Positions 1 through 64,000 of a DNA stretch of 64,000 nucleotides are shown here, piece by piece. Positions within the stretch are counted from its first letter, which is position 1; every line of letters begins with the position of its first letter. The position numbers were made by a program, and so were the translations under genes. This DNA comes from Melioribacter roseus P3M-2 (GTDB taxonomy: Bacteria > Bacteroidota > Ignavibacteria > Ignavibacteriales > Melioribacteraceae). A model generated the notes under the pieces. The model was given only the letters and a program-made list of their open reading frames with translations, did no database searches and was not told the DNA's origin. The DNA lies in contig NC_018178.1 of assembly GCF_000279145.1 (NCBI RefSeq), positions 434,001 through 498,000 of the forward strand. The letters are read 5' to 3'.

Positions 1-272
1 GCTAAATATACTTCCATGTTTTCATATTTGATTTTACCCGTCGAAATCGGAGTGGTTGCATACGTATCCGCTGTATTATTAACGGTACAACTTTCGGGCG
101 CAAGAATTAATTTATATGAATCCTGAACCGGATCGTCCGACAGCGGTTGCCTTCGTAAAACAAAAGCATTCTTAATTTTATCCCGTATTGATTTATATCC
201 GGGTTTGTTTTCGGGCAGAATTGCATAAATCCATTGCTTTTCGAGTGCGTCGATTTTTCTTTCAGAATTCAT
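1..272 (-). CDS. Hypothetical protein, partial (cut by window start)
   Basis: An open frame reads on the minus strand from an ATG at 272 to the window edge, giving about 90 residues that begin MNSERKIDALEKQWIYAI. It overlaps the end of the kdsC-like gene by 11 bases, so it is probably the next gene of the same operon. The visible part is charged, lacks a signal peptide and contains no motif I recognise. The C-terminus is outside the window, so family assignment is not possible here. Confidence 0.6.
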   Translation of the reverse strand, partial: MNSERKIDALEKQWIYAILPENKPGYKSIRDKIKNAFVLRRQPLSDDPVQDSYKLILAPESCTVNNTADTYATTPISTGKIKYENMEVYL

Positions 273-738
273 CTTTTCCGTCCAGATAATCCAAAATTTC
301 GATAAAAATATCTTCAGCATTACCGCCGTTTAGAATAAAGTCGACAACTCTTTTGACCTCTCTGCGCGCTGTGCGAGGAGCCGCCGATAGACCGCATAAA
401 TTCAACAGCGGTATGTCGAGTATGTCGTCGCCGACATAAAAAGTATTTTCACAATCGACATTCAATTTCTTAAACAACAGTTTAGCGGCCGATACTTTAT
501 CGATGCTACCGAAAGCCACATAACAATTTTCGATTTCGTTCAATTTTTCGACTAGTTCGTCTTTCTGTCTGGCGGTAATTACCGCCAAGAAAAGATTCCT
601 TCTTTTGAATTCCCTTGAGTATTTTGCGATCGTTTCAATCAGCTTTTCGGTATCGTCTTCATTGTGAATAAGAACGCCGTCGAGGTCAAACACAAACAGT
701 CTAATGTTGCTCAGTTTCTCTTTTATATTAATGTTCAC
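262..738 (-). CDS. kdsC: KdsC-like HAD phosphatase (Kdo-8-phosphate phosphatase candidate)
   Basis: A 158-residue HAD-superfamily protein, the usual size of KdsC, which removes phosphate from Kdo-8-phosphate. HAD motif I is FDLDGV (nucleophile D18, acid D20), motif II lies around ITAR, a lysine sits in the SIDKVSA segment and motif IV is GDDILD. The frame starts with GTG at 738, inside the end of kdsA (11-base overlap), which implies translational coupling. Direct linkage to kdsA and nearby kdsB supports the Kdo assignment. One oddity is that classical KdsC proteins continue motif I as GVLTDG while this one reads GVLIHN. The exact substrate is therefore inferred from context; another small sugar-phosphate phosphatase is possible. 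Confidence 0.8.
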   Translation of the reverse strand: MNINIKEKLSNIRLFVFDLDGVLIHNEDDTEKLIETIAKYSREFKRRNLFLAVITARQKDELVEKLNEIENCYVAFGSIDKVSAAKLLFKKLNVDCENTFYVGDDILDIPLLNLCGLSAAPRTARREVKRVVDFILNGGNAEDIFIEILDYLDGKDEF

Positions 739-1543
739 TTTTCACAATCTCGTCAATTTTCATAATCAGAGCGAGCAATTCTTCGAGTTCATTCAGCGGT
801 AACTGACTGCCCGCATCGCTCAAGGCTTTCGAAGGGTCGGGATGGACTTCAAGAAAGAGTCCGTCGATACCGACGGCCGCCGCGGCTTTCGCTAGAGTCT
901 TAATGAATCGTGGTTGACCGCCGCTTATTCCTCCCGCGCTCGGAATTTGAACGGCGTGCGTAGCGTCCATAATTACGGGATAGCCGGTTTCCTTCATAAT
1001 TTCGAGCCCTCTCATATCGACAACGAGATTATGATATCCGAAAGTAGTTCCTCTTTCCGTCAGTAATATTTTATTGTTGCCCGTCGATTCGATTTTCTCG
1101 ACTACAAACTTCATGTCTTCGGGCGCAAGGAACTGTCCTTTTTTTACGTTGACGGCTTTGCCGGTTTTACCGGCGGCTATCAATAATTCGGTTTGTCTGC
1201 AGAGGAAAGCGGGAATCTGAAGTACGTCTGCAACTTCTGCCGCTTTTTGAATTTCCCGTTCTGTGTGAACGTCGGTTAAAACGGGCAATTCGAAATCTTC
1301 TTTCACTTCCTTGAGTATTGCAAACGCTTCTTCTACCGGAAGTCCGGTAAAGGAATTGAGGCTTGTGCGGTTTGCTTTTTTATAACTCGATTTGAAAATG
1401 TAGGGGATGCCTAATCTCGAAGTAATCTTTTTTATTTCCTCCGCCGTACGAAATGTGATATCCCTGTTTTCGATAACGCAGGGTCCGGCTATAAGGACAA
1501 ACCTCCTGCCGTCTCCTATTTCTAAGTCATTAATTTTTACCAT
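728..1543 (-). CDS. kdsA: 3-deoxy-8-phosphooctulonate synthase (KdsA)
   Basis: Condenses phosphoenolpyruvate with arabinose 5-phosphate to Kdo-8-phosphate, the committed step of the Kdo sugar of lipopolysaccharide; cytoplasmic. The 271-residue length is typical. Family motifs appear in order: LIAGPCVIE near residue 18, the KANR segment, LQIPAFLCRQTELL, KKGQFLAPEDM, DATHAVQ, and SDAGSQLPL near the C-terminus. Cys22 in the GPC motif replaces the Asn of E. coli KdsA, and with the later His, Glu and Asp it matches the metal-dependent class. The ATG at 1543 lies 2 bases after the ruvB stop codon, so the gene is in one operon with ruvB upstream and the kdsC-like gene downstream. Confidence 0.95.
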   Translation of the reverse strand: MVKINDLEIGDGRRFVLIAGPCVIENRDITFRTAEEIKKITSRLGIPYIFKSSYKKANRTSLNSFTGLPVEEAFAILKEVKEDFELPVLTDVHTEREIQKAAEVADVLQIPAFLCRQTELLIAAGKTGKAVNVKKGQFLAPEDMKFVVEKIESTGNNKILLTERGTTFGYHNLVVDMRGLEIMKETGYPVIMDATHAVQIPSAGGISGGQPRFIKTLAKAAAAVGIDGLFLEVHPDPSKALSDAGSQLPLNELEELLALIMKIDEIVKSEH

Positions 1544-1545
1544 AC

Positions 1546-2574
1546 TTAAAATAAAGTTTGTTGATTGTTCTGAATTCCGCGTTTGCGATTAAAACGAGCG
1601 TATGCCAGGTCTGTGGCTTCTCTGCCGCGGGGAGTTCTTTGAATAAAACCCTGTTGAATTAAAAACGGTTCATAGACTTCTTCGATTGTGCCGGCGTCTT
1701 CGTTTACGGCAACAGCTATAGTATTCAAGCCGACGGGACCGCCGTTGAATTTTTCGATAATCGTAAGAATAATTTCCTTATCCATTTCGTCGAGACCGTC
1801 TTCGTCAACTTCGAGCGCAGTCAAAGCTTTGCGCGCAATATCGACGTCGATAATCTTTTTGTTTTCGTAATCGGCAAAGTCTCGAGTTCTTCGAAGAAGT
1901 CTGTTTGCAATTCTCGGAGTTCCTCTCGAACGTTTGGAAATTTCTTCGGCTGCGAGGTCTTCAATCTCGATATTCAACAACCGCGCCGAGCGGTTGATTA
2001 TTCTTTTGATAAGCGGGCTGTCGTAATAATCGAGACGGGCTTTGATGCCGAATCGGTCGCGCAAGGGGGCGGTCAAAAGACCGGCTCGCGTCGTGGCTCC
2101 GATGAGCGTATATTTGGGCAATTTTATCTGTACTGTTCTTGCATTCGGCCCGCTGTCTATCATAATGTCGAGTTTAAAATCTTCCATTGCCGAATAAAGG
2201 TACTCTTCGACCACCGGACTCAACCGATGGATCTCGTCGATGAATAAGACGGAATGTTCCTCCAGGTTGGTCAACAATCCGGCGAGGTCGCCCGGTTTTT
2301 CGAGAACGGGACCCGAAGTGACTTTTATCTTAACTCCCATTTCATTTGCAATTATATGAGCAAGAGTGGTTTTCCCCAATCCCGGCGGACCCGTAAGCAG
2401 CACATGATCCAAACTGTCGCCTCTCTTGAGAGCGGCTCCGATAAATACTTTAAGATTGTCCGTAATTTTACTCTGTCCGGTGAATTCATTAAAGGTTCTG
2501 GGACGCAGAGTCTGTTCAAGCCTTACATCGTCGCTACCGGCCGAGGGACTAAGATTTTCTGTTCTCTTCTTCAA
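1546..2574 (-). CDS. ruvB: Holliday junction branch-migration ATPase RuvB
   Basis: AAA+ motor that, with RuvA, drives branch migration of Holliday junctions. The 342 residues carry the N-terminal [12 protein letters not shown] segment, Walker A GPPGLGKT (62-69), Walker [10 protein letters not shown], the sensor segment GATTRAGLL with the following LRDRFGI, and a C-terminal winged-helix domain ending near the RTPRGR motif. The start is TTG: the only suitable codon before the conserved N-terminus is TTG at 2574, sharing four bases (TTGA) with the upstream stop codon and preceded by GAGGT about nine bases away. Its place between an acyltransferase-like gene and kdsA is an operon of convenience; ruvA and ruvC are not in the window. 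Confidence 0.96.
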
Positions 2575-3653
2575 CTTCCGGCTACCTCTTTTTTGAAGGT
2601 CAATTTATACTTTTCGATTCCCCACACCATAATAATCATAGCAACAATCATAACAATTGCGCAGCAAACAGACAAATAAAGGTTCATACTCTTTGCAAAG
2701 ATTGCGTTTAATCCAGGCACCCATGCGCTGCCGTAGAGAATTATTACATGTACGGCATAAACGACGAGCGTGTGCCGTCCGACCCATTTTATTATATCAG
2801 GTATAGTATCGAGTCTAAGCGCAATATACGACATAGCGCTGTTTAGCAATATTACGGAACCCAGCCGCATTGATATGAAATAATATGCGTTTTTTTGTTG
2901 ATCGTTCAACAGGTTGATATTACCCAAAATAGATGCGGCAATCAAAAGAACGACCCCTATTATCAACAAACTTTTGCTAAAGCGGGGCGATGTGAAAACA
3001 TTCGGATTTTTAGCCAGATAGCTGCCAAGAAGTGCGCCGCTGATTACATAACCCGCCCACGGAAAAAAGGGAAAAAGCGAACCGGTTTTATGATAAAAGT
3101 ATGCAGCCAGCGGAACCGGCACAATTTCCGTCCATTGAATTTTTTCGGTATAAGGATAGATAATAAAAAAGAAAAGTGCGGCGGATAAAAACATAATATA
3201 GCTGTTGACTTTAAGAATCTCGCTGAAGTATTCTAAAATCAATATGAATAACAGTCCGAATCCGATTAAGTGAAGCGCGTCCGAAGCGAAGAAAATATAC
3301 CATTGTTTTAACGACACATATTGAAAATCGACAAACGAGTGAGTGGGAAATCTCAGCATATAACCGATTACAACCAAAGTAATAAATCGTCTGAAACCTT
3401 TGTACACTCTCGGATTTTCCCAGAACGGCTTATTTTGAAGTTTAAGCAGATAAGTAAATACGACTCCGGAAGTGAACATAAAGATAGGCGCGGTAATGCC
3501 GCGTTTGATTAACCAGAGCTGATATAACCAGGAATCCGGATTCCTGAATTGGTCTGCCAGAAAAGTATCCGTCGTATGACCTTCCACCATCATCAAAACA
3601 GCCAATGCTCTCATCAGGTCGAGATATATTATTCTTCTCGGAGAATTATTCAT
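2571..3653 (-). CDS. Multi-pass membrane acyltransferase-like protein (DUF1624/HGSNAT-like)
   Basis: About 360 residues with roughly ten hydrophobic segments. The N-terminal signature reads [23 protein letters not shown]; the conserved D-x-x-R-x-x-A and the His after the first membrane helix are typical of DUF1624 and related heparan-alpha-glucosaminide acetyltransferase-like or acyltransferase-3-like proteins that modify sugars across the inner membrane. I chose the ATG at 3653 because it shares an ATGA overlap with the stop of the upstream gene; an in-frame ATG at 3674 would overlap that gene by 25 bases and has no better ribosome-binding site. The acceptor is unknown. Linkage to Kdo genes suggests, but does not prove, envelope glycan modification. 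Confidence 0.72.
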
Positions 3654-4054
3654 CGTCTGTTTTGTTCGACCCATTTTTTCAAAAAGTCGATAATTTCCGT
3701 AGTCGGAGCTCCGGGCGTAAAAAGTTCGCCGACGCCCATTTCCTTCAGTTTTACGAGGTCTTCGTCGGGGATTATACCGCCTCCGAAGAGCAGCACGTCG
3801 TTAAGATTTTTTTCTTTCATTAATTCGAGAATTCTCGGAAAAATAGTCATATGAGCGCCCGACAGTATGCTTATGCCGATAGCATCGACGTCTTCCTGCA
3901 AAGCGGCTTCCACAATCATCTCGGGCGTTTGTCTCAGTCCCGTATAAATTACTTCCATGCCGGCGTCTCTCAGAGCCGCCGCTACTACTTTCGCGCCTCT
4001 GTCGTGTCCGTCGAGACCCGCTTTGGCTACAAGTACTCTTATTCTGCGATCCAT
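3650..4054 (-). CDS. Stand-alone B12-binding domain, methylmalonyl-CoA mutase small-subunit type
   Basis: A 134-residue protein equal to the C-terminal cobalamin-binding domain of methylmalonyl-CoA mutase. The B12 signature D-x-H-x-x-G is present as DGHDRG (residues 15-20), followed by SILSGAH and GGGIIP and the end motif FTPG. In archaea and some bacteria this domain is a separate subunit that pairs with a catalytic large subunit to interconvert succinyl-CoA and methylmalonyl-CoA. No catalytic subunit lies in this window. AGGAAGG stands just before the ATG at 4054. The gene is 60 bases after kdsB and overlaps the acyltransferase-like gene by four bases, so it is transcribed with envelope genes. 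Confidence 0.85.
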
Positions 4055-4114
4055 ACCTTCCTCTTAATTTTTTATATCACTAAAATAAAATGGTTTAAAG
4101 GAAAAGACAATTTG

Positions 4115-4876
4115 TCATCTGTGCGACTTAACGTACCTTTCGTAAAAACGGCGAGCTATTTCGAGGTCTTTTGGAGTGTCGACGGAAAGGCTGTCGTATT
4201 GAGTTAAAACCACTTTGATTTTTATTCCGTGCTCCAGCATTCTCAGTTGTTCAAGTTTTTCAATCCTTTCGAGGTCCGTTTGTTTCCACGACGTAAATTT
4301 AAGCAGCGTTTCTTTTCTGTAAACGTAGAGCCCGATATGTTTGTACATTTCGCCCGCCTCCACTCTTTCGAGATTCGTTCTGGCGTCTCTTACGTATGGA
4401 ATGGGCGAGCGTGAAAAATAGAGCGCAAAATTATTATAATCGAAAACCACTTTTACAACCGAAGGGGATTTCATTTCTTCTACGGTTGTAATCCTTCTGA
4501 TCAGAGTCGACACTTCCACGTTTTTATCGAAGAGTAAAGGTTCTACGGCTTCGTCGATCATTTTGCCTTTGATGAACGGTTCGTCGCCCTGAATGTTCAC
4601 GAATATAGAAGCGTTGGGCAAATGTTCGGCTACCAAGGCTATCCGGTCGGTGCCGGAATTAACTTCTTTCGGAGTCATATAAACTTCGGCGCCGAAATCT
4701 TTAACTACGCGATATACTTTATCGTCGTCGACCGCTATTACAACTTTATCTAAAAGCTTCGACTTTTTGGCGTTCATCCAGGTATGCTGAATCATCGGCA
4801 TGCCGCCGATATCAGCCAGGGGCTTGCCCATAAGTCTTGTAGAAGCGAAACGTGCGGGAATTACGCCGACAATCAT
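4115..4876 (-). CDS. kdsB: CMP-Kdo synthetase (3-deoxy-manno-octulosonate cytidylyltransferase)
   Basis: Activates Kdo with CTP to CMP-Kdo for transfer to lipid A. The 253-residue protein begins VIPARFASTRLMGKPL, the nucleotide-binding signature of the family, and continues with SGTDRIA, NIQGDEPFI and the YFSRSPIPYVR segment, all diagnostic of KdsB. Length is normal. It starts 11 bases after gatC ends and precedes the B12-binding gene. Together with kdsA and the kdsC-like gene downstream, three of the four Kdo pathway steps are encoded within 5 kb; an arabinose-5-phosphate isomerase (kdsD) is not present here. Confidence 0.95.
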   Translation of the reverse strand: MIVGVIPARFASTRLMGKPLADIGGMPMIQHTWMNAKKSKLLDKVVIAVDDDKVYRVVKDFGAEVYMTPKEVNSGTDRIALVAEHLPNASIFVNIQGDEPFIKGKMIDEAVEPLLFDKNVEVSTLIRRITTVEEMKSPSVVKVVFDYNNFALYFSRSPIPYVRDARTNLERVEAGEMYKHIGLYVYRKETLLKFTSWKQTDLERIEKLEQLRMLEHGIKIKVVLTQYDSLSVDTPKDLEIARRFYERYVKSHR

Positions 4877-4887
4877 ACCGGATATAA

Positions 4888-5178
4888 TTATTTATTAATT
4901 ACTTTTGGAACTTTAAAGAACTCCTCGTCTTTGGCGGGAGCGTTTTTCAGGGCGTCTGCGCGGTCGAGCGAAGGAATCAACCGGTCTTCTCTGAACACAT
5001 TTATATTTTCTATAGGGTGCGACAACGGATCAACGTCTTCTGTGTTCAATTCGTTGAGTTTATCCATATAATTAAGTATTTCATTCAACTCTTCGGTATA
5101 TTTTATTACTTCTTCTTCTTTAAATCTCAGGCGAGCAAGTTTGGCGATATATTCCACGTCCTTTTTTGTAACCGACAT
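4888..5178 (-). CDS. gatC: Aspartyl/glutamyl-tRNA amidotransferase subunit C
   Basis: A 96-residue protein with the GatC signature: VEYIAKLARLRF at the N-terminus, a central helix (ELNEILNYMDKLNELNTEDVDPLSHP) and a C-terminal FKVPKVI segment. GatC stabilises the GatA-GatB complex that converts Glu-tRNA(Gln) or Asp-tRNA(Asn) to the amidated form. I start at the ATG at 5178, preceded by GGGAGAA; an upstream in-frame ATG at 5238 would run into the neighbouring gene and adds 20 residues foreign to the family. gatA and gatB are not in the window, so the complex is encoded at split loci. Confidence 0.92.
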   Translation of the reverse strand: MSVTKKDVEYIAKLARLRFKEEEVIKYTEELNEILNYMDKLNELNTEDVDPLSHPIENINVFREDRLIPSLDRADALKNAPAKDEEFFKVPKVINK

Positions 5179-5194
5179 AAATTTTTCTCCCGTA

Positions 5195-6454
5195 TTATTT
5201 GGAATAAAATCCTCTGCTGTTGAATGTTCCCAGCACAAAAGAACCGTCTCCGTTATACGAATTGTTTTTTATCCTTACCATTAAAGTATGAATTTTATCC
5301 CCTCTTTTGGGACTTTTATACGAAATAAGGTAAAAACTGTTTGCAAATTTATCCACTTCCGACTTTATTTGCTCGAATTTGGAATTTAATTCCGACACTC
5401 GCGATATCGGATAATAACCCGCAGTTCCGATTGAATTTAAAACAGCCGGTTGAATTTCCTGTCCGAGTCCCACCGCAAAAACAATTTTATTATAAACCGA
5501 ATTGACGGCTTCGCTTAAAGAATGCGAACCCTGAGTGTCTCTGCCGTCTGTAAAAAGAATCATAAAACTTTGAATGACGCTATCCGCCGTAAATACATCT
5601 TTAAGTAATGATGCGCCTTCGATTACGGCGCCGTATAAATCGGTCGACGAATATCCCGTTTGATACCGCTGAATGCTTCTCAGAAGCGAATCGGTGTCGC
5701 TTGTATAATTTGCAAGCTTTTCTGTTTGTTCGGAAAATTGTAAAATGGCTATTTCCTGCTCGGCATACTTATTCGAAATAAATTCGGAAGCGGCTCTTCT
5801 TACCTCGTCGATATTATCTTTCAGACTCGTGCTATTGTCCAGAAGCAAAACCGTTCGCAATTTATAATTGATTCCCTCCTTTTTAATTACTGACAGCTGA
5901 GATTCAGACGGCGAAAGCGGCTCGCCGTCTTCGAACACTTCGAAATCGGACGGCTGCAAATCGGTAACTCCCTTGCCGGCGAGGTCGAGCGCCTGCAGCA
6001 ATATGCGAACGTCGCTGGGCTCGGCAGTCTCTATTTTATACAGCTTCAAAACGTAGCCGGCGGCTGTGTTCTGACCGGCTGCAGTCGTAGTAAAACTCCA
6101 TATCGGTCCGGCAATTTTGGAACCGTCGTTGAAGTATGCAATTACCTGCCAGTAATATGTAGTAGAAGGTTTGAGATTTGTCAAAAGATAAGAAGGTTCG
6201 CTCAAACTGTCCGCGTAAATTATATTCGGCGGATATGATTCTCCGAAATATAAATCGTATCTGACGGCCGCCTCCGCCTGCCATTTCAAAGCGACAACGG
6301 TCGACACGCCGGTTATGTTGTTTTCCGGGCTTGGCGAATGCGGCGCATTTGCATCGTCAATGGAAGGTTCGGTTCCGGCTTCCTTGTCGAACTGGCAGCC
6401 GGACATGAACGCTAGCGCAATTATCAAACAATATCTGGTTATTTGCTTAATCAA
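5195..6454 (-). CDS. Lipoprotein with fibronectin type III and von Willebrand A domains
   Basis: A 419-residue exported protein. The start is TTG at 6454: there is an in-frame stop a few codons upstream and no ATG before the signal sequence. The N-terminus is a lipoprotein signal ending in FMSGC (Cys20). Residues of about 45-130 form a fibronectin type III-like domain (LKWQAEA, LKPSTTYYWQV). A VWA domain follows a DFEVFEDGE segment, with a MIDAS-like DNSTS and a later TDGRDTQG, so metal-dependent ligand binding at the cell surface or periplasm is likely. It lies 16 bases upstream of gatC. The function is unknown; VWA suggests adhesion or complex assembly rather than catalysis. Confidence 0.75.
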   Translation of the reverse strand: MIKQITRYCLIIALAFMSGCQFDKEAGTEPSIDDANAPHSPSPENNITGVSTVVALKWQAEAAVRYDLYFGESYPPNIIYADSLSEPSYLLTNLKPSTTYYWQVIAYFNDGSKIAGPIWSFTTTAAGQNTAAGYVLKLYKIETAEPSDVRILLQALDLAGKGVTDLQPSDFEVFEDGEPLSPSESQLSVIKKEGINYKLRTVLLLDNSTSLKDNIDEVRRAASEFISNKYAEQEIAILQFSEQTEKLANYTSDTDSLLRSIQRYQTGYSSTDLYGAVIEGASLLKDVFTADSVIQSFMILFTDGRDTQGSHSLSEAVNSVYNKIVFAVGLGQEIQPAVLNSIGTAGYYPISRVSELNSKFEQIKSEVDKFANSFYLISYKSPKRGDKIHTLMVRIKNNSYNGDGSFVLGTFNSRGFYSK

Positions 6455-6529
6455 CTTTATAGATACATTTTATGCAATTCAAATATAATCAGAATGACGG
6501 AAAGAATCGGCATTTTTATAGAGCTCCGC

Positions 6530-7150
6530 TCAATTCAATTCCATCTCGACGGATTCGTCTGAATTGCGCGTAATGAGATACTCTATGTATTTACTTGTGT
6601 AATTATCCTGTATATCTTTTTCTCCGATCAAATCCGCCCTTATCTGAACGGTCAATCTGCCCAAAGCCTTAGCTAGTTCTTCGTAATTATCGCTGATATC
6701 TCGGTCGCGGGTACACTCCGTAATAACCTGGAGGAAACGATAATATTCTTCCAGAACGGGCGGAGCAGCCACAATTGCAAGTCTGTGAGTCAAAAACTGA
6801 AGCTTTATTAGCTCTTCGGATGAAATATTATCGGTCAAAGACATTTCTTCCAGTAAATCGATCAATGTTTCGTACACCTTTGTCTTCAGTTCCAGAAATT
6901 TAATGCTTTGCTCTTTTTTGATCTCAACGGCGGTCTGTTGATTCAACAAAGCAGCCGTAATCAACACAGTTGCCACTGTTCCCAACACAATTAATGTTAT
7001 CTCCTGGGCAAAAGGTACGCTGTCGGATATTTTGTAGGTATATCGGAAATAAAAATAACCGCCGATTAACGTTGCCGCGGTAAGCAAAAGAATAAATATT
7101 TGCCTGGATGATATTTTGTTCACTGATTCTCCATTGAAATGATTAATCAT
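6530..7150 (-). CDS. Small two-helix membrane protein of unknown function
   Basis: The reading frame gives 206 residues with two adjacent membrane segments (IFILLLTAATLIGGYFYF and ITLIVLGTVATVLITAALL) and then a roughly 130-residue, helix-rich, charged cytoplasmic or periplasmic tail. I recognise no family. Two starts compete: ATG at 7150, without a clear ribosome-binding site, and GTG at 7123, which has TGGAG five bases upstream and may be the true start (197 residues). It is the last gene of the long minus-strand Bat operon, 13 bases after the M48 peptidase, which is the only hint to its role. Confidence 0.65.
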   Translation of the reverse strand: MINHFNGESVNKISSRQIFILLLTAATLIGGYFYFRYTYKISDSVPFAQEITLIVLGTVATVLITAALLNQQTAVEIKKEQSIKFLELKTKVYETLIDLLEEMSLTDNISSEELIKLQFLTHRLAIVAAPPVLEEYYRFLQVITECTRDRDISDNYEELAKALGRLTVQIRADLIGEKDIQDNYTSKYIEYLITRNSDESVEMELN

Positions 7151-7163
7151 GAATACAAAGTTG

Positions 7164-8261
7164 TTATAATTTTTCTATATAGCCAATTCTTTTTTTTAAT
7201 GAAGGATGACTGTAAAAGAACCACTCGACCAACGGATGAGGATCTTTATCGGCAAGATTTTGTTCGGATAAAGAAACGAGCGTATTGATAAAGTCCTCTT
7301 TATACCCGGTCGTTTCCACAGCGTATTCGTCCGCTTCATATTCGAATTTTCTCGATATGTAGTTCGTCAGCGGCGTAAACACAATCATAATAAATCCCAA
7401 ACATATTAATAGCAACGGAAGAGCGGCAATCCTGTAAATATTGTCGTAGCCGAACCAGACGACGGCATTCGCATAAAGTTCCGCCGCCAAGTAGAAACTC
7501 AAAAAACTGAAGACCGTACCGATAATAATATTTTTAATAATATGTTTTTTCCTGTAATGTCCGAGTTCGTGTGCAATTACCGTTATTATTTGCTCCGGCG
7601 TATAATTATCGAGCAACGTATCGGCCAGCAGAATTCTTTTTGTTTTGCCTAAACCTGTAAATGCCGCGTTGGCTTTTCTGGTATTCTTACTCATATTGAA
7701 TTTCACGACGCTTTCGACTTTCAGTCCCGCTTTATCAAACAGTTCTTTAATTTTATTTTTTATCCGGTCATTTTCGAGAGGCGTAATTTTGTAGAAAAGC
7801 GGCATGATAACTTGAGGTAGAATCCTGGCTAACAGCGTCGAGAACAGGAAAGTTACAAAGCCGAATGGCAACCACCATAAATTGCCGAACTTTTTTAGCG
7901 TCCAATAGAAAATTAAAATAAGAGGTATGCCAATAGCGCCGCTTACAGCCAGGCTCTTCAGCCTTTCCTTTATCCACATTGTAATATTTTGATTCGACAA
8001 TCCGTACTTATGTTCAAGCAGATAATCCTCGTAAAAATCGACGGGCAGCAGAAGCGAATTTATTATTAAGCCGAAGAAGACGACAAATAAAATCAGCGCA
8101 ACATAATCGTTACCGTTAAAAGACAGCGCTAATCGCTCCAGGCGATCGCTCAATCCTACGGCAACGAACATTATAAGCAGAGTAAACGACAGAACGGTAT
8201 TGGAAACGGCTAAGATTATTTTGATTCGGTTATATTCTTTCGATTTATCTTCCGATCTCAT
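7164..8261 (-). CDS. Ste24/HtpX-like M48 family membrane metallopeptidase
   Basis: A 365-residue zinc metallopeptidase with several membrane helices. The catalytic motif HELGH is at about residues 231-235 and the third zinc ligand is in EADEYAVE near residue 305, as in CAAX-protease Ste24 and HtpX. The large N-terminal membrane region and the LLPVDFYEDYLLEHKYGLSN segment resemble Ste24 (M48A) more than HtpX. In bacteria such enzymes act in membrane protein quality control; prenylated substrates are not expected. The ATG overlaps the end of batE by four bases (ATGA), so it is translationally coupled to the Bat operon, which suggests a joint envelope-stress role. Confidence 0.9.
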   Translation of the reverse strand: MRSEDKSKEYNRIKIILAVSNTVLSFTLLIMFVAVGLSDRLERLALSFNGNDYVALILFVVFFGLIINSLLLPVDFYEDYLLEHKYGLSNQNITMWIKERLKSLAVSGAIGIPLILIFYWTLKKFGNLWWLPFGFVTFLFSTLLARILPQVIMPLFYKITPLENDRIKNKIKELFDKAGLKVESVVKFNMSKNTRKANAAFTGLGKTKRILLADTLLDNYTPEQIITVIAHELGHYRKKHIIKNIIIGTVFSFLSFYLAAELYANAVVWFGYDNIYRIAALPLLLICLGFIMIVFTPLTNYISRKFEYEADEYAVETTGYKEDFINTLVSLSEQNLADKDPHPLVEWFFYSHPSLKKRIGYIEKL

Positions 8262-9013
8262 ATTTGTCCGACTGCGTTACTTTCAACCCATCCGACTTTA
8301 CCGTCGGGCAGTTTAATTTTAACCCAGTCGCCTACTTTATCGATAAGCTCCATCTTTAAGCCTTCGTGTACGACAAATGCATCGTTACTGCTTTCGTCGG
8401 GAGCCGCTTTAACGCTGTAGACACTTTCCACCAGAATTCCGTATTGCACGGTGAGCTCCCTGTTGTATCTAGTGTAAAGAATTATCGAAAGTACAATCAA
8501 CACGGGAAGGACAAACGAGGCGGTAAAGAAGGAGAGTTTCTGGATGTTAATCTTTCTCGACAGGAAATACCCTCCCAGACTTGCCATAAAGATCAAATAA
8601 ACCAGAATTACTATAACAGCCCATCCGTCGAGCGAAAGAGAAGTTACTATGGCGTCCCACCATTCCGCCAGAAAAATACGCGGAACTTCTTCCACTTTGT
8701 CAACGGTTCTTGCACGTGCAATCCGAAGATTATAAAGGAGGTCTTCGTCGCCGGGTTCAAGTTTCAAGCCTTTTTCGAAAAATAAAATTGCATAGCCGAT
8801 TTTACCCGATTTGAAATATGCGTTGCCGAGATTAAAATAAAGCGCGGGACTTTCGTATCCCGAATTGATAATTTCATTATAAAGTTCGATTGATTTATCA
8901 TAGCTCTGCTGCCTGTAATAGTCGTTGGCTTTTTTGAACAACTCTTCGGGAGATTGAGCCGATAAATTTAAACTCATTACCAAAATTAAAATCGCTGTCA
9001 ATCGCAGTTTCAT
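8258..9013 (-). CDS. batE: BatE-like protein: TPR plus bacterial SH3 domain
   Basis: A 251-residue protein with a signal peptide ending SAQ near residue 20, two or three TPR units (ALYFNLGNAYFKSGKIGYA is one core), two membrane helices around residues 130-180 and a C-terminal SH3b-like domain (VVHEGLKMELIDKVGDWVKI, then KVGWVESNAVG). This is the architecture called BatE in Bacteroides aerotolerance operons. TPR and SH3 parts would lie on the periplasmic side. The start overlaps batD by four bases (ATGA) and the end overlaps the M48 peptidase gene. Its biochemical role is unknown; a scaffold or cell-wall-binding function is the usual suggestion. Confidence 0.85.
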   Translation of the reverse strand: MKLRLTAILILVMSLNLSAQSPEELFKKANDYYRQQSYDKSIELYNEIINSGYESPALYFNLGNAYFKSGKIGYAILFFEKGLKLEPGDEDLLYNLRIARARTVDKVEEVPRIFLAEWWDAIVTSLSLDGWAVIVILVYLIFMASLGGYFLSRKINIQKLSFFTASFVLPVLIVLSIILYTRYNRELTVQYGILVESVYSVKAAPDESSNDAFVVHEGLKMELIDKVGDWVKIKLPDGKVGWVESNAVGQI

Positions 9014-10836
9014 TTTCTCTTCTCCAGATATGAATCGATTTCGACTATTGTTTTAACTGCGGCGTCGTAGAATTCATTTGCTGAAATTACAGTTTCGGAC
9101 TTAGGAGCGAATCTTACGAACTCGCACTTTTCCGATATGTCTTTAATTTTATTCAGCAAATCTCCGGGTACGTTATAAGCGGTTAGTTTATCCAGCGCAA
9201 GTTCAATAGTAAACTCGGATTTGTCGATGCCCAATTTATCTTCGAGATACCCGAAAAGCGCGGAGGACAGTTCGGAGTAGAATTTTTCGATGTCGTTTTC
9301 GTCGAGCGCTTTCCTTGCGGCTTTCAATCTTTTCTTTGCGGCTTTTTCCGCTTTTCTGTATTTGAGCAGGCGTACGTCGCTTTCAATCTTCTCTTTCCTT
9401 CTGTTGAACAGAATCAATATCGTCAAAACAAAGGGCGAAGCAAACAAGATAATCCAGAACCACGGTTTTACCAGAGCCGCTTCTTCTTTTTTCGTCAGAC
9501 TTAAATCCGAAGTCTTGATATACCTTATATCTTCGCTCAATAGTTTAATATCCTCTTTTGAAAATCCCGAAGCTGCGGATTCGTATTCGCCGACGCCTTT
9601 CAAAACGTTAATTTCATATTCGGGCGATTTAATAGTCACATATTTATTAGTAGACGGATTGAAATAAGAAAATTCTGTAGAAGGGATTACCTTCTTCCCG
9701 GGCGTTCTGGGAACAATAAGATATTCGGTAATTTTTTGGCCCGAGATAACGGAACCGCGGTTAATATTATCGTAGACTTTCGGCTCGTATTTTTCTACTC
9801 CCGCAGGCAAGAGCGGCTCGGGCACAGTTAACAGCTTTATATTGCCCGCACCGGAAATCGTATAACGGAGAGTAATACTTTCATTCGTATAAACTTCTTT
9901 CTTATCGATTTCGGTTTTAAGCGTAAAATTTCCCACTGCGCCGTTGAACGAAGCCGGAACGTTTTCCGAAGGCAAAGGCAATACGTTTATTTTCAGCGTA
10001 TTCGAGCGCGCCGTATATTCGATTGTTTCCGTTCTGCCGAAGAAAGAATCGTTGAAAAATTCGTCAAAAATATCGTTGCCCGTCCTTTTGCGCCTGATTA
10101 TAACGGGCACGTTCAATTCGAAAGGCGTTACGTTGAGAACTCCGGCTCGGGTAGGAAACAAAGCGACTTTTTTAATTTCCGCTACGCGGTACCTTTCGCC
10201 TTTATATGTTCCGATCGTAAAATTAATCGTCTGTCTCGGTTCGATTTCTTCTGCCCAGAATCCCTGATATTGAGGTAATTTGGATATCTGCGGCGAAGCG
10301 ATATTTACTTTTGTATAAAGTTTGTACGTTACGGTTATTTGTTCTCCGACATACGCGCGGGTTTTGCTAGCTTCGGCCAGTATAAAAACGCTTTTTGATA
10401 ATTCTTCCTGGGAAATTCCACCTGCAGCCGATTTATTTTCCTGCGGAGAACCCTTCACTACATTTATAGTTATCGGTTCGGTTTTGTAAATTTTGCCGTC
10501 GTAATCGACGCTTGCCTCGCCGATTGTAAATTTACCGATATCGGAGGGTTGAAGTATATATGAATAAGTTAAGGACGCCGATACCTTGCCGTTGATAATT
10601 TGCATGCTCGTGGATTGATTCGGGCCGCTTAGTATTCTGAATCCTTCAAAGGAAGGAGGTCTGAAATTCGTCAAATTATGAATCGATTCTCCTTCGAACG
10701 TAAAATAAACCTGAAACCGTTCGTATTGCGATACGGTCGTTTTGTCGACGCTTGCGTTGAAACTTTGCGCATGGAGCAACGCGCCGCTACAAACAATTAG
10801 AATCAGCGTTACAAACTTTCTTATAGATTTTTCCAT
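9010..10836 (-). CDS. batD: BatD, oxygen tolerance protein with periplasmic Ig-like repeats
   Basis: A 608-residue protein with signal peptide (cleavage near LLHAQ), a large beta-rich periplasmic region with repeated immunoglobulin-like units (SVDKTTVSQYERFQV, then EASKTRAYVGEQITV, then KTEIDKKEVYTNESI), a single membrane helix at about 455-475 (WFWIILFASPFVLTILILF) and a basic cytoplasmic C-terminal domain. The repeated pattern of K-x-x-x-Y-x-x-E before a beta strand is typical of BatD. The ATG at 10836 is preceded by GGGTGGA, 18 bases after batC ends. It is expected to work with the VWA proteins BatA and BatB in the inner membrane. Confidence 0.92.
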   Translation of the reverse strand: MEKSIRKFVTLILIVCSGALLHAQSFNASVDKTTVSQYERFQVYFTFEGESIHNLTNFRPPSFEGFRILSGPNQSTSMQIINGKVSASLTYSYILQPSDIGKFTIGEASVDYDGKIYKTEPITINVVKGSPQENKSAAGGISQEELSKSVFILAEASKTRAYVGEQITVTYKLYTKVNIASPQISKLPQYQGFWAEEIEPRQTINFTIGTYKGERYRVAEIKKVALFPTRAGVLNVTPFELNVPVIIRRKRTGNDIFDEFFNDSFFGRTETIEYTARSNTLKINVLPLPSENVPASFNGAVGNFTLKTEIDKKEVYTNESITLRYTISGAGNIKLLTVPEPLLPAGVEKYEPKVYDNINRGSVISGQKITEYLIVPRTPGKKVIPSTEFSYFNPSTNKYVTIKSPEYEINVLKGVGEYESAASGFSKEDIKLLSEDIRYIKTSDLSLTKKEEAALVKPWFWIILFASPFVLTILILFNRRKEKIESDVRLLKYRKAEKAAKKRLKAARKALDENDIEKFYSELSSALFGYLEDKLGIDKSEFTIELALDKLTAYNVPGDLLNKIKDISEKCEFVRFAPKSETVISANEFYDAAVKTIVEIDSYLEKRK

Positions 10837-10854
10837 AATCCACCCGGTATTGAA

Positions 10855-11568
10855 TTACCAATCTTTTTCCGTTTTGACGGGTTTGCCTTGCATCTTCCGT
10901 AATTTCTTCTGAAGTTCTTTTTCGTTGTCTTTTAACGCTTCGAGAATCCTTTGCGCTTCTTCTTTCGAAATCTGATTTTTCTGTTGCTGCTGTCGTTGTT
11001 GTTGCTGATTTTGCCGATCGTTCTTATTCCGATTATTGTCTTTGTTCTGATTTTTGTTGTCGTCTTGATTTTTGTCGTTGTCTTGATTTTGATCTTTGTT
11101 CCGGTCTTTATTTTGATCTTTATTCTGATTCTGATTCTGCTGCTGTTTCAATTTATTCAAAGCATAAGAAAGATTATACTTCGTTTCGAGATCGTCGGGA
11201 TTAAGTTTAAGAGCATTTTTGTACGCTTCTACGCTTTCTTTATATTTTTCCTGTTTCAATAATGAGTTGCCGATATTGTGGAATATTTTTGCTTTCCTAA
11301 AATTATCGTCCGTAAACGAGAGAGCGTTTTTGAAAGATTGAATAGCTTCGTCGTATCTTCCCTGCTTATAATACGCGTCGCCCAGATTGAAATGACCTTC
11401 GAACAAATCATTTCTTTTATCGAGGCTTTTCTTAAAATTCACTTCCGCTTCGGCATATTTGCCTTCTTTATAGAGCTCCGCGCCTTCATTAATCAGACTT
11501 CTTACGCTCTGCGCCGATAGCGCGCCGTAAAATAAGAATACAATCGACAGCAATAATATTTTCTTCAT
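10855..11568 (-). CDS. batC: BatC-like TPR protein with Asn/Gln/Lys/Asp-rich tail
   Basis: A 237-residue exported protein with a signal peptide ending GALSAQ. Residues 21-140 hold three TPR units (GAELYKEGKYAEAEVNFKK, FNLGDAYYKQGRYDEAI, FHNIGNSLLKQEKYKESVEA). Residues 141-199 are a low-complexity stretch of Asn, Gln, Lys and Asp, followed by a charged coiled-coil-like end with the segment MQGKPVKTEKDW. This architecture is usual for BatC. The ATG overlaps batB by four bases and has GAGG upstream. It is probably a periplasmic or membrane-anchored adaptor of the Bat complex. Confidence 0.88.
   Translation of the reverse strand: MKKILLLSIVFLFYGALSAQSVRSLINEGAELYKEGKYAEAEVNFKKSLDKRNDLFEGHFNLGDAYYKQGRYDEAIQSFKNALSFTDDNFRKAKIFHNIGNSLLKQEKYKESVEAYKNALKLNPDDLETKYNLSYALNKLKQQQNQNQNKDQNKDRNKDQNQDNDKNQDDNKNQNKDNNRNKNDRQNQQQQRQQQQKNQISKEEAQRILEALKDNEKELQKKLRKMQGKPVKTEKDW
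10972..11148 (-). repeat. Low-complexity coding repeat in batC (N/Q/K/D-rich)
   Basis: This 177-base segment encodes residues 141-199 of the BatC-like protein and is made almost only of AAT, CAA, AAA and GAC codons, giving repeats such as NQNKDQNKDRNKDQ. It is a compositional repeat within a gene, not an array of identical units. It is likely to vary in length between strains and is prone to assembly error. Confidence 0.8.
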
Positions 11569-12608
11569 TCCGAAACCTCTCTCATATTTACAATTTTAGC
11601 GGCGATTCGGGACTTATTGTAAGAAATCAGGAAATCGATCAACAGTAGAATAATTGCTGGCGCAAGGAAATAATAAAAACGGTCTTCATAATCGGTAATT
11701 CTTTTGGCGCCGTATTCGGTAGCTTCTATTTTTGCCAGGTCGTTATAAATAGCTTCCAGTTCGTCTTCGGTATTCGTTCCGTGATAGTATTTGCCCCCCG
11801 TTTCTGCGGCAATTTTTTTCAAAATTTCGTCGTTGAGTCGCGTTAATACTATTTCGCCGTTGGCGTCTTTTTTATATCCGACACGGACGCCCGACTGATT
11901 ATAAACCGGAATAGGAACGCCCGAAGCTGACCCGAGACCGATAGAATAAATCACCACATCCTTATCTTTGACTTTTTCAATCGAAGCGTCTATATCGCCT
12001 TCGTGGTCTTCGCCGTCCGTAATAAGGATTATTGCTTTTTGTGTGGGATCGTCGTATTTGAATGAATTCAACGCAAGGTCTATAGCCGCAGCGATTGCAG
12101 TTCCCTGTTGCGGAACAGAATTGACGTCGACGGCGTTCAAAAACAGATTTGCCGCATTGTAATCCGTCGTAAGGGGAAATTGAATATAAGCTCTCCCTGC
12201 AAAAACAATCAAACCCAGTCGGTCGCCTTGAAGCCGTCTAATCAGTTTGGATATTTCGTATTTGGCTTTTTCGAGGCGGTTCGGTTTTATATCTTCCGCC
12301 TGCATACTTTTTGACACGTCGAGCAAAATATAAACATCGAAGCCGACCTGTTTAACTTCTTCCACTTTTGTTCCCACCTGCGGATTTGCCAGCGCAATCA
12401 TCAGAAAGAAGATTGACGTCAAAAAGATTCCAAACTTAAGATGCTTTTTCAGACCGCTGTATGCCGGCATTAAAACCGTATGCAAAATCGTATCGCTGAA
12501 TTGCCCGATAAGTTTCGTCTGTCTTTTATGAAGATATAAATAGAGCGCTATCAACAGCGGTATCAATAACAGTCCGTATAAAAATTCGATATGTTCAAAA
12601 CGAATCAT
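11565..12608 (-). CDS. batB: BatB, VWA-domain inner membrane protein
   Basis: About 347 residues with two N-terminal membrane helices, a VWA domain and one C-terminal helix, the BatA/BatB layout. The MIDAS motif DVSKSM lies at residues 97-102 and is followed by ADDIKPNRL-type sequence, the GLIVFAG strand and TDGEDHEGD, which completes the metal site. I place the start at ATG 12608. A TTG at 12614, which overlaps the batA stop as TTGA, is an alternative that adds two residues. The gene follows batA directly and overlaps batC by four bases. It is a paralogue of the preceding gene. Confidence 0.93.
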   Translation of the reverse strand: MIRFEHIEFLYGLLLIPLLIALYLYLHKRQTKLIGQFSDTILHTVLMPAYSGLKKHLKFGIFLTSIFFLMIALANPQVGTKVEEVKQVGFDVYILLDVSKSMQAEDIKPNRLEKAKYEISKLIRRLQGDRLGLIVFAGRAYIQFPLTTDYNAANLFLNAVDVNSVPQQGTAIAAAIDLALNSFKYDDPTQKAIILITDGEDHEGDIDASIEKVKDKDVVIYSIGLGSASGVPIPVYNQSGVRVGYKKDANGEIVLTRLNDEILKKIAAETGGKYYHGTNTEDELEAIYNDLAKIEATEYGAKRITDYEDRFYYFLAPAIILLLIDFLISYNKSRIAAKIVNMREVSE

Positions 12609-12610
12609 AT

Positions 12611-13606
12611 TCAAGGCAACTTTCTTAAATAAAATTTTTCCAGAGAAAATTCCGTCAGCAATAAAATCAAACCGCCCAATGCCCAGAAGAAAAACAATTC
12701 TTTTGCATGACGGTAAGAAGTCACTTCAACTTTGGTTTTTTCGAGTTTATCAATTTCCTCGTAGATTTCGGCAAGTTTACGATTGCTGGTGGCGCGGAAA
12801 TATTTCCCGCCCGTAATTTCGGAAATCTGTTTAAGCAAATTTTCATCTATTTCTACAGGCACCATTTGACGTCTTATACCGAAGGGCGTTTGAAAAGGAT
12901 AAGGCGCCTGTCCCAGCGAACCGACTCCGACAGTGTAAATTCTTATGCCGAACTTTTGAGCTATTTGCGCCGCCGTCACCGGATCAATCTCGCCCGCGTT
13001 ATTAACCCCGTCCGTCAATAAAATCATGACTTTACTTTTCGCATTGCTGTCTTTGAGTCTGTTAACTCCATTGGCAATGGCGTTTCCGATAGCCGTCCCG
13101 TCCTGAATCATACCGCTTTTGATCTCAGCCAGAAGATTCCGCAATACGTTGTAATCGATCGTAAGCGGACATTGAGTAAAACTTTCCCCCGCAAAAATAA
13201 CAAGACCGATTCTGTCGTTCGTTCTTCCTCTTATGAAATCTCCGATAACGTTCTTAGCGGCTTCGAGACGGTTGGGTTTGAAATCCTCCGCCAGCATACT
13301 ACCGGAAACGTCGAGCACAATTGCAATATCGATTCCTTCCGTATAAATATTTTCTCCGCTCGAAAATGTTTGAGGACGAGCAAACGCAACTATCAATGCC
13401 CCGATGCCGAGCAGCCTCAACAAAGCCGGCAGGTGAACCAATCTTTCCTTAATGCCCCTCGGTACGTCGCCAAAGAGCTTCAATGAAGAAAAGAGAATCG
13501 AGGGAGAATAATTATCGCGCCTTTTCCAATAGGAATAAAAAAGCAAAGGCAGCAACAGCAGCAAATATAAAATCCATTGATTCGCGAATTCAATATCCTT
13601 AAACAT
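12611..13606 (-). CDS. batA: BatA, VWA-domain inner membrane protein
   Basis: About 331 residues: N-terminal MFKDIEFANQ followed by a membrane helix, a second helix around residues 58-78, a VWA domain with MIDAS motif DVSGSM (99-104) and TDGVNNAGEI, and a C-terminal membrane helix near 305-325. The ATG at 13606 fits the family N-terminus and overlaps the upstream gene by eight bases; an upstream ATG at 13657 would add 17 residues not expected in BatA. The protein shares the AEDFKPNRLE and GLVIFAGESFTQCPLT segments with BatB. A Bat complex on the inner membrane, contacted by the MoxR ATPase, is the accepted model. Confidence 0.93.
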   Translation of the reverse strand: MFKDIEFANQWILYLLLLLPLLFYSYWKRRDNYSPSILFSSLKLFGDVPRGIKERLVHLPALLRLLGIGALIVAFARPQTFSSGENIYTEGIDIAIVLDVSGSMLAEDFKPNRLEAAKNVIGDFIRGRTNDRIGLVIFAGESFTQCPLTIDYNVLRNLLAEIKSGMIQDGTAIGNAIANGVNRLKDSNAKSKVMILLTDGVNNAGEIDPVTAAQIAQKFGIRIYTVGVGSLGQAPYPFQTPFGIRRQMVPVEIDENLLKQISEITGGKYFRATSNRKLAEIYEEIDKLEKTKVEVTSYRHAKELFFFWALGGLILLLTEFSLEKFYLRKLP

Positions 13607-14543
13607 TTTCTTCAGCCTCGACTTCCTTTTGGGGTATATAAGCGGTTCGCTCGACAATTTCGTAAGCTTGCTTCATCATTTCTTCATTTACTTCCGGAAG
13701 CGGTTCGAATTTTGCAAACTTAACCAAATCCGCATTGCTGAAAAATCTTTCCGCCGTATCGACTATCTTTCCGCCGTCATCGTTTTTCTTGAGTTCGTCT
13801 ATAATTTCGGAGGACGTTTGTTCAAGAGCGTTAAATCCGAATCTCTCTTCAAAATATTGTCTGATTATTTCCGTTATTTCGCTGTGATAATCTTTTATTA
13901 ATCCCTGCTGCCATAATTTCTTTGCTTCGAGTTCCTTGAGGGACGCAAGCGCTTTTTCGTGCGGCGGTATTTTGACCGTCTCGACTTTTTCTTCAGTCAT
14001 ACCTTTTTTCTTTTTCCAGTAACGATAGACAATATAAGCCAATGCCAGAACAACCAAAACGACTAAGATTATCAATAAAATCATTACCCAGTCGAGAGGT
14101 ATTGTTACCGGAGATTTTACGTCCCGGATATCCTTTTCCGGGTCTATCTTTAAGGAATGAACATTAACGACTAAACTGTCAACCGCCGCGAATCCCGTAT
14201 CTTTGCCTGCGACATATTTTATTCGGAATGAGGGAATCGTTACGCGCGCCGAATCGTAGTAAGAAAACAGATAGCCGCGCTTTTCGATAATTTTATTGTC
14301 GACTTTATTAATTGCCGCGCTTAGCGTGTCGATAAATTCGAGGTTTTTCAATGAATCTTTAACCGAAGGCATCAATATTTTGATATCCGGCGAATGAATA
14401 ATTTCCAGTTGATATTTAATATAGTCGCCGATTTTATAGTCGGAAGTATCTGTAGTCGCTCTAACCGAGACTTGTTGAGCATCTGTTCCGTGCGCAAATA
14501 AAATCAGAAAAAGGAGAATGCTTAAATAGGCGCTTTTTACCAT
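13599..14543 (-). CDS. Membrane protein of the Bat operon (DUF4381-like)
   Basis: A 314-residue protein with a signal peptide (cleavage after GTDAQ), a periplasmic beta-rich region that resembles one BatD-type Ig unit (RATTDTSDYKIGDYIKYQLEI), a membrane helix near residues 152-175 followed by KKKK, and a cytoplasmic helical domain (HEKALASLKELEAKKLWQQG, then IIRQYFEERFGF). The cytoplasmic part resembles the DUF4381 protein often found between DUF58 and BatA. It overlaps both neighbours, DUF58 by seven bases and batA by eight. The precise function is unknown; it is probably a structural subunit of the Bat assembly. Confidence 0.82.
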   Translation of the reverse strand: MVKSAYLSILLFLILFAHGTDAQQVSVRATTDTSDYKIGDYIKYQLEIIHSPDIKILMPSVKDSLKNLEFIDTLSAAINKVDNKIIEKRGYLFSYYDSARVTIPSFRIKYVAGKDTGFAAVDSLVVNVHSLKIDPEKDIRDVKSPVTIPLDWVMILLIILVVLVVLALAYIVYRYWKKKKGMTEEKVETVKIPPHEKALASLKELEAKKLWQQGLIKDYHSEITEIIRQYFEERFGFNALEQTSSEIIDELKKNDDGGKIVDTAERFFSNADLVKFAKFEPLPEVNEEMMKQAYEIVERTAYIPQKEVEAEENV

Positions 14544-15412
14544 CTTTTTTCCCGCATCTTGAAAAATTCCACTAACGGTTTAACATAAGTTTGGCTCGTA
14601 TCTATTTCTACGGAATCGATTCCTCCGGATATAAATATCGACTTTCTGTACTCGTTTAATCTTCTAATGGTTTCTGCATAATTTACTTCGAAATCTCGGC
14701 CGTTCGTATCGACGTATCTTATATCGCCGGTTTCGGGATCGTGGAATTTAATCAGTCCGAATCCATTCAGTTCTCTTTCCCTTCTGTCGTTAAGAACAAT
14801 ACCTACGAGGTCGTGTTTTTTACCTACGATTCTAAGCATTTTATCATAGCCTTCGTCCAGAAAATCGGAAATCAAAAAAACAATGGCTCTCTTTTTGACT
14901 GCGTGATTCAGATATTCGAGCGCTTGTTTGATATTTGTTCTGTTGCCCTGAGGTTCGAAAGAGAGCACTTCCCGGATCAATCTGAGCGAATGAGTTTTCC
15001 CTTTTTTGGGAGGAATAAATTTTTCAATTTGATCGGTAAACAAAATCAACCCGACTTTGTCGTTGTTTTTAAGCGCCGAGAAAGCCAGGATTGCGCTCAG
15101 TTCAGCCGCTATTCTTTGTTTGTTTTTTTCTCCGCTTCCGAAAAGCAGAGAGCCGCTCATATCCACCATCAAAATTACCGTCAGTTCCCGCTCCTCTTCA
15201 AAAACTTTTACGTACGGGTGTCCGAAACGCGCAGTCACGTTCCAATCGATATTTCTGATATCGTCGCCTATCTGATATTCACGCACTTCGGCAAATTCCA
15301 TTCCTCTGCCTTTAAATACCGAATGGTATTCGCCGGAGAACAATTCGTTGACGAGTCCTCGAGTGCGTATTTCGATATGTCTTACTTGCTTGATTAAATC
15401 TTTGGCAATCAT
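14537..15412 (-). CDS. DUF58 domain protein
   Basis: A 291-residue soluble protein with the DUF58 core REYQIGDDIRNIDW at residues 44-57 and a VWA-like fold with MIDAS motif DMSGS (84-88). An upstream FSGEYHSVFKGRGMEF segment is also typical. DUF58 proteins occur next to MoxR ATPases in Bat operons and are thought to be client or adaptor proteins of MoxR; no enzymatic activity is known. It starts 15 bases after moxR and overlaps the next gene by seven bases. Confidence 0.94.
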   Translation of the reverse strand: MIAKDLIKQVRHIEIRTRGLVNELFSGEYHSVFKGRGMEFAEVREYQIGDDIRNIDWNVTARFGHPYVKVFEEERELTVILMVDMSGSLLFGSGEKNKQRIAAELSAILAFSALKNNDKVGLILFTDQIEKFIPPKKGKTHSLRLIREVLSFEPQGNRTNIKQALEYLNHAVKKRAIVFLISDFLDEGYDKMLRIVGKKHDLVGIVLNDRRERELNGFGLIKFHDPETGDIRYVDTNGRDFEVNYAETIRRLNEYRKSIFISGGIDSVEIDTSQTYVKPLVEFFKMREKRW

Positions 15413-15427
15413 TCTCGAATCCGGATA

Positions 15428-16411
15428 TTAAGGCACTTCCACTCTGTTAAGTATTGTCTGAATTATCTTTTCGGAGGTAATTTCTTCGGCTTCGGCTTCG
15501 TATGTTACGGCAATTCTGTGTCTCAGTACGTCGTAACAAATCGAACGGACGTCTTCGGGGATAACGTATCCTCTCCTCCTTATGAAAGCCATAGCTCTTG
15601 CGCCGAGAGCAAGATTGATAGTTGCTCTAGGCGAAGCTCCGTAACTTATCAAATCGGAAAGTTCGTCCAGTCCGTAGTCTTTCGGGTTTCTCGTAGCAAA
15701 AACAATATCGAGTATATATTTTTCGACTTTTTCGTCCATATAAACTTCGTTCACAAGGCTGCGCGCTCGCAGTATATCATCCGGATTAATTACCTGTTTA
15801 ACCTCGGGCAGGCTTTGCGTAGAATTCAGTTTCATTATTTTTAGTTCTTCTTCCCTGGTGGGATACGTTATTTTAACTTTCAGCATAAAACGGTCGACCT
15901 GCGCTTCGGGCAGCGGGTATGTGCCTTCCTGTTCAATCGGATTTTGAGTAGCCAAAACGAGAAACGGTTCGTCGAGTTTGAATGTAGTATCGCCGATTGT
16001 AACCTGGCGTTCCTGCATCGCCTCCAGCAATGCGCTTTGAACTTTTGCTGGAGCTCTGTTTATTTCGTCTGCAAGAATAAAATTGGAAAATACCGGCCCT
16101 TTTTTAATTGTAAAGTTGCCGTCTTTTTGGTTGTAAATTAAAGTACCTATTAAGTCGGCGGGCAATAAATCCGGCGTGAACTGAATCCTTTGAAATTTGG
16201 CTTTCATCGAAGACGCGAGCGTTTTGATGGCGAGTGTTTTTGCCAGCCCCGGAACGCCTTCCAAGAGCACATGCCCGTTGCCCAACAATCCGATAACCAG
16301 CCGTTCGAGCATATATTTTTGACCGACAATCACTTTGCCGATCTCATTAAACAAAATGTCAATGAACTCGCTTTCACGCCTGATTTTTTCATTTAATGCC
16401 GAAATGTCCAA
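15428..16411 (-). CDS. moxR: MoxR family AAA+ ATPase
   Basis: A 327-residue AAA+ ATPase of the MoxR family, chaperone-like for the VWA proteins encoded downstream. Walker A is GVPGLAKT (52-59), Walker B is LADEINRAP, and the ATQNPIEQEGTYPLPEAQ-type signature is present, with a C-terminal lid domain. The start codon is TTG at 16411, supported by GAGGTGG four bases away and by the absence of an in-frame ATG nearby. It heads the long minus-strand operon that runs through the Bat genes to about 6530. The gap to the divergent gene at 16590 must hold promoters for both directions. Confidence 0.94.
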   Translation of the reverse strand: MDISALNEKIRRESEFIDILFNEIGKVIVGQKYMLERLVIGLLGNGHVLLEGVPGLAKTLAIKTLASSMKAKFQRIQFTPDLLPADLIGTLIYNQKDGNFTIKKGPVFSNFILADEINRAPAKVQSALLEAMQERQVTIGDTTFKLDEPFLVLATQNPIEQEGTYPLPEAQVDRFMLKVKITYPTREEELKIMKLNSTQSLPEVKQVINPDDILRARSLVNEVYMDEKVEKYILDIVFATRNPKDYGLDELSDLISYGASPRATINLALGARAMAFIRRRGYVIPEDVRSICYDVLRHRIAVTYEAEAEEITSEKIIQTILNRVEVP

Positions 16412-16589
16412 TTTACCACCTCTATATTTTTTAAAATCGTTTGGTTTTACAAAACTTGCATATAAAAGTTTCTGTAAATTTTACGGAATGTAAATATAAC
16501 AATATTCGAAAAGAGACGTGCAATTCGATTATGATAGTTAGAATTGCCCGGATTTATTAAATTGAAGTGCAACAAAAAAAAGGCTCGGC
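16412..16589. promoter_or_regulatory. Divergent intergenic region between moxR operon and aldolase-like gene
   Basis: This 178-base A+T-rich gap separates two divergent transcription units and must contain both promoters. The moxR ribosome-binding site is at its left edge. An imperfect inverted repeat with six-base arms (CAATTC ... GAATTG) lies near the plus-strand gene. I cannot place -35 and -10 boxes with confidence in either direction. Confidence 0.45.
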
Positions 16590-17249
16590 ATGAAAAAGAT
16601 AATATTACTCTTTCTAATTTTAATATTCGGATGTACGGCGCAATCGGATATCGAATATAAGGAATATAAAGACCAATTGATCGAAACAGCCAAAAGGTGC
16701 TACGATCGCCAGCTTTTCTGGGGCTCGGGAGGCGATATAAGCGTAAAGATTCCCGGCGCCGGCAAGTTTATCGTCAAATCGACAGGCTATTCGCTCGGAT
16801 CTCTCGATTATGATAGAGTTACTACAATGACTTTCGATAATGAAGTGATTGAAGGAAAGACGCCATCGCACGAGGCTCCCATACACGGCAACATATATAA
16901 AATAAGAAAAGACGTTGGGGCTATACTTCATATGCACACTCCTTATTCGACGGCATGGGCGACAGCGGGCATGAAAGTTCCGCCAGTAACTCAACAGTCC
17001 GTTAAATTGCTTTCGAAATGCGGAATAGTTAAATACCATCCGGTCGGCTCAAATGAACTTATCGAAGAAATAACCGATTTATATAAAGACACAAGAATAA
17101 AAGTAGTTTTTATGGAGAATCACGGCGTATTTGTAGTTGGCAAAGATCTGGAGGAACTGCTCAATAATGCGGAACTTGTTGAGAACACGGCTCGCATAGC
17201 TTATTTATTAAAGACGATTGGCACACCCAAAGAATTCAAATTCGAGTGA
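16590..17249 (+). CDS. Exported class II aldolase/adducin-family lipoprotein
   Basis: A 219-residue protein with a full class II aldolase/adducin domain (L-fuculose-1-phosphate aldolase or ribulose-5-phosphate epimerase type). The zinc-site candidates are the HMH motif (His114, His116) and His178 in ENHG; the catalytic-type Glu is in SHEAPIHG (Glu95). Unlike typical cytoplasmic members, the first 15 residues form a lipoprotein signal, MKKIILLFLILIFGC, with Cys15 as the lipidation site. The enzyme would then sit in the envelope. It is followed after 39 bases by an AbgT-type transporter on the same strand, so the pair may share a small-molecule pathway. The substrate is unknown; a phosphorylated sugar would be surprising outside the cytoplasm. 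Confidence 0.82.
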   Translation: MKKIILLFLILIFGCTAQSDIEYKEYKDQLIETAKRCYDRQLFWGSGGDISVKIPGAGKFIVKSTGYSLGSLDYDRVTTMTFDNEVIEGKTPSHEAPIHGNIYKIRKDVGAILHMHTPYSTAWATAGMKVPPVTQQSVKLLSKCGIVKYHPVGSNELIEEITDLYKDTRIKVVFMENHGVFVVGKDLEELLNNAELVENTARIAYLLKTIGTPKEFKFE

Positions 17250-17288
17250 ATTTCCATCCATAAATCAATATGAAACGAAAGAGAGAAT

Positions 17289-18809
17289 ATGAAAAAAAAT
17301 ACTTCGAATAAATATATAGATAAATTTTTGTCGATTGTGGAAAATGTAGGCAATCGCCTGCCTCATCCCACAACATTATTTGCTCTTTTTGCGCTATCCG
17401 TGGTAATATTGTCTTGGCTGGTCAGCCGATTCGAATTTTCGGTAGTCCACCCCGGGACGGGCGAAATTATAACTCCGGTAAATCTCCTTTCGGTTGAAGG
17501 GATTCATCGAATAATCTTAAATATGATTACCAATTTTACCTCTTTTGCCCCGCTCGGAACCGTATTGGTTGCGCTGCTCGGAATTGCGGTTGCCGAACAC
17601 AGCGGTTTGATAGGCACGGTATTAAGATACCTCGTTTTGAAATCGCCGCCCAAGCTTTTAACATTCGTAATTGTGTTTTCGGGTATACTGTCCAATACCG
17701 CAAGTGAAATCGGCTATGTGCTTCTCGTGCCATTATCGGCAATAATTTTTCTTGCCGCCGGGCGTCATCCGATAGCGGGACTGGCAGCCGCGTTTGCGGG
17801 AGTCTCGGGAGGTTATAGCGCAAATCTACTACTCGGCACAATCGACCCTCTTCTTGCCGGACTTACTCAGGAAGCGGCGCACATAATCGACAAATCGTAT
17901 GAAGTCAACGCCGCTGCAAATTACTATTTCATGTTCGTTTCGACATTTTTTATAGCAGCCGCCGGAACGTGGGTTACTGAAAAAATAGTGGAACCGAGAT
18001 TGGGTAAGTATTCCGGAAACGTGGAAGCCGAGGAAATCAAACCTCTGGGCAAAGCGGAAAAAAGAGGATTGAAATTTACCGCATATGCAGTATTGCTATT
18101 TACTGCAATTATTCTGATCGGAATTTTACCGGAAGACGGTTTTCTAAGAGAAATAAATACCGGCAGTATTCTTAAATCTCCGTTTCTGAAAGGAATAGTT
18201 GCGTTCATATTTATGGGAGGACTGATATCCGGTATAGCTTACGGAATAGGAGCCCGCACAATTAAAAACGACAGCGATGTTGTAAAGGGCATGAATAAAT
18301 CGATGGAGACGCTTGGTTCTTACATCGTTCTGGTTTTCTTTGCCGCTCAATTCGTTGCATTTTTCAATTGGACGAATTTAGGATTGATAGTAGCGGTCGA
18401 AGGAGCTAATTTTCTAAAAGCTTCCGGCTTGGGTCCGATTCCCCTATTAATCGCATTTATAATCATCTCTGCAATAATCAACTTATTTATCGGCAGCGCC
18501 TCGGCAAAGTGGGCTGTAATGGCTCCGGTTTTCGTACCGATGTTTATGCTTTTGGGATATACGCCCGAACTGGTTCAGGCGGCTTACAGGGTCGGCGACA
18601 GCATAACCAACATCATATCCCCGATGATGTCCTACTTTGCTCTCATTATTGCGTTCGTGGGAAAATACGATTCGAAAGCAGGAATAGGCACACTGATTGC
18701 AACGATGCTGCCGTATACTTTTACGTTTTTCATTATATGGGTAATATTATTTATTATCTGGTTCATACTCGGCATTCCAGTCGGTCCCGGAGCGCAAATG
18801 TTTCTCTGA
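17289..18809 (+). CDS. AbgT family transporter
   Basis: A 506-residue inner membrane protein with about eleven or more hydrophobic segments. The start ([23 protein letters not shown]), the [15 protein letters not shown] segment and the region [16 protein letters not shown] followed by [16 protein letters not shown] are characteristic of AbgT transporters, known for p-aminobenzoyl-glutamate import (AbgT) or antibiotic efflux (MtrF). The direction and substrate cannot be told from sequence. It is in an operon with the exported aldolase-like gene and ends three bases before the convergent lipocalin gene. Confidence 0.9.
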
Positions 18810-18812
18810 TAT

Positions 18813-19331
18813 TTATTGATTGCCGAATTCGAAGTCCTCGGGATTATAACCGTTTTGTTTGAGTATAGAAAATATTCGGTCGAGGGCTTCGCTATTCAGT
18901 TCCGGCGTTCGGCTCAATATCCAGCCGTATTTTCTCGACGGCGTTCCAACAACCGCCCATTGATAATTTTCCTCCAATCCGATTATCCAGTAATCGCCCC
19001 ACACGGGACGCCACCCCAGAATGCTGAAAAAACTTACTTCCAATTTGGAATTCGTTTTTTTATCGACAACGCGCGCTACGCCTTCCGCTTTATCCGTCTC
19101 TCCGTCTTCGTCGACGCAGGAGTTTACAACTTTAATTTCCCCGCTCTCCGTAACCGTATAGTTAGCTGTTGTTCCTTTTATGCAATGATTCTGAAACTTG
19201 TTTGGTATTTTTGCTATTTCGTACCAAAGTCCCGCATACTTGTTTATGTCTACGTAATCGACTGTTTTAATTTCGTTGTTTTGTGCGAATAATATTCCCG
19301 CAACGAGAAATAATAACGAAAAAAATTTCAT
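18813..19331 (-). CDS. Bacterial lipocalin (Blc-like), periplasmic
   Basis: A 172-residue protein with a signal peptide ending ILFAQ and a lipocalin fold. The GLWYEIAKIPNKFQ motif (the G-x-W-Y-E-I signature) is at about residue 34, an NSCVDEDG segment corresponds to the second conserved stretch, and YKYGWILSRTPEL carries the third motif. The E. coli homologue Blc is a lipoprotein that binds lysophospholipids; this one has no lipobox, so it would be soluble in the periplasm. GAGAGG precedes the ATG at 19331. It ends almost touching the abgT-like gene and no terminator is seen between them. Confidence 0.9.
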   Translation of the reverse strand: MKFFSLLFLVAGILFAQNNEIKTVDYVDINKYAGLWYEIAKIPNKFQNHCIKGTTANYTVTESGEIKVVNSCVDEDGETDKAEGVARVVDKKTNSKLEVSFFSILGWRPVWGDYWIIGLEENYQWAVVGTPSRKYGWILSRTPELNSEALDRIFSILKQNGYNPEDFEFGNQ

Positions 19332-19357
19332 ATACGCCTCTCATAATTTTATTGAAT

Positions 19358-20332
19358 TTATAAGTTCATTATCAACTTCAAATTTTCATCCGTAACTTTC
19401 AACAAACCGCTGGGTACGAGTCTCGGAGTGAGCGTTTTCCAATTTTTATCTTTATCGAACACTTCTTTGAAAAGTATAAGGGCGTCTTCGATCCTGTCGT
19501 TATTAGCGAGCGTAACAGCCGTCCAATATTTCATTTCAAGATTATCGGGAAACATATCCATTGCCGCCGAGTATTCTTTCATTGCGGTTTCCATGTCGTT
19601 TTTCTCGACTGCCAGGTCGCCGTTATTCATGTGTTCATACGCCCTGTGCACTTTAAGCAGTCTTTTTATTTCTTTTATCGGCTCGGGATGATCGTCAACT
19701 CTCAAGTCGACCAATTTATCGAGCCATATTTTACCGGTCGGTTTGCCTGAGAAGACCAACAAAGCCGCAGATTGTTTGCCTCTGATATCGCCTCCGGCAT
19801 TTTCGGCGGCTTCCAGAGCCGCTACCATTCTCTCGGCCAGAGGACCTTCGGAATTTTCAAACGCTTTCGACATTGCGCCCCAGATTTTGTCGTTCGACAT
19901 TAAATTAGCCTGAACCGAATAGCCTTTCCCTACAATATGTCCGGCCGGTTGAATGCAGTTCTTTCCAGTAAAAGCGGCAACATTTCCCTTGGCGTCGAGA
20001 ATAGCCAATTGTCTGTATTCCCTTCCTTCGTCGTCGCTCAAAAGTTTATCCACGGCTTCTCCGGGTGTGAGTCCTTCTTTCAGGAGTTCCAATCCCCGCG
20101 GACCGAAAGAAACGTTTACGAACGATTGAGTCGCAACTACTCCTACTCCCGCCTCGCCCCAACATACGACTGTTCCTACCGAAAACCAGTGCGATTGAAC
20201 CGCCACCCCGATTTCGCCCGTAGTCGAGTCGTAAGCGACAATTGAATACGTGTGAGCGAAAGGATTATTGCCGTAAAATGATTGAGCCGTCAAAGCGAAC
20301 GGAATCAACAACAATAATATAATCTTCTTCAT
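19358..20332 (-). CDS. DUF1028 (Ntn-hydrolase-like) exported protein with TPR-like tail
   Basis: A 324-residue protein whose residues of about 28-225 match the DUF1028 family (YSIVAYDSTTGEIGVAVQSHWFSVG, then GVVATQSFVN, then FTGKNCIQPAGH). DUF1028 proteins have the fold of N-terminal-nucleophile hydrolases. Here a signal peptide (MKKIILLLLIPFALTAQ) and about ten residues precede the conserved Thr-Tyr-Ser, so the usual N-terminal position of the nucleophile would need further processing. The last 90 residues have TPR-like helices (NLEMKYWTAVTLANNDRIED). The substrate is unknown. It lies 27 bases upstream of the lipocalin gene on the same strand. Confidence 0.85.
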   Translation of the reverse strand: MKKIILLLLIPFALTAQSFYGNNPFAHTYSIVAYDSTTGEIGVAVQSHWFSVGTVVCWGEAGVGVVATQSFVNVSFGPRGLELLKEGLTPGEAVDKLLSDDEGREYRQLAILDAKGNVAAFTGKNCIQPAGHIVGKGYSVQANLMSNDKIWGAMSKAFENSEGPLAERMVAALEAAENAGGDIRGKQSAALLVFSGKPTGKIWLDKLVDLRVDDHPEPIKEIKRLLKVHRAYEHMNNGDLAVEKNDMETAMKEYSAAMDMFPDNLEMKYWTAVTLANNDRIEDALILFKEVFDKDKNWKTLTPRLVPSGLLKVTDENLKLIMNL

Positions 20333-20456
20333 TGCTTTGTCTCCCGATTGATATATTAAAAATAAAGGAATGAAAGAGATTAGTCAATTGATTTGCTATT
20401 CATGGCGACAGGATATATTTTCAACAATCACAATTTATAAATTTACGGGAGTACAA

Positions 20457-21140
20457 ATGAAATTAACCGGAATAATCGCATTGCTGTTATTATCAGCAGG
20501 TATAATATCGGCACAGCAGGAATCCATTCTGAAGACGGCGGAAGATTCGATCAGCTACAGCGTGGGTCAAAGTATCGGAAAGAATATCAGCGATCCTCAA
20601 TTAAAAATTAACTACGAAGTTCTTTTTCAGGGCTTGAAAGACCAGTCGGAAGGGAAATCGCTTTTGACCGACAGCCAAATTCAAACAATGATGATCCGAC
20701 TGAATCAGAAACTGATTGCCATGCGCAACGCTAAGATTGACGAACAAAAAGTAAAGAATAAAAAAGCGGCGGAAGAATTTCTCGCCGAAAACAAGAATAA
20801 AGAAGGCGTGGTTACTCTACCGAGCGGATTGCAGTATAAAGTATTAGTAAAAGGCGACGGACCTTCGCCGAAAGAAAACAGCGTTGTAAGAGTACACTAC
20901 AAAGGAACGACAATCGACGGCAAAGTTTTCGACAGTTCGTACGACAGAGGCGAACCCGCCGAATTCGAACTCGACAGAGTTATCAAAGGCTGGACCGAAG
21001 CATTGCAACTGATGCACGTTGGCGACAAATGGATGCTTTATATACCACCGGAATTGGGTTACGGCGAAGCCGGAGCCGGCGAAGTTATTGAGCCGAATTC
21101 TTTGCTAATTTTCGAAGTCGAACTGCTGGACGTAAAATAA
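20457..21140 (+). CDS. FKBP-type peptidyl-prolyl isomerase (FkpA/Mip-like), periplasmic
   Basis: A 227-residue protein with signal peptide MKLTGIIALLLLSAGIISAQ, an N-terminal helical dimerisation domain (SYSVGQSIGKNI near residue 38) and a C-terminal FKBP domain with VRVHYKGT, GKVFDSSYDRGEP, VIKGWTEALQLM and YIPPELGYGEAG. It catalyses cis-trans isomerisation of prolyl bonds and assists folding of exported proteins. I start at the ATG at 20457, which has CGGGAG six bases upstream and begins the signal peptide; an upstream in-frame ATG at 20370 would bury it. A strong terminator follows immediately. Confidence 0.95.
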   Translation: MKLTGIIALLLLSAGIISAQQESILKTAEDSISYSVGQSIGKNISDPQLKINYEVLFQGLKDQSEGKSLLTDSQIQTMMIRLNQKLIAMRNAKIDEQKVKNKKAAEEFLAENKNKEGVVTLPSGLQYKVLVKGDGPSPKENSVVRVHYKGTTIDGKVFDSSYDRGEPAEFELDRVIKGWTEALQLMHVGDKWMLYIPPELGYGEAGAGEVIEPNSLLIFEVELLDVK

Positions 21141-21176
21141 AAAAAGGGAGGCAACGCCTCCCTTTCTCTTTTTTAA
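21141..21176. terminator. Bidirectional intrinsic terminator between FKBP gene and trxB
   Basis: A perfect ten-base stem AAAGGGAGGC (21143-21152) pairs with 21156-21165 across a three-base loop. On the plus strand it is followed by a T-rich run (TCTCTTTTTT); on the minus strand the A run on the left becomes a T run. It sits between the convergent ends of the FKBP gene and trxB and should stop both transcripts. Confidence 0.95.
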
Positions 21177-22123
21177 GCCAATTCTTTTTCTTCCAACCAA
21201 TGTTGAGCGTCGAGAGCAGCCATACATCCGGTGCCTGCCGCAGTAATAGCCTGTCTGTATTTTTTATCGGCTACGTCGCCCGCGGCAAAGACCCCTTCCA
21301 CGCTCGTGTGAGTGCTGCCGGGTTTGGTAATGATATATCCGGTTTCATCCATTTCGAGCTGACCTTTGAAAAGAGAAGTATTCGGTTGATGTCCGATTGC
21401 TATAAAAATACCGTCGGCTTGAATTTCCGTTGTCGAACCGTCTTTGGTATTTTCCAGAATAGCGCCCGTAACGGACTTTCTTCCGTCTTCTTCTTTACCC
21501 AATATTTCTTTAATCACCGCATTGGTAATGAATTTTATTTTGGGATTTTTGCGCGCTCTTTCGAGCATGATTTTCGAAGCTCTGAACTCGTCTCTTCTGT
21601 GAATAATCGTTACTTCTGAAGCAAACTTTGTCAAATAAGTTGCTTCTTCCATCGCCGTATCGCCGCCTCCGACTACCAGCACTTTCAAATCTTTGAAAAA
21701 GAACCCGTCGCACGTAGCGCACGCAGATACTCCGTATCCCATATACTTCTTTTCGCTTTCGATGCCGAGCAACTTTGCAGAAGCGCCGGTTGCAATGATA
21801 ACGGAATCTGCAGTGTGACTTTCGTTCTCGGATTTAATTACAAAAGGACGTTTCGAAAAATCGACCTCGGTGACGTTTTTGAATACGCATTTGGCTCCGA
21901 ATTTGCACGCTTGTTTTCTCATAATATCCATCAATTCGGGGCCCTGGATTCCGTTTTCGAAACCGGGATAATTTTCCACTTCAGTTGTAATCGTAAGCTG
22001 TCCGCCCGGTTGCATTCCTTCGAAAACAATCGGTTCCAAATTGGCTCTGCCTGTATATAATGCGGCTGTCAATCCAGCGGGTCCCGAACCGATTACTATT
22101 ACTTTGTGATGATTTTCGTTCAT
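21173..22123 (-). CDS. trxB: Thioredoxin-disulfide reductase
   Basis: A 316-residue FAD/NADPH enzyme that reduces thioredoxin in the cytoplasm. The FAD-binding GSGPAG is at residues 12-17, the redox-active motif CATC at 135-138 followed by D-G, and the NADPH-binding [10 protein letters not shown] and the C-terminal FAD motif [15 protein letters not shown] are present. Length and motif order are standard for the low-molecular-weight family. GGGAG lies six bases before the ATG. Thioredoxin itself is not encoded nearby. Confidence 0.97.
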
Positions 22124-22163
22124 AATATCTCCCGTATTTTAATTTCATTAGATGTAAATATAT

Positions 22164-23096
22164 TCAATTCGATTCAGAATCGATCAGGAATTGAGCGTTT
22201 CGTTTCAATCCCTTCAGTTTCGATCTTTTAATCGGGCTTACGTTAAATTTTTCTTTGAACTCTTCTTCGGTCATGTTCATAATATCTTCCAATAAATATT
22301 CTTTTGATGCAGCCGGTTTGAAGGCTTCTTCATTTGCGGGCATTGAAAATTTCTTATTCCAAGGGCATACGTCCTGGCAAACGTCGCACCCGAAGAGCCA
22401 ATTGTCGAATTTACCTTTAAATTCCCCCGGAATTTCGCCTTTGTTTTCAATTGTTAAATACGAAATGCATTTGTTCGAATCGACTACGAAATCCTCGACA
22501 ATAGCACTCGTGGGGCAGGCGTCGATACAAGCCCGGCAAGCGCCGCATAATTCGTACGCGGGTTCGGAATATTCAAATTCTCTATTATTTATCAAAGTAG
22601 CTATAAAAAACCAGCTGCCCATATTTCTGTTAATTATATTCGAATGTTTTCCCATCCAGCCGATGCCCGATTTAATCGCCCAGACTTTATCCATAACCGG
22701 ACCGGTATCAACATAAGATTTCGCGACAAAACCTTCGTCCAATTTTTTCAGTTCTTCTTCGAGCAATTCAAGTTTGTCCCAAACTATCAGATGATAATCT
22801 TTGCCCCAGGCGTATCTGGAAATTTTTCCGTGTCCCGGCAGATTGGAATGTTTTTCGTTAATATAATAATTCAAACCCAGACTTATAATCGATTTTGCTT
22901 CGGGTAAAATATTCTTAACATCGCACCTTTTGTCGATATTTTTTTCCATGTATTTCATGCCGGCGTGATATTTTCGATCGAGCCACCGATTTAATCTTTC
23001 CGTTTCCTCTTGCAATGTTTGGTACGGAGCAAAGCCGATTAAATCGAAGCCGATTTCCCTCGCCTTTTCGATTACGATTTCGTTCGTAAGTTTCAT
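22164..23096 (-). CDS. queG: Epoxyqueuosine reductase
   Basis: A 310-residue cobalamin- and iron-sulfur-dependent enzyme for the last step of queuosine biosynthesis in tRNA. Two ferredoxin-like cysteine sets are visible, CGACRACIDACP beginning at Cys184 and CDVCQDVCPWN beginning at Cys237. The conserved SYVDTGPVMDK segment (catalytic acid candidate Asp130) and the KSGIGWMGKHSN segment match QueG. The length is at the short end of the family because no C-terminal HEAT-repeat extension is present. Other queuosine genes are not in this window. Confidence 0.95.
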   Translation of the reverse strand: MKLTNEIVIEKAREIGFDLIGFAPYQTLQEETERLNRWLDRKYHAGMKYMEKNIDKRCDVKNILPEAKSIISLGLNYYINEKHSNLPGHGKISRYAWGKDYHLIVWDKLELLEEELKKLDEGFVAKSYVDTGPVMDKVWAIKSGIGWMGKHSNIINRNMGSWFFIATLINNREFEYSEPAYELCGACRACIDACPTSAIVEDFVVDSNKCISYLTIENKGEIPGEFKGKFDNWLFGCDVCQDVCPWNKKFSMPANEEAFKPAASKEYLLEDIMNMTEEEFKEKFNVSPIKRSKLKGLKRNAQFLIDSESN

Positions 23097-23129
23097 ATTT
23101 GATCAAAAAAATTGAATTATATAATTCAG

Positions 23130-23464
23130 TTACCAGTCGGGGAATCGATTATCCACTTTGACGTAGACATCGTCTCCGAATACTTTCACCTCGTAAACGC
23201 CTATGCCCCTTCTGCCGTTGGGCATTGAGCCGTCGTTCAAATTAAATTTCCAGCCGTGCAAAGGGCAAATTACATATTCGTTTTCTATTATTCCGTCGTA
23301 CATAAGATGAGTTTTTTGATGCGGACAAATATTGCTTACGGCAAAGACGCTTTTTTTACTTTAAATAAAGCTATTTCCACATCGTCCACAAAGAATTGTT
23401 TTCCTTCTTCGTCTTTCAATTCGTTTATGTTGCAAACTTTTACAAAACCGTCCGGAATGTTCAT
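23130..23464 (-). pseudogene. Rieske [2Fe-2S] ferredoxin-like gene, frameshifted
   Basis: On the minus strand an ATG at 23464 (ATGA overlap with the metallo-hydrolase stop) opens a frame MNIPDGFVKVCNINELKDE that stops after about 38 residues. One base out of phase the frame continues as VFAVSNICPHQKTH ... YVICPLHGWKFNL to a stop at 23130, giving both Cys-x-His and Cys-x-x-His Rieske motifs. Adding one T to the seven-T run at 23351-23357 restores an intact protein of about 111 residues, the size of NirD-like or bacterial non-haem Rieske ferredoxins. It is either a sequencing error or a recent inactivation. Confidence 0.85.
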
Positions 23465-24312
23465 GGCAATTTTTCGAATTTTTCTCTTATTACTATTGCG
23501 CCTTTTTCATTGCGCTCTAAAGTTGCGGCGGCGCTGTACGGATCGTGCTCGAAAAACAGCGTCCAATTTTCTTCGACCGCTTGATTGAGTATATCAATTT
23601 TTTCTTTCAGTGTAACCAAAGGCTGGAGATCGTAACCCATTATATAGGGCAGCGGGATGTGCGACGTAAACGGAATCAAGTCGGCGCAATAAAGAAGCGT
23701 AGTATCCGAATCGGATATTTTAACCAATTGCTGCCCAAATGTGTGTCCGTTAATTTCTACAACCTCGATTCCTTCTATTAGTTTTTGATTTCCTTCGGTA
23801 AAGACGACCATATTTCTGTCCGCAAGCGGTTTGTATCGTTCTTTGTAGTAACTTGCTTTGTCCCGTAAGGAAGGATTCATTGCCCAATCATATTGCTTTT
23901 TTTGTATATAATAAGTCGCATTCGGAAAAGAAGGCTGCCACTGGCCGTCGACCAATTTTGTGGCTCCTCCGGTGTGATCGAAATGAAGATGGGTAATTAT
24001 AACGTCAGTTATATCTTCCGGATTAACGCCGTTTTGCGACAGCGATTTTTCCATCGAAAATTGCGAGTTATCAATGCAGTAAATCCCGGCAAATTTTTCG
24101 CTCCAGTTAGAGCCCACTCCCGTATCAATTAATATTTTTCTTCCGGGCGAGTTTAAAAGAAGACAACGCGCGTGAAGAAGAATCCTGTTTTGTTCGTCGG
24201 GCGGATTTGTCTTTTCCCAAAAAATTTTCGGAACTACGCCGAACATCGCGCCCCCGTCGAGTTTGAAACTGCAGGTTTCGACGGGAATCAGTTGATAGCT
24301 ACCTATTTTCAT
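23461..24312 (-). CDS. Metallo-beta-lactamase-fold hydrolase
   Basis: A 283-residue protein with the zinc-binding signature THLHFDHTGG (His108, His110, Asp112, His113), an upstream LIDTGVG strand and later NGHTFGQQ and YCADLIP segments that supply further ligands. The layout resembles the AHL-lactonase-like branch of the superfamily, but no substrate can be assigned. No signal peptide is seen, so it is cytoplasmic. It overlaps the Rieske gene by four bases, and the two were probably meant to function together, perhaps in an oxidation-hydrolysis sequence. The gene diverges from the EEP lipoprotein at 24364. Confidence 0.88.
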   Translation of the reverse strand: MKIGSYQLIPVETCSFKLDGGAMFGVVPKIFWEKTNPPDEQNRILLHARCLLLNSPGRKILIDTGVGSNWSEKFAGIYCIDNSQFSMEKSLSQNGVNPEDITDVIITHLHFDHTGGATKLVDGQWQPSFPNATYYIQKKQYDWAMNPSLRDKASYYKERYKPLADRNMVVFTEGNQKLIEGIEVVEINGHTFGQQLVKISDSDTTLLYCADLIPFTSHIPLPYIMGYDLQPLVTLKEKIDILNQAVEENWTLFFEHDPYSAAATLERNEKGAIVIREKFEKLP

Positions 24313-24363
24313 AATTTTTTCTTATGTTTTTTATAAAATAACAAACTAATACGAAGGTATATA

Positions 24364-25257
24364 ATGAACGCCCAAAACAGGTTGTTGAGTTCAGTTTTGG
24401 TGATTACTCTTTTTGCCGTATTAAGCTGCTCTACTACAAATCTAATAAAAAAAGAAGAAAAAGACGCCGTACCGATTAAAGTTATGACCTTTAACATAAG
24501 ATACGGCGGCGCCGACGACGGAATAAACAGTTGGGATAACCGAAAAGATATTACATTCGAAGTTATTCGAAATTATTATCCGGATTTGTTGGGAATGCAG
24601 GAAGCGCTCAAATTTCAGTTGGACGAAACGCTCAACCAATTTCCCTATTATAATTATGTGGGCGTAGGCAGAGACAACGGGAAAACAGAGGGAGAATATG
24701 CGCCGGTATTGTATTTAAGAGACCGGTTTATAGTGGATACAAGCGGAACTTTCTGGTTTTCCGAGACTCCCGATATCCCCGGTTCTAAATCGTGGGGAAA
24801 CGAAATCACCAGAATCAGCAGCTGGGCGCGGCTTTATGACAAATTTACCGGCAAGGCGCTCGAAATTTACAATCTGCATCTCGACCACAAATCGATGGAA
24901 TCGAGAATTAAAAGCGCTCAACTGCTGCTGAAAAAAATAAATAAGAATATTCCGACTATAATTACGGGAGATTTTAACAGTTCCGAAGACGAAGAGACAA
25001 TAAAATTGATATTAAATAACGGTTTTACTGATACCTATCGATTCCTTCATCCGAAATCCGAGCATGAAGGCACATATCACCGTTTTTCTGGAGACGACAC
25101 TGGAAGTAAGATCGATTTTATCTTTGTATCGAAACATTTCAGAATTCTTGGGTCGGACATAATTAAAACGTACAGATTGACTGACGACAGGAAGCTCTAT
25201 CCCTCTGACCACTTTCCCGTAACCGCGGAAGTTGCAATAAAATCTTCTGCGGAATAA
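24364..25257 (+). CDS. Endonuclease/exonuclease/phosphatase-family lipoprotein
   Basis: A 297-residue protein with a lipoprotein signal ending FAVLSC (Cys22) and an EEP domain. Catalytic-site motifs are present in order: TFNIRYGG (Asn), MQEAL (Glu metal ligand), NLHLDH, TGDFNSSEDE and PSDHFPV (Asp-His). Exported members of this family include phosphodiesterases acting on nucleotides, inositol phosphates or sphingolipids; the substrate here is unknown. It stands alone on the plus strand and is followed by a strong hairpin shared with the convergent ferredoxin gene. Confidence 0.9.
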   Translation: MNAQNRLLSSVLVITLFAVLSCSTTNLIKKEEKDAVPIKVMTFNIRYGGADDGINSWDNRKDITFEVIRNYYPDLLGMQEALKFQLDETLNQFPYYNYVGVGRDNGKTEGEYAPVLYLRDRFIVDTSGTFWFSETPDIPGSKSWGNEITRISSWARLYDKFTGKALEIYNLHLDHKSMESRIKSAQLLLKKINKNIPTIITGDFNSSEDEETIKLILNNGFTDTYRFLHPKSEHEGTYHRFSGDDTGSKIDFIFVSKHFRILGSDIIKTYRLTDDRKLYPSDHFPVTAEVAIKSSAE

Positions 25258-25263
25258 AAGATT

Positions 25264-25293
25264 AGTCCCGAAGCGTTAAAAAGCTTCGGGACT
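25264..25293. terminator. Strong hairpin between convergent EEP lipoprotein and ferredoxin genes
   Basis: An eleven-base perfect stem AGTCCCGAAGC (25264-25274) pairs with 25283-25293 across an eight-base loop. Flanks are A-rich on the right and T-rich when read on the minus strand at the left (TCTTTTATT), so the terminator is best for the minus-strand ferredoxin transcript and probably also limits the plus-strand one. Confidence 0.78.
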
Positions 25294-25301
25294 TGAAAAA
25301 A

Positions 25302-25634
25302 TTATCTTCCTAACGAATCCAGATATTCTTTCTTTTTGAGGAGAGTTTCTTTGTCTTCGACATGATTCGGATCGGGCACGCAGCAATCGACCGGACAAAC
25401 AGCAGCGCATTGCGGTTCATCGTGAAAACCGACGCACTCGGTACATTTGTCGGGAACTATATAAAAGTAATCGTGCGAGAAAAAGCCCGTTGCGCCCGAA
25501 GGAGCAGGATCGTCGGGACCATAGGTTTTGCCTGCCAGAGTCCATTCCGCGCCGCCTTCATAAATTGCAGTATTAGGGCATTCGGGTTCGCATGCGCCGC
25601 AATTGATGCATTCGTCGGTTATCATTATAGCCAT
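25302..25634 (-). CDS. 2[4Fe-4S] ferredoxin (Chlorobium/Alvin type)
   Basis: A 110-residue ferredoxin. The first cluster set is [12 protein letters not shown] starting at Cys9. The second set is C-TE-C with an eight-residue insertion before C-AAV-CP, as in Alvin-type and Chlorobium ferredoxins, which have low potential and serve reductive carbon metabolism. A C-terminal helix ([14 protein letters not shown]) is also typical. Between the two sets is an unusual extra loop of about 25 residues ([17 protein letters not shown]). GGAGAA precedes the ATG at 25634. It is last in a minus-strand row after the TPM and LemA genes, but 123 bases separate them, so it may have its own promoter. Confidence 0.93.
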
Positions 25635-25757
25635 TTTTCAATTCTCCTGGTTTATTTGATAAAAGAAAATTTAGTTGAAAATCTTTGTAAAACCAATGAA
25701 ATAATAATAAAAGGAGCAAATAACGTCAAGGAAAAAAGGACTTTCTCTCTTGAATTA

Positions 25758-26468
25758 TCACCAACTTCCGCTGGCTCCGCCGCCTCCGAAAGAACCGCCT
25801 CCTCCGCTGAAGCCGCCTCCGCCGAAACCGCCTCCTCCCCAGCCGCCGCTTCTTCCGCCTCCCATTGAACCGATAACAAGCCAGGGCAGTAATCCTCCTC
25901 TTTTTCCCCCTCGGGTTAAGAGCAAAAAGAGTATTATCATTATTATATAACCGATCGGCGCTTTTACATTGTCATCGTCTACGCGTTTATCGTTCGTATA
26001 CTCGCCTTTGACAGCCATCATAATTGCCGCTATTCCGGATTTAATACCCGAATAGTAATCTCCTTCTCTGAAATAGGGTCTCACCTCGTTTCGAAGAATC
26101 GAACTTGCAAGCGCGTCCGGCAACGCGCCTTCCAAACCGTATCCCACTTCAATGCGCATTTTTCTGTCCTCTTTTGCCACAAAGAACAAAACGCCGTTGT
26201 TTTTTCCGGCTCGCCCGATTTTATTCTTGTCGGCAACTTCATACGTATAATATTCGAGCGGATAACCCTGCAAAGAACGTATCATTAGAAATTCGATTTG
26301 AGTGGAAGTCGAATCGTCAAAACTTTTTAACAAATAATTCAGCTCGCTCAGTTGCGACTGAGTGAGCGTAGAAGTAAAATCGTTGGCGTAGTTTTTAAGC
26401 GCTGGTATCTCCGGCTGCGCAGTCAACCGAAATGAAAATAAAAGTAATATAAAAACGATTTTTTTCAT
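25758..26468 (-). CDS. TPM-domain (YgcG-like) exported membrane protein with Gly-rich tail
   Basis: A 236-residue protein with signal peptide (ending RLTAQ), a TPM_phosphatase domain (YANDFTSTLTQSQLSELNYLL at the start, NNGVLFFVAKEDRKMRIEVG in the middle, and the GLEGALPDALAS segment), one membrane helix near 172-190 and a long glycine/serine tail. This combination is typical of the YgcG-type proteins that are coupled with LemA. ATG at 26468 is chosen over a TTG one codon upstream. The biochemical role is unknown; some TPM proteins help assemble photosystem complexes in plants. Confidence 0.9.
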   Translation of the reverse strand: MKKIVFILLLFSFRLTAQPEIPALKNYANDFTSTLTQSQLSELNYLLKSFDDSTSTQIEFLMIRSLQGYPLEYYTYEVADKNKIGRAGKNNGVLFFVAKEDRKMRIEVGYGLEGALPDALASSILRNEVRPYFREGDYYSGIKSGIAAIMMAVKGEYTNDKRVDDDNVKAPIGYIIMIILFLLLTRGGKRGGLLPWLVIGSMGGGRSGGWGGGGFGGGGFSGGGGSFGGGGASGSW

Positions 26469-26482
26469 CAATAACAGATTCG

Positions 26483-27088
26483 CTAAAATTGAACTCTGGG
26501 AGCTTCTTCAGCGCCGGTTGCAGCGCGGAAATACTCTTTTTCTTTGAAACCCGCCATATTGGCAATCAAAGCGGCGGGGAAACGTTTTATTTGCGTATTA
26601 TATTCCTGAACAACCTGATTATATTTCATTCTTTCCACTGCTATTCTGTTTTCCGTTCCTTCGAGCTGAGCCTGCAACTGAAGAAAGTTTTCGTTGGCTT
26701 TCAATTGGGGATAATTTTCCGAAACAACCAATAATCTCGATAACGCGCTGCTCAGCCCGTCCTGAGCCTGCTGGAATTTCCTGAAAGCTTCGGGGTCGCT
26801 TAACTGGTCGGGCGACAGTCTAATTTGACCGACTTTTGCTCTTGCTTCGGTAACCGCGGTATAAGTTTCTTTTTCGAAATTGGCCACTCCTTTGACTGTC
26901 TCCACCAGATTGGGAATCAGGTCATAACGCCGTTGATATTGATTTTCCACCTGACTCCAAGCCTGATTGACCTTTTCGTTCAAACCGATCAGATTATTGT
27001 AAACACCCACGCCCCATCCGACAATAACAAGAATAAGAATTACAAGCGCGGCGACTATACCGAGCGCAATCATTAAACCTTTTTTCAT
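26483..27088 (-). CDS. lemA: LemA family protein
   Basis: A 201-residue protein with an N-terminal membrane helix (ALVILILVIVGWGVGVYNN) followed by a long helical domain with the family motifs NEKVNQAWSQVENQYQRRYDLIPNLVETVKG, the SRLLVVSENYPQLKANENF stretch, and ERMKYNQVVQEYN. LemA proteins face outward from the inner membrane and are of unclear function. A strong AGGAGGT site precedes the ATG at 27088. Pairing with a TPM/YgcG gene 14 bases downstream is conserved in many bacteria and suggests a joint complex. Confidence 0.96.
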   Translation of the reverse strand: MKKGLMIALGIVAALVILILVIVGWGVGVYNNLIGLNEKVNQAWSQVENQYQRRYDLIPNLVETVKGVANFEKETYTAVTEARAKVGQIRLSPDQLSDPEAFRKFQQAQDGLSSALSRLLVVSENYPQLKANENFLQLQAQLEGTENRIAVERMKYNQVVQEYNTQIKRFPAALIANMAGFKEKEYFRAATGAEEAPRVQF

Positions 27089-27104
27089 CGTACCTCCTGA
27101 AATA

Positions 27105-28466
27105 TTAGTTTGTTAGACTTCTCATAGGGGCAGGAATTCTGCCGCCTCTGTTTATAAAACCCGAACTGCAAAGTTTTTTGACTTCCATGACCGGAGCTTT
27201 ACCCAGCAAACCGCCGTAATCCACAAAATCGCCGACCACTTTACCGAAAGCGGGAATTATTCTGACCGCGGTAGTTTTATCGTTAATCACACCGATAGCC
27301 GATTCGTCGGCGATTATACCGGCGATTGTTTCGACGGGAGTGTCTCCGGGTATTGCAATCATATCGAGTCCCACCGAACAAACAGCCGTCATAGCTTCGA
27401 GTTTTTCGAGAGTCAGATTCCCGTTTTGAACCGCCCGAATCATTCCCATATCTTCGCTGACCGGAATAAAAGCTCCGCTGAGACCTCCTACCGAAGAACT
27501 TGCCATCAAGCCGGCTTTCTTAACTGCGTCATTCAACATAGCCAGAGCCGCAGTTGTTCCCGGCGCGCCTACGTCTTCAAGTCCCATGGCTTTTAGAATG
27601 TCTCCTATACTGTCTCCCTCGGCGGGCGTGGGAGCCAAAGAGATATCGACTATGCCGAACGGGATGCCGTTTTTTTCGGCTACTTTCCTGCCGATTAATT
27701 CACCCGCTCGAGTAATCTTAAAAATAGTTTTTTTAATAACTTCAGCAAGTTGCTGCAAATCGACGCGTCCGGCTTCACGAATTGCGTCTAGCACAACGCC
27801 GGGCCCGCTAATACCGACATTTAACACTACTTCCGGCTCGCTGACGCCGTGGAATGCTCCTGCGACAAAAGGATTGTCTTCTACGGCATTGGCAAAGACA
27901 ACCAGTTTTGCGCAACCGATAGAATCGTGGTCTTTTGTTAATTCGGCGGTTTTTTTAATCGCTTCCGCCATCAATCTGACAGCGTCGATATTGATACCGG
28001 TTTTCGTGGAGGCCACATTGACGCTTGAACAAACACGTTTTGTCGAAGCCAACGCAAGCGGTATCGAATTAATTAATTCCCTTTCGCCGTTAGTCATTCC
28101 TTTTTGAACCAAGGCGGAATATCCGGCGATGTAATCGATGCCGATATCAGCAGCCGCTTTATCGAGAGTCCGAGCAATCTCTACGAATTCCTCTTCTTTG
28201 CAGGAATCGAACGGTATCGATATAGGCGTAACGGAGACTCTTTTATTGGCAATCGAGATACCGTATTGAGCTTCGATTTCCTTTGCGTACTTTACGTGAT
28301 TTTTCCCGTAACGAATTATCTTATCGTATATTTTCTGACAGGTTACTTTAATATTCCTGTCGGAGCAATCCCTCAAACTTATTCCCATTGTAACCGTACG
28401 GATGTCAAAGTGTTCGATTTCTGTCATCCGTATGGTTTCGAGGATTTCTTCGAATTCGTATTGCAT
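27105..28466 (-). CDS. UPF0210 (DUF711/PFL-like) protein
   Basis: A 453-residue cytoplasmic protein of the UPF0210 family, distantly related to pyruvate formate-lyase and ribonucleotide reductase folds. Recognisable segments are [22 protein letters not shown] at the start, [37 protein letters not shown]-type sequence and the [21 protein letters not shown] region near residue 310. No catalytic role is known. The gene follows UPF0237 (ACT domain) with a 29-base gap, a pair found together in many genomes, which suggests a shared regulatory or metabolic function linked to amino acids. Confidence 0.92.
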
Positions 28467-28495
28467 AAGCGGATAATCTTATTTTGTGATAGTGA

Positions 28496-28924
28496 TTAAA
28501 TTCTGTGCATAAATCTGAAAACGTCTTCGTGCTGCAAATATATTTTAATTTTAAGGTCTTCGGCGACCTTTTGCATTTCGCTTTGAACCTCGCTCAAATC
28601 TTTTGGCGAAGCCGTAATATCGATAATCATTATCATCGTAAAAAAGTCGCCCATAATTTTCTGACTCAAGTCGAGAATATCGCAACCGTTTTCCGCCAGC
28701 GCTTTTGTAACGGCAGCCACGATTCCGGGTTTATTCAATCCGAATGAAGTGAGAATAACCCTACCGGAATCCAGACTTTTGTTTTTCAGATCGATATTGT
28801 CGACGTTCATAGTTTCGATTTTGGAACGGACGGCATTTTTAATTTCGTCTTTTGTGGCTCCCAGCCCGAGTTCTTCGATAGTTTCGAGCGTAATTTTTCT
28901 TATAATATCTTCTGTGATTTTCAT
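28496..28924 (-). CDS. UPF0237-like ACT domain protein
   Basis: A 142-residue protein. Residues of about 55-140 form an ACT domain of the UPF0237/GcvR type (VILTSFGLNKPGIVAAVTKALAENGC, then GDFFTMIMIIDI). An N-terminal extension of about 50 charged residues is not seen in the common 90-residue form. ACT domains bind small ligands, often amino acids, so this is likely to be a sensor for the UPF0210 protein encoded next. The ATG shares an ATGA overlap with the upstream TPR gene. Confidence 0.88.
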   Translation of the reverse strand: MKITEDIIRKITLETIEELGLGATKDEIKNAVRSKIETMNVDNIDLKNKSLDSGRVILTSFGLNKPGIVAAVTKALAENGCDILDLSQKIMGDFFTMIMIIDITASPKDLSEVQSEMQKVAEDLKIKIYLQHEDVFRFMHRI

Positions 28925-29760
28925 GGTTTTGCTCCGTCGTAATTTAACTGGAAATATGCGAGCGCTTTATTATAGATTTCTTTGTTCCTCTTGTAAGCGT
29001 TTCTTTCCGCCGCTTGAATATTACCTCTGTAAAAGCGCAGCCATAAGAGAGCGCCGTTTGTCATGCCGTCGAAAATTCGCTCGGCTGCAAATGCCTCTGC
29101 CGTAAAATATCCGAACAATAAATTATACCCGAGCGACATAAATCCTTGCAGATAATTTCCCGTATAAATAAGACCACTTCCCGGCACAATATAAGAAATT
29201 GTTTTTGCAAAAGTAACCGAATATTTTTGCTCGATAACATTCCTGCATACGCGCTGCATATCATACGACAACTGATTTTCTTTTAAAATCCGATAAGCCT
29301 CGTCCCACTTATCGTTAAAAATATTAATCCAGGCTCTCCAGTAATTGAGAGAATCTCTTTTGTCGCCGAATCTTTCGTCTTTTTCAATTTCCTCAATAAT
29401 TTCGTCGGCTCTAGCCAGAGTGCCCCTCAATATATTTACTTTAATCATTTCGATTTTTGTCCTGAACTCTTTGCCTCTGTCATCGGCGTCGAGAGAAGCC
29501 TTGAAAAAATATTTTACGGCGTCGTCGAAGCGCGCGCCTGCTTTGTACGATTTCCCTATCATAAAATTAGAGTAATACGAATACTCGGACGGACTGTTTG
29601 TCAGTTCGGCAAAAAACCGGAGCCTTTTATATTCGGTGATAGCGTCGAAATAATTCCCGCTTTTATACAAACTGTCGGCTTTCGCTCTTATGCTCTCAAG
29701 CGAATTTTGAGCGCTTAAAGCGGAAAAAAACAGAAAGAATATCAAAAGTAATTTTTTCAT
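28921..29760 (-). CDS. Exported TPR protein with C-terminal DUF5683-like membrane module
   Basis: A 279-residue protein: signal peptide MKKLLLIFFLFFSALSAQ, then TPR-like helices (SLYKSGNYFDAITEYKRL near residue 31, SYKAGARFDDAVKYF near 72), then a C-terminal module with the motif SYIVPGSGLIYTGN (about 190) and a membrane-like helix followed by WLRFYRGNIQAAERNAY. The gene upstream ends with the same two motifs (IPGAGKIYTGN, and FYAGNIYGSVAAANIYN), so the two are paralogues. The Pro-Gly-x-Gly-x-x-Tyr-x-Gly motif resembles DUF5683/TM2-type membrane hairpins. It overlaps both neighbours by four bases. The function is unknown. Confidence 0.8.
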   Translation of the reverse strand: MKKLLLIFFLFFSALSAQNSLESIRAKADSLYKSGNYFDAITEYKRLRFFAELTNSPSEYSYYSNFMIGKSYKAGARFDDAVKYFFKASLDADDRGKEFRTKIEMIKVNILRGTLARADEIIEEIEKDERFGDKRDSLNYWRAWINIFNDKWDEAYRILKENQLSYDMQRVCRNVIEQKYSVTFAKTISYIVPGSGLIYTGNYLQGFMSLGYNLLFGYFTAEAFAAERIFDGMTNGALLWLRFYRGNIQAAERNAYKRNKEIYNKALAYFQLNYDGAKP

Positions 29761-30613
29761 TTTACATTCAAATCCGGCATGTAATAATTTCTTGACTCAA
29801 AATAAAATCTGATTTTTTTATCGGTATCGACGCGGATTCTCGCGTTGTAGATATTCGCAGCCGCAACCGATCCGTAAATATTACCCGCGTAAAAAGCCGC
29901 CGCCATACCCGCAAAGAGATAACCTCTGAATTTATGATCATGCTGAAAAGCCGAAACCGAGAGATAAGCCGTAAGACCCGTAACTATAAACGAAGCGATC
30001 CCGTCGCTAATGTTACCAGTATAAATTTTCCCTGCGCCCGGTATGATCGCCGACAGGATTCCCGCTTTCAATTCGCTTTTAACCGGCGGATTAAGTTTAA
30101 GATCATATAAACTTTTTATTTCGGTTTTGTTCGAATCCGGAAACGCCCCGAAAAACTCAGACGTGTCCGACGCCTTTTTGCCTTCGTACAGATACGATAT
30201 GGCGGACAGTAATTTCACGTTTGTTTTGTATTCTTCCGGTTGATAGACATCATATTCAGCCAATTTTCTGAAGTTATCCAAATTTCCGGTCAAAAAACAC
30301 GAAAGGTAAAATTTTAATTTTGCTTTCTCTCCAAGTTTCGAATTAAAGAAGAGCGATTTGAAATTAACGGCAGCCTCTTCGTAACGCCTCATATTAAAAA
30401 AACAATCGGCGTATTTAAATAGCGCCGTGTCGTTATGCGAAAATTTGAGATAAGCCCTGTATTCGTCGAGAGCGCGCAGATAGTCGTTAGAGTCATAAAG
30501 ATAATCGGCAAACTTCAGACGGTACTCGGGAGAATAAAAATCGAATTCGGCTGTTTGAGCGATAAGCCTGTTAGAAAACAAAAAAGAATTAGAAAAAGCT
30601 TACTTATCTTCAT
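29757..30613 (-). CDS. Exported TPR protein with DUF5683-like module; probable frameshift in signal peptide
   Basis: The main frame codes for TPR helices (KFADYLYDSNDYLRALDEYRAY, ALFKYADCFFNMRRYEEAAVNF) and a C-terminal module (SAIIPGAGKIYTGNISDG) like that of the next gene. As read, this frame can only start at a weak TTG at 30581 and lacks most of a signal peptide. An ATG at 30613, overlapping the YidD-like gene, opens MKISKLFLILF in another phase. One added T in the six-base run at 30580-30585 joins them into a normal signal peptide ending SNRLIAQ. I therefore annotate from 30613 with a single-base frameshift, either a sequencing error or real. Confidence 0.75.
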
Positions 30614-31019
30614 TCGGAATCGCCTGATATTTATTCGGTAATAAAGAATAGATTTCGGGAGGGTCGTAAAATTTTCCGCTTGCCGAGACGGGATAGTCTT
30701 CAAATCCTTTGAAAAAATTTATGTCTCTCACAAAACGGTCCGAAAACATCAGAAATCCTTTAAAAACGCCTTCCGATTTAATCGATCTGACGAAGAAAGC
30801 CGAACAGGAAGGCTCAAACGGACAATTGTCCCCGTCCACATCGGATATAAAATACCGATAACCGTTTGCAAGGAATGAAAGTAAATCGTTATTACTCCGT
30901 TGACTACTCTCGGTTTTTACCCGCGTATAGTTAGGCTCAACGGCATTCCATTTAGTCCATTCGGGTTGCGCGTTTAACGATGCGTATAAAATCAAAATAA
31001 ACAGATATACTCGTTTCAT
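30600..31019 (-). CDS. Exported YidD-like protein
   Basis: A 139-residue protein whose residues of about 55-120 match YidD: YRYFISDVDGDNCPFEPSCS corresponds to the family stretch Y-x-x-x-I-S-P ... C-R-F-x-P-T-C-S, followed by FFVRSIKSEGVFKGFLM and RFVRDINFFKGFEDYPV. YidD is normally a cytoplasmic, membrane-attached helper of YidC. This one starts with a signal peptide, MKRVYLFILILYASLNAQ, and lacks the second conserved Cys of the R-C-x-P motif. ATG at 31019 is chosen because it begins the signal peptide; an upstream ATG at 31067 does not. It is the first of three overlapping genes with the two TPR paralogues. Confidence 0.8.
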   Translation of the reverse strand: MKRVYLFILILYASLNAQPEWTKWNAVEPNYTRVKTESSQRSNNDLLSFLANGYRYFISDVDGDNCPFEPSCSAFFVRSIKSEGVFKGFLMFSDRFVRDINFFKGFEDYPVSASGKFYDPPEIYSLLPNKYQAIPNEDK

Positions 31020-31072
31020 AACTTTAATTAAGTTAAAGTGTACTAAAATAACTAAATTTAACGACAAGATGC

Positions 31073-31096
31073 AGGGCGGAGTAGGGATTCCGCCCT
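31073..31096. terminator. Hairpin between acyl-CoA dehydrogenase and YidD-like gene
   Basis: An eight-base stem AGGGCGGA (31073-31080) pairs with 31089-31096 across an eight-base loop. It lies just after the acyl-CoA dehydrogenase stop on the minus strand. The U-run that would follow on the minus strand is poor, so it may be a terminator of moderate strength or an mRNA end-stabilising hairpin. Confidence 0.5.
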
Positions 31097-31106
31097 TTAA
31101 AAATAA

Positions 31107-32255
31107 TTACTCGAAATGTTTTAATATTTCTCTAGCAATAACAATTCTCTGAATTTCCGATGTGCCTTCGTAAATTTCGGTAATTTTTGCGTCGCGCAGG
31201 TACCTTTCCACCAAATATTCCCTTACGTATCCGTAGCCTCCGTGAATTTGAATGGCTTCGAGCGAGTTTTCGACAGCGACTTTTGAAGAATATAATTTTG
31301 CCGTCGCAGCAGCTTCGATATAATCGATATGCTTATCCTTAAGAAATGCGGCTTTTAAAGTAAGGAGTTTAGCCGCTTCGAGATTAACCGACATATCTGC
31401 AAGCTTGAACTGAATTGCTTGCAGATTGGATATCTCGGTTCCGAAAGCTTTGCGGGTTTTGGAATACTTAACCGCAGCCGAGAAAGAGGCTTCCGCAATA
31501 CCGCAAGCTTGAGCCGCTATGCCGATTCGCCCGCCGTTCAATGTATTCATCGCCACATTAAAACCTTTTCCGACTTCCCAAAGAATATTTTCTTCGGGCA
31601 CTTCGCAATTTTCGAACAACAAGGAACACGTGTCGCTGCTACGGATGCCCAGTTTGTCTTCCTTTTTGCCGTGAGTAAATCCTGGAGTTCCTTTTTCTAC
31701 GATAAAGCAAGTAATTCCTTTGTGGCGTTTTACCCTGTCGGTTTGAGCGAACACAAGATAATAATCAGCGTTTATGCCGTTTGTAATCCAATTTTTAACG
31801 CCGTTAATAATCCACCTGTCGCCTTTTTTAACCGCCGATGTATGTTGATGAGTAGCGTCGCTGCCGGCTTCCGGTTCGGACAATGCAAATGCGCCTAATT
31901 TATCGCCCCTCGCCAGAGGTTTAAGATATTTTTCTTTCTGATAATCCGATCCCCATTCTTCCAATCCGTAGCAGACAAGCGAATTATTTACAGACATAAT
32001 CACTCCAAGACTCGCGTCCACTTTGGAAATCTCAATCATCGCCAGCACATAACTAACGGTGTCCAGTCCTGAGCCGTCGTATTCCGGAGACACCATCATG
32101 CCCATAAATCCCAGCTCCCCCATTTTTTTAACCAGATCGTGCGGAAATTCGGCGTTGATATCGCGATCGACGGCTGACGGAGCCGCTTCGTTTTCCGCAA
32201 ATTCTCTGGCCGCCTGTTGAATCAACAGATGTTCTTCGGTTAAATTAAAATCCAT
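31107..32255 (-). CDS. Acyl-CoA dehydrogenase
   Basis: A 382-residue FAD enzyme for alpha,beta-dehydrogenation of acyl-CoA. Motifs include FALSEPEAGSDATH (about 125), GVKNWITNG, the GRIGIAAQACGIAEASF helix and the C-terminal YEGTSEIQRIVIAREIL, whose Glu is the catalytic base of short- and medium-chain enzymes. The N-terminal MDFNLTEEHLLIQQAAREFAENE is typical of the butyryl-CoA dehydrogenase group. I start at ATG 32255, preceded by GGGAG; the frame could extend 52 codons upstream but that part is unlike the family. It is a monocistronic minus-strand gene, divergent from rlmN. Confidence 0.95.
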   Translation of the reverse strand: MDFNLTEEHLLIQQAAREFAENEAAPSAVDRDINAEFPHDLVKKMGELGFMGMMVSPEYDGSGLDTVSYVLAMIEISKVDASLGVIMSVNNSLVCYGLEEWGSDYQKEKYLKPLARGDKLGAFALSEPEAGSDATHQHTSAVKKGDRWIINGVKNWITNGINADYYLVFAQTDRVKRHKGITCFIVEKGTPGFTHGKKEDKLGIRSSDTCSLLFENCEVPEENILWEVGKGFNVAMNTLNGGRIGIAAQACGIAEASFSAAVKYSKTRKAFGTEISNLQAIQFKLADMSVNLEAAKLLTLKAAFLKDKHIDYIEAAATAKLYSSKVAVENSLEAIQIHGGYGYVREYLVERYLRDAKITEIYEGTSEIQRIVIAREILKHFE

Positions 32256-32360
32256 AAATGCTCCCGCATTCGTTAAAATTATTTTGTTTGATATGAAACT
32301 ACGGAATGGAATTTCGAATAGCAACCGAATTATTGACGGGCAATTAATCCCGCGAGTACA

Positions 32361-32368
32361 TATATTTG
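32361..32368 (+). promoter_or_regulatory. Candidate -7 element (TAnnTTTG) of rlmN
   Basis: The octamer TATATTTG matches the TAnnTTTG -7 element known from Bacteroidota promoters and ends only five bases before the rlmN ATG. Transcription from it would yield a leaderless or nearly leaderless mRNA. A clear -33 TTTG at the expected spacing is missing, so the call is tentative. Confidence 0.3.
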
Positions 32369-32373
32369 CCGTT

Positions 32374-33435
32374 ATGAATGGGAATTCTAAGAAAATATTA
32401 AAAGGGCTCACTCTGAACGAGCTGCGCAGTTACTTTGAATCGATAGGCGAGGCAAAGTACCGGGGAGATCAGCTTTTTAACTGGATTTATAACCACATTG
32501 TATTCGACCCCGAAGAGCTGTCCAATTTCCCGAAAAATTTACGCATCCGGCTGACTGAAGAAACCGAATTAATAACGTTGACGCTTCAGGACAAACAACA
32601 TTCGGTTTCGACGGGCACTGTCAAATACTTATTCTCTACAAAAGACGGACACAAAATAGAATCGGTGCTAATTCCCGACGGCGACAGAAATACTCTCTGT
32701 TTGTCCACGCAGGTAGGCTGCCCTCTCGATTGTAAATTCTGCGCTACGGGTTTAATGGGTTTCAAAAGAAATTTATCCGCCGGAGAAATTACAGACCAGT
32801 ATTTATTAATCGCTTCTGACTATGGGAAGGAAAAAATTACAAATATTGTTTTTATGGGAATGGGAGAGCCGCTAACGAATTACAGGAACACTCTTACAGC
32901 CATAGAAATATTCACACACGAACTATCCAAAAGTTTGAGCCGAAATCGTATTACGGTATCCACAGCGGGAATACCTGATAGAATAAGAGAGCTTGCCGAC
33001 AGCGGCTTACGAGTTAAACTTGCATTCTCGCTTCACTCCGCATTTGACGATATCCGCAACAAAATTATGCCCATAAATAAAAAATATCCGCTGGAAAAGA
33101 ATATAGAAGCATTGAAGTATTATGCGGCGAAAACAAAAACTCGGATTACTTTCGAATATACGATGCTTCGGGGCATAAACGACCGGGATGAAGACATTAA
33201 AGAATTAGCCAAAATATGCAGCAGGATTCCTTCCAAAATAAACATCATTCCGTTTAACAGCATAGAACATATGAATCCCGGAGGAATTTCCGCGGAATTG
33301 GAACCGACTCCATACGAAGAGATTATAAACTTTGCAGATAAATTGAGACAACGCAACATAAGCGTATTTATAAGAGATACGCAGGGCGACGACATTGCGG
33401 CTGCCTGCGGGCAACTGGCAGTTAAATACAACTAA
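32374..33435 (+). CDS. rlmN: 23S rRNA (A2503-C2)/tRNA (A37-C2) methyltransferase RlmN
   Basis: A 353-residue radical-SAM methyltransferase. The cluster motif C-x3-C-x2-C is CPLDCKFC (Cys116, Cys120, Cys123); the methyl-carrying Cys lies in the C-terminal AAACGQLA segment, and the MGMGEPLTNY motif binds SAM. The N-terminal helical domain LTLNELRSYFESIGEAKYRGDQLFNWIY is diagnostic for RlmN. I start at ATG 32374 because the family begins about there; a longer frame from 32284 adds 30 residues without similarity. No Shine-Dalgarno site is seen, in line with a leaderless transcript. Confidence 0.95.
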   Translation: MNGNSKKILKGLTLNELRSYFESIGEAKYRGDQLFNWIYNHIVFDPEELSNFPKNLRIRLTEETELITLTLQDKQHSVSTGTVKYLFSTKDGHKIESVLIPDGDRNTLCLSTQVGCPLDCKFCATGLMGFKRNLSAGEITDQYLLIASDYGKEKITNIVFMGMGEPLTNYRNTLTAIEIFTHELSKSLSRNRITVSTAGIPDRIRELADSGLRVKLAFSLHSAFDDIRNKIMPINKKYPLEKNIEALKYYAAKTKTRITFEYTMLRGINDRDEDIKELAKICSRIPSKINIIPFNSIEHMNPGGISAELEPTPYEEIINFADKLRQRNISVFIRDTQGDDIAAACGQLAVKYN

Positions 33436-33451
33436 ACAAAGAGGAGCAACC

Positions 33452-33961
33452 ATGAAAGCAGTAATCATCATCCTGCTTTCGTTTATTCAAGTTTATTCGC
33501 AATCGGAAGTGGAAAAAGCAAAAACCGTTTTAATACTGCCTTTTTACGAAAGAGAGTTTAACGTATCAAGCGAATTATATCATTCTCTCAAAACGGGTTT
33601 TATGAGAGAAGATTATATTGTATTGACAAACGATACCGTATGGAATAAAATTGACAGTCTCGATATTTCATTTAACGATATCGATTCCGAGATTGCCGAT
33701 TCGATAAAAAAAATAATCGACTGCGATTTAATAGTCTACGGAAGAATCGACGAAGACATTAAACCCCGCACTTCGCCTGCGCACGACAGAAACGTTTCTT
33801 ACAAGCCTTTTATAATAAAGGTATACGACACGCGTACCCAATCTCTGGTTCTCTACGAAAGGATTGAACTTATAAACAGGTGGGGACTTTTCAGCGACAA
33901 TACGGAAATACACGATATCGGATATAAAACGGCGTTGAAATTAAGAACGCGAGGGTATTAA
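33452..33961 (+). CDS. Small exported protein of unknown function
   Basis: A 169-residue protein with signal peptide MKAVIIILLSFIQVYSQ and a mixed alpha/beta body (VLILPFYEREFNVSSELYHSL, then DCDLIVYGRIDEDIKP). This pattern of a short hydrophobic strand, a call to a cellular response value and a YGRI strand recalls the FlgT/TolB-N-like or CsgG-like small periplasmic domains, but similarity is too weak to assign. GAGGAG precedes the ATG at 33452. The stop codon overlaps the ATG of the next gene (TAATG), so the two exported proteins are coupled. Confidence 0.72.
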   Translation: MKAVIIILLSFIQVYSQSEVEKAKTVLILPFYEREFNVSSELYHSLKTGFMREDYIVLTNDTVWNKIDSLDISFNDIDSEIADSIKKIIDCDLIVYGRIDEDIKPRTSPAHDRNVSYKPFIIKVYDTRTQSLVLYERIELINRWGLFSDNTEIHDIGYKTALKLRTRGY

Positions 33962-34395
33962 TGAAAAATCGTACGCTAGTTCTGATTGCGATAATTATTC
34001 TGTGCTGCGGCTGTGAGGAGACGAATTTCGAGCCGGAAACATATAATTTCCGGTTCGAGCAATTGCCCGGCTGCCAGACTCTGGTATATAATAATTTGGA
34101 GAAAGCCGGAGCGGACAGTTGCTTTAACTACAGCTTTTTCGAAAAATTAGTTATTGAATTTTGCGTAAGCGGTAATTGCTGTCCCGATTCCAATCGTTTC
34201 GCAGTCGAAAGTAAAGCGCTCGGCGATACTATTACAATATCGGTTCAGGACACTGCCGCCAATTTGTGCAGGTGTAATTGCAATTATATTATTTTAACCG
34301 AATTTCAGAATTTGACCGGGAACAATTATTTTGTCAAATGCACGGATAAGGAATCGGGCAGAGTTCTCTACTTGAAAGAAGTAAAGCGCCGCTGA
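33961..34395 (+). CDS. Cysteine-rich lipoprotein of unknown function
   Basis: A 144-residue protein with a lipoprotein signal ending in ILCCGC and about nine Cys residues in the mature part, including C-x-x-x-x-C and CRCNC clusters (SGNCCPDS, NLCRCNCNY). Such spacing suggests disulfide bonds in the periplasm or on the surface. No family is recognised. It follows the small exported protein with a one-base overlap and precedes the TonB receptor on the same strand. Confidence 0.72.
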   Translation: MKNRTLVLIAIIILCCGCEETNFEPETYNFRFEQLPGCQTLVYNNLEKAGADSCFNYSFFEKLVIEFCVSGNCCPDSNRFAVESKALGDTITISVQDTAANLCRCNCNYIILTEFQNLTGNNYFVKCTDKESGRVLYLKEVKRR

Positions 34396-34444
34396 CTTCT
34401 TCTTAATTAATTCGTCTAACACCGGTGAATATTCTTTGTTTTGT

Positions 34445-36775
34445 ATGAAAAAGTCGATACTAATTTATATTCTCTTTACTACTCTTATTTATTCGCAAGG
34501 GAAAGGGACATTAAGCGGATTTATATACGACGCCTCCAACGGCGAGGCATTGATAGGCGCCAATATTTATCTGAAAGTGATTAATCTGGGCGCCGCTTCG
34601 AACGGCAGCGGCTACTTCGCCATACCGAATATTCCCGAAGGATCGCACGAGTTAATTGCAAGTTATATCGGGTACAAAACTTTTCAAACAAAAATTACAA
34701 TTAAAAACGGCGAAGAAAAGAGACTCGACATTAAATTGGAACCCGGGGCTGTAATAAGCCGGGAAGTTGTAGTTTCTGCGGACTCGGTCGGAATGCCCGA
34801 AAGATTATTCAACAAACCGGTTTCCAAAATCGACCTTTCGCCCGTACAATTGGGAAAAGTGCCTCAGGTTGTGGAAGCCGACCTCCTCCGAACGCTGCAA
34901 AGCATGCCCGGCATAGTTCCCGTTTCCGATTTTTCGTCGGCAATTTATGTGAGAGGAGGCACGCCCGATCAAAATTTATTTTTAATCGACGGCACAGACG
35001 TTTACAATCCCGAACATGCATTCGGATTGTTTTCAACTTTCAATACCGACGCAATCAAAAAAGTGGAAGTCTATAAAGGAGGATTCGGAGCCGAATACGG
35101 CGGTCGCCTTTCGGCTGTGATTAACGTTATAAACAACGACGGAAACCGGAACAATTTCGAAGGCAAAGCTACGTTGAGTCTGCTTACGCTCAACACTACA
35201 TTACAAACCCCGATCGGTAAAATCGGTTCCCTTTCCGGTTCTGTAAGGCGCACTTATCTCGACCAGACGCTTGCAAAAGTGATCGACGATATACCCGACT
35301 ATTATTTTCTGGACGGCAACATAAAAGCTTTTTTCGACATTAATAACAAGAATAAACTAAGCGTAAGTTTCTACGGCGGAATTGACGACCTCGATTTTAA
35401 ATTGGACAAAGACCGTCCGCAGTCCTTCGGATTCAAGTATGTTTGGGGAAATCAGACGGGAAGCATAAACTGGAGAACTATCTTTTCGCCGAAGCTATTT
35501 GGAAATTTTTGGATTACAGCCAGCAGATTTTTTTCCGACTTCAATATTGATATAGTGGAATTCAGCGAGGCAAACAGAATCGAAGATTTTACTATCAAGG
35601 GAGCGGTCGATTATTTCTACAGCAAAGAATTTACTTTTAAATTCGGATTCGAGCAGAAAAATATTAACGGGGCGTTGAAGCAGGAATTTACATCGGCGCG
35701 CATCGACGTATCGAAACACCGAACTCTCTATTCGCTCTATTTCAGCGCGCAATGGGCGCCCAATCCGCTCTGGGATATCGAAGCGGGCTTAAGATACGAC
35801 TATTTCGTTTCGGACAAAAATTTCAGCAATCTCGACCCGCGCTTGACCGTAAAGTACAGACTTACCGAAAAAAGCAATCTTAAATTTTCAACCGGAATTT
35901 TTCATCAATATGCAAACAGAATACCGAGATTATTTTTCGTAAGTATTTGGGTAAGCGCCGACGATTATATAAACGGCTCAAGCTCAAACCACTATATACT
36001 CAGTTATCAGCGGATACTGTCAAAAAATATCGAATTCGAAGTAGAGGGTTATTATAAAACCTACAATAACATTTATTCGTTCAATCCGAATTACCGCGCC
36101 GAGGTCGAGCCACAGGGATATACGAAAGATAACTTGCCGGTGTTTGCTTCGACCAAAGGATTATTCAACCGGGGCGACGGATATTCGAGAGGACTTGAAA
36201 TTTTGTTAAGAAAAGACGCGGGCGCTTTAACAGGATGGCTGGCGTACTCATGCGCGCAAACCGAGTATCTGATTGACAACGTAAATAAGAACAATTATTT
36301 CAAGCCCCGACACGACAGAACTCACGCAATAAATTTTGTTCTGAATGCCGATTTAAGCAATCTGTTAAACGAGTTATACGGCAGAAAATTTGCAAACAGC
36401 GACAAGCAATGGAGTCTGGGATTAAACTTCACTTACTTTTCGGGGCAGCCGATAACCCTTCCCGCATCGGTCTATATTGCCAACTCGGTTCCCGACTGGG
36501 ACATAACCAAAAACAGTTTACAGCTCTATCCTTCAGACATTAACGAATTCCGGCTGCCTTACTACGCAAGACTCGATTTCAGTCTCAATTACAAAATAAC
36601 ATACGACGGCTGGTCGCTTTCTCCTTATCTTCAGGTATTTAATCTTCTCAACAGAAAAAATGTGTGGTTCATACAGTACGAAAACGAAATCGAAAACAAT
36701 ACGGCGAAATTGAAAGTAAAAAACGTGACAATGTTTCCAATACTTCCGAGCGTGGGAATTACAATAAAATTCTAA
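34445..36775 (+). CDS. TonB-dependent receptor with carboxypeptidase-regulatory-like domain
   Basis: About 776 residues: signal peptide (KKSILIYILFTTLIYSQ), a carboxypeptidase-D regulatory-like domain (GTLSGFIYDASNGEALIGANIYL), a plug domain with LLRTLQSMPGI, YVRGGTPDQNLFLIDGTDVYN, and GFGAEYGGRLSAVINV, then a beta barrel ending in a C-terminal phenylalanine (GITIKF). It should import or bind a ligand at the outer membrane with TonB energy. The ATG at 34445 starts the signal peptide; a TTG nine bases upstream is less likely. It is coupled to a DUF4249 gene, a frequent partner in Bacteroidota-type loci. The ligand is unknown. Confidence 0.92.
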   Translation: MKKSILIYILFTTLIYSQGKGTLSGFIYDASNGEALIGANIYLKVINLGAASNGSGYFAIPNIPEGSHELIASYIGYKTFQTKITIKNGEEKRLDIKLEPGAVISREVVVSADSVGMPERLFNKPVSKIDLSPVQLGKVPQVVEADLLRTLQSMPGIVPVSDFSSAIYVRGGTPDQNLFLIDGTDVYNPEHAFGLFSTFNTDAIKKVEVYKGGFGAEYGGRLSAVINVINNDGNRNNFEGKATLSLLTLNTTLQTPIGKIGSLSGSVRRTYLDQTLAKVIDDIPDYYFLDGNIKAFFDINNKNKLSVSFYGGIDDLDFKLDKDRPQSFGFKYVWGNQTGSINWRTIFSPKLFGNFWITASRFFSDFNIDIVEFSEANRIEDFTIKGAVDYFYSKEFTFKFGFEQKNINGALKQEFTSARIDVSKHRTLYSLYFSAQWAPNPLWDIEAGLRYDYFVSDKNFSNLDPRLTVKYRLTEKSNLKFSTGIFHQYANRIPRLFFVSIWVSADDYINGSSSNHYILSYQRILSKNIEFEVEGYYKTYNNIYSFNPNYRAEVEPQGYTKDNLPVFASTKGLFNRGDGYSRGLEILLRKDAGALTGWLAYSCAQTEYLIDNVNKNNYFKPRHDRTHAINFVLNADLSNLLNELYGRKFANSDKQWSLGLNFTYFSGQPITLPASVYIANSVPDWDITKNSLQLYPSDINEFRLPYYARLDFSLNYKITYDGWSLSPYLQVFNLLNRKNVWFIQYENEIENNTAKLKVKNVTMFPILPSVGITIKF

Positions 36776-36779
36776 AAAC

Positions 36780-37671
36780 ATGAAAAAATATTTATTTGCT
36801 ATATTGAGCTTGTTGTTGGTTATGTGCGGCGAGGGAACCGTTGAAATCGGCTCCGGACAGTACAAACCGAAAATCGTAGTGGAAGGCTATATAATTCCGG
36901 GCAATCCGATAAAGGGAATCAGAATAACAAGAAACTTCCCCATTAACACTCAGCCCAATCCTTTCTCTCTTATTCTCAAAAAACGCAGAAGTTAAAATTA
37001 CCGAGTTGGAAACGGGTAAAACCGAAATTCTTACATATAACGATTCTACATTTTCATTCGAAGGCGCATTAAATTTTATTGTGGATTACGATAAATCCTA
37101 CAGACTGACAATCGAAGCGGATATTGACGGCAAAAGACTGAAAGCTTCGTCAACGACGACTACGCCGGCAAAAGGTTTCGAAGTAATAAGGGAAGAATCG
37201 ATACTCGATTCGATGAAGTACCGTCAAACGGGCGCCGACGGCAAAGTTAATAATTTCAAAGTTGTATTTAAGCCCTCTCCGGGCACGGGATTTTATGTGT
37301 TTTCAATCGTTGCGCTCGACGCGTCGTATTCCTCTTTTATATATGAAAATCCGTATATAGAAATCGATTCGTCGGATCTCGACGAAAGTTTCGATAATTT
37401 CAGAAATCAACTTAAGTGGCTGCAGTTCGTAAATTCATCGGCTGAAAAAATCGAGTACAATATCGAATGGCTCGATACATGGTTTTACGGCAGATACCGA
37501 CTGATAATTTATGCGGGCGACGAAAATTTTCGCCGGTTTCTATTAACTCACGGCAGCGTTCAGGACCCCGACGGCAATTTTCATGAGCCCTTGATGAATT
37601 TCGAAGGCGAAGCAATCGGCGTCTTCGGGTCGTATCAGGCAGACACGCTCTATTTCAAGGTTCTTAAGTAA
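36780..37671 (+). pseudogene. DUF4249-like lipoprotein, frameshifted
   Basis: From ATG 36780 the frame gives a lipoprotein signal (lipobox LLVMC) and DUF4249-type sequence (VVEGYIIPGNPIKGIRITRNFP), then stops after 71 codons. Another phase continues as NAEVKITELETGKTEIL, YDKSYRLTIEADIDG and further beta-rich sequence to 37671. Removing one A from the six-A run at 36978-36983 joins the two frames into one protein of about 296 residues. DUF4249 proteins often sit next to TonB-dependent receptors, as here, and may be surface lipoproteins of the same uptake complex. Whether the break is real or a sequencing error cannot be decided here. Confidence 0.82.
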
Positions 37672-37715
37672 TATCCTTCCATATTTATTATCTTTACCGG
37701 AAAAATATTTTTCTT

Positions 37716-38039
37716 ATGGGATGGATCTACATATTTATCGCCGCTTTATTCGAAATAAGCTGGGTTGTCGGACTAAAGTACAGCGACGGTCTCACTAATC
37801 TGAAAGCGAGCATATTTACAATTATAACGATGCTGCTTAGTTTTTATTTTTTGGCTCTCGGTTCAAAAGAATTGCCGATTGGCACCGCTTATGCTGTATG
37901 GACGGGCATAGGAGCCGTCGGCACGGTTATCTACGGAATGCTCTTTTTCAATGAGTCGAAAGAATTTTTAAGAATCTTTTTTATTATGATTATTATTCTT
38001 GGAATAATCGGACTGAAATTAACGGACAAACAAATCTGA
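37716..38039 (+). CDS. Small multidrug resistance family exporter, SugE/Gdx type
   Basis: A 107-residue protein with four membrane helices. The conserved membrane Glu is in ALFEISWVVGLKYSDG (Glu13) and the signature GTAYAVWTGIGAVGT spans residues 61-75. The GLKYSDG-T-N stretch and Trp positions fit the SugE/Gdx branch, which exports guanidinium, better than EmrE. No guanidine riboswitch fits in the 44-base gap upstream, so the ligand is open. Only two bases separate its stop from the start of the SpoU methyltransferase gene. Confidence 0.9.
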   Translation: MGWIYIFIAALFEISWVVGLKYSDGLTNLKASIFTIITMLLSFYFLALGSKELPIGTAYAVWTGIGAVGTVIYGMLFFNESKEFLRIFFIMIIILGIIGLKLTDKQI

Positions 38040-38041
38040 CT

Positions 38042-38578
38042 ATGAGAAAATTATCGCACGAAGAAATTTCAAAAAACCGAAGCACTTTGGAAACGCTCCA
38101 TCGAGTCAGCAAATTGCCGGTATATGCCGTTCTTCACAATATCAGAAGCAGTTATAATGTCGGCTCGATATTACGCACCTCAGACGGAGCCATGGTCGAA
38201 AAACTCTATTTATGCGGATTCACGCCCGCTCCTCCCAAAAAAGAAGTGCTCAAGACTTCGCTCGGAGCCGAAGAGAGCGTGGCGTGGGAATATGCAAAAG
38301 ATACAAAGAGCGTTATCCTTGAACTTAAATCCAAAGGCATTAAGATTTGCGCTTTGGAGTTGACCGACAACAGCAAGCCGTATTATAACCTTACCAAAAA
38401 CGACTTTCCTCTTTGTCTTGTGGTGGGAAATGAAATCAGCGGCGTGACAGACGATATTCTCGAATTGTGCGACTTTTCGATTGAAATTCCGCAATACGGC
38501 ATAAAGCAGTCTCTCAACGTAGCGGTAGCTTATGGCATCTCGATATTCGATTTAAGAAGAATCTACGATACCAAATAA
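38042..38578 (+). CDS. SpoU/TrmH family RNA 2'-O-methyltransferase
   Basis: A 178-residue SPOUT methyltransferase. Motif 1 is HNIRSSYNVGSILRTSDG, motif 2 is LVVGNEISGV and motif 3 is IPQYGIKQSLNVAVAYGI, in the order that builds the SAM-binding trefoil knot. No N-terminal extension is present, as in small TrmH-like enzymes. The RNA target (tRNA or rRNA) is not evident. It ends one base before the convergent AlbA_2 gene with no terminator between. Confidence 0.92.
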   Translation: MRKLSHEEISKNRSTLETLHRVSKLPVYAVLHNIRSSYNVGSILRTSDGAMVEKLYLCGFTPAPPKKEVLKTSLGAEESVAWEYAKDTKSVILELKSKGIKICALELTDNSKPYYNLTKNDFPLCLVVGNEISGVTDDILELCDFSIEIPQYGIKQSLNVAVAYGISIFDLRRIYDTK

Positions 38579-39235
38579 TCAGCCGGCATACGTAAAATAG
38601 CTTTCGCCCTTGTCGTTGATATGAATGAGCAAAATATTCGCGCGAACGAGTTTTATCAAAGTTCGAGAAGCTCTTCGCTCCGATATATTTGCAATTTTAC
38701 ATAGAGTTTTAACCGTAATGGTTTCATATTTATCGAGATATTCAAAAACAATCTTTTCATTTTTTCCAAGCGAATAATTTTTCAACGAAACGCCGGAGGA
38801 TTGCGTCTGTAACAATTTAATCATTTCCTTGCTTGCCTGAACGCTCTTATCGTTAATTCTGACGTAAACAAGCGCGCTGTTCAAATCCAGAATCTGTCGA
38901 TAATCCTGCAGACGATGAGGTTTGAGATTCGATTCTTTTATTTCGACTGCCAGTATTTCTTTGTTTTTAATCGGAACGACAAACGTGGAATATTCAACGG
39001 GCGGTTCGATAAATTCCCGCGCCGTTTTTTCGATTAATTCGAGGTCGGATTTTTCGCTTTCAATGCCGTAGATTGTCTTGTCGTCGTCTACTCCGATCAG
39101 TAAGTAACCGCCTCGAGTATTAGCAAAAGCCATCATTTCCTTGGCGATTTTTTCGTAGGAAGAAAATCGTTGTTTGAATTCCACATAAAGATTTTCTCCT
39201 CCTTCGATCAATTCAAATATTTTTTTGCGGTTCAT
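38579..39235 (-). CDS. AlbA_2 (Schlafen-like) domain protein with winged helix
   Basis: A 218-residue protein with an AlbA_2 domain in residues of about 8-120 (YVEFKQRFSS, AFANTRGGYLLIGVDDD, VEIKESNLKPH) and a C-terminal winged helix (KYETITVKTLCKIANISERRASRTLIKLV). Related proteins are annotated as ATP-binding transcriptional regulators; nucleotide binding is not shown by a clear P-loop here. It overlaps the upstream TPR lipoprotein gene by four bases, so both are made from one mRNA. The regulated genes are unknown. Confidence 0.85.
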   Translation of the reverse strand: MNRKKIFELIEGGENLYVEFKQRFSSYEKIAKEMMAFANTRGGYLLIGVDDDKTIYGIESEKSDLELIEKTAREFIEPPVEYSTFVVPIKNKEILAVEIKESNLKPHRLQDYRQILDLNSALVYVRINDKSVQASKEMIKLLQTQSSGVSLKNYSLGKNEKIVFEYLDKYETITVKTLCKIANISERRASRTLIKLVRANILLIHINDKGESYFTYAG

Positions 39236-41463
39236 TTCAAAAGCTTTTTCTTGGCAGAATCGGCTTTCTCCTCGTTTCTTATTACGGCGGGTTTTATCGT
39301 ATCCTGTTTAATGCCTTCGGATTTTTCTTTTTGAATTACCTCCTTTTTCATCAATTCTTTTTTCCGATCAACCGAGTCGGGAGAGCCTTCGTTGTCGGCA
39401 ATTTCTTTTATCTTTACCGTATCTTTGGCTTCGTTCAGCTTTTCGGCTTTTTCCTTTTCCACCCTTTCCAGTTCGTCCTGGTACGTCTTATACTTTGCCA
39501 CCACCGCTTTACCGTACGGAGTCGAGAGATAATCTTTGGAAGTCAAAATTCTGTAATAAAATGCCGCGGAATCGTTTTTAGCTTGTTCTTCGTATATAAA
39601 TCCGATATAATAAATTGATTTGGGAGCGTACGGGGAACGCGGATGCTGAAGATAAATATTTTTGAACGCGGCAATGGCATCGTGATAATTTTTCTGATAA
39701 TATTTTTTCTCGGCATCGACGTATAATTTTTCTACCGGATCTCCTGTTTCTTTAACTTCGGTCACATCCTCTATTAAGCCGAGCTGTCTTCCCGCCGCCG
39801 TATATAATTTATGCCCCGGATAATTGTCGTAGATTATTCTGAAAAGACTATCGGCTTTTTCTTTTGCTCCTTGCGATTCGTAATATGTACCGAGCGCGTA
39901 AAGAGTGTTAACCTTAAATTGGCTTTCCGGGTATTCATCCAGAACTTTGTTGAAATAAACCAACGCCGAGTCGGTATTATTTAGCTCGGAATAGAACAGG
40001 TTTCCTTTTTCAAACAGGTTCTGGGCAATCAAGGATTTAATCGAGTCGACGCTAATGGTAGGACGAGTTGGCTTTTTGGCTTTTCCTTTTGCAATCAGTT
40101 CGATTAACGAGAGATTCTTCTCGGACAAATTAGTAGTGTCGCTTACCGTTGTGTCGCTCGCAGCGACAGAATCCTGCTGCGGTTCATCTCCTCTTCCTCT
40201 TCTCAAAGGATTATTGGTCCTCGATGCATTCTGCTCCATCTTCTGCCTGTTTTGAGCCACATACTGCTTGAAGGCAATATCGTAGTCGACAGAATCGCGA
40301 ATAAATCTGTCGGGATTTACCGCATAATCGTATTGCAGATTCAGATCGTTAATCTGGTCGTTTAGCTTGAAGTATTTATCCATTACTTTATTGTGGGAGA
40401 CAATTTCGGCTTTCAAATCCTTGTCGATCAAGGGAGAAGTGACGGCTTTATTATAATATTTATACGCGCTGTCGAAATCCCCTTTATACATTTCATAAAT
40501 TTTACCGATCATAATATCCGCGGATACGGCTGTATTTTTCTTTTTGTAAGTTGTATCGATATCCTTGTAGATATCGAGAGCCTTATCTATCTCTCCTTTC
40601 TCGAAGTAAATATTTCCCAGTTCCAGTACAATTCGGTCTTCCCGTTCCTTAAATTTGCCTTCTCCCAACAAATCATTTATCAATTCTTCGCTTTCGTCGA
40701 CGTTTCCAAGGTCTTTCAGAAGTCTTGCGTATTCGATTCTGCTTTCGAATTCGACATCGAATGAGGGAGAGAAGTCGAGAACTTTGGCAAAAGATTCGAG
40801 CGCTTTTTCTTTGTTGTCCAAAAGCAAATAAATTTTACCGAGCTGATAATAGATCAACGCCACGGTTTCATCGTCTTCGGCATTTTCAAGAAATTCATTA
40901 CACTCTGCGACGGCATCTTCATATTGTTCTCTGAAAAGCAGAAACGCTATTTTTGTAATTGAAGCTTTTTCGAACAATTCGTACTCTTCCTCGGCAAGGG
41001 ACGTTTGCTTGACTTCTTCGATGAGGCGTAATCCCTCTTCAAAATTGCGCAATTGCAAATGCGTTTTAGCAAGCCACAGTTTGTTTTCCAGGGCGTAATC
41101 GGATTCGGGAATAGCGGACAATTCAATAAACTTGCGTTGAGCCCTTGCATATTCCTGCTGATAATAAAACGCTTTTCCGGTAAGAAACAGGGCGTCGTCA
41201 AAATAGGAAGATTCGGTATCGAACTGCAAAATTCTGGAGCATTTTTCAATAACTCTGGTAAATTCCTTATCGAGCTGAGGGCGCGCTTTTTCCGTTCTGA
41301 AAGCAAAGGGGTCGGTTTGTTCTTTTAATAGATCTTCTTCGGCGCGTTCAAAAATAGTTTTTGCATTATAGTAGGTATTAAAATAAGTGGTAAAATTTTT
41401 CCATAGGCTGCAAGAATAGAACAGGAACGCGAGCGTAATAAAAATAAATATTCTCTTGAACAT
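39232..41463 (-). CDS. Large TPR lipoprotein (SprE/PorW-like candidate)
   Basis: About 743 residues with a lipoprotein signal MFKRIFIFITLAFLFYSC followed by SLWKNFTTYFNTYYNAKT, then many TPR and TPR-like units through most of the length, and a charged C-terminal region rich in Lys and Glu. The start after the lipobox (a short aromatic, Asn-rich stretch of N-T-x-Y-Y-N type) resembles the SprE/PorW lipoproteins linked to type IX secretion, but the similarity is by pattern only. I start at ATG 41463, where the lipoprotein signal begins; a TTG at 41484 overlapping glnB would prefix seven unsuitable residues. It is in one operon with glnB and the AlbA_2 gene. Confidence 0.78.
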   Translation of the reverse strand: MFKRIFIFITLAFLFYSCSLWKNFTTYFNTYYNAKTIFERAEEDLLKEQTDPFAFRTEKARPQLDKEFTRVIEKCSRILQFDTESSYFDDALFLTGKAFYYQQEYARAQRKFIELSAIPESDYALENKLWLAKTHLQLRNFEEGLRLIEEVKQTSLAEEEYELFEKASITKIAFLLFREQYEDAVAECNEFLENAEDDETVALIYYQLGKIYLLLDNKEKALESFAKVLDFSPSFDVEFESRIEYARLLKDLGNVDESEELINDLLGEGKFKEREDRIVLELGNIYFEKGEIDKALDIYKDIDTTYKKKNTAVSADIMIGKIYEMYKGDFDSAYKYYNKAVTSPLIDKDLKAEIVSHNKVMDKYFKLNDQINDLNLQYDYAVNPDRFIRDSVDYDIAFKQYVAQNRQKMEQNASRTNNPLRRGRGDEPQQDSVAASDTTVSDTTNLSEKNLSLIELIAKGKAKKPTRPTISVDSIKSLIAQNLFEKGNLFYSELNNTDSALVYFNKVLDEYPESQFKVNTLYALGTYYESQGAKEKADSLFRIIYDNYPGHKLYTAAGRQLGLIEDVTEVKETGDPVEKLYVDAEKKYYQKNYHDAIAAFKNIYLQHPRSPYAPKSIYYIGFIYEEQAKNDSAAFYYRILTSKDYLSTPYGKAVVAKYKTYQDELERVEKEKAEKLNEAKDTVKIKEIADNEGSPDSVDRKKELMKKEVIQKEKSEGIKQDTIKPAVIRNEEKADSAKKKLLK

Positions 41464-41480
41464 ATAATTACCGTTAAATT

Positions 41481-44887
<3,407 letters not shown>

Positions 44888-44930
44888 CAATCACTCCTGT
44901 TTTTCGAAGTTGAAAGTTAAATAATGAGGT

Positions 44931-44959
44931 TCTGAAATGCAATTAAACGTCATTTCAGA
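44931..44959. promoter_or_regulatory. Inverted repeat (candidate operator) between secA and glnE
   Basis: A perfect nine-base inverted repeat, TCTGAAATG (44931-44939) and its complement CATTTCAGA (44951-44959), flanks an eleven-base A/T-rich spacer. The half-site centres are 20 bases apart, two helical turns. It lies in the 165-base gap between divergent secA and glnE, where both promoters must be. A dimeric regulator or, less likely, an mRNA hairpin could use it. Confidence 0.55.
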
Positions 44960-45022
44960 GACTTATAAAGCCGATACTTCTGTTTGTTTCTGCTTACTGT
45001 TAAAATTGGAATGGAATATTAT

Positions 45023-45030
45023 TATCTTTG
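45023..45030 (+). promoter_or_regulatory. Candidate -7 element of glnE
   Basis: TATCTTTG fits the TAnnTTTG -7 consensus and ends 22 bases before the glnE ATG. No -33 TTTG is found at the usual distance, so support is limited. The same sequence context (TTATTATCTTT) occurs about 25 bases before the SMR exporter gene. Confidence 0.3.
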
Positions 45031-45052
45031 TTTTTCAAACCATCGTCAGAAT

Positions 45053-47836
45053 ATGAAAAGAAAGAAATTTCGATTTTCGGAAGAATTTACGAAAAGATTC
45101 ATCGAACTCGCCGAGGGGTCGCTTAGCTCCGAGGAGTTCGAGTTGGTTTTAAGTCTTCTCGAAGAGGAAGCGTCGAAATACTACTTTTCGCCTTCATCTG
45201 AAGTAAATCTGATAAGAGCGCTCAACGCCATATACGATAAGCGCAGTTTCCTGAGCGAACTGTTGGTCTATCCCCATCATTCCGAAATTCTTATAACCAT
45301 TACAGCCAGCAGCAATTATCTTACCGATATTATTGTACGCAATCCGGAATATCTTTACCAGATTTTCGACCAGAAATATCTCGAACGTTTGCTCGATGAA
45401 GACAACCTGAAAAGCGAATTGATTTCCGGCATCGGCAGATATTCAACCGTTAATGCGAAATTAAACTACATACGTCAGTTCAAAAAAAGATATATACTCA
45501 AAATCGGATTAACCGATTTATTGGGAATAAGAAATCTGGAAGAAATTACTTATCAGTTGTCGACGCTTGCTAAGGTTGTCAATTCCGTCTTATTCGATTT
45601 TTGTTATTCGGAAATTTTAAAAAAACACGACCTGCAGGAAGTAGACAACAAATATTGTTTATGCGCTCTCGGCAAATTGGGCGGCAACGAACTGAACTAC
45701 AGTTCCGACGTCGATATGCTTCTCTTTTATGACGAGAACCGGTCCTACGGCAATAAAGAATACCACGAAATTTTGTCGGAAGCGGCTCTGCTTTACATTA
45801 AATATTCAACGGAAATTACCGAAAGAGGTTATATATACCGAGTCGATTTCCGATTGAGACCCGACGGCAAATACTCGCCGCTTTGCAAATCGTACGCTGA
45901 TTACACGCGTTATTACGAAGCGCGCGGCGAAGATTGGGAAAGACAAATGCTTATTAAGCTCGATTTTGTTTCCGGCGACAGAAAGCTTTACAAAAAGTTT
46001 TACGATTTTCTTCAGCCCTATATCTTCCCTTCCTCATTCGCCAAGCCGCTAAAAGCTCAAATCAAAAAGATGAAAGCGAACATTGAACTGCATAACAAAT
46101 CCGAAAAAAACATAAAGTTGTTTGCAGGCGGAATACGGGACATTGAATTTACCGTTCAGGCGCTTCAATTGATTAACGGCGGCAAAATAAAAGAACTGAG
46201 GACCGGCAACACTCTGAAAGCCATTAAAATTCTCAGTTCGCATAATTTGTTAAACGAACGCGAAAGCGAACTGTTAAAGAACGCATATATTACTTACAGA
46301 AAAATCGAGCATTTTCTACAACTGATGAACGACACTCAAACCCATCTGATTCCCGAAGAAGGCGAAATGCTCTATAAGCTCTGCAAATATCTCGGATTTA
46401 AAAGTCCGACAGAGTTCAATGAAAAATTGGAGAGGTACAGGAAGGAAGTCAGAAAAATATATAACGACATACTCGGGGAATCGGATGAAGAGTCGTCGGA
46501 TTTATTCGGCGATATAAAATTTGCCGACGTCAATCGCGCAGAAAAGAATCTCAAATACCTCCGCAGCGGTATCGGGTACCTGGAACAAAAACAATTTGAC
46601 TCCCGCACTATCGAGATATTTTCCGGACTGGAAAAAGAATTGGCGTCATATCTGCAAAAATCAGCCGCTCCGGACATTACGCTCGAAAACTTTGTAAAGA
46701 TTATAAGGGCGACAAAATTTCCTTCTATCTGGTATACGCAGCTATCCGGCGCGGATTTCTTCAAAGATTTTTTGCGAATATGCGAATTTGCCTCTAAAGC
46801 CGTAGACGTAATTGTAATAGACAAACTTGCCGAAGAATCGTTCCTGTCCGGAGAAGTATTTCTGAAAAATTTATTCGATGACCTGAGTAATTTTAATTTG
46901 AACAAAATAGTCCTGTCAGCGTCCCTCCAATATATTTTAGGATTTATCGACGTAAACAGAGTTTCCGAAATTTTATGTAAATTTATCGACTCGGTCATAC
47001 GCGAAGAATGCGAGGTCTATAAAGACGAATTCCCGTTTTTCATTGCCGGGCTGGGCAGTTACGGCACGATTAAAATGCATTTTGCTTCCGATATCGATTT
47101 AATAGTTGTGACGGATGATATTACAAAGCATCCCGAAATTCACTCCGTTTTTCAAAAGGTGCTTGGAAAACTAAAGGACAAGCTTCCAATGTTCGAAATC
47201 GATTTTCGTCTTCGGCCGGAAGGTAAAAGCTCCCCCCTGGTTTGGGATATATCGAATTACAAACAATATTTGAAGACAAGGGCGCGAACGTGGGAACTTC
47301 AAGCCTTGTGGAAAACGCGTATGATTACGGGAGTACCGGAATTATTCGAAAATTTCAGGAAGGAAGTTGCCTTAAATGTTTACGAATCCGACGCAGGCAA
47401 TCTGAAAAAAGATATTTTGGAGATGTACTACAAGATTCAGAAAGACGGAATACTCACGACGGGCGATACTTTCAACATTAAAAAACAGCGGGGCGGTTTG
47501 CTGACGATCGATTTTTTAACTCAATTTATAGCGCTTACGAACGCTCAAATTTTCGAATCCACTTTCGGCAAGCCGACAGTTTACACCCTGGAATTTCTGG
47601 CGAAAGAAATCGACAAAAATGACTTTGAAACTCTGGGTGAAAATTACAAAAAGCTAAAAGAAATCGAACTCGCAATTCAAATTATATTCAATTCCAAAAG
47701 TACAATCGTCCCTCTGGCTTCGGAAAAGAAAAACCTCTTGGCTGCGTTTTTCGATCGAAGCCCCGAAGAATTCATGCGCGAATTCAACGCTATCGTCAAG
47801 TTTAACAACCGGATGTTCGAGAAATATACCTCCTAA
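45053..47836 (+). CDS. glnE: Glutamine synthetase adenylyltransferase / deadenylylase GlnE
   Basis: A 927-residue protein with two nucleotidyltransferase domains separated by helical domains. The first (about residues 206-227) carries LGKLGGNELNYSSDVDMLL; the second (about 665-685) carries GLGSYGTIKMHFASDIDLIVV, both with the S-D-x-D metal motif. The IRDIEFTVQALQL segment after the first domain is typical. GlnE adenylylates and deadenylylates glutamine synthetase under PII control, which fits with glnB nearby. The C-terminal domain reads GSYGTIK instead of the usual G-K-L-G-G, so it is somewhat divergent. The ATG at 45053 is chosen over a longer frame from 44984. Confidence 0.9.
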   Translation: MKRKKFRFSEEFTKRFIELAEGSLSSEEFELVLSLLEEEASKYYFSPSSEVNLIRALNAIYDKRSFLSELLVYPHHSEILITITASSNYLTDIIVRNPEYLYQIFDQKYLERLLDEDNLKSELISGIGRYSTVNAKLNYIRQFKKRYILKIGLTDLLGIRNLEEITYQLSTLAKVVNSVLFDFCYSEILKKHDLQEVDNKYCLCALGKLGGNELNYSSDVDMLLFYDENRSYGNKEYHEILSEAALLYIKYSTEITERGYIYRVDFRLRPDGKYSPLCKSYADYTRYYEARGEDWERQMLIKLDFVSGDRKLYKKFYDFLQPYIFPSSFAKPLKAQIKKMKANIELHNKSEKNIKLFAGGIRDIEFTVQALQLINGGKIKELRTGNTLKAIKILSSHNLLNERESELLKNAYITYRKIEHFLQLMNDTQTHLIPEEGEMLYKLCKYLGFKSPTEFNEKLERYRKEVRKIYNDILGESDEESSDLFGDIKFADVNRAEKNLKYLRSGIGYLEQKQFDSRTIEIFSGLEKELASYLQKSAAPDITLENFVKIIRATKFPSIWYTQLSGADFFKDFLRICEFASKAVDVIVIDKLAEESFLSGEVFLKNLFDDLSNFNLNKIVLSASLQYILGFIDVNRVSEILCKFIDSVIREECEVYKDEFPFFIAGLGSYGTIKMHFASDIDLIVVTDDITKHPEIHSVFQKVLGKLKDKLPMFEIDFRLRPEGKSSPLVWDISNYKQYLKTRARTWELQALWKTRMITGVPELFENFRKEVALNVYESDAGNLKKDILEMYYKIQKDGILTTGDTFNIKKQRGGLLTIDFLTQFIALTNAQIFESTFGKPTVYTLEFLAKEIDKNDFETLGENYKKLKEIELAIQIIFNSKSTIVPLASEKKNLLAAFFDRSPEEFMREFNAIVKFNNRMFEKYTS

Positions 47837-47841
47837 GCCGG

Positions 47842-48924
47842 CTATTCCAGCTCTTCGAGTAATTCTTCTTTTTTCTCCGGATCCACTTCCCGTTCGGTCA
47901 TAAACGACTGCAGTAAAACATCGACCTGCTGAATCAATTTCTTCTTATAATATTTCGGCGCATAAATTGAAGCGTCGAGCATATACAGGCGTTTGGTCGG
48001 TTCGTCATAAAAAGTATAATTGATAAACGGACCGCCCATAGAGCCGTCTTTCATCTTCCATAATCCCTGGGTCATCAAGGCGTAACGTCCCAGGAAATTG
48101 ACTTCTTTCGTCGTTCTGTAATTGTCTTCAATTAAAACGTAACTGGAGTCGTCCGAAGTCCTGTAAAACTTTTCCGTAATCCTGTTGCGAATTGCATAAA
48201 CCGAATCTTTATTAAGGAGCAGCGGCGATGCATTGTCAATCCAGTGAACAAAAATCCATCTTTCCATATCGGTGCCGGGAGCTCGGCGCAGCCATACAAA
48301 ATTGTGTTCCGGCTTGTCGATTGCCAGATGGTAATCCGCCTGGACGTAAATCAGCCATCCGTAATTTTTAAGAAGTTTGGCTTCTATTTCTTTTCTTTCG
48401 TATCGCGAATTGTACAAACTCTTGAAGAGACGTTCGTTTGAAATTTTTTGAAAATAATAGAGCAGGTTTTCGTGCTCGTTAAGAATTTTCTTGCCGAGCT
48501 CATTCAAATCTTTAGCGGTCAGAATCATTACCAATTGTCCCCTCGCCCACAAGTCATATTTATTAATCACAAAAACCGAATCCTGACGCACCATTTCTTT
48601 AACCTGTTGATTAAGCAGTCCGTCGATATAATTCGAAGTATTAGAGCCGCTGCCGAGAGGTGCGGTTATTATTATGTTTTTCTTGTTTTTGTATTTATCG
48701 AGCTCCGAAATGTCTTTTCTTATAAGAATAAATAAATTTTCAGGTTGCGGTGTGTAGATTATCTTGCTGAAGACGGTCAAAAGAGACGCTTCGATCTGTT
48801 CGTATTCGGTGGAATCGGCGAAGACATAAATTTCGTCTTCGTTGCCTGTAGCGCTTTTTTTGGCGTCGCATCCTACTATCAGTGCAATCAATAACGGAAT
48901 AAGTAATAGATATCTTTTTTTCAT
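47842..48924 (-). CDS. DUF4837 lipoprotein
   Basis: A 360-residue protein with a lipoprotein signal (lipobox LIVGC, Cys19) and the DUF4837 pattern: an early strand segment IYVFADSTEYEQIEASLLTVF, NIIITAPLGSGSNTSNYIDGLL, a central WLIYVQADYHLA, and RRAPGTDMERWIFVHW. The family is restricted largely to the Bacteroidota group and its role is unknown. It converges with glnE, five bases apart. The gene downstream on the same strand of transcription is none; it is preceded by the lipid kinase-like gene 49 bases away. Confidence 0.88.
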   Translation of the reverse strand: MKKRYLLLIPLLIALIVGCDAKKSATGNEDEIYVFADSTEYEQIEASLLTVFSKIIYTPQPENLFILIRKDISELDKYKNKKNIIITAPLGSGSNTSNYIDGLLNQQVKEMVRQDSVFVINKYDLWARGQLVMILTAKDLNELGKKILNEHENLLYYFQKISNERLFKSLYNSRYERKEIEAKLLKNYGWLIYVQADYHLAIDKPEHNFVWLRRAPGTDMERWIFVHWIDNASPLLLNKDSVYAIRNRITEKFYRTSDDSSYVLIEDNYRTTKEVNFLGRYALMTQGLWKMKDGSMGGPFINYTFYDEPTKRLYMLDASIYAPKYYKKKLIQQVDVLLQSFMTEREVDPEKKEELLEELE

Positions 48925-48973
48925 GGCTCAATTCTATTTTTTGACGTTATACACGGGGCTTCAGATAATTGTT

Positions 48974-49639
48974 TCAGTAAGGGACGTTGTGCAGAATAAG
49001 CGACATATCGGGAAACAGAACGGCATATAAAATCCACATAACCACTCCCACCGAAATCGGGATTGTTAAATTGTCATCGAGAAAACCCGCCGATAGGTTT
49101 TCTACTACGGCACCGACTGCCACAGCCGCAAATCCGATAAAATACTCAGCCACGCCGCCTGTTACTTTTGGAGTAAAGAGCACAACCAATCCTGAAAAAA
49201 AGAAAAACGCGAATGTGCCTTCAAGACTTTTCTTCAAAAGCGGCGTATGCCCGAATTTTCTGCCAACGAGCGCCGCGGCTATGTCCCCGATTATCAGAAC
49301 CGCAAAAGCCGTAACGGCGATAACCTTCGGGAAAACTGACACCACAATAACGGCTGAAATCAAAACGTAAGTTGCGCCGTTTAATCTTTTCGTTGTATGA
49401 TCTTTTTCGTGATTTCTCAGAAGAAATCCGAATATCTTATAGAAGAAATCGCTGACCGGTTTAACGTAATACCTGCCTAAGTCAATTATAAGCGAAATTA
49501 CCAGAAGCGGCGTTAGTATGCTGAGCGCCAATTCCTTGGTTATATGGTAATAGATAACCGGAATCGAAAGCGAGCACAGATGAATTGCTTTTCTGAGCAC
49601 TTCGTTTTTATAGTCGATAGTCGCGTAATCAGTCGGCAT
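48974..49639 (-). CDS. Dolichol/phytol/diacylglycerol kinase-like membrane protein (SEC59/DGK1/VTE5 family)
   Basis: A 221-residue membrane protein with about six to seven helices. The N-terminal [20 protein letters not shown] and later [17 protein letters not shown] plus [14 protein letters not shown] match the CTP-dependent polyprenol/phytol/diacylglycerol kinase family (also similar to CdsA). It may phosphorylate a lipid alcohol. I start at ATG 49639, which gives a normal family N-terminus; a longer frame from 49705 would lie inside ftsH. The gene overlaps the end of ftsH by 11 bases. Confidence 0.85.
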
Positions 49640-51701
49640 TATCCGGCTTATCGTTATTGTCTCCGGTTTCTCTCTTCTTTCTTTCTTCAAGTAATTGTTT
49701 GACATGATCCGGCACTTCGTTTTCTTCTTTTTTACTCTCGCTGTTATTCCTTTTTACCGGCGGAAGTTCCTCGCCTTTGATAATTTTTTCGATTTCTTCG
49801 CCGTCGAGAATTTCTCTTTCGAGCAATTCTTTCGAAAGTTTATGGAGCAAATCGATATTATCCGAAAGAATTTTTTCCGCCCTGTTCATGCACGTCATCA
49901 CAATATTCTTAATTTCATCGTCGATTTCCTGGGCAGTTTTTTCGCTGTAATCTTTATGCCGCGTAATTTCACGTCCGAGGAAAATTTCTTCTTCTTTAGA
50001 ACCGTAAGACAGAGGACCTAATTTTTCGCTCATACCCCACTCGCAAACCATTTTGCGGGCAATATTTGTGGCTTTTTCGATATCGTTGCCCGCCCCGGTA
50101 GTAAATCGTTTAAATACGATCTTTTCCGCCGCGCGTCCTCCGAGAGCGTATGTTATCATCGATTCGAGATATTCTTTGGAGTAAGTATGTTTTTCGTCGA
50201 CCGGCAGATAAGTGGTTACACCGAGCGCTCTGCCGCGCGGTATAATCGTAACTTTATGAACAGGATCGGCTTCCGGAAGCATTTTAGCTACGAGCACATG
50301 CCCGATTTCATGATAAGCCGTAATTTTCTTTTCTTCTTCGGAGATAATAAGACTCTTTCGTTCCATTCCCATCATCACTTTGTCTTTGGCTTCCTCGAAA
50401 TCTTCCATCGAGACTTTCTTTTTATTCTTTCGGGCTGCAAGCAGAGCCGCCTCGTTAACCAGATTTGCCAACTCGGCGCCGGCGAGTCCCGGCGTAGCTT
50501 TGGCAAGAACGCTCAAATCGACGTCGGAATCGAGAGGAATTTTACGCGTATGCACTTTAAGAATTCCTTCCCTGCCTTTTACGTCCGGACGGTCGACGAC
50601 AATCTGGCGGTCGAATCTGCCGGGTCTGAGCAATGCAGGATCGAGGACGTCGGGCCTGTTTGTAGCGGCAATAATTATTACGCCGCTGTTTTGTTCGAAG
50701 CCGTCCATCTCGACAAGGAGTTGATTCAGGGTTTGTTCGCGCTCGTCATGGCCGCCGCCAAGTCCGGCGCCCCGGTGCCGCCCGACTGCGTCAATTTCGT
50801 CTATGAATATGATACAGGGAGCGTTTTTCTTGCCCTGCTCGAACAGGTCGCGAACGCGGCTTGCGCCTACTCCTACAAACATTTCGACAAAATCGGCTCC
50901 GGATATCGAAAAGAACGGCACTCCGGCTTCTCCTGCAACGGCGCGCGCCAGTAAAGTTTTACCGGTTCCGGGAGGTCCCAGCAATAGGACGCCGCGCGGA
51001 ATTTTACCGCCCAGCTTCTGAAATTTGCCCGGCTCTTTCAGGAATTCGATAATTTCTTCGAGTTCCAGTTTGGCTTCGTCCGCACCTGCTACGTCCTTAA
51101 ACGTAACTTTTATAGCCGATTCGGTAATCAACTTTGCACGACTTTTTCCGAAGTTGAATAATCCTTTAGCGCCTCCTGCTCCGCCTTGCATTCTTCTAAA
51201 TAAAAGTATCCATACGCCGAATAAAATAATCCAGGGCAGAAAGCCCAACAAAATGGTTGTCCATTCGTTGGTATCTTTTACGAATGTAAACTTAATGTTC
51301 TTTTCTTTCCATAATTTCACCTGTTCGGATATTACAGGTTCAATAAGAGTAACAACGAAAACCTTAACTTCGACATTTACGCCGTTTAGATTTACGTTTT
51401 CCTGTGTTTTAAGCTTGCCTTCGAAACGGTAGTCGTTAATGTCGGTTTTATAGACTTTTGCTTCCGCAATCTTATCCTGATTCAAAAAGCTTTCATAAAG
51501 ATCGTAGGGCACTTCAATTGCGTTTTCCGTTCCGGTGCGCATAAATTGCATTATTATGACCGCTATTACAATAATTGCGCCCCAGCTGAAAACCGTTCTT
51601 ATAATTTTCGACCAGTCGAATTCGCCGTCGGGTTTTTGATCGTTATTATTGTTTAACGGTTTTTTCGGTTTGGGACTTTTCTTTTTATACTCGTTTGGCA
51701 T
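49629..51701 (-). CDS. ftsH: ATP-dependent zinc metalloprotease FtsH
   Basis: A 690-residue membrane AAA+ protease that degrades misfolded and short-lived membrane and cytoplasmic proteins. Two N-terminal membrane helices enclose a periplasmic domain; Walker A GPPGTGKT lies at about residue 240, then the pore motif [17 protein letters not shown], Walker [14 protein letters not shown] and a zinc-site HEIGH at about residue 463. Most FtsH have HEAGH; the Ile variant is uncommon but leaves the catalytic Glu and both His intact. A GAGG site is upstream of the ATG. The gene follows hpt (17 bases) and overlaps the lipid-kinase-like gene. Confidence 0.97.
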
Positions 51702-51718
51702 TCCTTTATAACCTCAAT

Positions 51719-52282
51719 TTATTCACTCAGTACGTAAATAGATTTTAAGTTTCTGTATTTTTGGGCGTAATCGAGACCGTAGCCGATTACAAATTTGTCT
51801 TTAATTTCAAATCCAATATAATCAATTTTAACGTCATATTTTAAACTCCCCGGTTTAACCAGCAGCGAGACCACTTTCATGCTTGCGGGATTGTGTCCGG
51901 CAATCAATTCTTCGATATATTTGATGGATAATCCGCTGTCGACTATATCCTCTACGATAATCAAATGCCTGTCGGAAATGTCGGCGTTAAGGTCTTTTAT
52001 AAGTTTAACGTTGCCCGAACTGATTTTCGAATCGCCATAGCTCGAAAGTTTGAAGAAATCGACCTCGCATTTGATTGAAATATTTTTCATCAAGTCGGAC
52101 ATAAACATGAACGAGCCGTTCAAAACGCCGATGAAAATCGGTAATTTTGTTTTATAGTCGGCGGAAATCTCCCGACCCAATTCTTTTATTCTCTTTTGAA
52201 TCTCTTCTTCGGTGATATAGGGCACAAACTTTTCCGTTCCGACCCATATTTCATTATTAACGGGATTAATCATTTCATCCAT
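51719..52282 (-). CDS. hpt: Hypoxanthine phosphoribosyltransferase
   Basis: A 187-residue purine-salvage enzyme that converts hypoxanthine or guanine and PRPP to IMP or GMP. The PRPP-binding motif VEDIVDSG is at residues 110-117, preceded by GVLNGSFMFMSDL and SSYGDSKISSG, and DYIGFEIKDKFVIGYGLDYAQ near the end is typical of Hpt. The ATG at 52282 overlaps tilS by 13 bases; a second in-frame ATG nine bases later would give an ATGA overlap and may be the true start. The hpt-tilS-ftsH neighbourhood is widely conserved in bacteria. Confidence 0.96.
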   Translation of the reverse strand: MDEMINPVNNEIWVGTEKFVPYITEEEIQKRIKELGREISADYKTKLPIFIGVLNGSFMFMSDLMKNISIKCEVDFFKLSSYGDSKISSGNVKLIKDLNADISDRHLIIVEDIVDSGLSIKYIEELIAGHNPASMKVVSLLVKPGSLKYDVKIDYIGFEIKDKFVIGYGLDYAQKYRNLKSIYVLSE

Positions 52283-53622
52283 AACTTAAATATCTTCCTT
52301 GTGTTTGTTGATATTTTAAATCGCTCGTCTATCCTTAAACCGACAACCCAGACGATATAGTTCCCGTTTGTCAAGACAAGTTGATTTTTCCTGTCGACAG
52401 GGGCTACTTTGGAATCGGTAAGGAAATCCGAAATTTTCTTGGGAGTTTTCATACCCAGCGGAATAAATTTATCCCCCGGTTTCCATTTCCTGACGATAAA
52501 ATTTTCGGATAAATTGTCTCCCGAAATATATTCAACTTTTCCGGTTTTTCGGTAACGAACTTTCGTTTTGTCAACGGGAGTAATTCCGATCGTAAGCTCA
52601 AAAATTTTCACGCTCGATCCCGGCGACAAATACACTTTGACATCTCCCGTTTCTTCCGGCTTGTAAATTGTTACGCATCCTCTTTGTTTGATTGCGCAGA
52701 GACGGTTTCTCAATTCGATCGATTTTCCGGTTTGCGTCAATTTACTTATCGATTTCAAATCCGAAAAATCGAGTTCTACTTTCCAGATGCTTTTAACCGC
52801 CTTTCTGATTGCATCATTAAGGAGCGCGGCGTCAACATTTTTAAATGCCGAAGTTTTTACCGAAAGTTTATTTTGTTTAACGGCTAAAAATGTCTCTGCG
52901 ATTTGTTCGATTTCTTTCTCTAAAAAACCCGAATAATTCTCAATTGTTTTGGACGTACGAAAGACCGCTTCGTCGAGAGACGGATTTATTTTCTTAAAGA
53001 GAGGAATTATTTTATTTCTGATATAATTTCGGCGGTAATCATTTTTAAGATTCGTACTGTCGATTCGAAACCCGATATTTCTGCTAGCAAGATAGGACAA
53101 AATTTCATCTTTCGTCAATACAAGAAACGGACGTATTATATTATTTCTTTTGACGGGAATGCCCGAAATACCGCTTATTCCCGTTCCGGCTATCAAATTG
53201 AGCAAAACGGTTTCGGTATTGTCGTTTTTATTATGCGCCGTCACTATTTTAGCGTTCAGCTTTTTCGAGAGCTCGAAGAGTTTTTCATATCTTAGATTAC
53301 GAGCGGCTTCTTCAACCGAAAGTTTATTCTTTTTTGCATATTCCTTTACGTCCAGGTCGACAACCGCAAGAGGCACTTTCAATTTATCGCAGAGCGATAC
53401 TGCAAAGTCACGGTCGCGGTCGGATTCTTTTCCTCTCAAATGATGGTTGAAATGGACGGCGTGGAGAAGGCATTTATATTTCCCGGAGTATTTAATAAAA
53501 AACGAAAGAGCGAAAACGGAATCGGGTCCTCCGCTGAGAGCAATCAACAGATTGTCTCCCTCCTTAACAAGCTCGTGTTCTTTGATAAAATTAATTACTT
53601 TTTCTTCGACCTTTCTAATCAT
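52270..53622 (-). CDS. tilS: tRNA(Ile)-lysidine synthase
   Basis: A 450-residue ATP-pyrophosphatase that converts C34 of the tRNA(Ile2) anticodon to lysidine, changing its specificity to AUA. The PP-loop SGGPDS is at residues 30-35, followed by HAVHFNHHLRG and the TAHNKNDNTETVLLNL motif, with a C-terminal domain (VRKWKPGDKFIPLGM, then KKISDFLTDSKV). The ATG at 53622 has GGACT-type purine-rich sequence upstream. It ends inside the start of hpt. Confidence 0.96.
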   Translation of the reverse strand: MIRKVEEKVINFIKEHELVKEGDNLLIALSGGPDSVFALSFFIKYSGKYKCLLHAVHFNHHLRGKESDRDRDFAVSLCDKLKVPLAVVDLDVKEYAKKNKLSVEEAARNLRYEKLFELSKKLNAKIVTAHNKNDNTETVLLNLIAGTGISGISGIPVKRNNIIRPFLVLTKDEILSYLASRNIGFRIDSTNLKNDYRRNYIRNKIIPLFKKINPSLDEAVFRTSKTIENYSGFLEKEIEQIAETFLAVKQNKLSVKTSAFKNVDAALLNDAIRKAVKSIWKVELDFSDLKSISKLTQTGKSIELRNRLCAIKQRGCVTIYKPEETGDVKVYLSPGSSVKIFELTIGITPVDKTKVRYRKTGKVEYISGDNLSENFIVRKWKPGDKFIPLGMKTPKKISDFLTDSKVAPVDRKNQLVLTNGNYIVWVVGLRIDERFKISTNTRKIFKLWMK

Positions 53623-53631
53623 TCAGAGTCC

Positions 53632-54720
53632 TTACCTTCTCGTAAGACGAATCAAAGCATCTTCTCCGATTTTTCGCACGTCGTTCATCTGGAACTTGTG
53701 AGCTTTTGAAAGACTGTTTATACCGAGACCGCTGCACAATGGAATTCCTTCGCAGAGCAGTTTAGGAGCTATAAACAAAAGAATCTCGTCGTCGAGTTTG
53801 CTTTTAATAAACGACGAAAAGACTCTGCCTCCCCCCTCCACGAGTATCGAAGTAATATTCAATTTTCCCAGTTTTCTCACAAGGGATTTGAGATCGAGCA
53901 TCCCTTCGGAAGTAACCGGAACAAAGATAAACTCTACGCCGGCTTCGTAATATTTAGCCAATTTCGGCATGTCTTTGTTTTTTTTGTCGGTAACAATTAT
54001 CAGGTTATTGTCATTATTTTTTCGTACGAGATCGGAATTCGGTTTGAGTTCCAGACGGGTATCGAGCACAATTCTTTTGGGATTTCGTCCTTCGACGAGT
54101 CTAACTGTTAACGAAGGCTTATCGGTTTTGACAGTATTGTATCCGACAAGGACTGCATCGTATTCGGTGCGCAATTCATGGACCAAACTTCTCGATTCAA
54201 CGGAAGTAATCCATTTCGAATTGCCGTTTATGTCGCTAATTTTACCGTCGAGCGTCAGCGCCATCTTCAATGTGACAAAAGGTAATTTGGAAGAACTATA
54301 TTTCAAAAAGAAGCGGTTCAAATCGGCCGATTCTCTTTCCATAATTCCGGAGATAACCGAGATTCCGTTTTCTTTCAATTTTTTGGCGACTTTATTGTAG
54401 AAAAGAGAATTATTGTCCAGTACGCCGAAGACCATTTTTTTTATTCCCGAATTTCGGAAAAGAGAGATATACCTTTCTTCTTCTCCCGATTTAATAACGG
54501 GATTAATATTGGAATAGAGGACGGAACCCTTCGGAATGTTTTTTAATTTTGAAAAAAGAATAAATTCAGGCTGTTCCGACAAACGGTCTTTCAGAAATTC
54601 GGCGCCGACTATTTTACCGTCGTTTACAATAACAACTCCTCTAAGGGAAAGGGGACTAACGGCGCCTTTCCCTTTTTCGGCCAATTGATGCGTAATCTGA
54701 ATGTAAGATTCGTCTAGCAA
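53632..54720 (-). CDS. RibD-like protein with degenerate deaminase and intact reductase domain
   Basis: A 362-residue homologue of bifunctional RibD (riboflavin synthesis). The C-terminal reductase domain from about 140 onward is intact: LPFVTLKMALTLDGKISD, SRSLVHELRTEYDAVLVG, NPKRIVLDTRLEL, SILVEGGGRVFSSFI. The N-terminal deaminase domain keeps the fold pattern (GVVIVNDGKIVGAEF, then KKMVFGVLDNN) but the zinc-binding H-A-E is replaced by a Glu-Gln-Pro stretch and the P-C-x8-C motif is gone. Deamination is therefore not expected. The start is a TTG at 54720, one base after the greA stop. It could be a reductase with the deaminase supplied elsewhere, or have a new role. Confidence 0.85.
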   Translation of the reverse strand: MLDESYIQITHQLAEKGKGAVSPLSLRGVVIVNDGKIVGAEFLKDRLSEQPEFILFSKLKNIPKGSVLYSNINPVIKSGEEERYISLFRNSGIKKMVFGVLDNNSLFYNKVAKKLKENGISVISGIMERESADLNRFFLKYSSSKLPFVTLKMALTLDGKISDINGNSKWITSVESRSLVHELRTEYDAVLVGYNTVKTDKPSLTVRLVEGRNPKRIVLDTRLELKPNSDLVRKNNDNNLIIVTDKKNKDMPKLAKYYEAGVEFIFVPVTSEGMLDLKSLVRKLGKLNITSILVEGGGRVFSSFIKSKLDDEILLFIAPKLLCEGIPLCSGLGINSLSKAHKFQMNDVRKIGEDALIRLTRR

Positions 54721-54721
54721 T

Positions 54722-55192
54722 TTATTCCAGCTCTAAGATTTCAAATTTTATAATGCCGGCCGGAACTTTAGCCTCGACAGTCTGACCCACTTTAGCGCCG
54801 ATTAGCGCCTGTCCGACAGGCGAAGAAATCGAAATTTTACCCGCCTCAAGATTTGCTTCTTCCGGAGATACAAGAGTATATGTATAGGTTTTTTGATTTT
54901 TGAGATTTTTTACTTTTACAGTAGAAAGGATATGAACCTGGTCTTTCGGCATATTCGAAGTATCGATAATTCTGGCTCGCGAGAGGAGTTCTTCGAGCTT
55001 ACTGATTTTCATTTCCAGGAGACCCTGTTCTTCTTTGGCGGCGTCGTATTCGGCATTTTCCGATAAATCGCCGTGCGCGCGAGCTTCGGCAATTTTTTCC
55101 GCCATTTTTTTTCTGCCATTGGTTTTCAATTCATTGAGTTCTTTTTCAATTTCCCGCATTCGTTCTTTACTCAAGTATACAAAATGTGCCAC
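54722..55192 (-). CDS. greA: Transcription elongation factor GreA
   Basis: A 156-residue factor that rescues backtracked RNA polymerase by stimulating transcript cleavage. The N-terminal coiled coil has the acidic tip with DLSENAEYDAAKEEQG (Asp and Glu at the polymerase active site), and the C-terminal FKBP-like domain includes SPVGQALIGAKVGQTVEAKVP. The start is GTG at 55192, with AGGAG eight bases upstream. The coding region opens with AHFVYLSKERMREIEKEL, typical of GreA. A promoter, hairpin and T8 run immediately upstream suggest control by early termination. Confidence 0.96.
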   Translation of the reverse strand: MAHFVYLSKERMREIEKELNELKTNGRKKMAEKIAEARAHGDLSENAEYDAAKEEQGLLEMKISKLEELLSRARIIDTSNMPKDQVHILSTVKVKNLKNQKTYTYTLVSPEEANLEAGKISISSPVGQALIGAKVGQTVEAKVPAGIIKFEILELE

Positions 55193-55227
55193 GTCGGTAA
55201 CTCCTTTTTCTATTATTGTCGTTTCGT

Positions 55228-55258
55228 AAAAAAAATTGCCACCGCTTCCGCAGTGGCA
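55228..55258 (-). terminator. Hairpin plus T8 run in the greA leader (candidate attenuator)
   Basis: Read on the minus strand, a nine-base stem with one mismatch (arms 55250-55258 and 55237-55245, four-base loop) is followed by eight consecutive T (55235-55228). This is the layout of an intrinsic terminator on the same strand as greA and 36 bases before its start codon. The only minus-strand gene on its upstream side (56583-57227) is separated by plus-strand genes and by its own terminator, so the hairpin most likely acts on the greA transcript itself. Confidence 0.7.
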
Positions 55259-55263
55259 TCGAA

Positions 55264-55292
55264 AAAATAAAAATATTCGTCGAAGTTTTCAA
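55264..55292 (-). promoter_or_regulatory. Candidate sigma70-type promoter of greA
   Basis: On the minus strand TTGAAA (55292-55287) and TATTTT (55269-55264) are separated by 17 bases, a good match to -35 and -10 elements at ideal spacing. The start point would fall at about 55257, at the first base of the leader hairpin. No other promoter-like pair is seen in the gap to greA. Confidence 0.5.
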
Positions 55293-55365
55293 CTATAAAC
55301 TGCATTCGCCTTTTAATTCTCTCATGGCTTTCTTAAATTTGATATCCGAATACCGCAGGGCAAAG

Positions 55366-56529
55366 ATGAACAAAAAATTTATATATCTGGTTTTGTTTTC
55401 AATAGCGATGTCTTACCTTGAAGCGAGCGTTGTAGTCTACTTACGGAAAATTTATTATCCCGCCGGTTTTCGTTTTCCTTTAGAACCGATCGAATCCAAG
55501 ATATTAATTATAGAAATCGGAAGGGAAATTTCCACTTTGATGATGTTGACGGCGGTATCGTATATGTACGGAGCTAATTTTCGAAAACGATTTGCGGCTT
55601 TTCTGTTGACTTTCGGCATCTGGGATATTTTCTACTACGTCTGGCTAAAAATCCTGCTCAATTGGCCGCAGTCACTTCTTGACGACGACTTGCTCTTCCT
55701 GATACCTATTCCGTGGATATCCCCGGCTCTGGCGCCTATTATCGTATCGTTGTTTTTTATCTTATACTACATTCTCGAGTCGAGGATTAAAGTCGAGAAC
55801 CATTCCATAAAACCTGCCGCTATAATACTTTCGGCGACAGGAACAATTTTAATACTTATTTCGTTTATGTGGAACGTTAACGAAAGAATTAATTCGAACT
55901 CCCCGGTAGACTTTCTTTGGGAAGTTTTTATAGCGGGAATAATAAGCTGGACGTTAAGTTTATTAATCACATACAGAAGAAAGGAGAAAATTATGGCTAC
56001 TGACACTTTAAAACTCGGATCCAAAGCGCCCGATTTCAGTCTGGAAGGCGTTGACGGCAAAACATACTCCCTCGAAAGCTTCAAAGACAAAGAGGCGCTA
56101 ATAGTTATTTTCAGCTGCAATCATTGTCCTTATGTTAAGGCGTATGAAGACCGAATAATAAAGATCCAGGAAGACTACGCTCCAAGAGTTCAGGTTGTCG
56201 CAATCAATTCGAATGACGATGTAAATTATCCCGAGGATTCGTTCGAGGAGATGAAAAAGAGAGCCGAGGAGAAAAAATTTAATTTTCCTTACCTGCGGGA
56301 CGAGACGCAGGAAACGGCAAAAGCCTACGGAGCGACTCACACTCCGGAAATCTTTTTGTTCGACAAAAACCGCGAACTCCGTTTTCACGGCAAAATTGAC
56401 GACAACTGGCAGGACCCTTCGGCGGTAAAGCAAAATTATCTGAGAGACGCGCTCGACGAATTGCTCGCCGGTAAAGAAATATCCGTGCCCGAGACTTTTA
56501 CAATCGGGTGTACCATAAAATGGAAATAA
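55366..56529 (+). CDS. Six-helix membrane protein fused in frame to a redoxin domain
   Basis: From ATG 55366 (preceded by AGGG) a continuous frame of 387 residues first encodes about 205 residues with six membrane helices (KFIYLVLFSIAMSYLEASVVVYL is the first; conserved-looking E-A-S-V-V-V-Y-L-R-K-I-Y-Y-P), ending in TYRRKEK, and then a complete thioredoxin-like domain. No stop codon separates them. By the inside-positive rule both ends of the membrane part face the cytoplasm. Because a second, strong start lies at 55993, the fusion may be a genuine two-domain protein, or two genes whose stop was lost or misread. The membrane part has homologues known as stand-alone hypothetical proteins, to my recollection. 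Confidence 0.65.
   Translation: MNKKFIYLVLFSIAMSYLEASVVVYLRKIYYPAGFRFPLEPIESKILIIEIGREISTLMMLTAVSYMYGANFRKRFAAFLLTFGIWDIFYYVWLKILLNWPQSLLDDDLLFLIPIPWISPALAPIIVSLFFILYYILESRIKVENHSIKPAAIILSATGTILILISFMWNVNERINSNSPVDFLWEVFIAGIISWTLSLLITYRRKEKIMATDTLKLGSKAPDFSLEGVDGKTYSLESFKDKEALIVIFSCNHCPYVKAYEDRIIKIQEDYAPRVQVVAINSNDDVNYPEDSFEEMKKRAEEKKFNFPYLRDETQETAKAYGATHTPEIFLFDKNRELRFHGKIDDNWQDPSAVKQNYLRDALDELLAGKEISVPETFTIGCTIKWK
55993..56529 (+). CDS. Redoxin/thioredoxin-fold protein (internal start)
   Basis: ATG 55993 is preceded by a perfect AAGGAG six bases away and gives a 178-residue protein starting MATDTLKLGSKAPDFSLEGV, the usual beginning of AhpC/TSA-like redoxins. The active-site region is IFSCNHCPYVKAYEDR, where C-N-H-C could be a CxxC-like redox pair, followed by VVAINSNDD and the cis-Pro region THTPEIFLFD. 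It probably acts as a cytoplasmic thiol-disulfide or peroxide-reducing protein. It is in frame with the membrane protein upstream, so both a fused and a free form may be produced. A terminator follows directly. Confidence 0.85.
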   Translation: MATDTLKLGSKAPDFSLEGVDGKTYSLESFKDKEALIVIFSCNHCPYVKAYEDRIIKIQEDYAPRVQVVAINSNDDVNYPEDSFEEMKKRAEEKKFNFPYLRDETQETAKAYGATHTPEIFLFDKNRELRFHGKIDDNWQDPSAVKQNYLRDALDELLAGKEISVPETFTIGCTIKWK

Positions 56530-56530
56530 A

Positions 56531-56562
56531 AAAAGGCTGCTCGAAAGCAGCCTTTATTTTTA
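56531..56562. terminator. Bidirectional intrinsic terminator after redoxin gene
   Basis: A ten-base stem AAAGGCTGCT (56532-56541) pairs with 56546-56555 over the stable loop CGAA and is followed by TATTTTT on the plus strand. An A7 run on the left gives a T run on the minus strand, so it should also end transcription of the convergent outer-membrane protein gene. Confidence 0.93.
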
Positions 56563-56582
56563 ACTCAGTCCTCGTTTCATTT

Positions 56583-57227
56583 TCAATACATTATTCCGAG
56601 ATTTAAGGTAATATAAATATGTCCGAAATCCTTGCGCACTTTTCCTTCAAGGCTTTCTACGCCGTCGTCGAGCATATGAATAAAATAGTAACGCACGTTC
56701 AGCCCGGCAAGATTCTTTTTACTGATTCCGAAATTTGCGCCTATGCCGACATACCCGCCGGCAGCATAATGCATTTTAGAGTCCCCGAAAGACGAGAAAA
56801 ATTCTTTTTCGTAAGGGGTTGTAAGAACAAACGTCGGCCCGACGCCCGCATTTACATAAGGGCGTAAGTTATCCGTCAGAGTTTTACTGAACAGTCTGTA
56901 CTGGACTCCTAAATTCAGCGGGATGAGGAATACGCGGTTTTTCTTTCCAATAACATACGGAATACCGAAATACGGATCGATGTATTCGATTTCCCTTTCG
57001 TCTTTCGATTCGGAGAACGAGAGGTCTACAAATCCGGTAATATTTTCGCTTAAACTTTTTCTGAAAAAAGTACCCAACCCGAATCCGCCTTCGCCGAACA
57101 TAATATCGACACCCCAACTTTTCTCCGGAAATACCTCGTTCGGTTTTTCCGGCGCAAGCTTGCCGATGCGTTGTCCGTATATTGAAAGCATGGGCAGCAA
57201 AATCATCATAAGCGCAAATCTTTTCAT
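56583..57227 (-). CDS. Outer membrane beta-barrel protein
   Basis: A 214-residue exported protein with signal peptide MKRFALMMILLPMLSIYGQ and an alternating hydrophobic/polar pattern with many Gly and aromatic residues (GEGGFGLGTFFRKSL, ITGFVDLSFSES, YRLFSKTLTDNLRPYVNAGVGPTFV, HIYITLNLGIMY), typical of eight-strand barrels of the OmpA/OmpW-like porin family fold. Pairs of FGISKKNLAGLNVRYYF and the last strand close the barrel. A very strong AAGGAGGTG stands before ATG 57227, which implies high expression. The function is unknown. Confidence 0.82.
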   Translation of the reverse strand: MKRFALMMILLPMLSIYGQRIGKLAPEKPNEVFPEKSWGVDIMFGEGGFGLGTFFRKSLSENITGFVDLSFSESKDEREIEYIDPYFGIPYVIGKKNRVFLIPLNLGVQYRLFSKTLTDNLRPYVNAGVGPTFVLTTPYEKEFFSSFGDSKMHYAAGGYVGIGANFGISKKNLAGLNVRYYFIHMLDDGVESLEGKVRKDFGHIYITLNLGIMY

Positions 57228-57266
57228 GACGCACCTCCTTTTCGGCTGTTCAATCAATTTTCTCAA

Positions 57267-57282
57267 CTAATATGTATATTAG
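57267..57282. promoter_or_regulatory. Palindrome between outer-membrane protein and CYTH genes
   Basis: CTAATAT (57267-57273), two bases, then ATATTAG (57276-57282) form a perfect seven-base inverted repeat in the 94-base gap between divergent genes. The form suits an operator for a dimeric helix-turn-helix regulator, though A/T-rich palindromes can arise by chance. Confidence 0.4.
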
Positions 57283-57321
57283 ACAATAACAAAAACAAAT
57301 TTAATTACCGATAGGTTTAAC

Positions 57322-57831
57322 ATGCCGCAAAACCTCGAACTAAAAGTAAGGGTAAAATCGCACAGAAGATTTCTTACTCACTTAAAAAATAACAATATAC
57401 CTTTTGTTTCTCAATTAAATCAGAAAGATATTTATTTCGCTTACGACAAAGGTTTGTTAAAATTACGGATTGAAAACGGAAAGCATTATCTGATAAAATA
57501 TAACCGGAACGAATCCGGAAAGAGGTGGAGCAAATATCAAATTTTGAATTTGGACGGCGACGCTCCGTACGACTATCTGAAGGACATTCTCCGAACCGAG
57601 ACAATTGTCGAGAAGATACGTCTGTTGTACGTCTATAAAAATACGCGCATACATCTGGATAAGGTAAAACAGTTGGGATACTTCATCGAGCTTGAAACCG
57701 TTTTAGCAGGCAATAAAAAAGATGCCGTCCGGGAGTTCAATTTTATAGTAGAACTTCTTAAATTGAACGACGAAGAAGAATTAAGATGCTCATATAAAAA
57801 TTTAATCGACTCGCTTTATGATTCTGACTAA
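57322..57831 (+). CDS. CYTH domain protein (adenylate cyclase class IV/thiamine triphosphatase fold)
   Basis: A 169-residue protein of the CYTH superfamily. The N-terminal E-x-E/K-type motif appears as NLELKVRV, with later basic strands (LLKLRIENGKHYLIKYNR), RIHLDKVKQLGYFIELETVL (a segment shared with CyaB-type enzymes) and a final helix. CYTH enzymes act on triphosphate groups, such as ATP to cAMP, ThTP or inorganic triphosphate, with Mg2+ or Mn2+. Glu2 of the canonical E-x-E-x-K is replaced by Leu-Lys, so activity is uncertain. The gene overlaps the nuclease gene by 14 bases and so is translationally coupled. Confidence 0.87.
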   Translation: MPQNLELKVRVKSHRRFLTHLKNNNIPFVSQLNQKDIYFAYDKGLLKLRIENGKHYLIKYNRNESGKRWSKYQILNLDGDAPYDYLKDILRTETIVEKIRLLYVYKNTRIHLDKVKQLGYFIELETVLAGNKKDAVREFNFIVELLKLNDEEELRCSYKNLIDSLYDSD

Positions 57832-60800
57832 AGAACAAGATTCAAAATTCAACATTTCCATAACGATCGATCGGCTAATAAATTCAGGGAAATTGAACGA
57901 GGCAGTATTTCTCGTTCCGACTAACAGAAAAGCCCGCCATTTAAAGAAAGAACTAATTTCCAGCGCTCCCGGACGTTCTACCGGAAAGATTAATATTGAA
58001 ACTCTTTCTACTTTAGCCGCGGGAATTCTCAGCAAGACATACAATTATAAGATCTTAAGCGACGCCGCGGCGTCTGTATTTATAAAACAGGCGGTAAACT
58101 GCGTAAAGCTGCGGTATTTCAGGGTCTACAACGGAGATATCCCCTACGGTACGCTGGACAGAATAAAAAATGTAATCTCCGAATACAAACGCCACGGCAT
58201 ATTGCCGGAAAATTTGAGAGAAACCGCAGGCGAACTCGACACGAAAGAAAGACAAAAAGCCCTCGACATAGCGGACATTTACGAGGAATACAAAAAGAAA
58301 TGCTACGCCGCAAAAGCCTTTGAAATTGGCGACGTTTATTATGAACTTTTAAATCTAGACGATAATAATTTCGAAAAGAATTTCAGGGAATATTTGCCCG
58401 AAGCACAATTCGTTTTCGGGGACGAGTTTATCGATTTCACATATCCGGAAATTAAAATTCTGAGCCGAATATCGAACATCAAGAATGTGCGTCTTTACAT
58501 TAATTTCGATTATAACAAAGACAATAAATTCCTTTTCGGTCACCTAGACGAGCATTATTCGCATTTCGAAAGAGAAGGCTTCGTTAAAATTTATGATACG
58601 AGCAGTTTTCCGGAGAGCGGTTATAAACTAAAGCTAAAAGAAAATTTATTTAATTTTACTCCGAACAAAATAAAAACAAGCAAGACCAAAACCGAGGGAA
58701 ATATTTCAATTCTCAAATGCGACGATCGCGAAACAGAGGCGGAAACCATCTCCAGAGTAATAAAGAGATTAATAAAAGAAAAAAACGCCGACCCGCATCG
58801 CATATGCGTCGTCTTTAATAACATACAGAATTACTCGGTAACTGTAAGAGATGTTTTCAGAAAAAACGGACTTCCAATTAATCTGACAGACAGATTTACT
58901 CTTGCGAACAACAACGCCGTCAACGGTATAATAAATTTCCTCGAAATCATCGAAAGCGATTTTTTCTATCAGAATATATTGAGAGCCTTAAGCAACAGCC
59001 TATTGAACACAAGCGGCATTTCAGCCGCAAATCTTTCTAAAGCCGCAGTTGAATTAAAAATTATTGCCGGCAAAACAAATTGGGTTTCCGCGCTGGAACA
59101 GGCTGCCGAAGCCGAAAAATTTTCGCTATACGGCGACGATAACGGGGTTTCTTTCACTCAGGCAAAAAAAGATTTTGAAAATCTGATTGATTTCCTGAAG
59201 CCGTTCGAAAGTTTGAACCGGGAATACTCGATAGGGGAGTTCGACGATTGTTTGAAGAAATTTATTTATAAATCGGGATTGCCGTTTAAAATTTTATCCG
59301 ACGGAACGGACAGAAACATCCGGGAAGAAAATATAAGGGCGTTCGAGAAATTCATCGAAACTCTTGACGAGATATTTTTTTTACTATCAGAGGAATACGG
59401 AAAAGACCGTAAATTCAAATTGAATTTTTTTATTGAGCAGTTGAGAACCATAGCGCAGTGGACCCGGTTTAACACGAAAGAAAAATCCGGATACGGCATA
59501 ACAATTACCACGCCGGACGAAATTCGGGGACTGAAATTCGACTACCTTTTTATCGGCGGATTATGCGAAGGGGATTTGCCCACAAGATATAATCCCGAAA
59601 TCTTTTTCAGCGGCAAATTTAAAAAAGGAGCAAGGATTCACCAACTGGAAGAAAGATATCTTTTTTACAAAACATTGTGCGCATGGGAAAAACAGTTATA
59701 CTTATCGTATCCGCTGTCTGACAACGGAAGAGAATTAATCAAATCAACTTTCCTGAGCGAATTCGAGTCCTTATTTGAAATTGAAGAAGCAGACATACGG
59801 AATTTGGATGAATTTATTTATTCGGAAGAAGAATGGCTGATTAATTACGGTCAGGACAAAAAGTGTGATTACAATTTTTCGAGAACGGATACCGAGAAAA
59901 TAGCAAAAGCGTTAAAAATTGAGGAGGCACGCCGGCAAAATCCGGATAATTTCGAATACGGCGGATACATTGACGCGGAAACAATGGATAAATACAGAGA
60001 CCTCCACGACGAAAATGTTTTTTCAGTTTCACAATTAGAAACTTATGCCCGCTGCCCATTTAAATATTTCATCGAAAGAATATTAAAAGTAGAGCCGGAA
60101 TCGCAACCTACGGAAGACGTTGAGTCGATAGAACTGGGAAATCTGCTGCATTACATCTTATTCAAATTCTACTTACACGTAAAAAAGGATAACATAGATA
60201 TTGCAACCGACAGAGAAGCAGCTGAGAACTTACTTTTTTCAGTTGCCGAAGAAGCCATTGACAGCGGAATTTTCAGATCGCCTCTTTCATTCTTCGAAAA
60301 AGAAATTATTTTGGGAATAAACAATGACAGAAAACAATCCATACTAAATAAATTTCTCGAACAAGAAATCGTATATGCGCGCGAAGGATTTCGTCCCGAA
60401 TACTTCGAAGTTTCCTTCGGCAGAAAAAAACTCACCGATGTAGACGAGGAGTTGAGCGCCGTTGAAGCTGTCGAAATCACGCCGAACCTCAAACTTAAGG
60501 GAAAAATCGACCGTATAGACCTTCACGAAAATTCTTTTGACATTATCGACTACAAAACAGGCATTGCAAAACCCTCCGGATCCGACCTGCAAAAAGGCTT
60601 GTCGTTGCAGCTGCCGCTTTACGCTCATATAGCTTCGCAGCTCCTTAAAAATTATACCGGTAAAGATTTTACCCCTCATGAACTCTACATCTATACTTTA
60701 AAGTACAACAGTAATTCCTTTGGCAAGAATTCGCTGACCAAATCTCGTGACAAAACCACTATAGATGACAAAATCAAAAATGCCATTGAAAAAGCGGAGG

Positions 60801-60916
60801 AATTTGCCGACGGTATAATTAAGGGGCGGTTCCATATTTCCGCGCACGATAACAGGGAAACTATCGCCTGCAGGTTCTGCAGCCTATCGAACGTATGCCG
60901 CGTTAAAAATAATTGA
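57818..60916 (+). CDS. AddB-like PD-(D/E)XK nuclease with inactive helicase domain
   Basis: A 1032-residue protein with a C-terminal RecB-type nuclease: KGKIDRID and DYKTG (about 910) give the Asp/Lys of the PD-(D/E)XK site, and four Cys for an AddB-like iron-sulfur cluster are placed as YARCPFKYF (about 744) and CRFCSLSNVC (about 1018-1026). The N-terminal part resembles UvrD-like helicases (AVFLVPTNRKARHLKKEL, GLKFDYLFIGGLCEGDLPTR) but lacks the Walker A G-K-T/S. AddB works with AddA in double-strand-break repair; no addA gene lies in this window. The CYTH-overlap context is unusual. Confidence 0.9.
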   Translation: MILTKEQDSKFNISITIDRLINSGKLNEAVFLVPTNRKARHLKKELISSAPGRSTGKINIETLSTLAAGILSKTYNYKILSDAAASVFIKQAVNCVKLRYFRVYNGDIPYGTLDRIKNVISEYKRHGILPENLRETAGELDTKERQKALDIADIYEEYKKKCYAAKAFEIGDVYYELLNLDDNNFEKNFREYLPEAQFVFGDEFIDFTYPEIKILSRISNIKNVRLYINFDYNKDNKFLFGHLDEHYSHFEREGFVKIYDTSSFPESGYKLKLKENLFNFTPNKIKTSKTKTEGNISILKCDDRETEAETISRVIKRLIKEKNADPHRICVVFNNIQNYSVTVRDVFRKNGLPINLTDRFTLANNNAVNGIINFLEIIESDFFYQNILRALSNSLLNTSGISAANLSKAAVELKIIAGKTNWVSALEQAAEAEKFSLYGDDNGVSFTQAKKDFENLIDFLKPFESLNREYSIGEFDDCLKKFIYKSGLPFKILSDGTDRNIREENIRAFEKFIETLDEIFFLLSEEYGKDRKFKLNFFIEQLRTIAQWTRFNTKEKSGYGITITTPDEIRGLKFDYLFIGGLCEGDLPTRYNPEIFFSGKFKKGARIHQLEERYLFYKTLCAWEKQLYLSYPLSDNGRELIKSTFLSEFESLFEIEEADIRNLDEFIYSEEEWLINYGQDKKCDYNFSRTDTEKIAKALKIEEARRQNPDNFEYGGYIDAETMDKYRDLHDENVFSVSQLETYARCPFKYFIERILKVEPESQPTEDVESIELGNLLHYILFKFYLHVKKDNIDIATDREAAENLLFSVAEEAIDSGIFRSPLSFFEKEIILGINNDRKQSILNKFLEQEIVYAREGFRPEYFEVSFGRKKLTDVDEELSAVEAVEITPNLKLKGKIDRIDLHENSFDIIDYKTGIAKPSGSDLQKGLSLQLPLYAHIASQLLKNYTGKDFTPHELYIYTLKYNSNSFGKNSLTKSRDKTTIDDKIKNAIEKAEEFADGIIKGRFHISAHDNRETIACRFCSLSNVCRVKNN

Positions 60917-60965
60917 AGCCCTCCTATAAATTTATTATTTTTACATAACTTATTATTGAAAAGAT

Positions 60966-61865
60966 ATGGATCCGGTTAGACTATTATTTCTGGTATTATA
61001 CGTTAGCTACTTAGGTCCGCTGATTAGATTCAGAGGTCACAAGTTTTTTTATTTCTTCTTTATCTACGCCGTATCGGACCCGATATTAATGCTTTTTGCC
61101 ACATCGACAGGCATCTACTACCTACATAATTATTACTACATCGGCGTTTTATTATTTTCTATTTTGGCGCTACCAGATATCGATACCAAATATAAAGCCG
61201 CCATTATCTTCAGCACAATATTTTATTTATCTATTGACCCTGACTCTTTGGATAAAGTAATAGCTATCATACTTTTAATTCTTTTCCTTTGCTTTTATTT
61301 TTCAAGCAAATTTATTACGACGCTTATTACCGAAAAAAAAGTTTATCTTTATTTGCTGGCGCTTATAGCGATTCACTTTATTATTATTACATCGAAATAT
61401 TTATACTATACGGATAACAATCTCTTGAAGGAGTTATATCCTCTACGTCTCTCAGCCAATATAATTCTTGTATTATTAATTACTTTAGCGGGACCTAATT
61501 ATTCAATTCCGCTTAATTTGAAAATTTTTGAAAAATTGGCAAAAAAGCGACTTGGCAACATCGAATCGCCCCTAACTTTCATTTCGGAGCTTAAAAAATT
61601 AGGACTTACAAACAGAGAAATCGAGATACTAAAATATATCGGGGACGGTTATACATCCAAGGAAATTGCCCAGATATTAAATCTCTCAAAAAAAACGATC
61701 GATTATTACAGAAGCGTAATAAAAGAAAAATTAAATGTCAGTACTAAGTCGGAATTAATGCAAATTGTTAAAGATAAAAACTTAGAAATTGAACAGTATT
61801 TAAAAAATAATAACGGACTTCATATCGACGATTCTTCTTCCAATCTCAGTACCTCAAATACTTAA
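60966..61865 (+). CDS. Membrane-bound LuxR-type transcriptional regulator
   Basis: A 299-residue protein with about six to seven N-terminal membrane helices (residues 1-180) and a C-terminal LuxR helix-turn-helix at about 208-270 (LGLTNREIEILKYIGDGY, SKEIAQILNLSKKTIDYYRSVIKEKL). The membrane part lacks recognisable catalytic motifs and is likely a sensor of an unknown signal. No cognate kinase is nearby, so it would regulate directly from the membrane. The target may include the divergently or downstream located genes, but no operator is evident. Confidence 0.88.
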   Translation: MDPVRLLFLVLYVSYLGPLIRFRGHKFFYFFFIYAVSDPILMLFATSTGIYYLHNYYYIGVLLFSILALPDIDTKYKAAIIFSTIFYLSIDPDSLDKVIAIILLILFLCFYFSSKFITTLITEKKVYLYLLALIAIHFIIITSKYLYYTDNNLLKELYPLRLSANIILVLLITLAGPNYSIPLNLKIFEKLAKKRLGNIESPLTFISELKKLGLTNREIEILKYIGDGYTSKEIAQILNLSKKTIDYYRSVIKEKLNVSTKSELMQIVKDKNLEIEQYLKNNNGLHIDDSSSNLSTSNT

Positions 61866-61959
61866 ACTAACCTTGAATTAGTACTTTTTTAGGATTTTTT
61901 CCCCTTTACATTGGGAGTTTGTCCCTATCTACTATCCGAATAATAATTTATTTTTGTAG

Positions 61960-62019
61960 CGTGTCGAGGGCGCCATTAGGGCCGGATTGTTAAATGCAGT
62001 CCGGCCTGGAAGTGGCACG
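61960..62019 (+). ncRNA. Possible structured RNA element upstream of small membrane protein gene
   Basis: An outer six-base stem CGTGTC (61960-61965) and GGCACG (62014-62019), with one G-U pair, encloses an inner stem of at least seven pairs (GGCCGGA at 61980-61986 with TCCGGCC at 62000-62006) and internal loops. It is more G+C-rich than its surroundings. TATTTTTG at 61949-61956, a TAnnTTTG-like element, lies just upstream. It could be a leader of the next gene or an independent small RNA. No known riboswitch class fits. Confidence 0.35.
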
Positions 62020-62029
62020 GATTAATAGA

Positions 62030-62440
62030 ATGGTTAAAATTATCAAATCAGCAAATAATAAAATTTCAAGCATTGTGATTGCAATATTACATTATTCTTT
62101 AATATTTTATCTTTTTATGAATTCATTATTGTCGCTGCTGCAGCCCAAACCGTTATTCGATAGATTGACGGAAGAAATGAATATTTTTCCCGAGCTTGCC
62201 TTTTTTATTGTAACTTTGATGCCATTATTTATCCTGATCTTGAGCGTTCTACTTTTCTTCAAAATCAGAACCGGTCAGGTTATAGTAACGCTTCTGATAA
62301 CTTACATAGTGCATTTTATCTTTTATTTAATAGTTTTTGTTTTTATGGGTATATTATTGTTATCGGAATTACTAATAGCCCTGATAATTATCATTATTAC
62401 GACAATCCTGCATAAATACCGCTCTCCCGCAAAACAATAG
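62030..62440 (+). CDS. Small four-helix membrane protein of unknown function
   Basis: A 136-residue protein, or 148 if it starts at ATG 61994, with four predicted membrane helices (SSIVIAILHYSLIFYLFMN, FFIVTLMPLFILILSVLLFF, IVTLLITYIVHFIFYLIVF, LLLSELLIALIIIIITTIL). I prefer ATG 62030, because the upstream ATG lies inside the predicted RNA hairpin. The pattern of a short DRLTEEMNIFPEL cytoplasmic loop is not recognised. It stands alone between the LuxR-type gene and the M14 peptidase, and its function is unknown. Confidence 0.62.
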   Translation: MVKIIKSANNKISSIVIAILHYSLIFYLFMNSLLSLLQPKPLFDRLTEEMNIFPELAFFIVTLMPLFILILSVLLFFKIRTGQVIVTLLITYIVHFIFYLIVFVFMGILLLSELLIALIIIIITTILHKYRSPAKQ

Positions 62441-62508
62441 CCAAATATTCCGGCGGCTGAATTTCGTCCATTTTATTCATAATTTTAGATTAATAATAAA
62501 ATAAACTT

Positions 62509-63924
62509 ATGTTAACTAAAGAAACATTAGAATTATTACTCAATAATTACTCCATTTATAAGATTGACGATATAAATGCCGATTATATAAATCCGGCTGA
62601 CTTCTATAATGTACTGAACAGACTCGTCGCAGACGACTCGGTAGAATTAGCGGGAATTTCTATTGGGGGCAAGAAAATTTTTAAGATTAAGCGCGGACAA
62701 GGCAAAACTAAAATTTTAATTTGGACGCAAATGCACGGCGACGAGCCTACGGCGACTGCGGCTCTTCTCGACCTGCTTAATTTTCTCAACCGTCAAGACG
62801 ACATTAATAATTTGAAAAAGAAAATAAAGGAAAATCTTACAATATCGATTATTCCCATGCTCAACCCGGACGGCGCCGAATTGTTCACGCGGGAAAATTT
62901 AATCGGTATTGACATCAACCGTGACGCTTTACGACTCCAGTCGCCCGAAGCAAAAATTCTGATGAACGAATTTGAAAATTTCAAACCCGATTTCGCATTC
63001 AACATGCACGACCAAAATCGTTACTATACAATCGAAAACAGCGATAAACTGCCGGCTGTTTCGTTCCTTGCGCCGCCGTTCGACTTTAACTGCTCTTTGA
63101 ATCCCGGAAGAATAAAAAGTATGAAACTTATAGCAGAACTTAACCGACTGCTATCATTCTTGAATGCAGGCTTGACCGCAAGGTACAAAGACGATCACGA
63201 GCCGAGATCATTCGGCGATTATTTTGCGGGCAGGGGCGCAAGCGTTATTCTTATCGAATCGGGAAACACGCTCGGGCCGGAAGGTAAAGAAATGATACGC
63301 AAGTTGAATTTTCTGCTCCTGCTTGCGGCCTTCGATGCAATTGCAGATAATTCGTATATGAATTATGACGAAAAATTTTATTATAATATTCCCGAAAACA
63401 AAGAAAGAATGTACGACCTCATTCTTCGAAACCTGCTCATTGAAAAAAATAATCATACCTACACCGTCGATATCGGAATTAAAAGGACAAAGAAATTCGA
63501 CATTAATAAAAAAAGATTCTATTACATAAGCAGCATAGAAGAAATCGGAGACCTTTCCACATACTATGCCTGGGAAAATTATAATCTCGATGGATTTTCA
63601 TTAGAACCGTTAAAGTATTACACTTATAAAAACGCTGCAACTCCGTCAAATACCGCTATAGCAGAATTACTTAGAAACGGTTACGGCTTTATCGTCGGCG
63701 AACTACCGTCGGATCATTCGGCATATACGGAGTTGCCTGTCAATATTGCGAAGTCATATAAATCGCAAGGCGAGCCAGCGATAGGCGAACCTGCAAATTT
63801 TAGGCTGTCGAATGAAGAAAATGAATATTATATTCTTATTAACGGTTTTATAGTATCCGGCAACGATTTAAATTGCTTACCGGATTTGTCGGACAAAATC
63901 AAGAATGCTCTTGTTTATGATTAG
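62509..63924 (+). CDS. M14 family zinc carboxypeptidase-like protein
   Basis: A 471-residue protein with the M14 metal motif H-x-x-E in QMHGDEPTATAALLDLL (about residue 75), a GIDINRDA Arg region and the third ligand His in FAFNMHDQ (about 166); a later LIESGN may supply the catalytic Glu. The spacing suits the succinylglutamate desuccinylase/aspartoacylase or N-terminal-domain type of M14. No signal peptide is present, so it would act in the cytoplasm, unlike most exported M14 enzymes. A beta-rich C-terminal region of about 150 residues (from ENKERMYDLILRN on) is unassigned. The substrate is unknown. Confidence 0.85.
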   Translation: MLTKETLELLLNNYSIYKIDDINADYINPADFYNVLNRLVADDSVELAGISIGGKKIFKIKRGQGKTKILIWTQMHGDEPTATAALLDLLNFLNRQDDINNLKKKIKENLTISIIPMLNPDGAELFTRENLIGIDINRDALRLQSPEAKILMNEFENFKPDFAFNMHDQNRYYTIENSDKLPAVSFLAPPFDFNCSLNPGRIKSMKLIAELNRLLSFLNAGLTARYKDDHEPRSFGDYFAGRGASVILIESGNTLGPEGKEMIRKLNFLLLLAAFDAIADNSYMNYDEKFYYNIPENKERMYDLILRNLLIEKNNHTYTVDIGIKRTKKFDINKKRFYYISSIEEIGDLSTYYAWENYNLDGFSLEPLKYYTYKNAATPSNTAIAELLRNGYGFIVGELPSDHSAYTELPVNIAKSYKSQGEPAIGEPANFRLSNEENEYYILINGFIVSGNDLNCLPDLSDKIKNALVYD

Positions 63925-63932
63925 CAGAACAA

Positions 63933-64000
63933 ATGACCAAAGAAAATAACATAACGACAAATAAAGACGTCTACAAAGATTTCGAGCGGGAAGCAATTCC
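63933..64000 (+). CDS. Probable ECF sigma factor, partial (cut by window end)
   Basis: An ATG at 63933, six bases after the M14 peptidase stop codon, starts MTKENNITTNKDVYKDFER and runs to the window edge (22 codons). The stretch Y-K-D-F-E-R-E-A-I-P resembles the beginning of the ECF sigma factors of the Bacteroidota group, which continue H-x-D-x-L-Y-N. With only 22 residues this is a tentative call. Confidence 0.4.
   Translation, partial: MTKENNITTNKDVYKDFEREAI

Follow-up and report, generated by a model that had tools for sequence, protein, structure and literature searches.

YidD is described from Escherichia coli and many other bacteria as assisting YidC at the inner membrane. Passages of PMC8082313 and PMC3573977 tie YidD to protein insertion, and a passage of the latter also mentions that YtjA of Bacillus subtilis gave the YidD domain its former name, 'haemolytic'. 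For the Bacteroidota, a passage of PMC11885536 (2025) reports that a surface-lipoprotein reporter was still found at the cell surface of Flavobacterium johnsoniae lacking all known LolA and LolB proteins, which implies that the phylum has envelope routes still to be discovered.

The window analysed here is a 64,000-nucleotide stretch of the Melioribacter roseus genome, taken as a whole. A sequence-only reading had proposed that it contains a set of three genes between positions 31019 and 28921, encoding an exported YidD-like protein and two TPR proteins (here T1 and T2), and had regarded this arrangement as undescribed. The three genes were found at these coordinates on the minus strand, and no account of an exported YidD with paired TPR partners was found among the literature matches listed.

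Locus layout and the exported YidD-like protein

The YidD-like gene (P0001, 30600..31019, minus strand, ATG at 31019) encodes a protein of 139 aa, and its neighbours in the window are an acyl-CoA dehydrogenase gene and T1. On the same strand, T1 (P0003) was identified as an open frame from 30581 (29757..30581), T2 (P0002, 279 aa) extends over 28921..29760, and an ACT-domain gene is situated at 28496..28924, its start at 28924 overlapping the end of T2. The T1 stop and T2 start share a four-base overlap, with an overlap of the same kind between the T2 stop and the ACT-domain gene. The segment with the start codon of T1 (ATG 30613-30611) and its signal-peptide coding sequence (30582..30613, minus strand) overlaps the YidD stop codon and, in this assembly, is in a different frame from the remainder of T1. 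Among the T1 ORFs of the order, the signal was in frame in 35 of 39 by a strict rule and in 37 by a looser one.

The YidD domain was confirmed by profile searches. P0001 scored 46.3 bits against Pfam YidD (PF01809, cut-off 27) over residues 46-106 (30702..30884, minus strand) and 53.3 bits against the NCBIfam equivalog TIGR00278 (cut-off 40); four relatives from another class of Bacteroidota scored 53.7-63.5 bits against PF01809. At the structural level, the profile of the exported YidD found no related chain among solved structures (single match, E 0.91), and Foldseek against the PDB returned no match at E <=0.001 for the model of P0001 or for that of a fused relative.

The N-terminus of P0001 is hydrophobic and ends in LNA/Q, with approximately 28 residues separating it from the YidD domain. 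The sequence, the alignment column and the Q-rule together predict a signal peptide (30969..31019, minus strand) cleaved before Gln18 (NA/Q), and Gln occupies the predicted cleavage column in at least 90% of 39 aligned proteins. Using a strict heuristic (not SignalP) for a small residue followed by Gln, signals were detected in 108/108 exported YidD proteins of a first set and 39/40 of a second, the sole miss being a sequence cut by a contig end, versus 2/30 canonical YidD proteins; the signal peptide that had been read on the YidD-like protein is thus a consistent feature of its homologues. These residues agree with the Q-rule for signal peptides, given as 77% in Ignavibacterium album in a passage of PMC5837995.

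A hydrophobic helix is also found at the N-terminus of canonical YidD (25 of 30 by a plain hydrophobicity test), so that the N-terminus could instead be an uncleaved anchor, with the YidD domain acting in the cytoplasm with YidC as ordinary YidD does. This appears quite improbable, as the exported proteins have the small residue and Gln between the hydrophobic core and the domain at the frequencies given above, and similar signals are carried by most T1 (35/39) and T2 (35/38) proteins under the strict rule. The length of the gap between signal and domain, the existence of TPR fusions behind one signal (described below) and a location away from the yidC locus also argue against it.

Two YidD genes were identified in the genome of M. 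roseus by PF01809 matches, the ordinary one within rnpA-yidD-yidC and the exported one at this locus. In a phylogenetic tree of YidD, a single branch with 100/100 support parts exported from canonical proteins, in a tree of few columns and unsettled bootstraps from which L295, L312 and L313 were left out for their motif spacing. A third conserved Cys is a feature of the YidD family. P0001 retains Cys66 and Cys72 and has Asp in place of the third, as do 102 of 108 exported rows, versus Cys in 30/30 canonical proteins, by a rule that missed two sequences; the third Cys is present in 40/40 exported forms of the other class and also in fused forms. Automatic naming can mislead here, since P0001 passes the YidD equivalog cut-off yet differs in signal, locus and residues.

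The paired TPR proteins

Both T1 and T2 (the latter with a signal peptide ending SA/Q) carry a C-terminal module of the PGxGxxYTGN type, delimited by alignment at 29844..30080 in T1 and at 29011..29208 in T2 (PGSGLIYTGN ... RFYRGNI), both on the minus strand. That the two share a C-terminal signature proved correct: in an alignment of 33 T1 proteins, none of the four lettered residues of PGxGxxY varied, and in 31 aligned T2 proteins the P, one G and the Y were invariant. T1 and T2 also detect each other by phmmer, with a best E of ~5e-14 for P0003 against T2 proteins. When labelled by gene order alone, T1 and T2 modules formed separate groups (98/89 and 100/98) in a tree that likewise has few columns and unsettled bootstraps and omits L279_T1. 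L203_T2 and L066_T1 fell among rows of the other class, leaving room for transfer between lineages. For a joint alignment (A7), YidD rows were trimmed to end ahead of the DP motif, and the C-terminal module alone was kept of the TPR rows.

The module had been described as a membrane module. It resembles TM2 and DUF5683, with scores below curated cut-offs (14.4 bits against 26.7 for DUF5683 in T1; 17.4 of 27.9 bits for TM2 and 17.2 of 26.7 bits for DUF5683 in the T2 of one relative) and it is weakly hydrophobic. The TPR label is likewise a weak one, drawn from Pfam matches and from generic TPR-like structural matches of a fused relative. Pfam TPR matches were weak and below curated cut-offs for P0002 and P0003, and above cut-off in one relative's T2. 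With VIA-align, the fused model matched generic TPR proteins mainly in its TPR region (best Z 10.8), and these helical-repeat matches may reflect a common arrangement only. T2 also showed weak similarity of the TPR kind, far under the cut-offs, to PorW/SprE (17 of 250 bits) and to a family of OmpA-like envelope proteins (23.7 of 620).

Conservation, fusions and neighbouring genes

Co-occurrence of the trio in other genomes was found by a neighbourhood survey. Among 107 loci chosen at >60 bits to profile A1 (a few class-level loci included), 98 of these YidD-selected loci had at least 1.9 kb downstream, and YidD-T1-T2 was present in 96 of them, all from the same taxonomic order and its close kin, the exceptions being L039 (T1 without T2) and L116 (YidD alone). 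A motif scan with the order's own alignment gave mostly Ignavibacteria or Melioribacter among the 80 of 107 loci listed, with the rest including some labelled just 'Bacteroidetes', 'Chlorobiota', 'Chlorobiaceae' or 'bacterium'. In the other class, the trio was found in the same order and on one strand in 52 of 58 T1-selected loci, with all 56 T1-matching genomes read, L321 being recognised by eye and further T1-like matches in some of these genomes lying outside the count. The remaining six comprise one fusion (L326), two loci with T1-T2 only and no YidD (L324, L327), two with T1 alone (L286, L334) and one cut locus; L297 and L332 end at contig ends. The first 40 loci came from 38 of the 56 genomes and were biased to high T1 scores, with G232 and 17 further genomes completing the 56. 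The trio genes frequently overlap.

In some lineages, namely four genomes of the class (from other families) and that of L326, the YidD domain, TPR region and C-terminal module form one polypeptide behind one signal peptide, and these parts should thus face the same compartment. As homologues carry signal peptides and the trio co-occurs, there is good support for a conserved exported YidD that is accompanied by two TPR proteins.

The Ignavibacteriales trio lies inside a longer conserved block of gene order, which could itself keep neighbours together, and the set might on that account be chance neighbours, or else an artefact of gene calling. This can practically be dismissed, since the other class keeps the trio together amid different outer neighbours and some genomes encode the parts as a single fused protein. 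The former 'haemolytic' name taken from YtjA (PMC3573977, in the passage concerned) would fit a YidD domain that disturbs membranes and is restrained or delivered by its TPR partners; a stable, order-wide trio makes such a role very unlikely, and no toxin or immunity pattern was noticed in passing.

The trio was found within the phylum Bacteroidota in the groups searched. T1 was matched in 56/247 genomes of the other class, T2 in 12/202 genomes of the class outside the order, and within the order two genomes that are close to complete have neither exported YidD nor T2; the trio is thus not essential for the outer membrane.

Immediately upstream of the trio, a LolA-like gene was identified in 36 of the 52 trios of the other class (33/39 complete trios in the first set read versus 2/12 in the last). 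Among 31 members, 16 matched LolA_like and 7 matched DUF4292 at E<=0.1, none reaching a curated cut-off; NCBIfam gave lolA for 4 and LolB1_Flavo for 2, the best single E (3.2e-5, one member) being to a beta-lactamase family, and two of three PDB matches (E 0.18, 0.3, 1.2) were LolA-type. These mostly agreeing matches weakly suggest a LolA-superfamily-like protein. A homologue was not found in the M. roseus genome (best E 0.03), nor beside the trio of the window. A PEGA-type lipoprotein gene immediately precedes 6 of the 8 loci that have a fused or two-gene form (Pfam tested for two).

Other neighbours were less informative. An ACT-domain homologue lies near the trio in 59 of the 107 distinct relatives' loci, which is probably merely order-wide gene order. 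Acyl-CoA dehydrogenase, ACT, DUF711, LemA, TPM and RlmN were dropped as clues to function, as their presence seems to reflect a gene order common to the whole order and the other class showed none of them as recurrent neighbours. Also set aside was an ORF of 92 residues found upstream at 29/107 loci (weak DUF2442, 13.0 of 23.9 bits).

Two further explanations were considered. The trio could be an accessory factor for one outer-membrane machine of Bacteroidota (type IX secretion, gliding) rather than for general insertion. Its occurrence within this phylum in the groups searched, the sub-cut-off TPR similarity of T2 noted above and the importance of lipoprotein carriers for type IX secretion, as given in a passage of PMC11885536, are consistent with this; yet the similarity is generic and no type IX secretion gene was recognised beside the trio, where most neighbours are without annotation, leaving the explanation unlikely. 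Alternatively, the trio may move lipid or pigment and not proteins, as is thought of LolA2 and LolB2, which a passage of PMC11885536 places in the flexirubin operon of F. johnsoniae. The weak LolA/LolB-like matches of the upstream gene in many relatives would fit, but no recurring genes for pigment or lipid synthesis were recognised among the same mostly unannotated neighbours, and the link of YidD to protein insertion (PMC8082313, PMC3573977, as cited in part above) also makes this unlikely.

Proposed role and comparison with known systems

From the observed gene order, fusions and export signals we infer the location and function of the trio. In the reading we tentatively prefer, short of an even chance, the three products form one extracytoplasmic complex in which a periplasmic-side YidD, held by the TPR proteins, helps cargo to enter a membrane. 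The cleaved YidD would lie against a membrane on its periplasmic side, the TPR domains of the T1/T2 pair would hold it, and their TM2-like modules would dock in or on that membrane. YidD might then ease entry of cargo into the membrane from the periplasmic side, by analogy with cytoplasmic YidD beside YidC. The cargo would most likely be envelope proteins that are lipidated or membrane-bound, and in operons that include the LolA-like gene its product would deliver them. The new periplasmic-side envelope or membrane-protein system that had been suggested stands as regards the conservation of an exported YidD together with its two TPR partners; its periplasmic role is conjectural, aided by the fusions and by the LolA-like and PEGA-lipoprotein neighbours.

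A bolder and doubtful extension is that the exported YidD and the T1/T2 scaffold, joined in many relatives by a LolA-fold carrier or PEGA lipoprotein, constitute a periplasmic-side insertion machine of Bacteroidota, a mirror of YidD-YidC placing lipoproteins or other membrane-bound proteins into a membrane, which could be part of the lipoprotein route independent of LolA/LolB that is reported for this phylum. The YidD-T1-T2 operon would offer one concrete candidate for the kind of envelope route implied by the F. johnsoniae reporter. Tied or fused to a TPR pair, the exported branch also suggests that a membrane may be acted on by the YidD fold from its opposite face, and it provides a handle on what this fold itself does.

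Comparison with described systems shows both shared and distinct features. With YidD (TIGR00278, PF01809) the exported protein shares the C-x-F-x-P-[ST]-C-S core, two of three Cys, a DP near the end and scores above both curated cut-offs; it differs in its signal peptide and spacer, its location away from rnpA-yidD-yidC, the replacement of the third Cys here and its fixed TPR partners. The T1/T2 module has the PG-x-G-x-x-Y-x-G motif followed by predicted helices, as in TM2 (PF05154) and DUF5683 (PF18935), but is distinguished by sub-cut-off scores, TPR fusion, a signal peptide and lower hydrophobicity. With PorW/SprE-like periplasmic TPR proteins, only the idea of a TPR scaffold is held in common, as T1 and T2 have no family-level match to them and possess the PG module and YidD pairing. 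The resemblance to the LolA/LolB lipoprotein carriers of Bacteroidota lies in the upstream gene of the other class, with weak matches all below curated cut-offs, and is confined to relatives of the genome studied here.

The three-gene set and its export signals

In the window, carried by a genome of one contig (3.30 Mb), the genes for an exported YidD-like protein (P0001) and two paralogous TPR proteins (T1 and then T2) were found to lie one after another with overlaps on the minus strand, from 31019 to 28921. The YidD-like protein has 139 residues, with a hydrophobic N-terminus that ends in Ala-Gln and precedes a YidD domain matched by PF01809 (46.3 bits, cut-off 27) and TIGR00278 (53.3 bits, cut-off 40). 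T1 and T2 each gave weak TPR matches and share a C-terminal module, PGxGxxYTGN ... YxGNI. Gene positions and profile scores bear out the sequence-only reading of a YidD-like protein with a signal peptide and two TPR proteins with the same C-terminal signature. An ACT-domain gene follows, overlapping the T2 stop by four bases. Among the matches listed, the named relatives that carry the YidD-like gene were mostly Melioribacter and Ignavibacteria genomes.

That reading, right as to the three genes, overlooked a frame offset in T1: in this assembly the start codon (30613-30611) and signal-peptide coding region (30582-30613, minus strand) are in a different frame from the remainder of the gene, which may reflect an assembly error or a true frame break. 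A short T run adjoins this region. Among 39 T1 ORFs from the order Ignavibacteriales, the signal is in frame in 35 under the strict rule and in 37 under a looser one.

Signals were scored by a rule that asks for a hydrophobic core followed by a small residue and then Gln, all N-terminal to the YidD domain. Gln at the first position after cleavage is the Bacteroidetes Q-rule, reported at 77% in Ignavibacterium album (PMC5837995). In the first set every one of the 108 exported YidD proteins showed this signal, in the second 39 of 40 did (the one miss being cut by a contig end), and among canonical YidD 2 of 30; homologues lacking signal peptides, which would have spoken against the proposed periplasmic-side system, were therefore not what was found. 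For the TPR proteins the figures were 35/39 (T1) and 35/38 (T2) within the order, and 63/81 in a second class of the phylum. A plain hydrophobic N-terminus, also compatible with the rival reading of an anchored YidD acting in the cytoplasm, does not discriminate, being present in 25 of the 30 canonical proteins.

Conservation, fusion and neighbouring genes

Comparison within the order covered 107 loci differing in YidD, from Ignavibacteriales and some close members of the class; T1 and then T2 came next in 96 of the 98 loci with at least 1.9 kb downstream, the exceptions being loci L039 and L116. Two genomes of the order that are nearly complete (G041, G043) lack exported YidD and T2, and outside the order only 12 of 202 class genomes matched T2. 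In the second class, a T1-only profile matched 56 of 247 genomes, and 58 loci covering all 56 were read. Exported YidD, T1 and T2 occurred on one strand in this order in 52 of them (39 in the main set, one with a 1.3 kb gap; genome G232; and 12 from later loci), so that the trio does co-occur in other genomes. The remaining six comprised a fusion (L326), T1-T2 without YidD (L324, L327), T1 alone (L286, L334) and a locus cut by a contig end (L332). With ORF starts approximate, spacing in the 39 loci was at most 50 bases between YidD and T1 in 36 and between T1 and T2 in 38. The whole operon is present twice in at least two genomes (G739, G687; L283/L284, L287/L288). A dedicated T9SS or gliding factor is one rival reading of this exported set.

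When 110 C-terminal modules were labelled according to gene order and placed in a tree, T1 (98/89), T2 (100/98, against all others), fused (100/91) and single (97/95) modules each formed one group. Since T1 and T2 form separate groups, their split probably predates that of the two classes. One T2 (L203) and one T1 (L066) grouped with the other class, which may point to transfer between lineages.

In other families of the class, four loci (L184, L204, L205, L208) encode a single protein of about 400-440 residues comprising signal peptide, YidD, TPR and PG module (that of L184 matching PF01809 at 57.9 bits), and in four others (L186, L206, L207, L243) YidD is accompanied by a single TPR gene. 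Because YidD and the TPR/PG part are fused behind one signal peptide, they are predicted to share one side of the membrane, and these fusions are the best evidence for joint action of the separately encoded proteins.

The order-wide block of RlmN, acyl-CoA dehydrogenase, YidD, T1, T2, ACT, DUF711, LemA and TPM genes (25758-33435 in the window) was compared across the 107 relatives' loci, where counts, limited by contig ends, were 89 for acyl-CoA dehydrogenase, 70 for RlmN, 59 for ACT, 56 for DUF711, 47 for LemA and 37 for TPM; these neighbours reflect order-wide gene order and have little functional meaning. Directly upstream of YidD in 36 of the 52 other-class trios (33/39 of the main set, G232 and 2/12 of the last loci; among L244, L277-L316, L323 and L330, e.g. 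L277 2157-2876) lies a gene for an exported, LolA-superfamily-like protein of about 220-285 residues. Among 31 of these proteins, Pfam LolA_like was matched by 16 and DUF4292 by 7 (E up to 0.1); some matched NCBIfam lolA or LolB1, the best single NCBIfam E-value (3.2e-5) being one match to a beta-lactamase family. Two of three solved-structure matches were LolA-type, none significant, and no homologue was found in the window's genome (best E 0.03). A rival reading of the exported set is that it carries a lipid or pigment, the role suggested for the flexirubin LolA2/LolB2 (PMC11885536). Small TM2 proteins and a related small membrane protein were observed near the operon in part of this class (L277 1721-2167, L244 2447-2899, L306 6745-7212 and others).

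Upstream of the fused and two-gene forms, a PEGA-type lipoprotein was found directly adjacent in 6 of 8 loci (L184 2654-3124, L205 1892-2374, L208 980-1537, L207 1812-2333, L206 3216-3737, L243 4665-5153), with Pfam PEGA above cut-off in both lipoproteins examined.

Exported and canonical YidD, and a proposed role

The YidD-like protein of the window is not the genome's ordinary YidD, which has 69 residues, scores 111 bits and is encoded between rnpA and yidC, an order also annotated in Escherichia coli K-12. Across 58 own and related genomes, PF01809 gave strong (canonical) and weak (33-50 bits) classes of match, with both in 50, strong only in 4 and weak only in 4; the exported form was seen in all 47 loci read of 54 weak-match loci, the window's included. 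A tree of 84 YidD domains, built on few columns and with three rows dropped, placed 60 exported and 24 canonical domains on two sides of one branch (100/100). The genome of locus L068 (G047:C113) encodes three YidD proteins: a canonical one, an exported one and a further canonical-like one scoring 70 bits.

In the YidD core, C66 and C72 were invariant in 39 sequences. A third Cys, present in 30/30 canonical proteins, is replaced by Asp in 102 of 108 first-set rows, which include a few class-level loci (the others being 3 Cys, 1 Glu and 2 missed by the rule), and is retained in 40/40 other-class exported YidD and in the fused forms. It is also missing from the two-gene forms, where a shared DRxxYRE segment replaces it; the loss thus extends beyond the order.

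The P0001 model (pLDDT 76.6) has helices at 46-65, 72-83 and 85-100. In the model of the fused protein (pLDDT 72.7), the C-terminal module is well predicted (above 90 for residues 291-370) and contains helices at 315-337 and 341-385; the middle is TPR-like, and the linker at 112-146 is poorly predicted. PDB searches with both models gave no significant match; a second structural comparison matched generic TPR folds.

Beyond the export signals, gene order, overlap, fusion and long inheritance that the sequences establish, we infer the specific membrane, the contact of YidD with T1 and T2 outside the fusions, and the cargo and action. In the proposed extracytoplasmic complex, a T1/T2 scaffold would hold YidD at the membrane surface, where YidD would ease the entry of cargo, possibly received from a LolA-like carrier, into that membrane. 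A membrane-disturbing protein is a rival reading, in line with the old name 'haemolytic domain' (PMC3573977). No description of an exported YidD or of this operon was found among the titles and abstract starts listed for the open literature. A published list of SecYEG contacts includes ordinary YidD, described there as a putative insertion factor (PMC8082313). P0001 shares the profile of canonical YidD and is a YidD-domain protein in that sense, but it differs from canonical YidD in signal, locus and residues.
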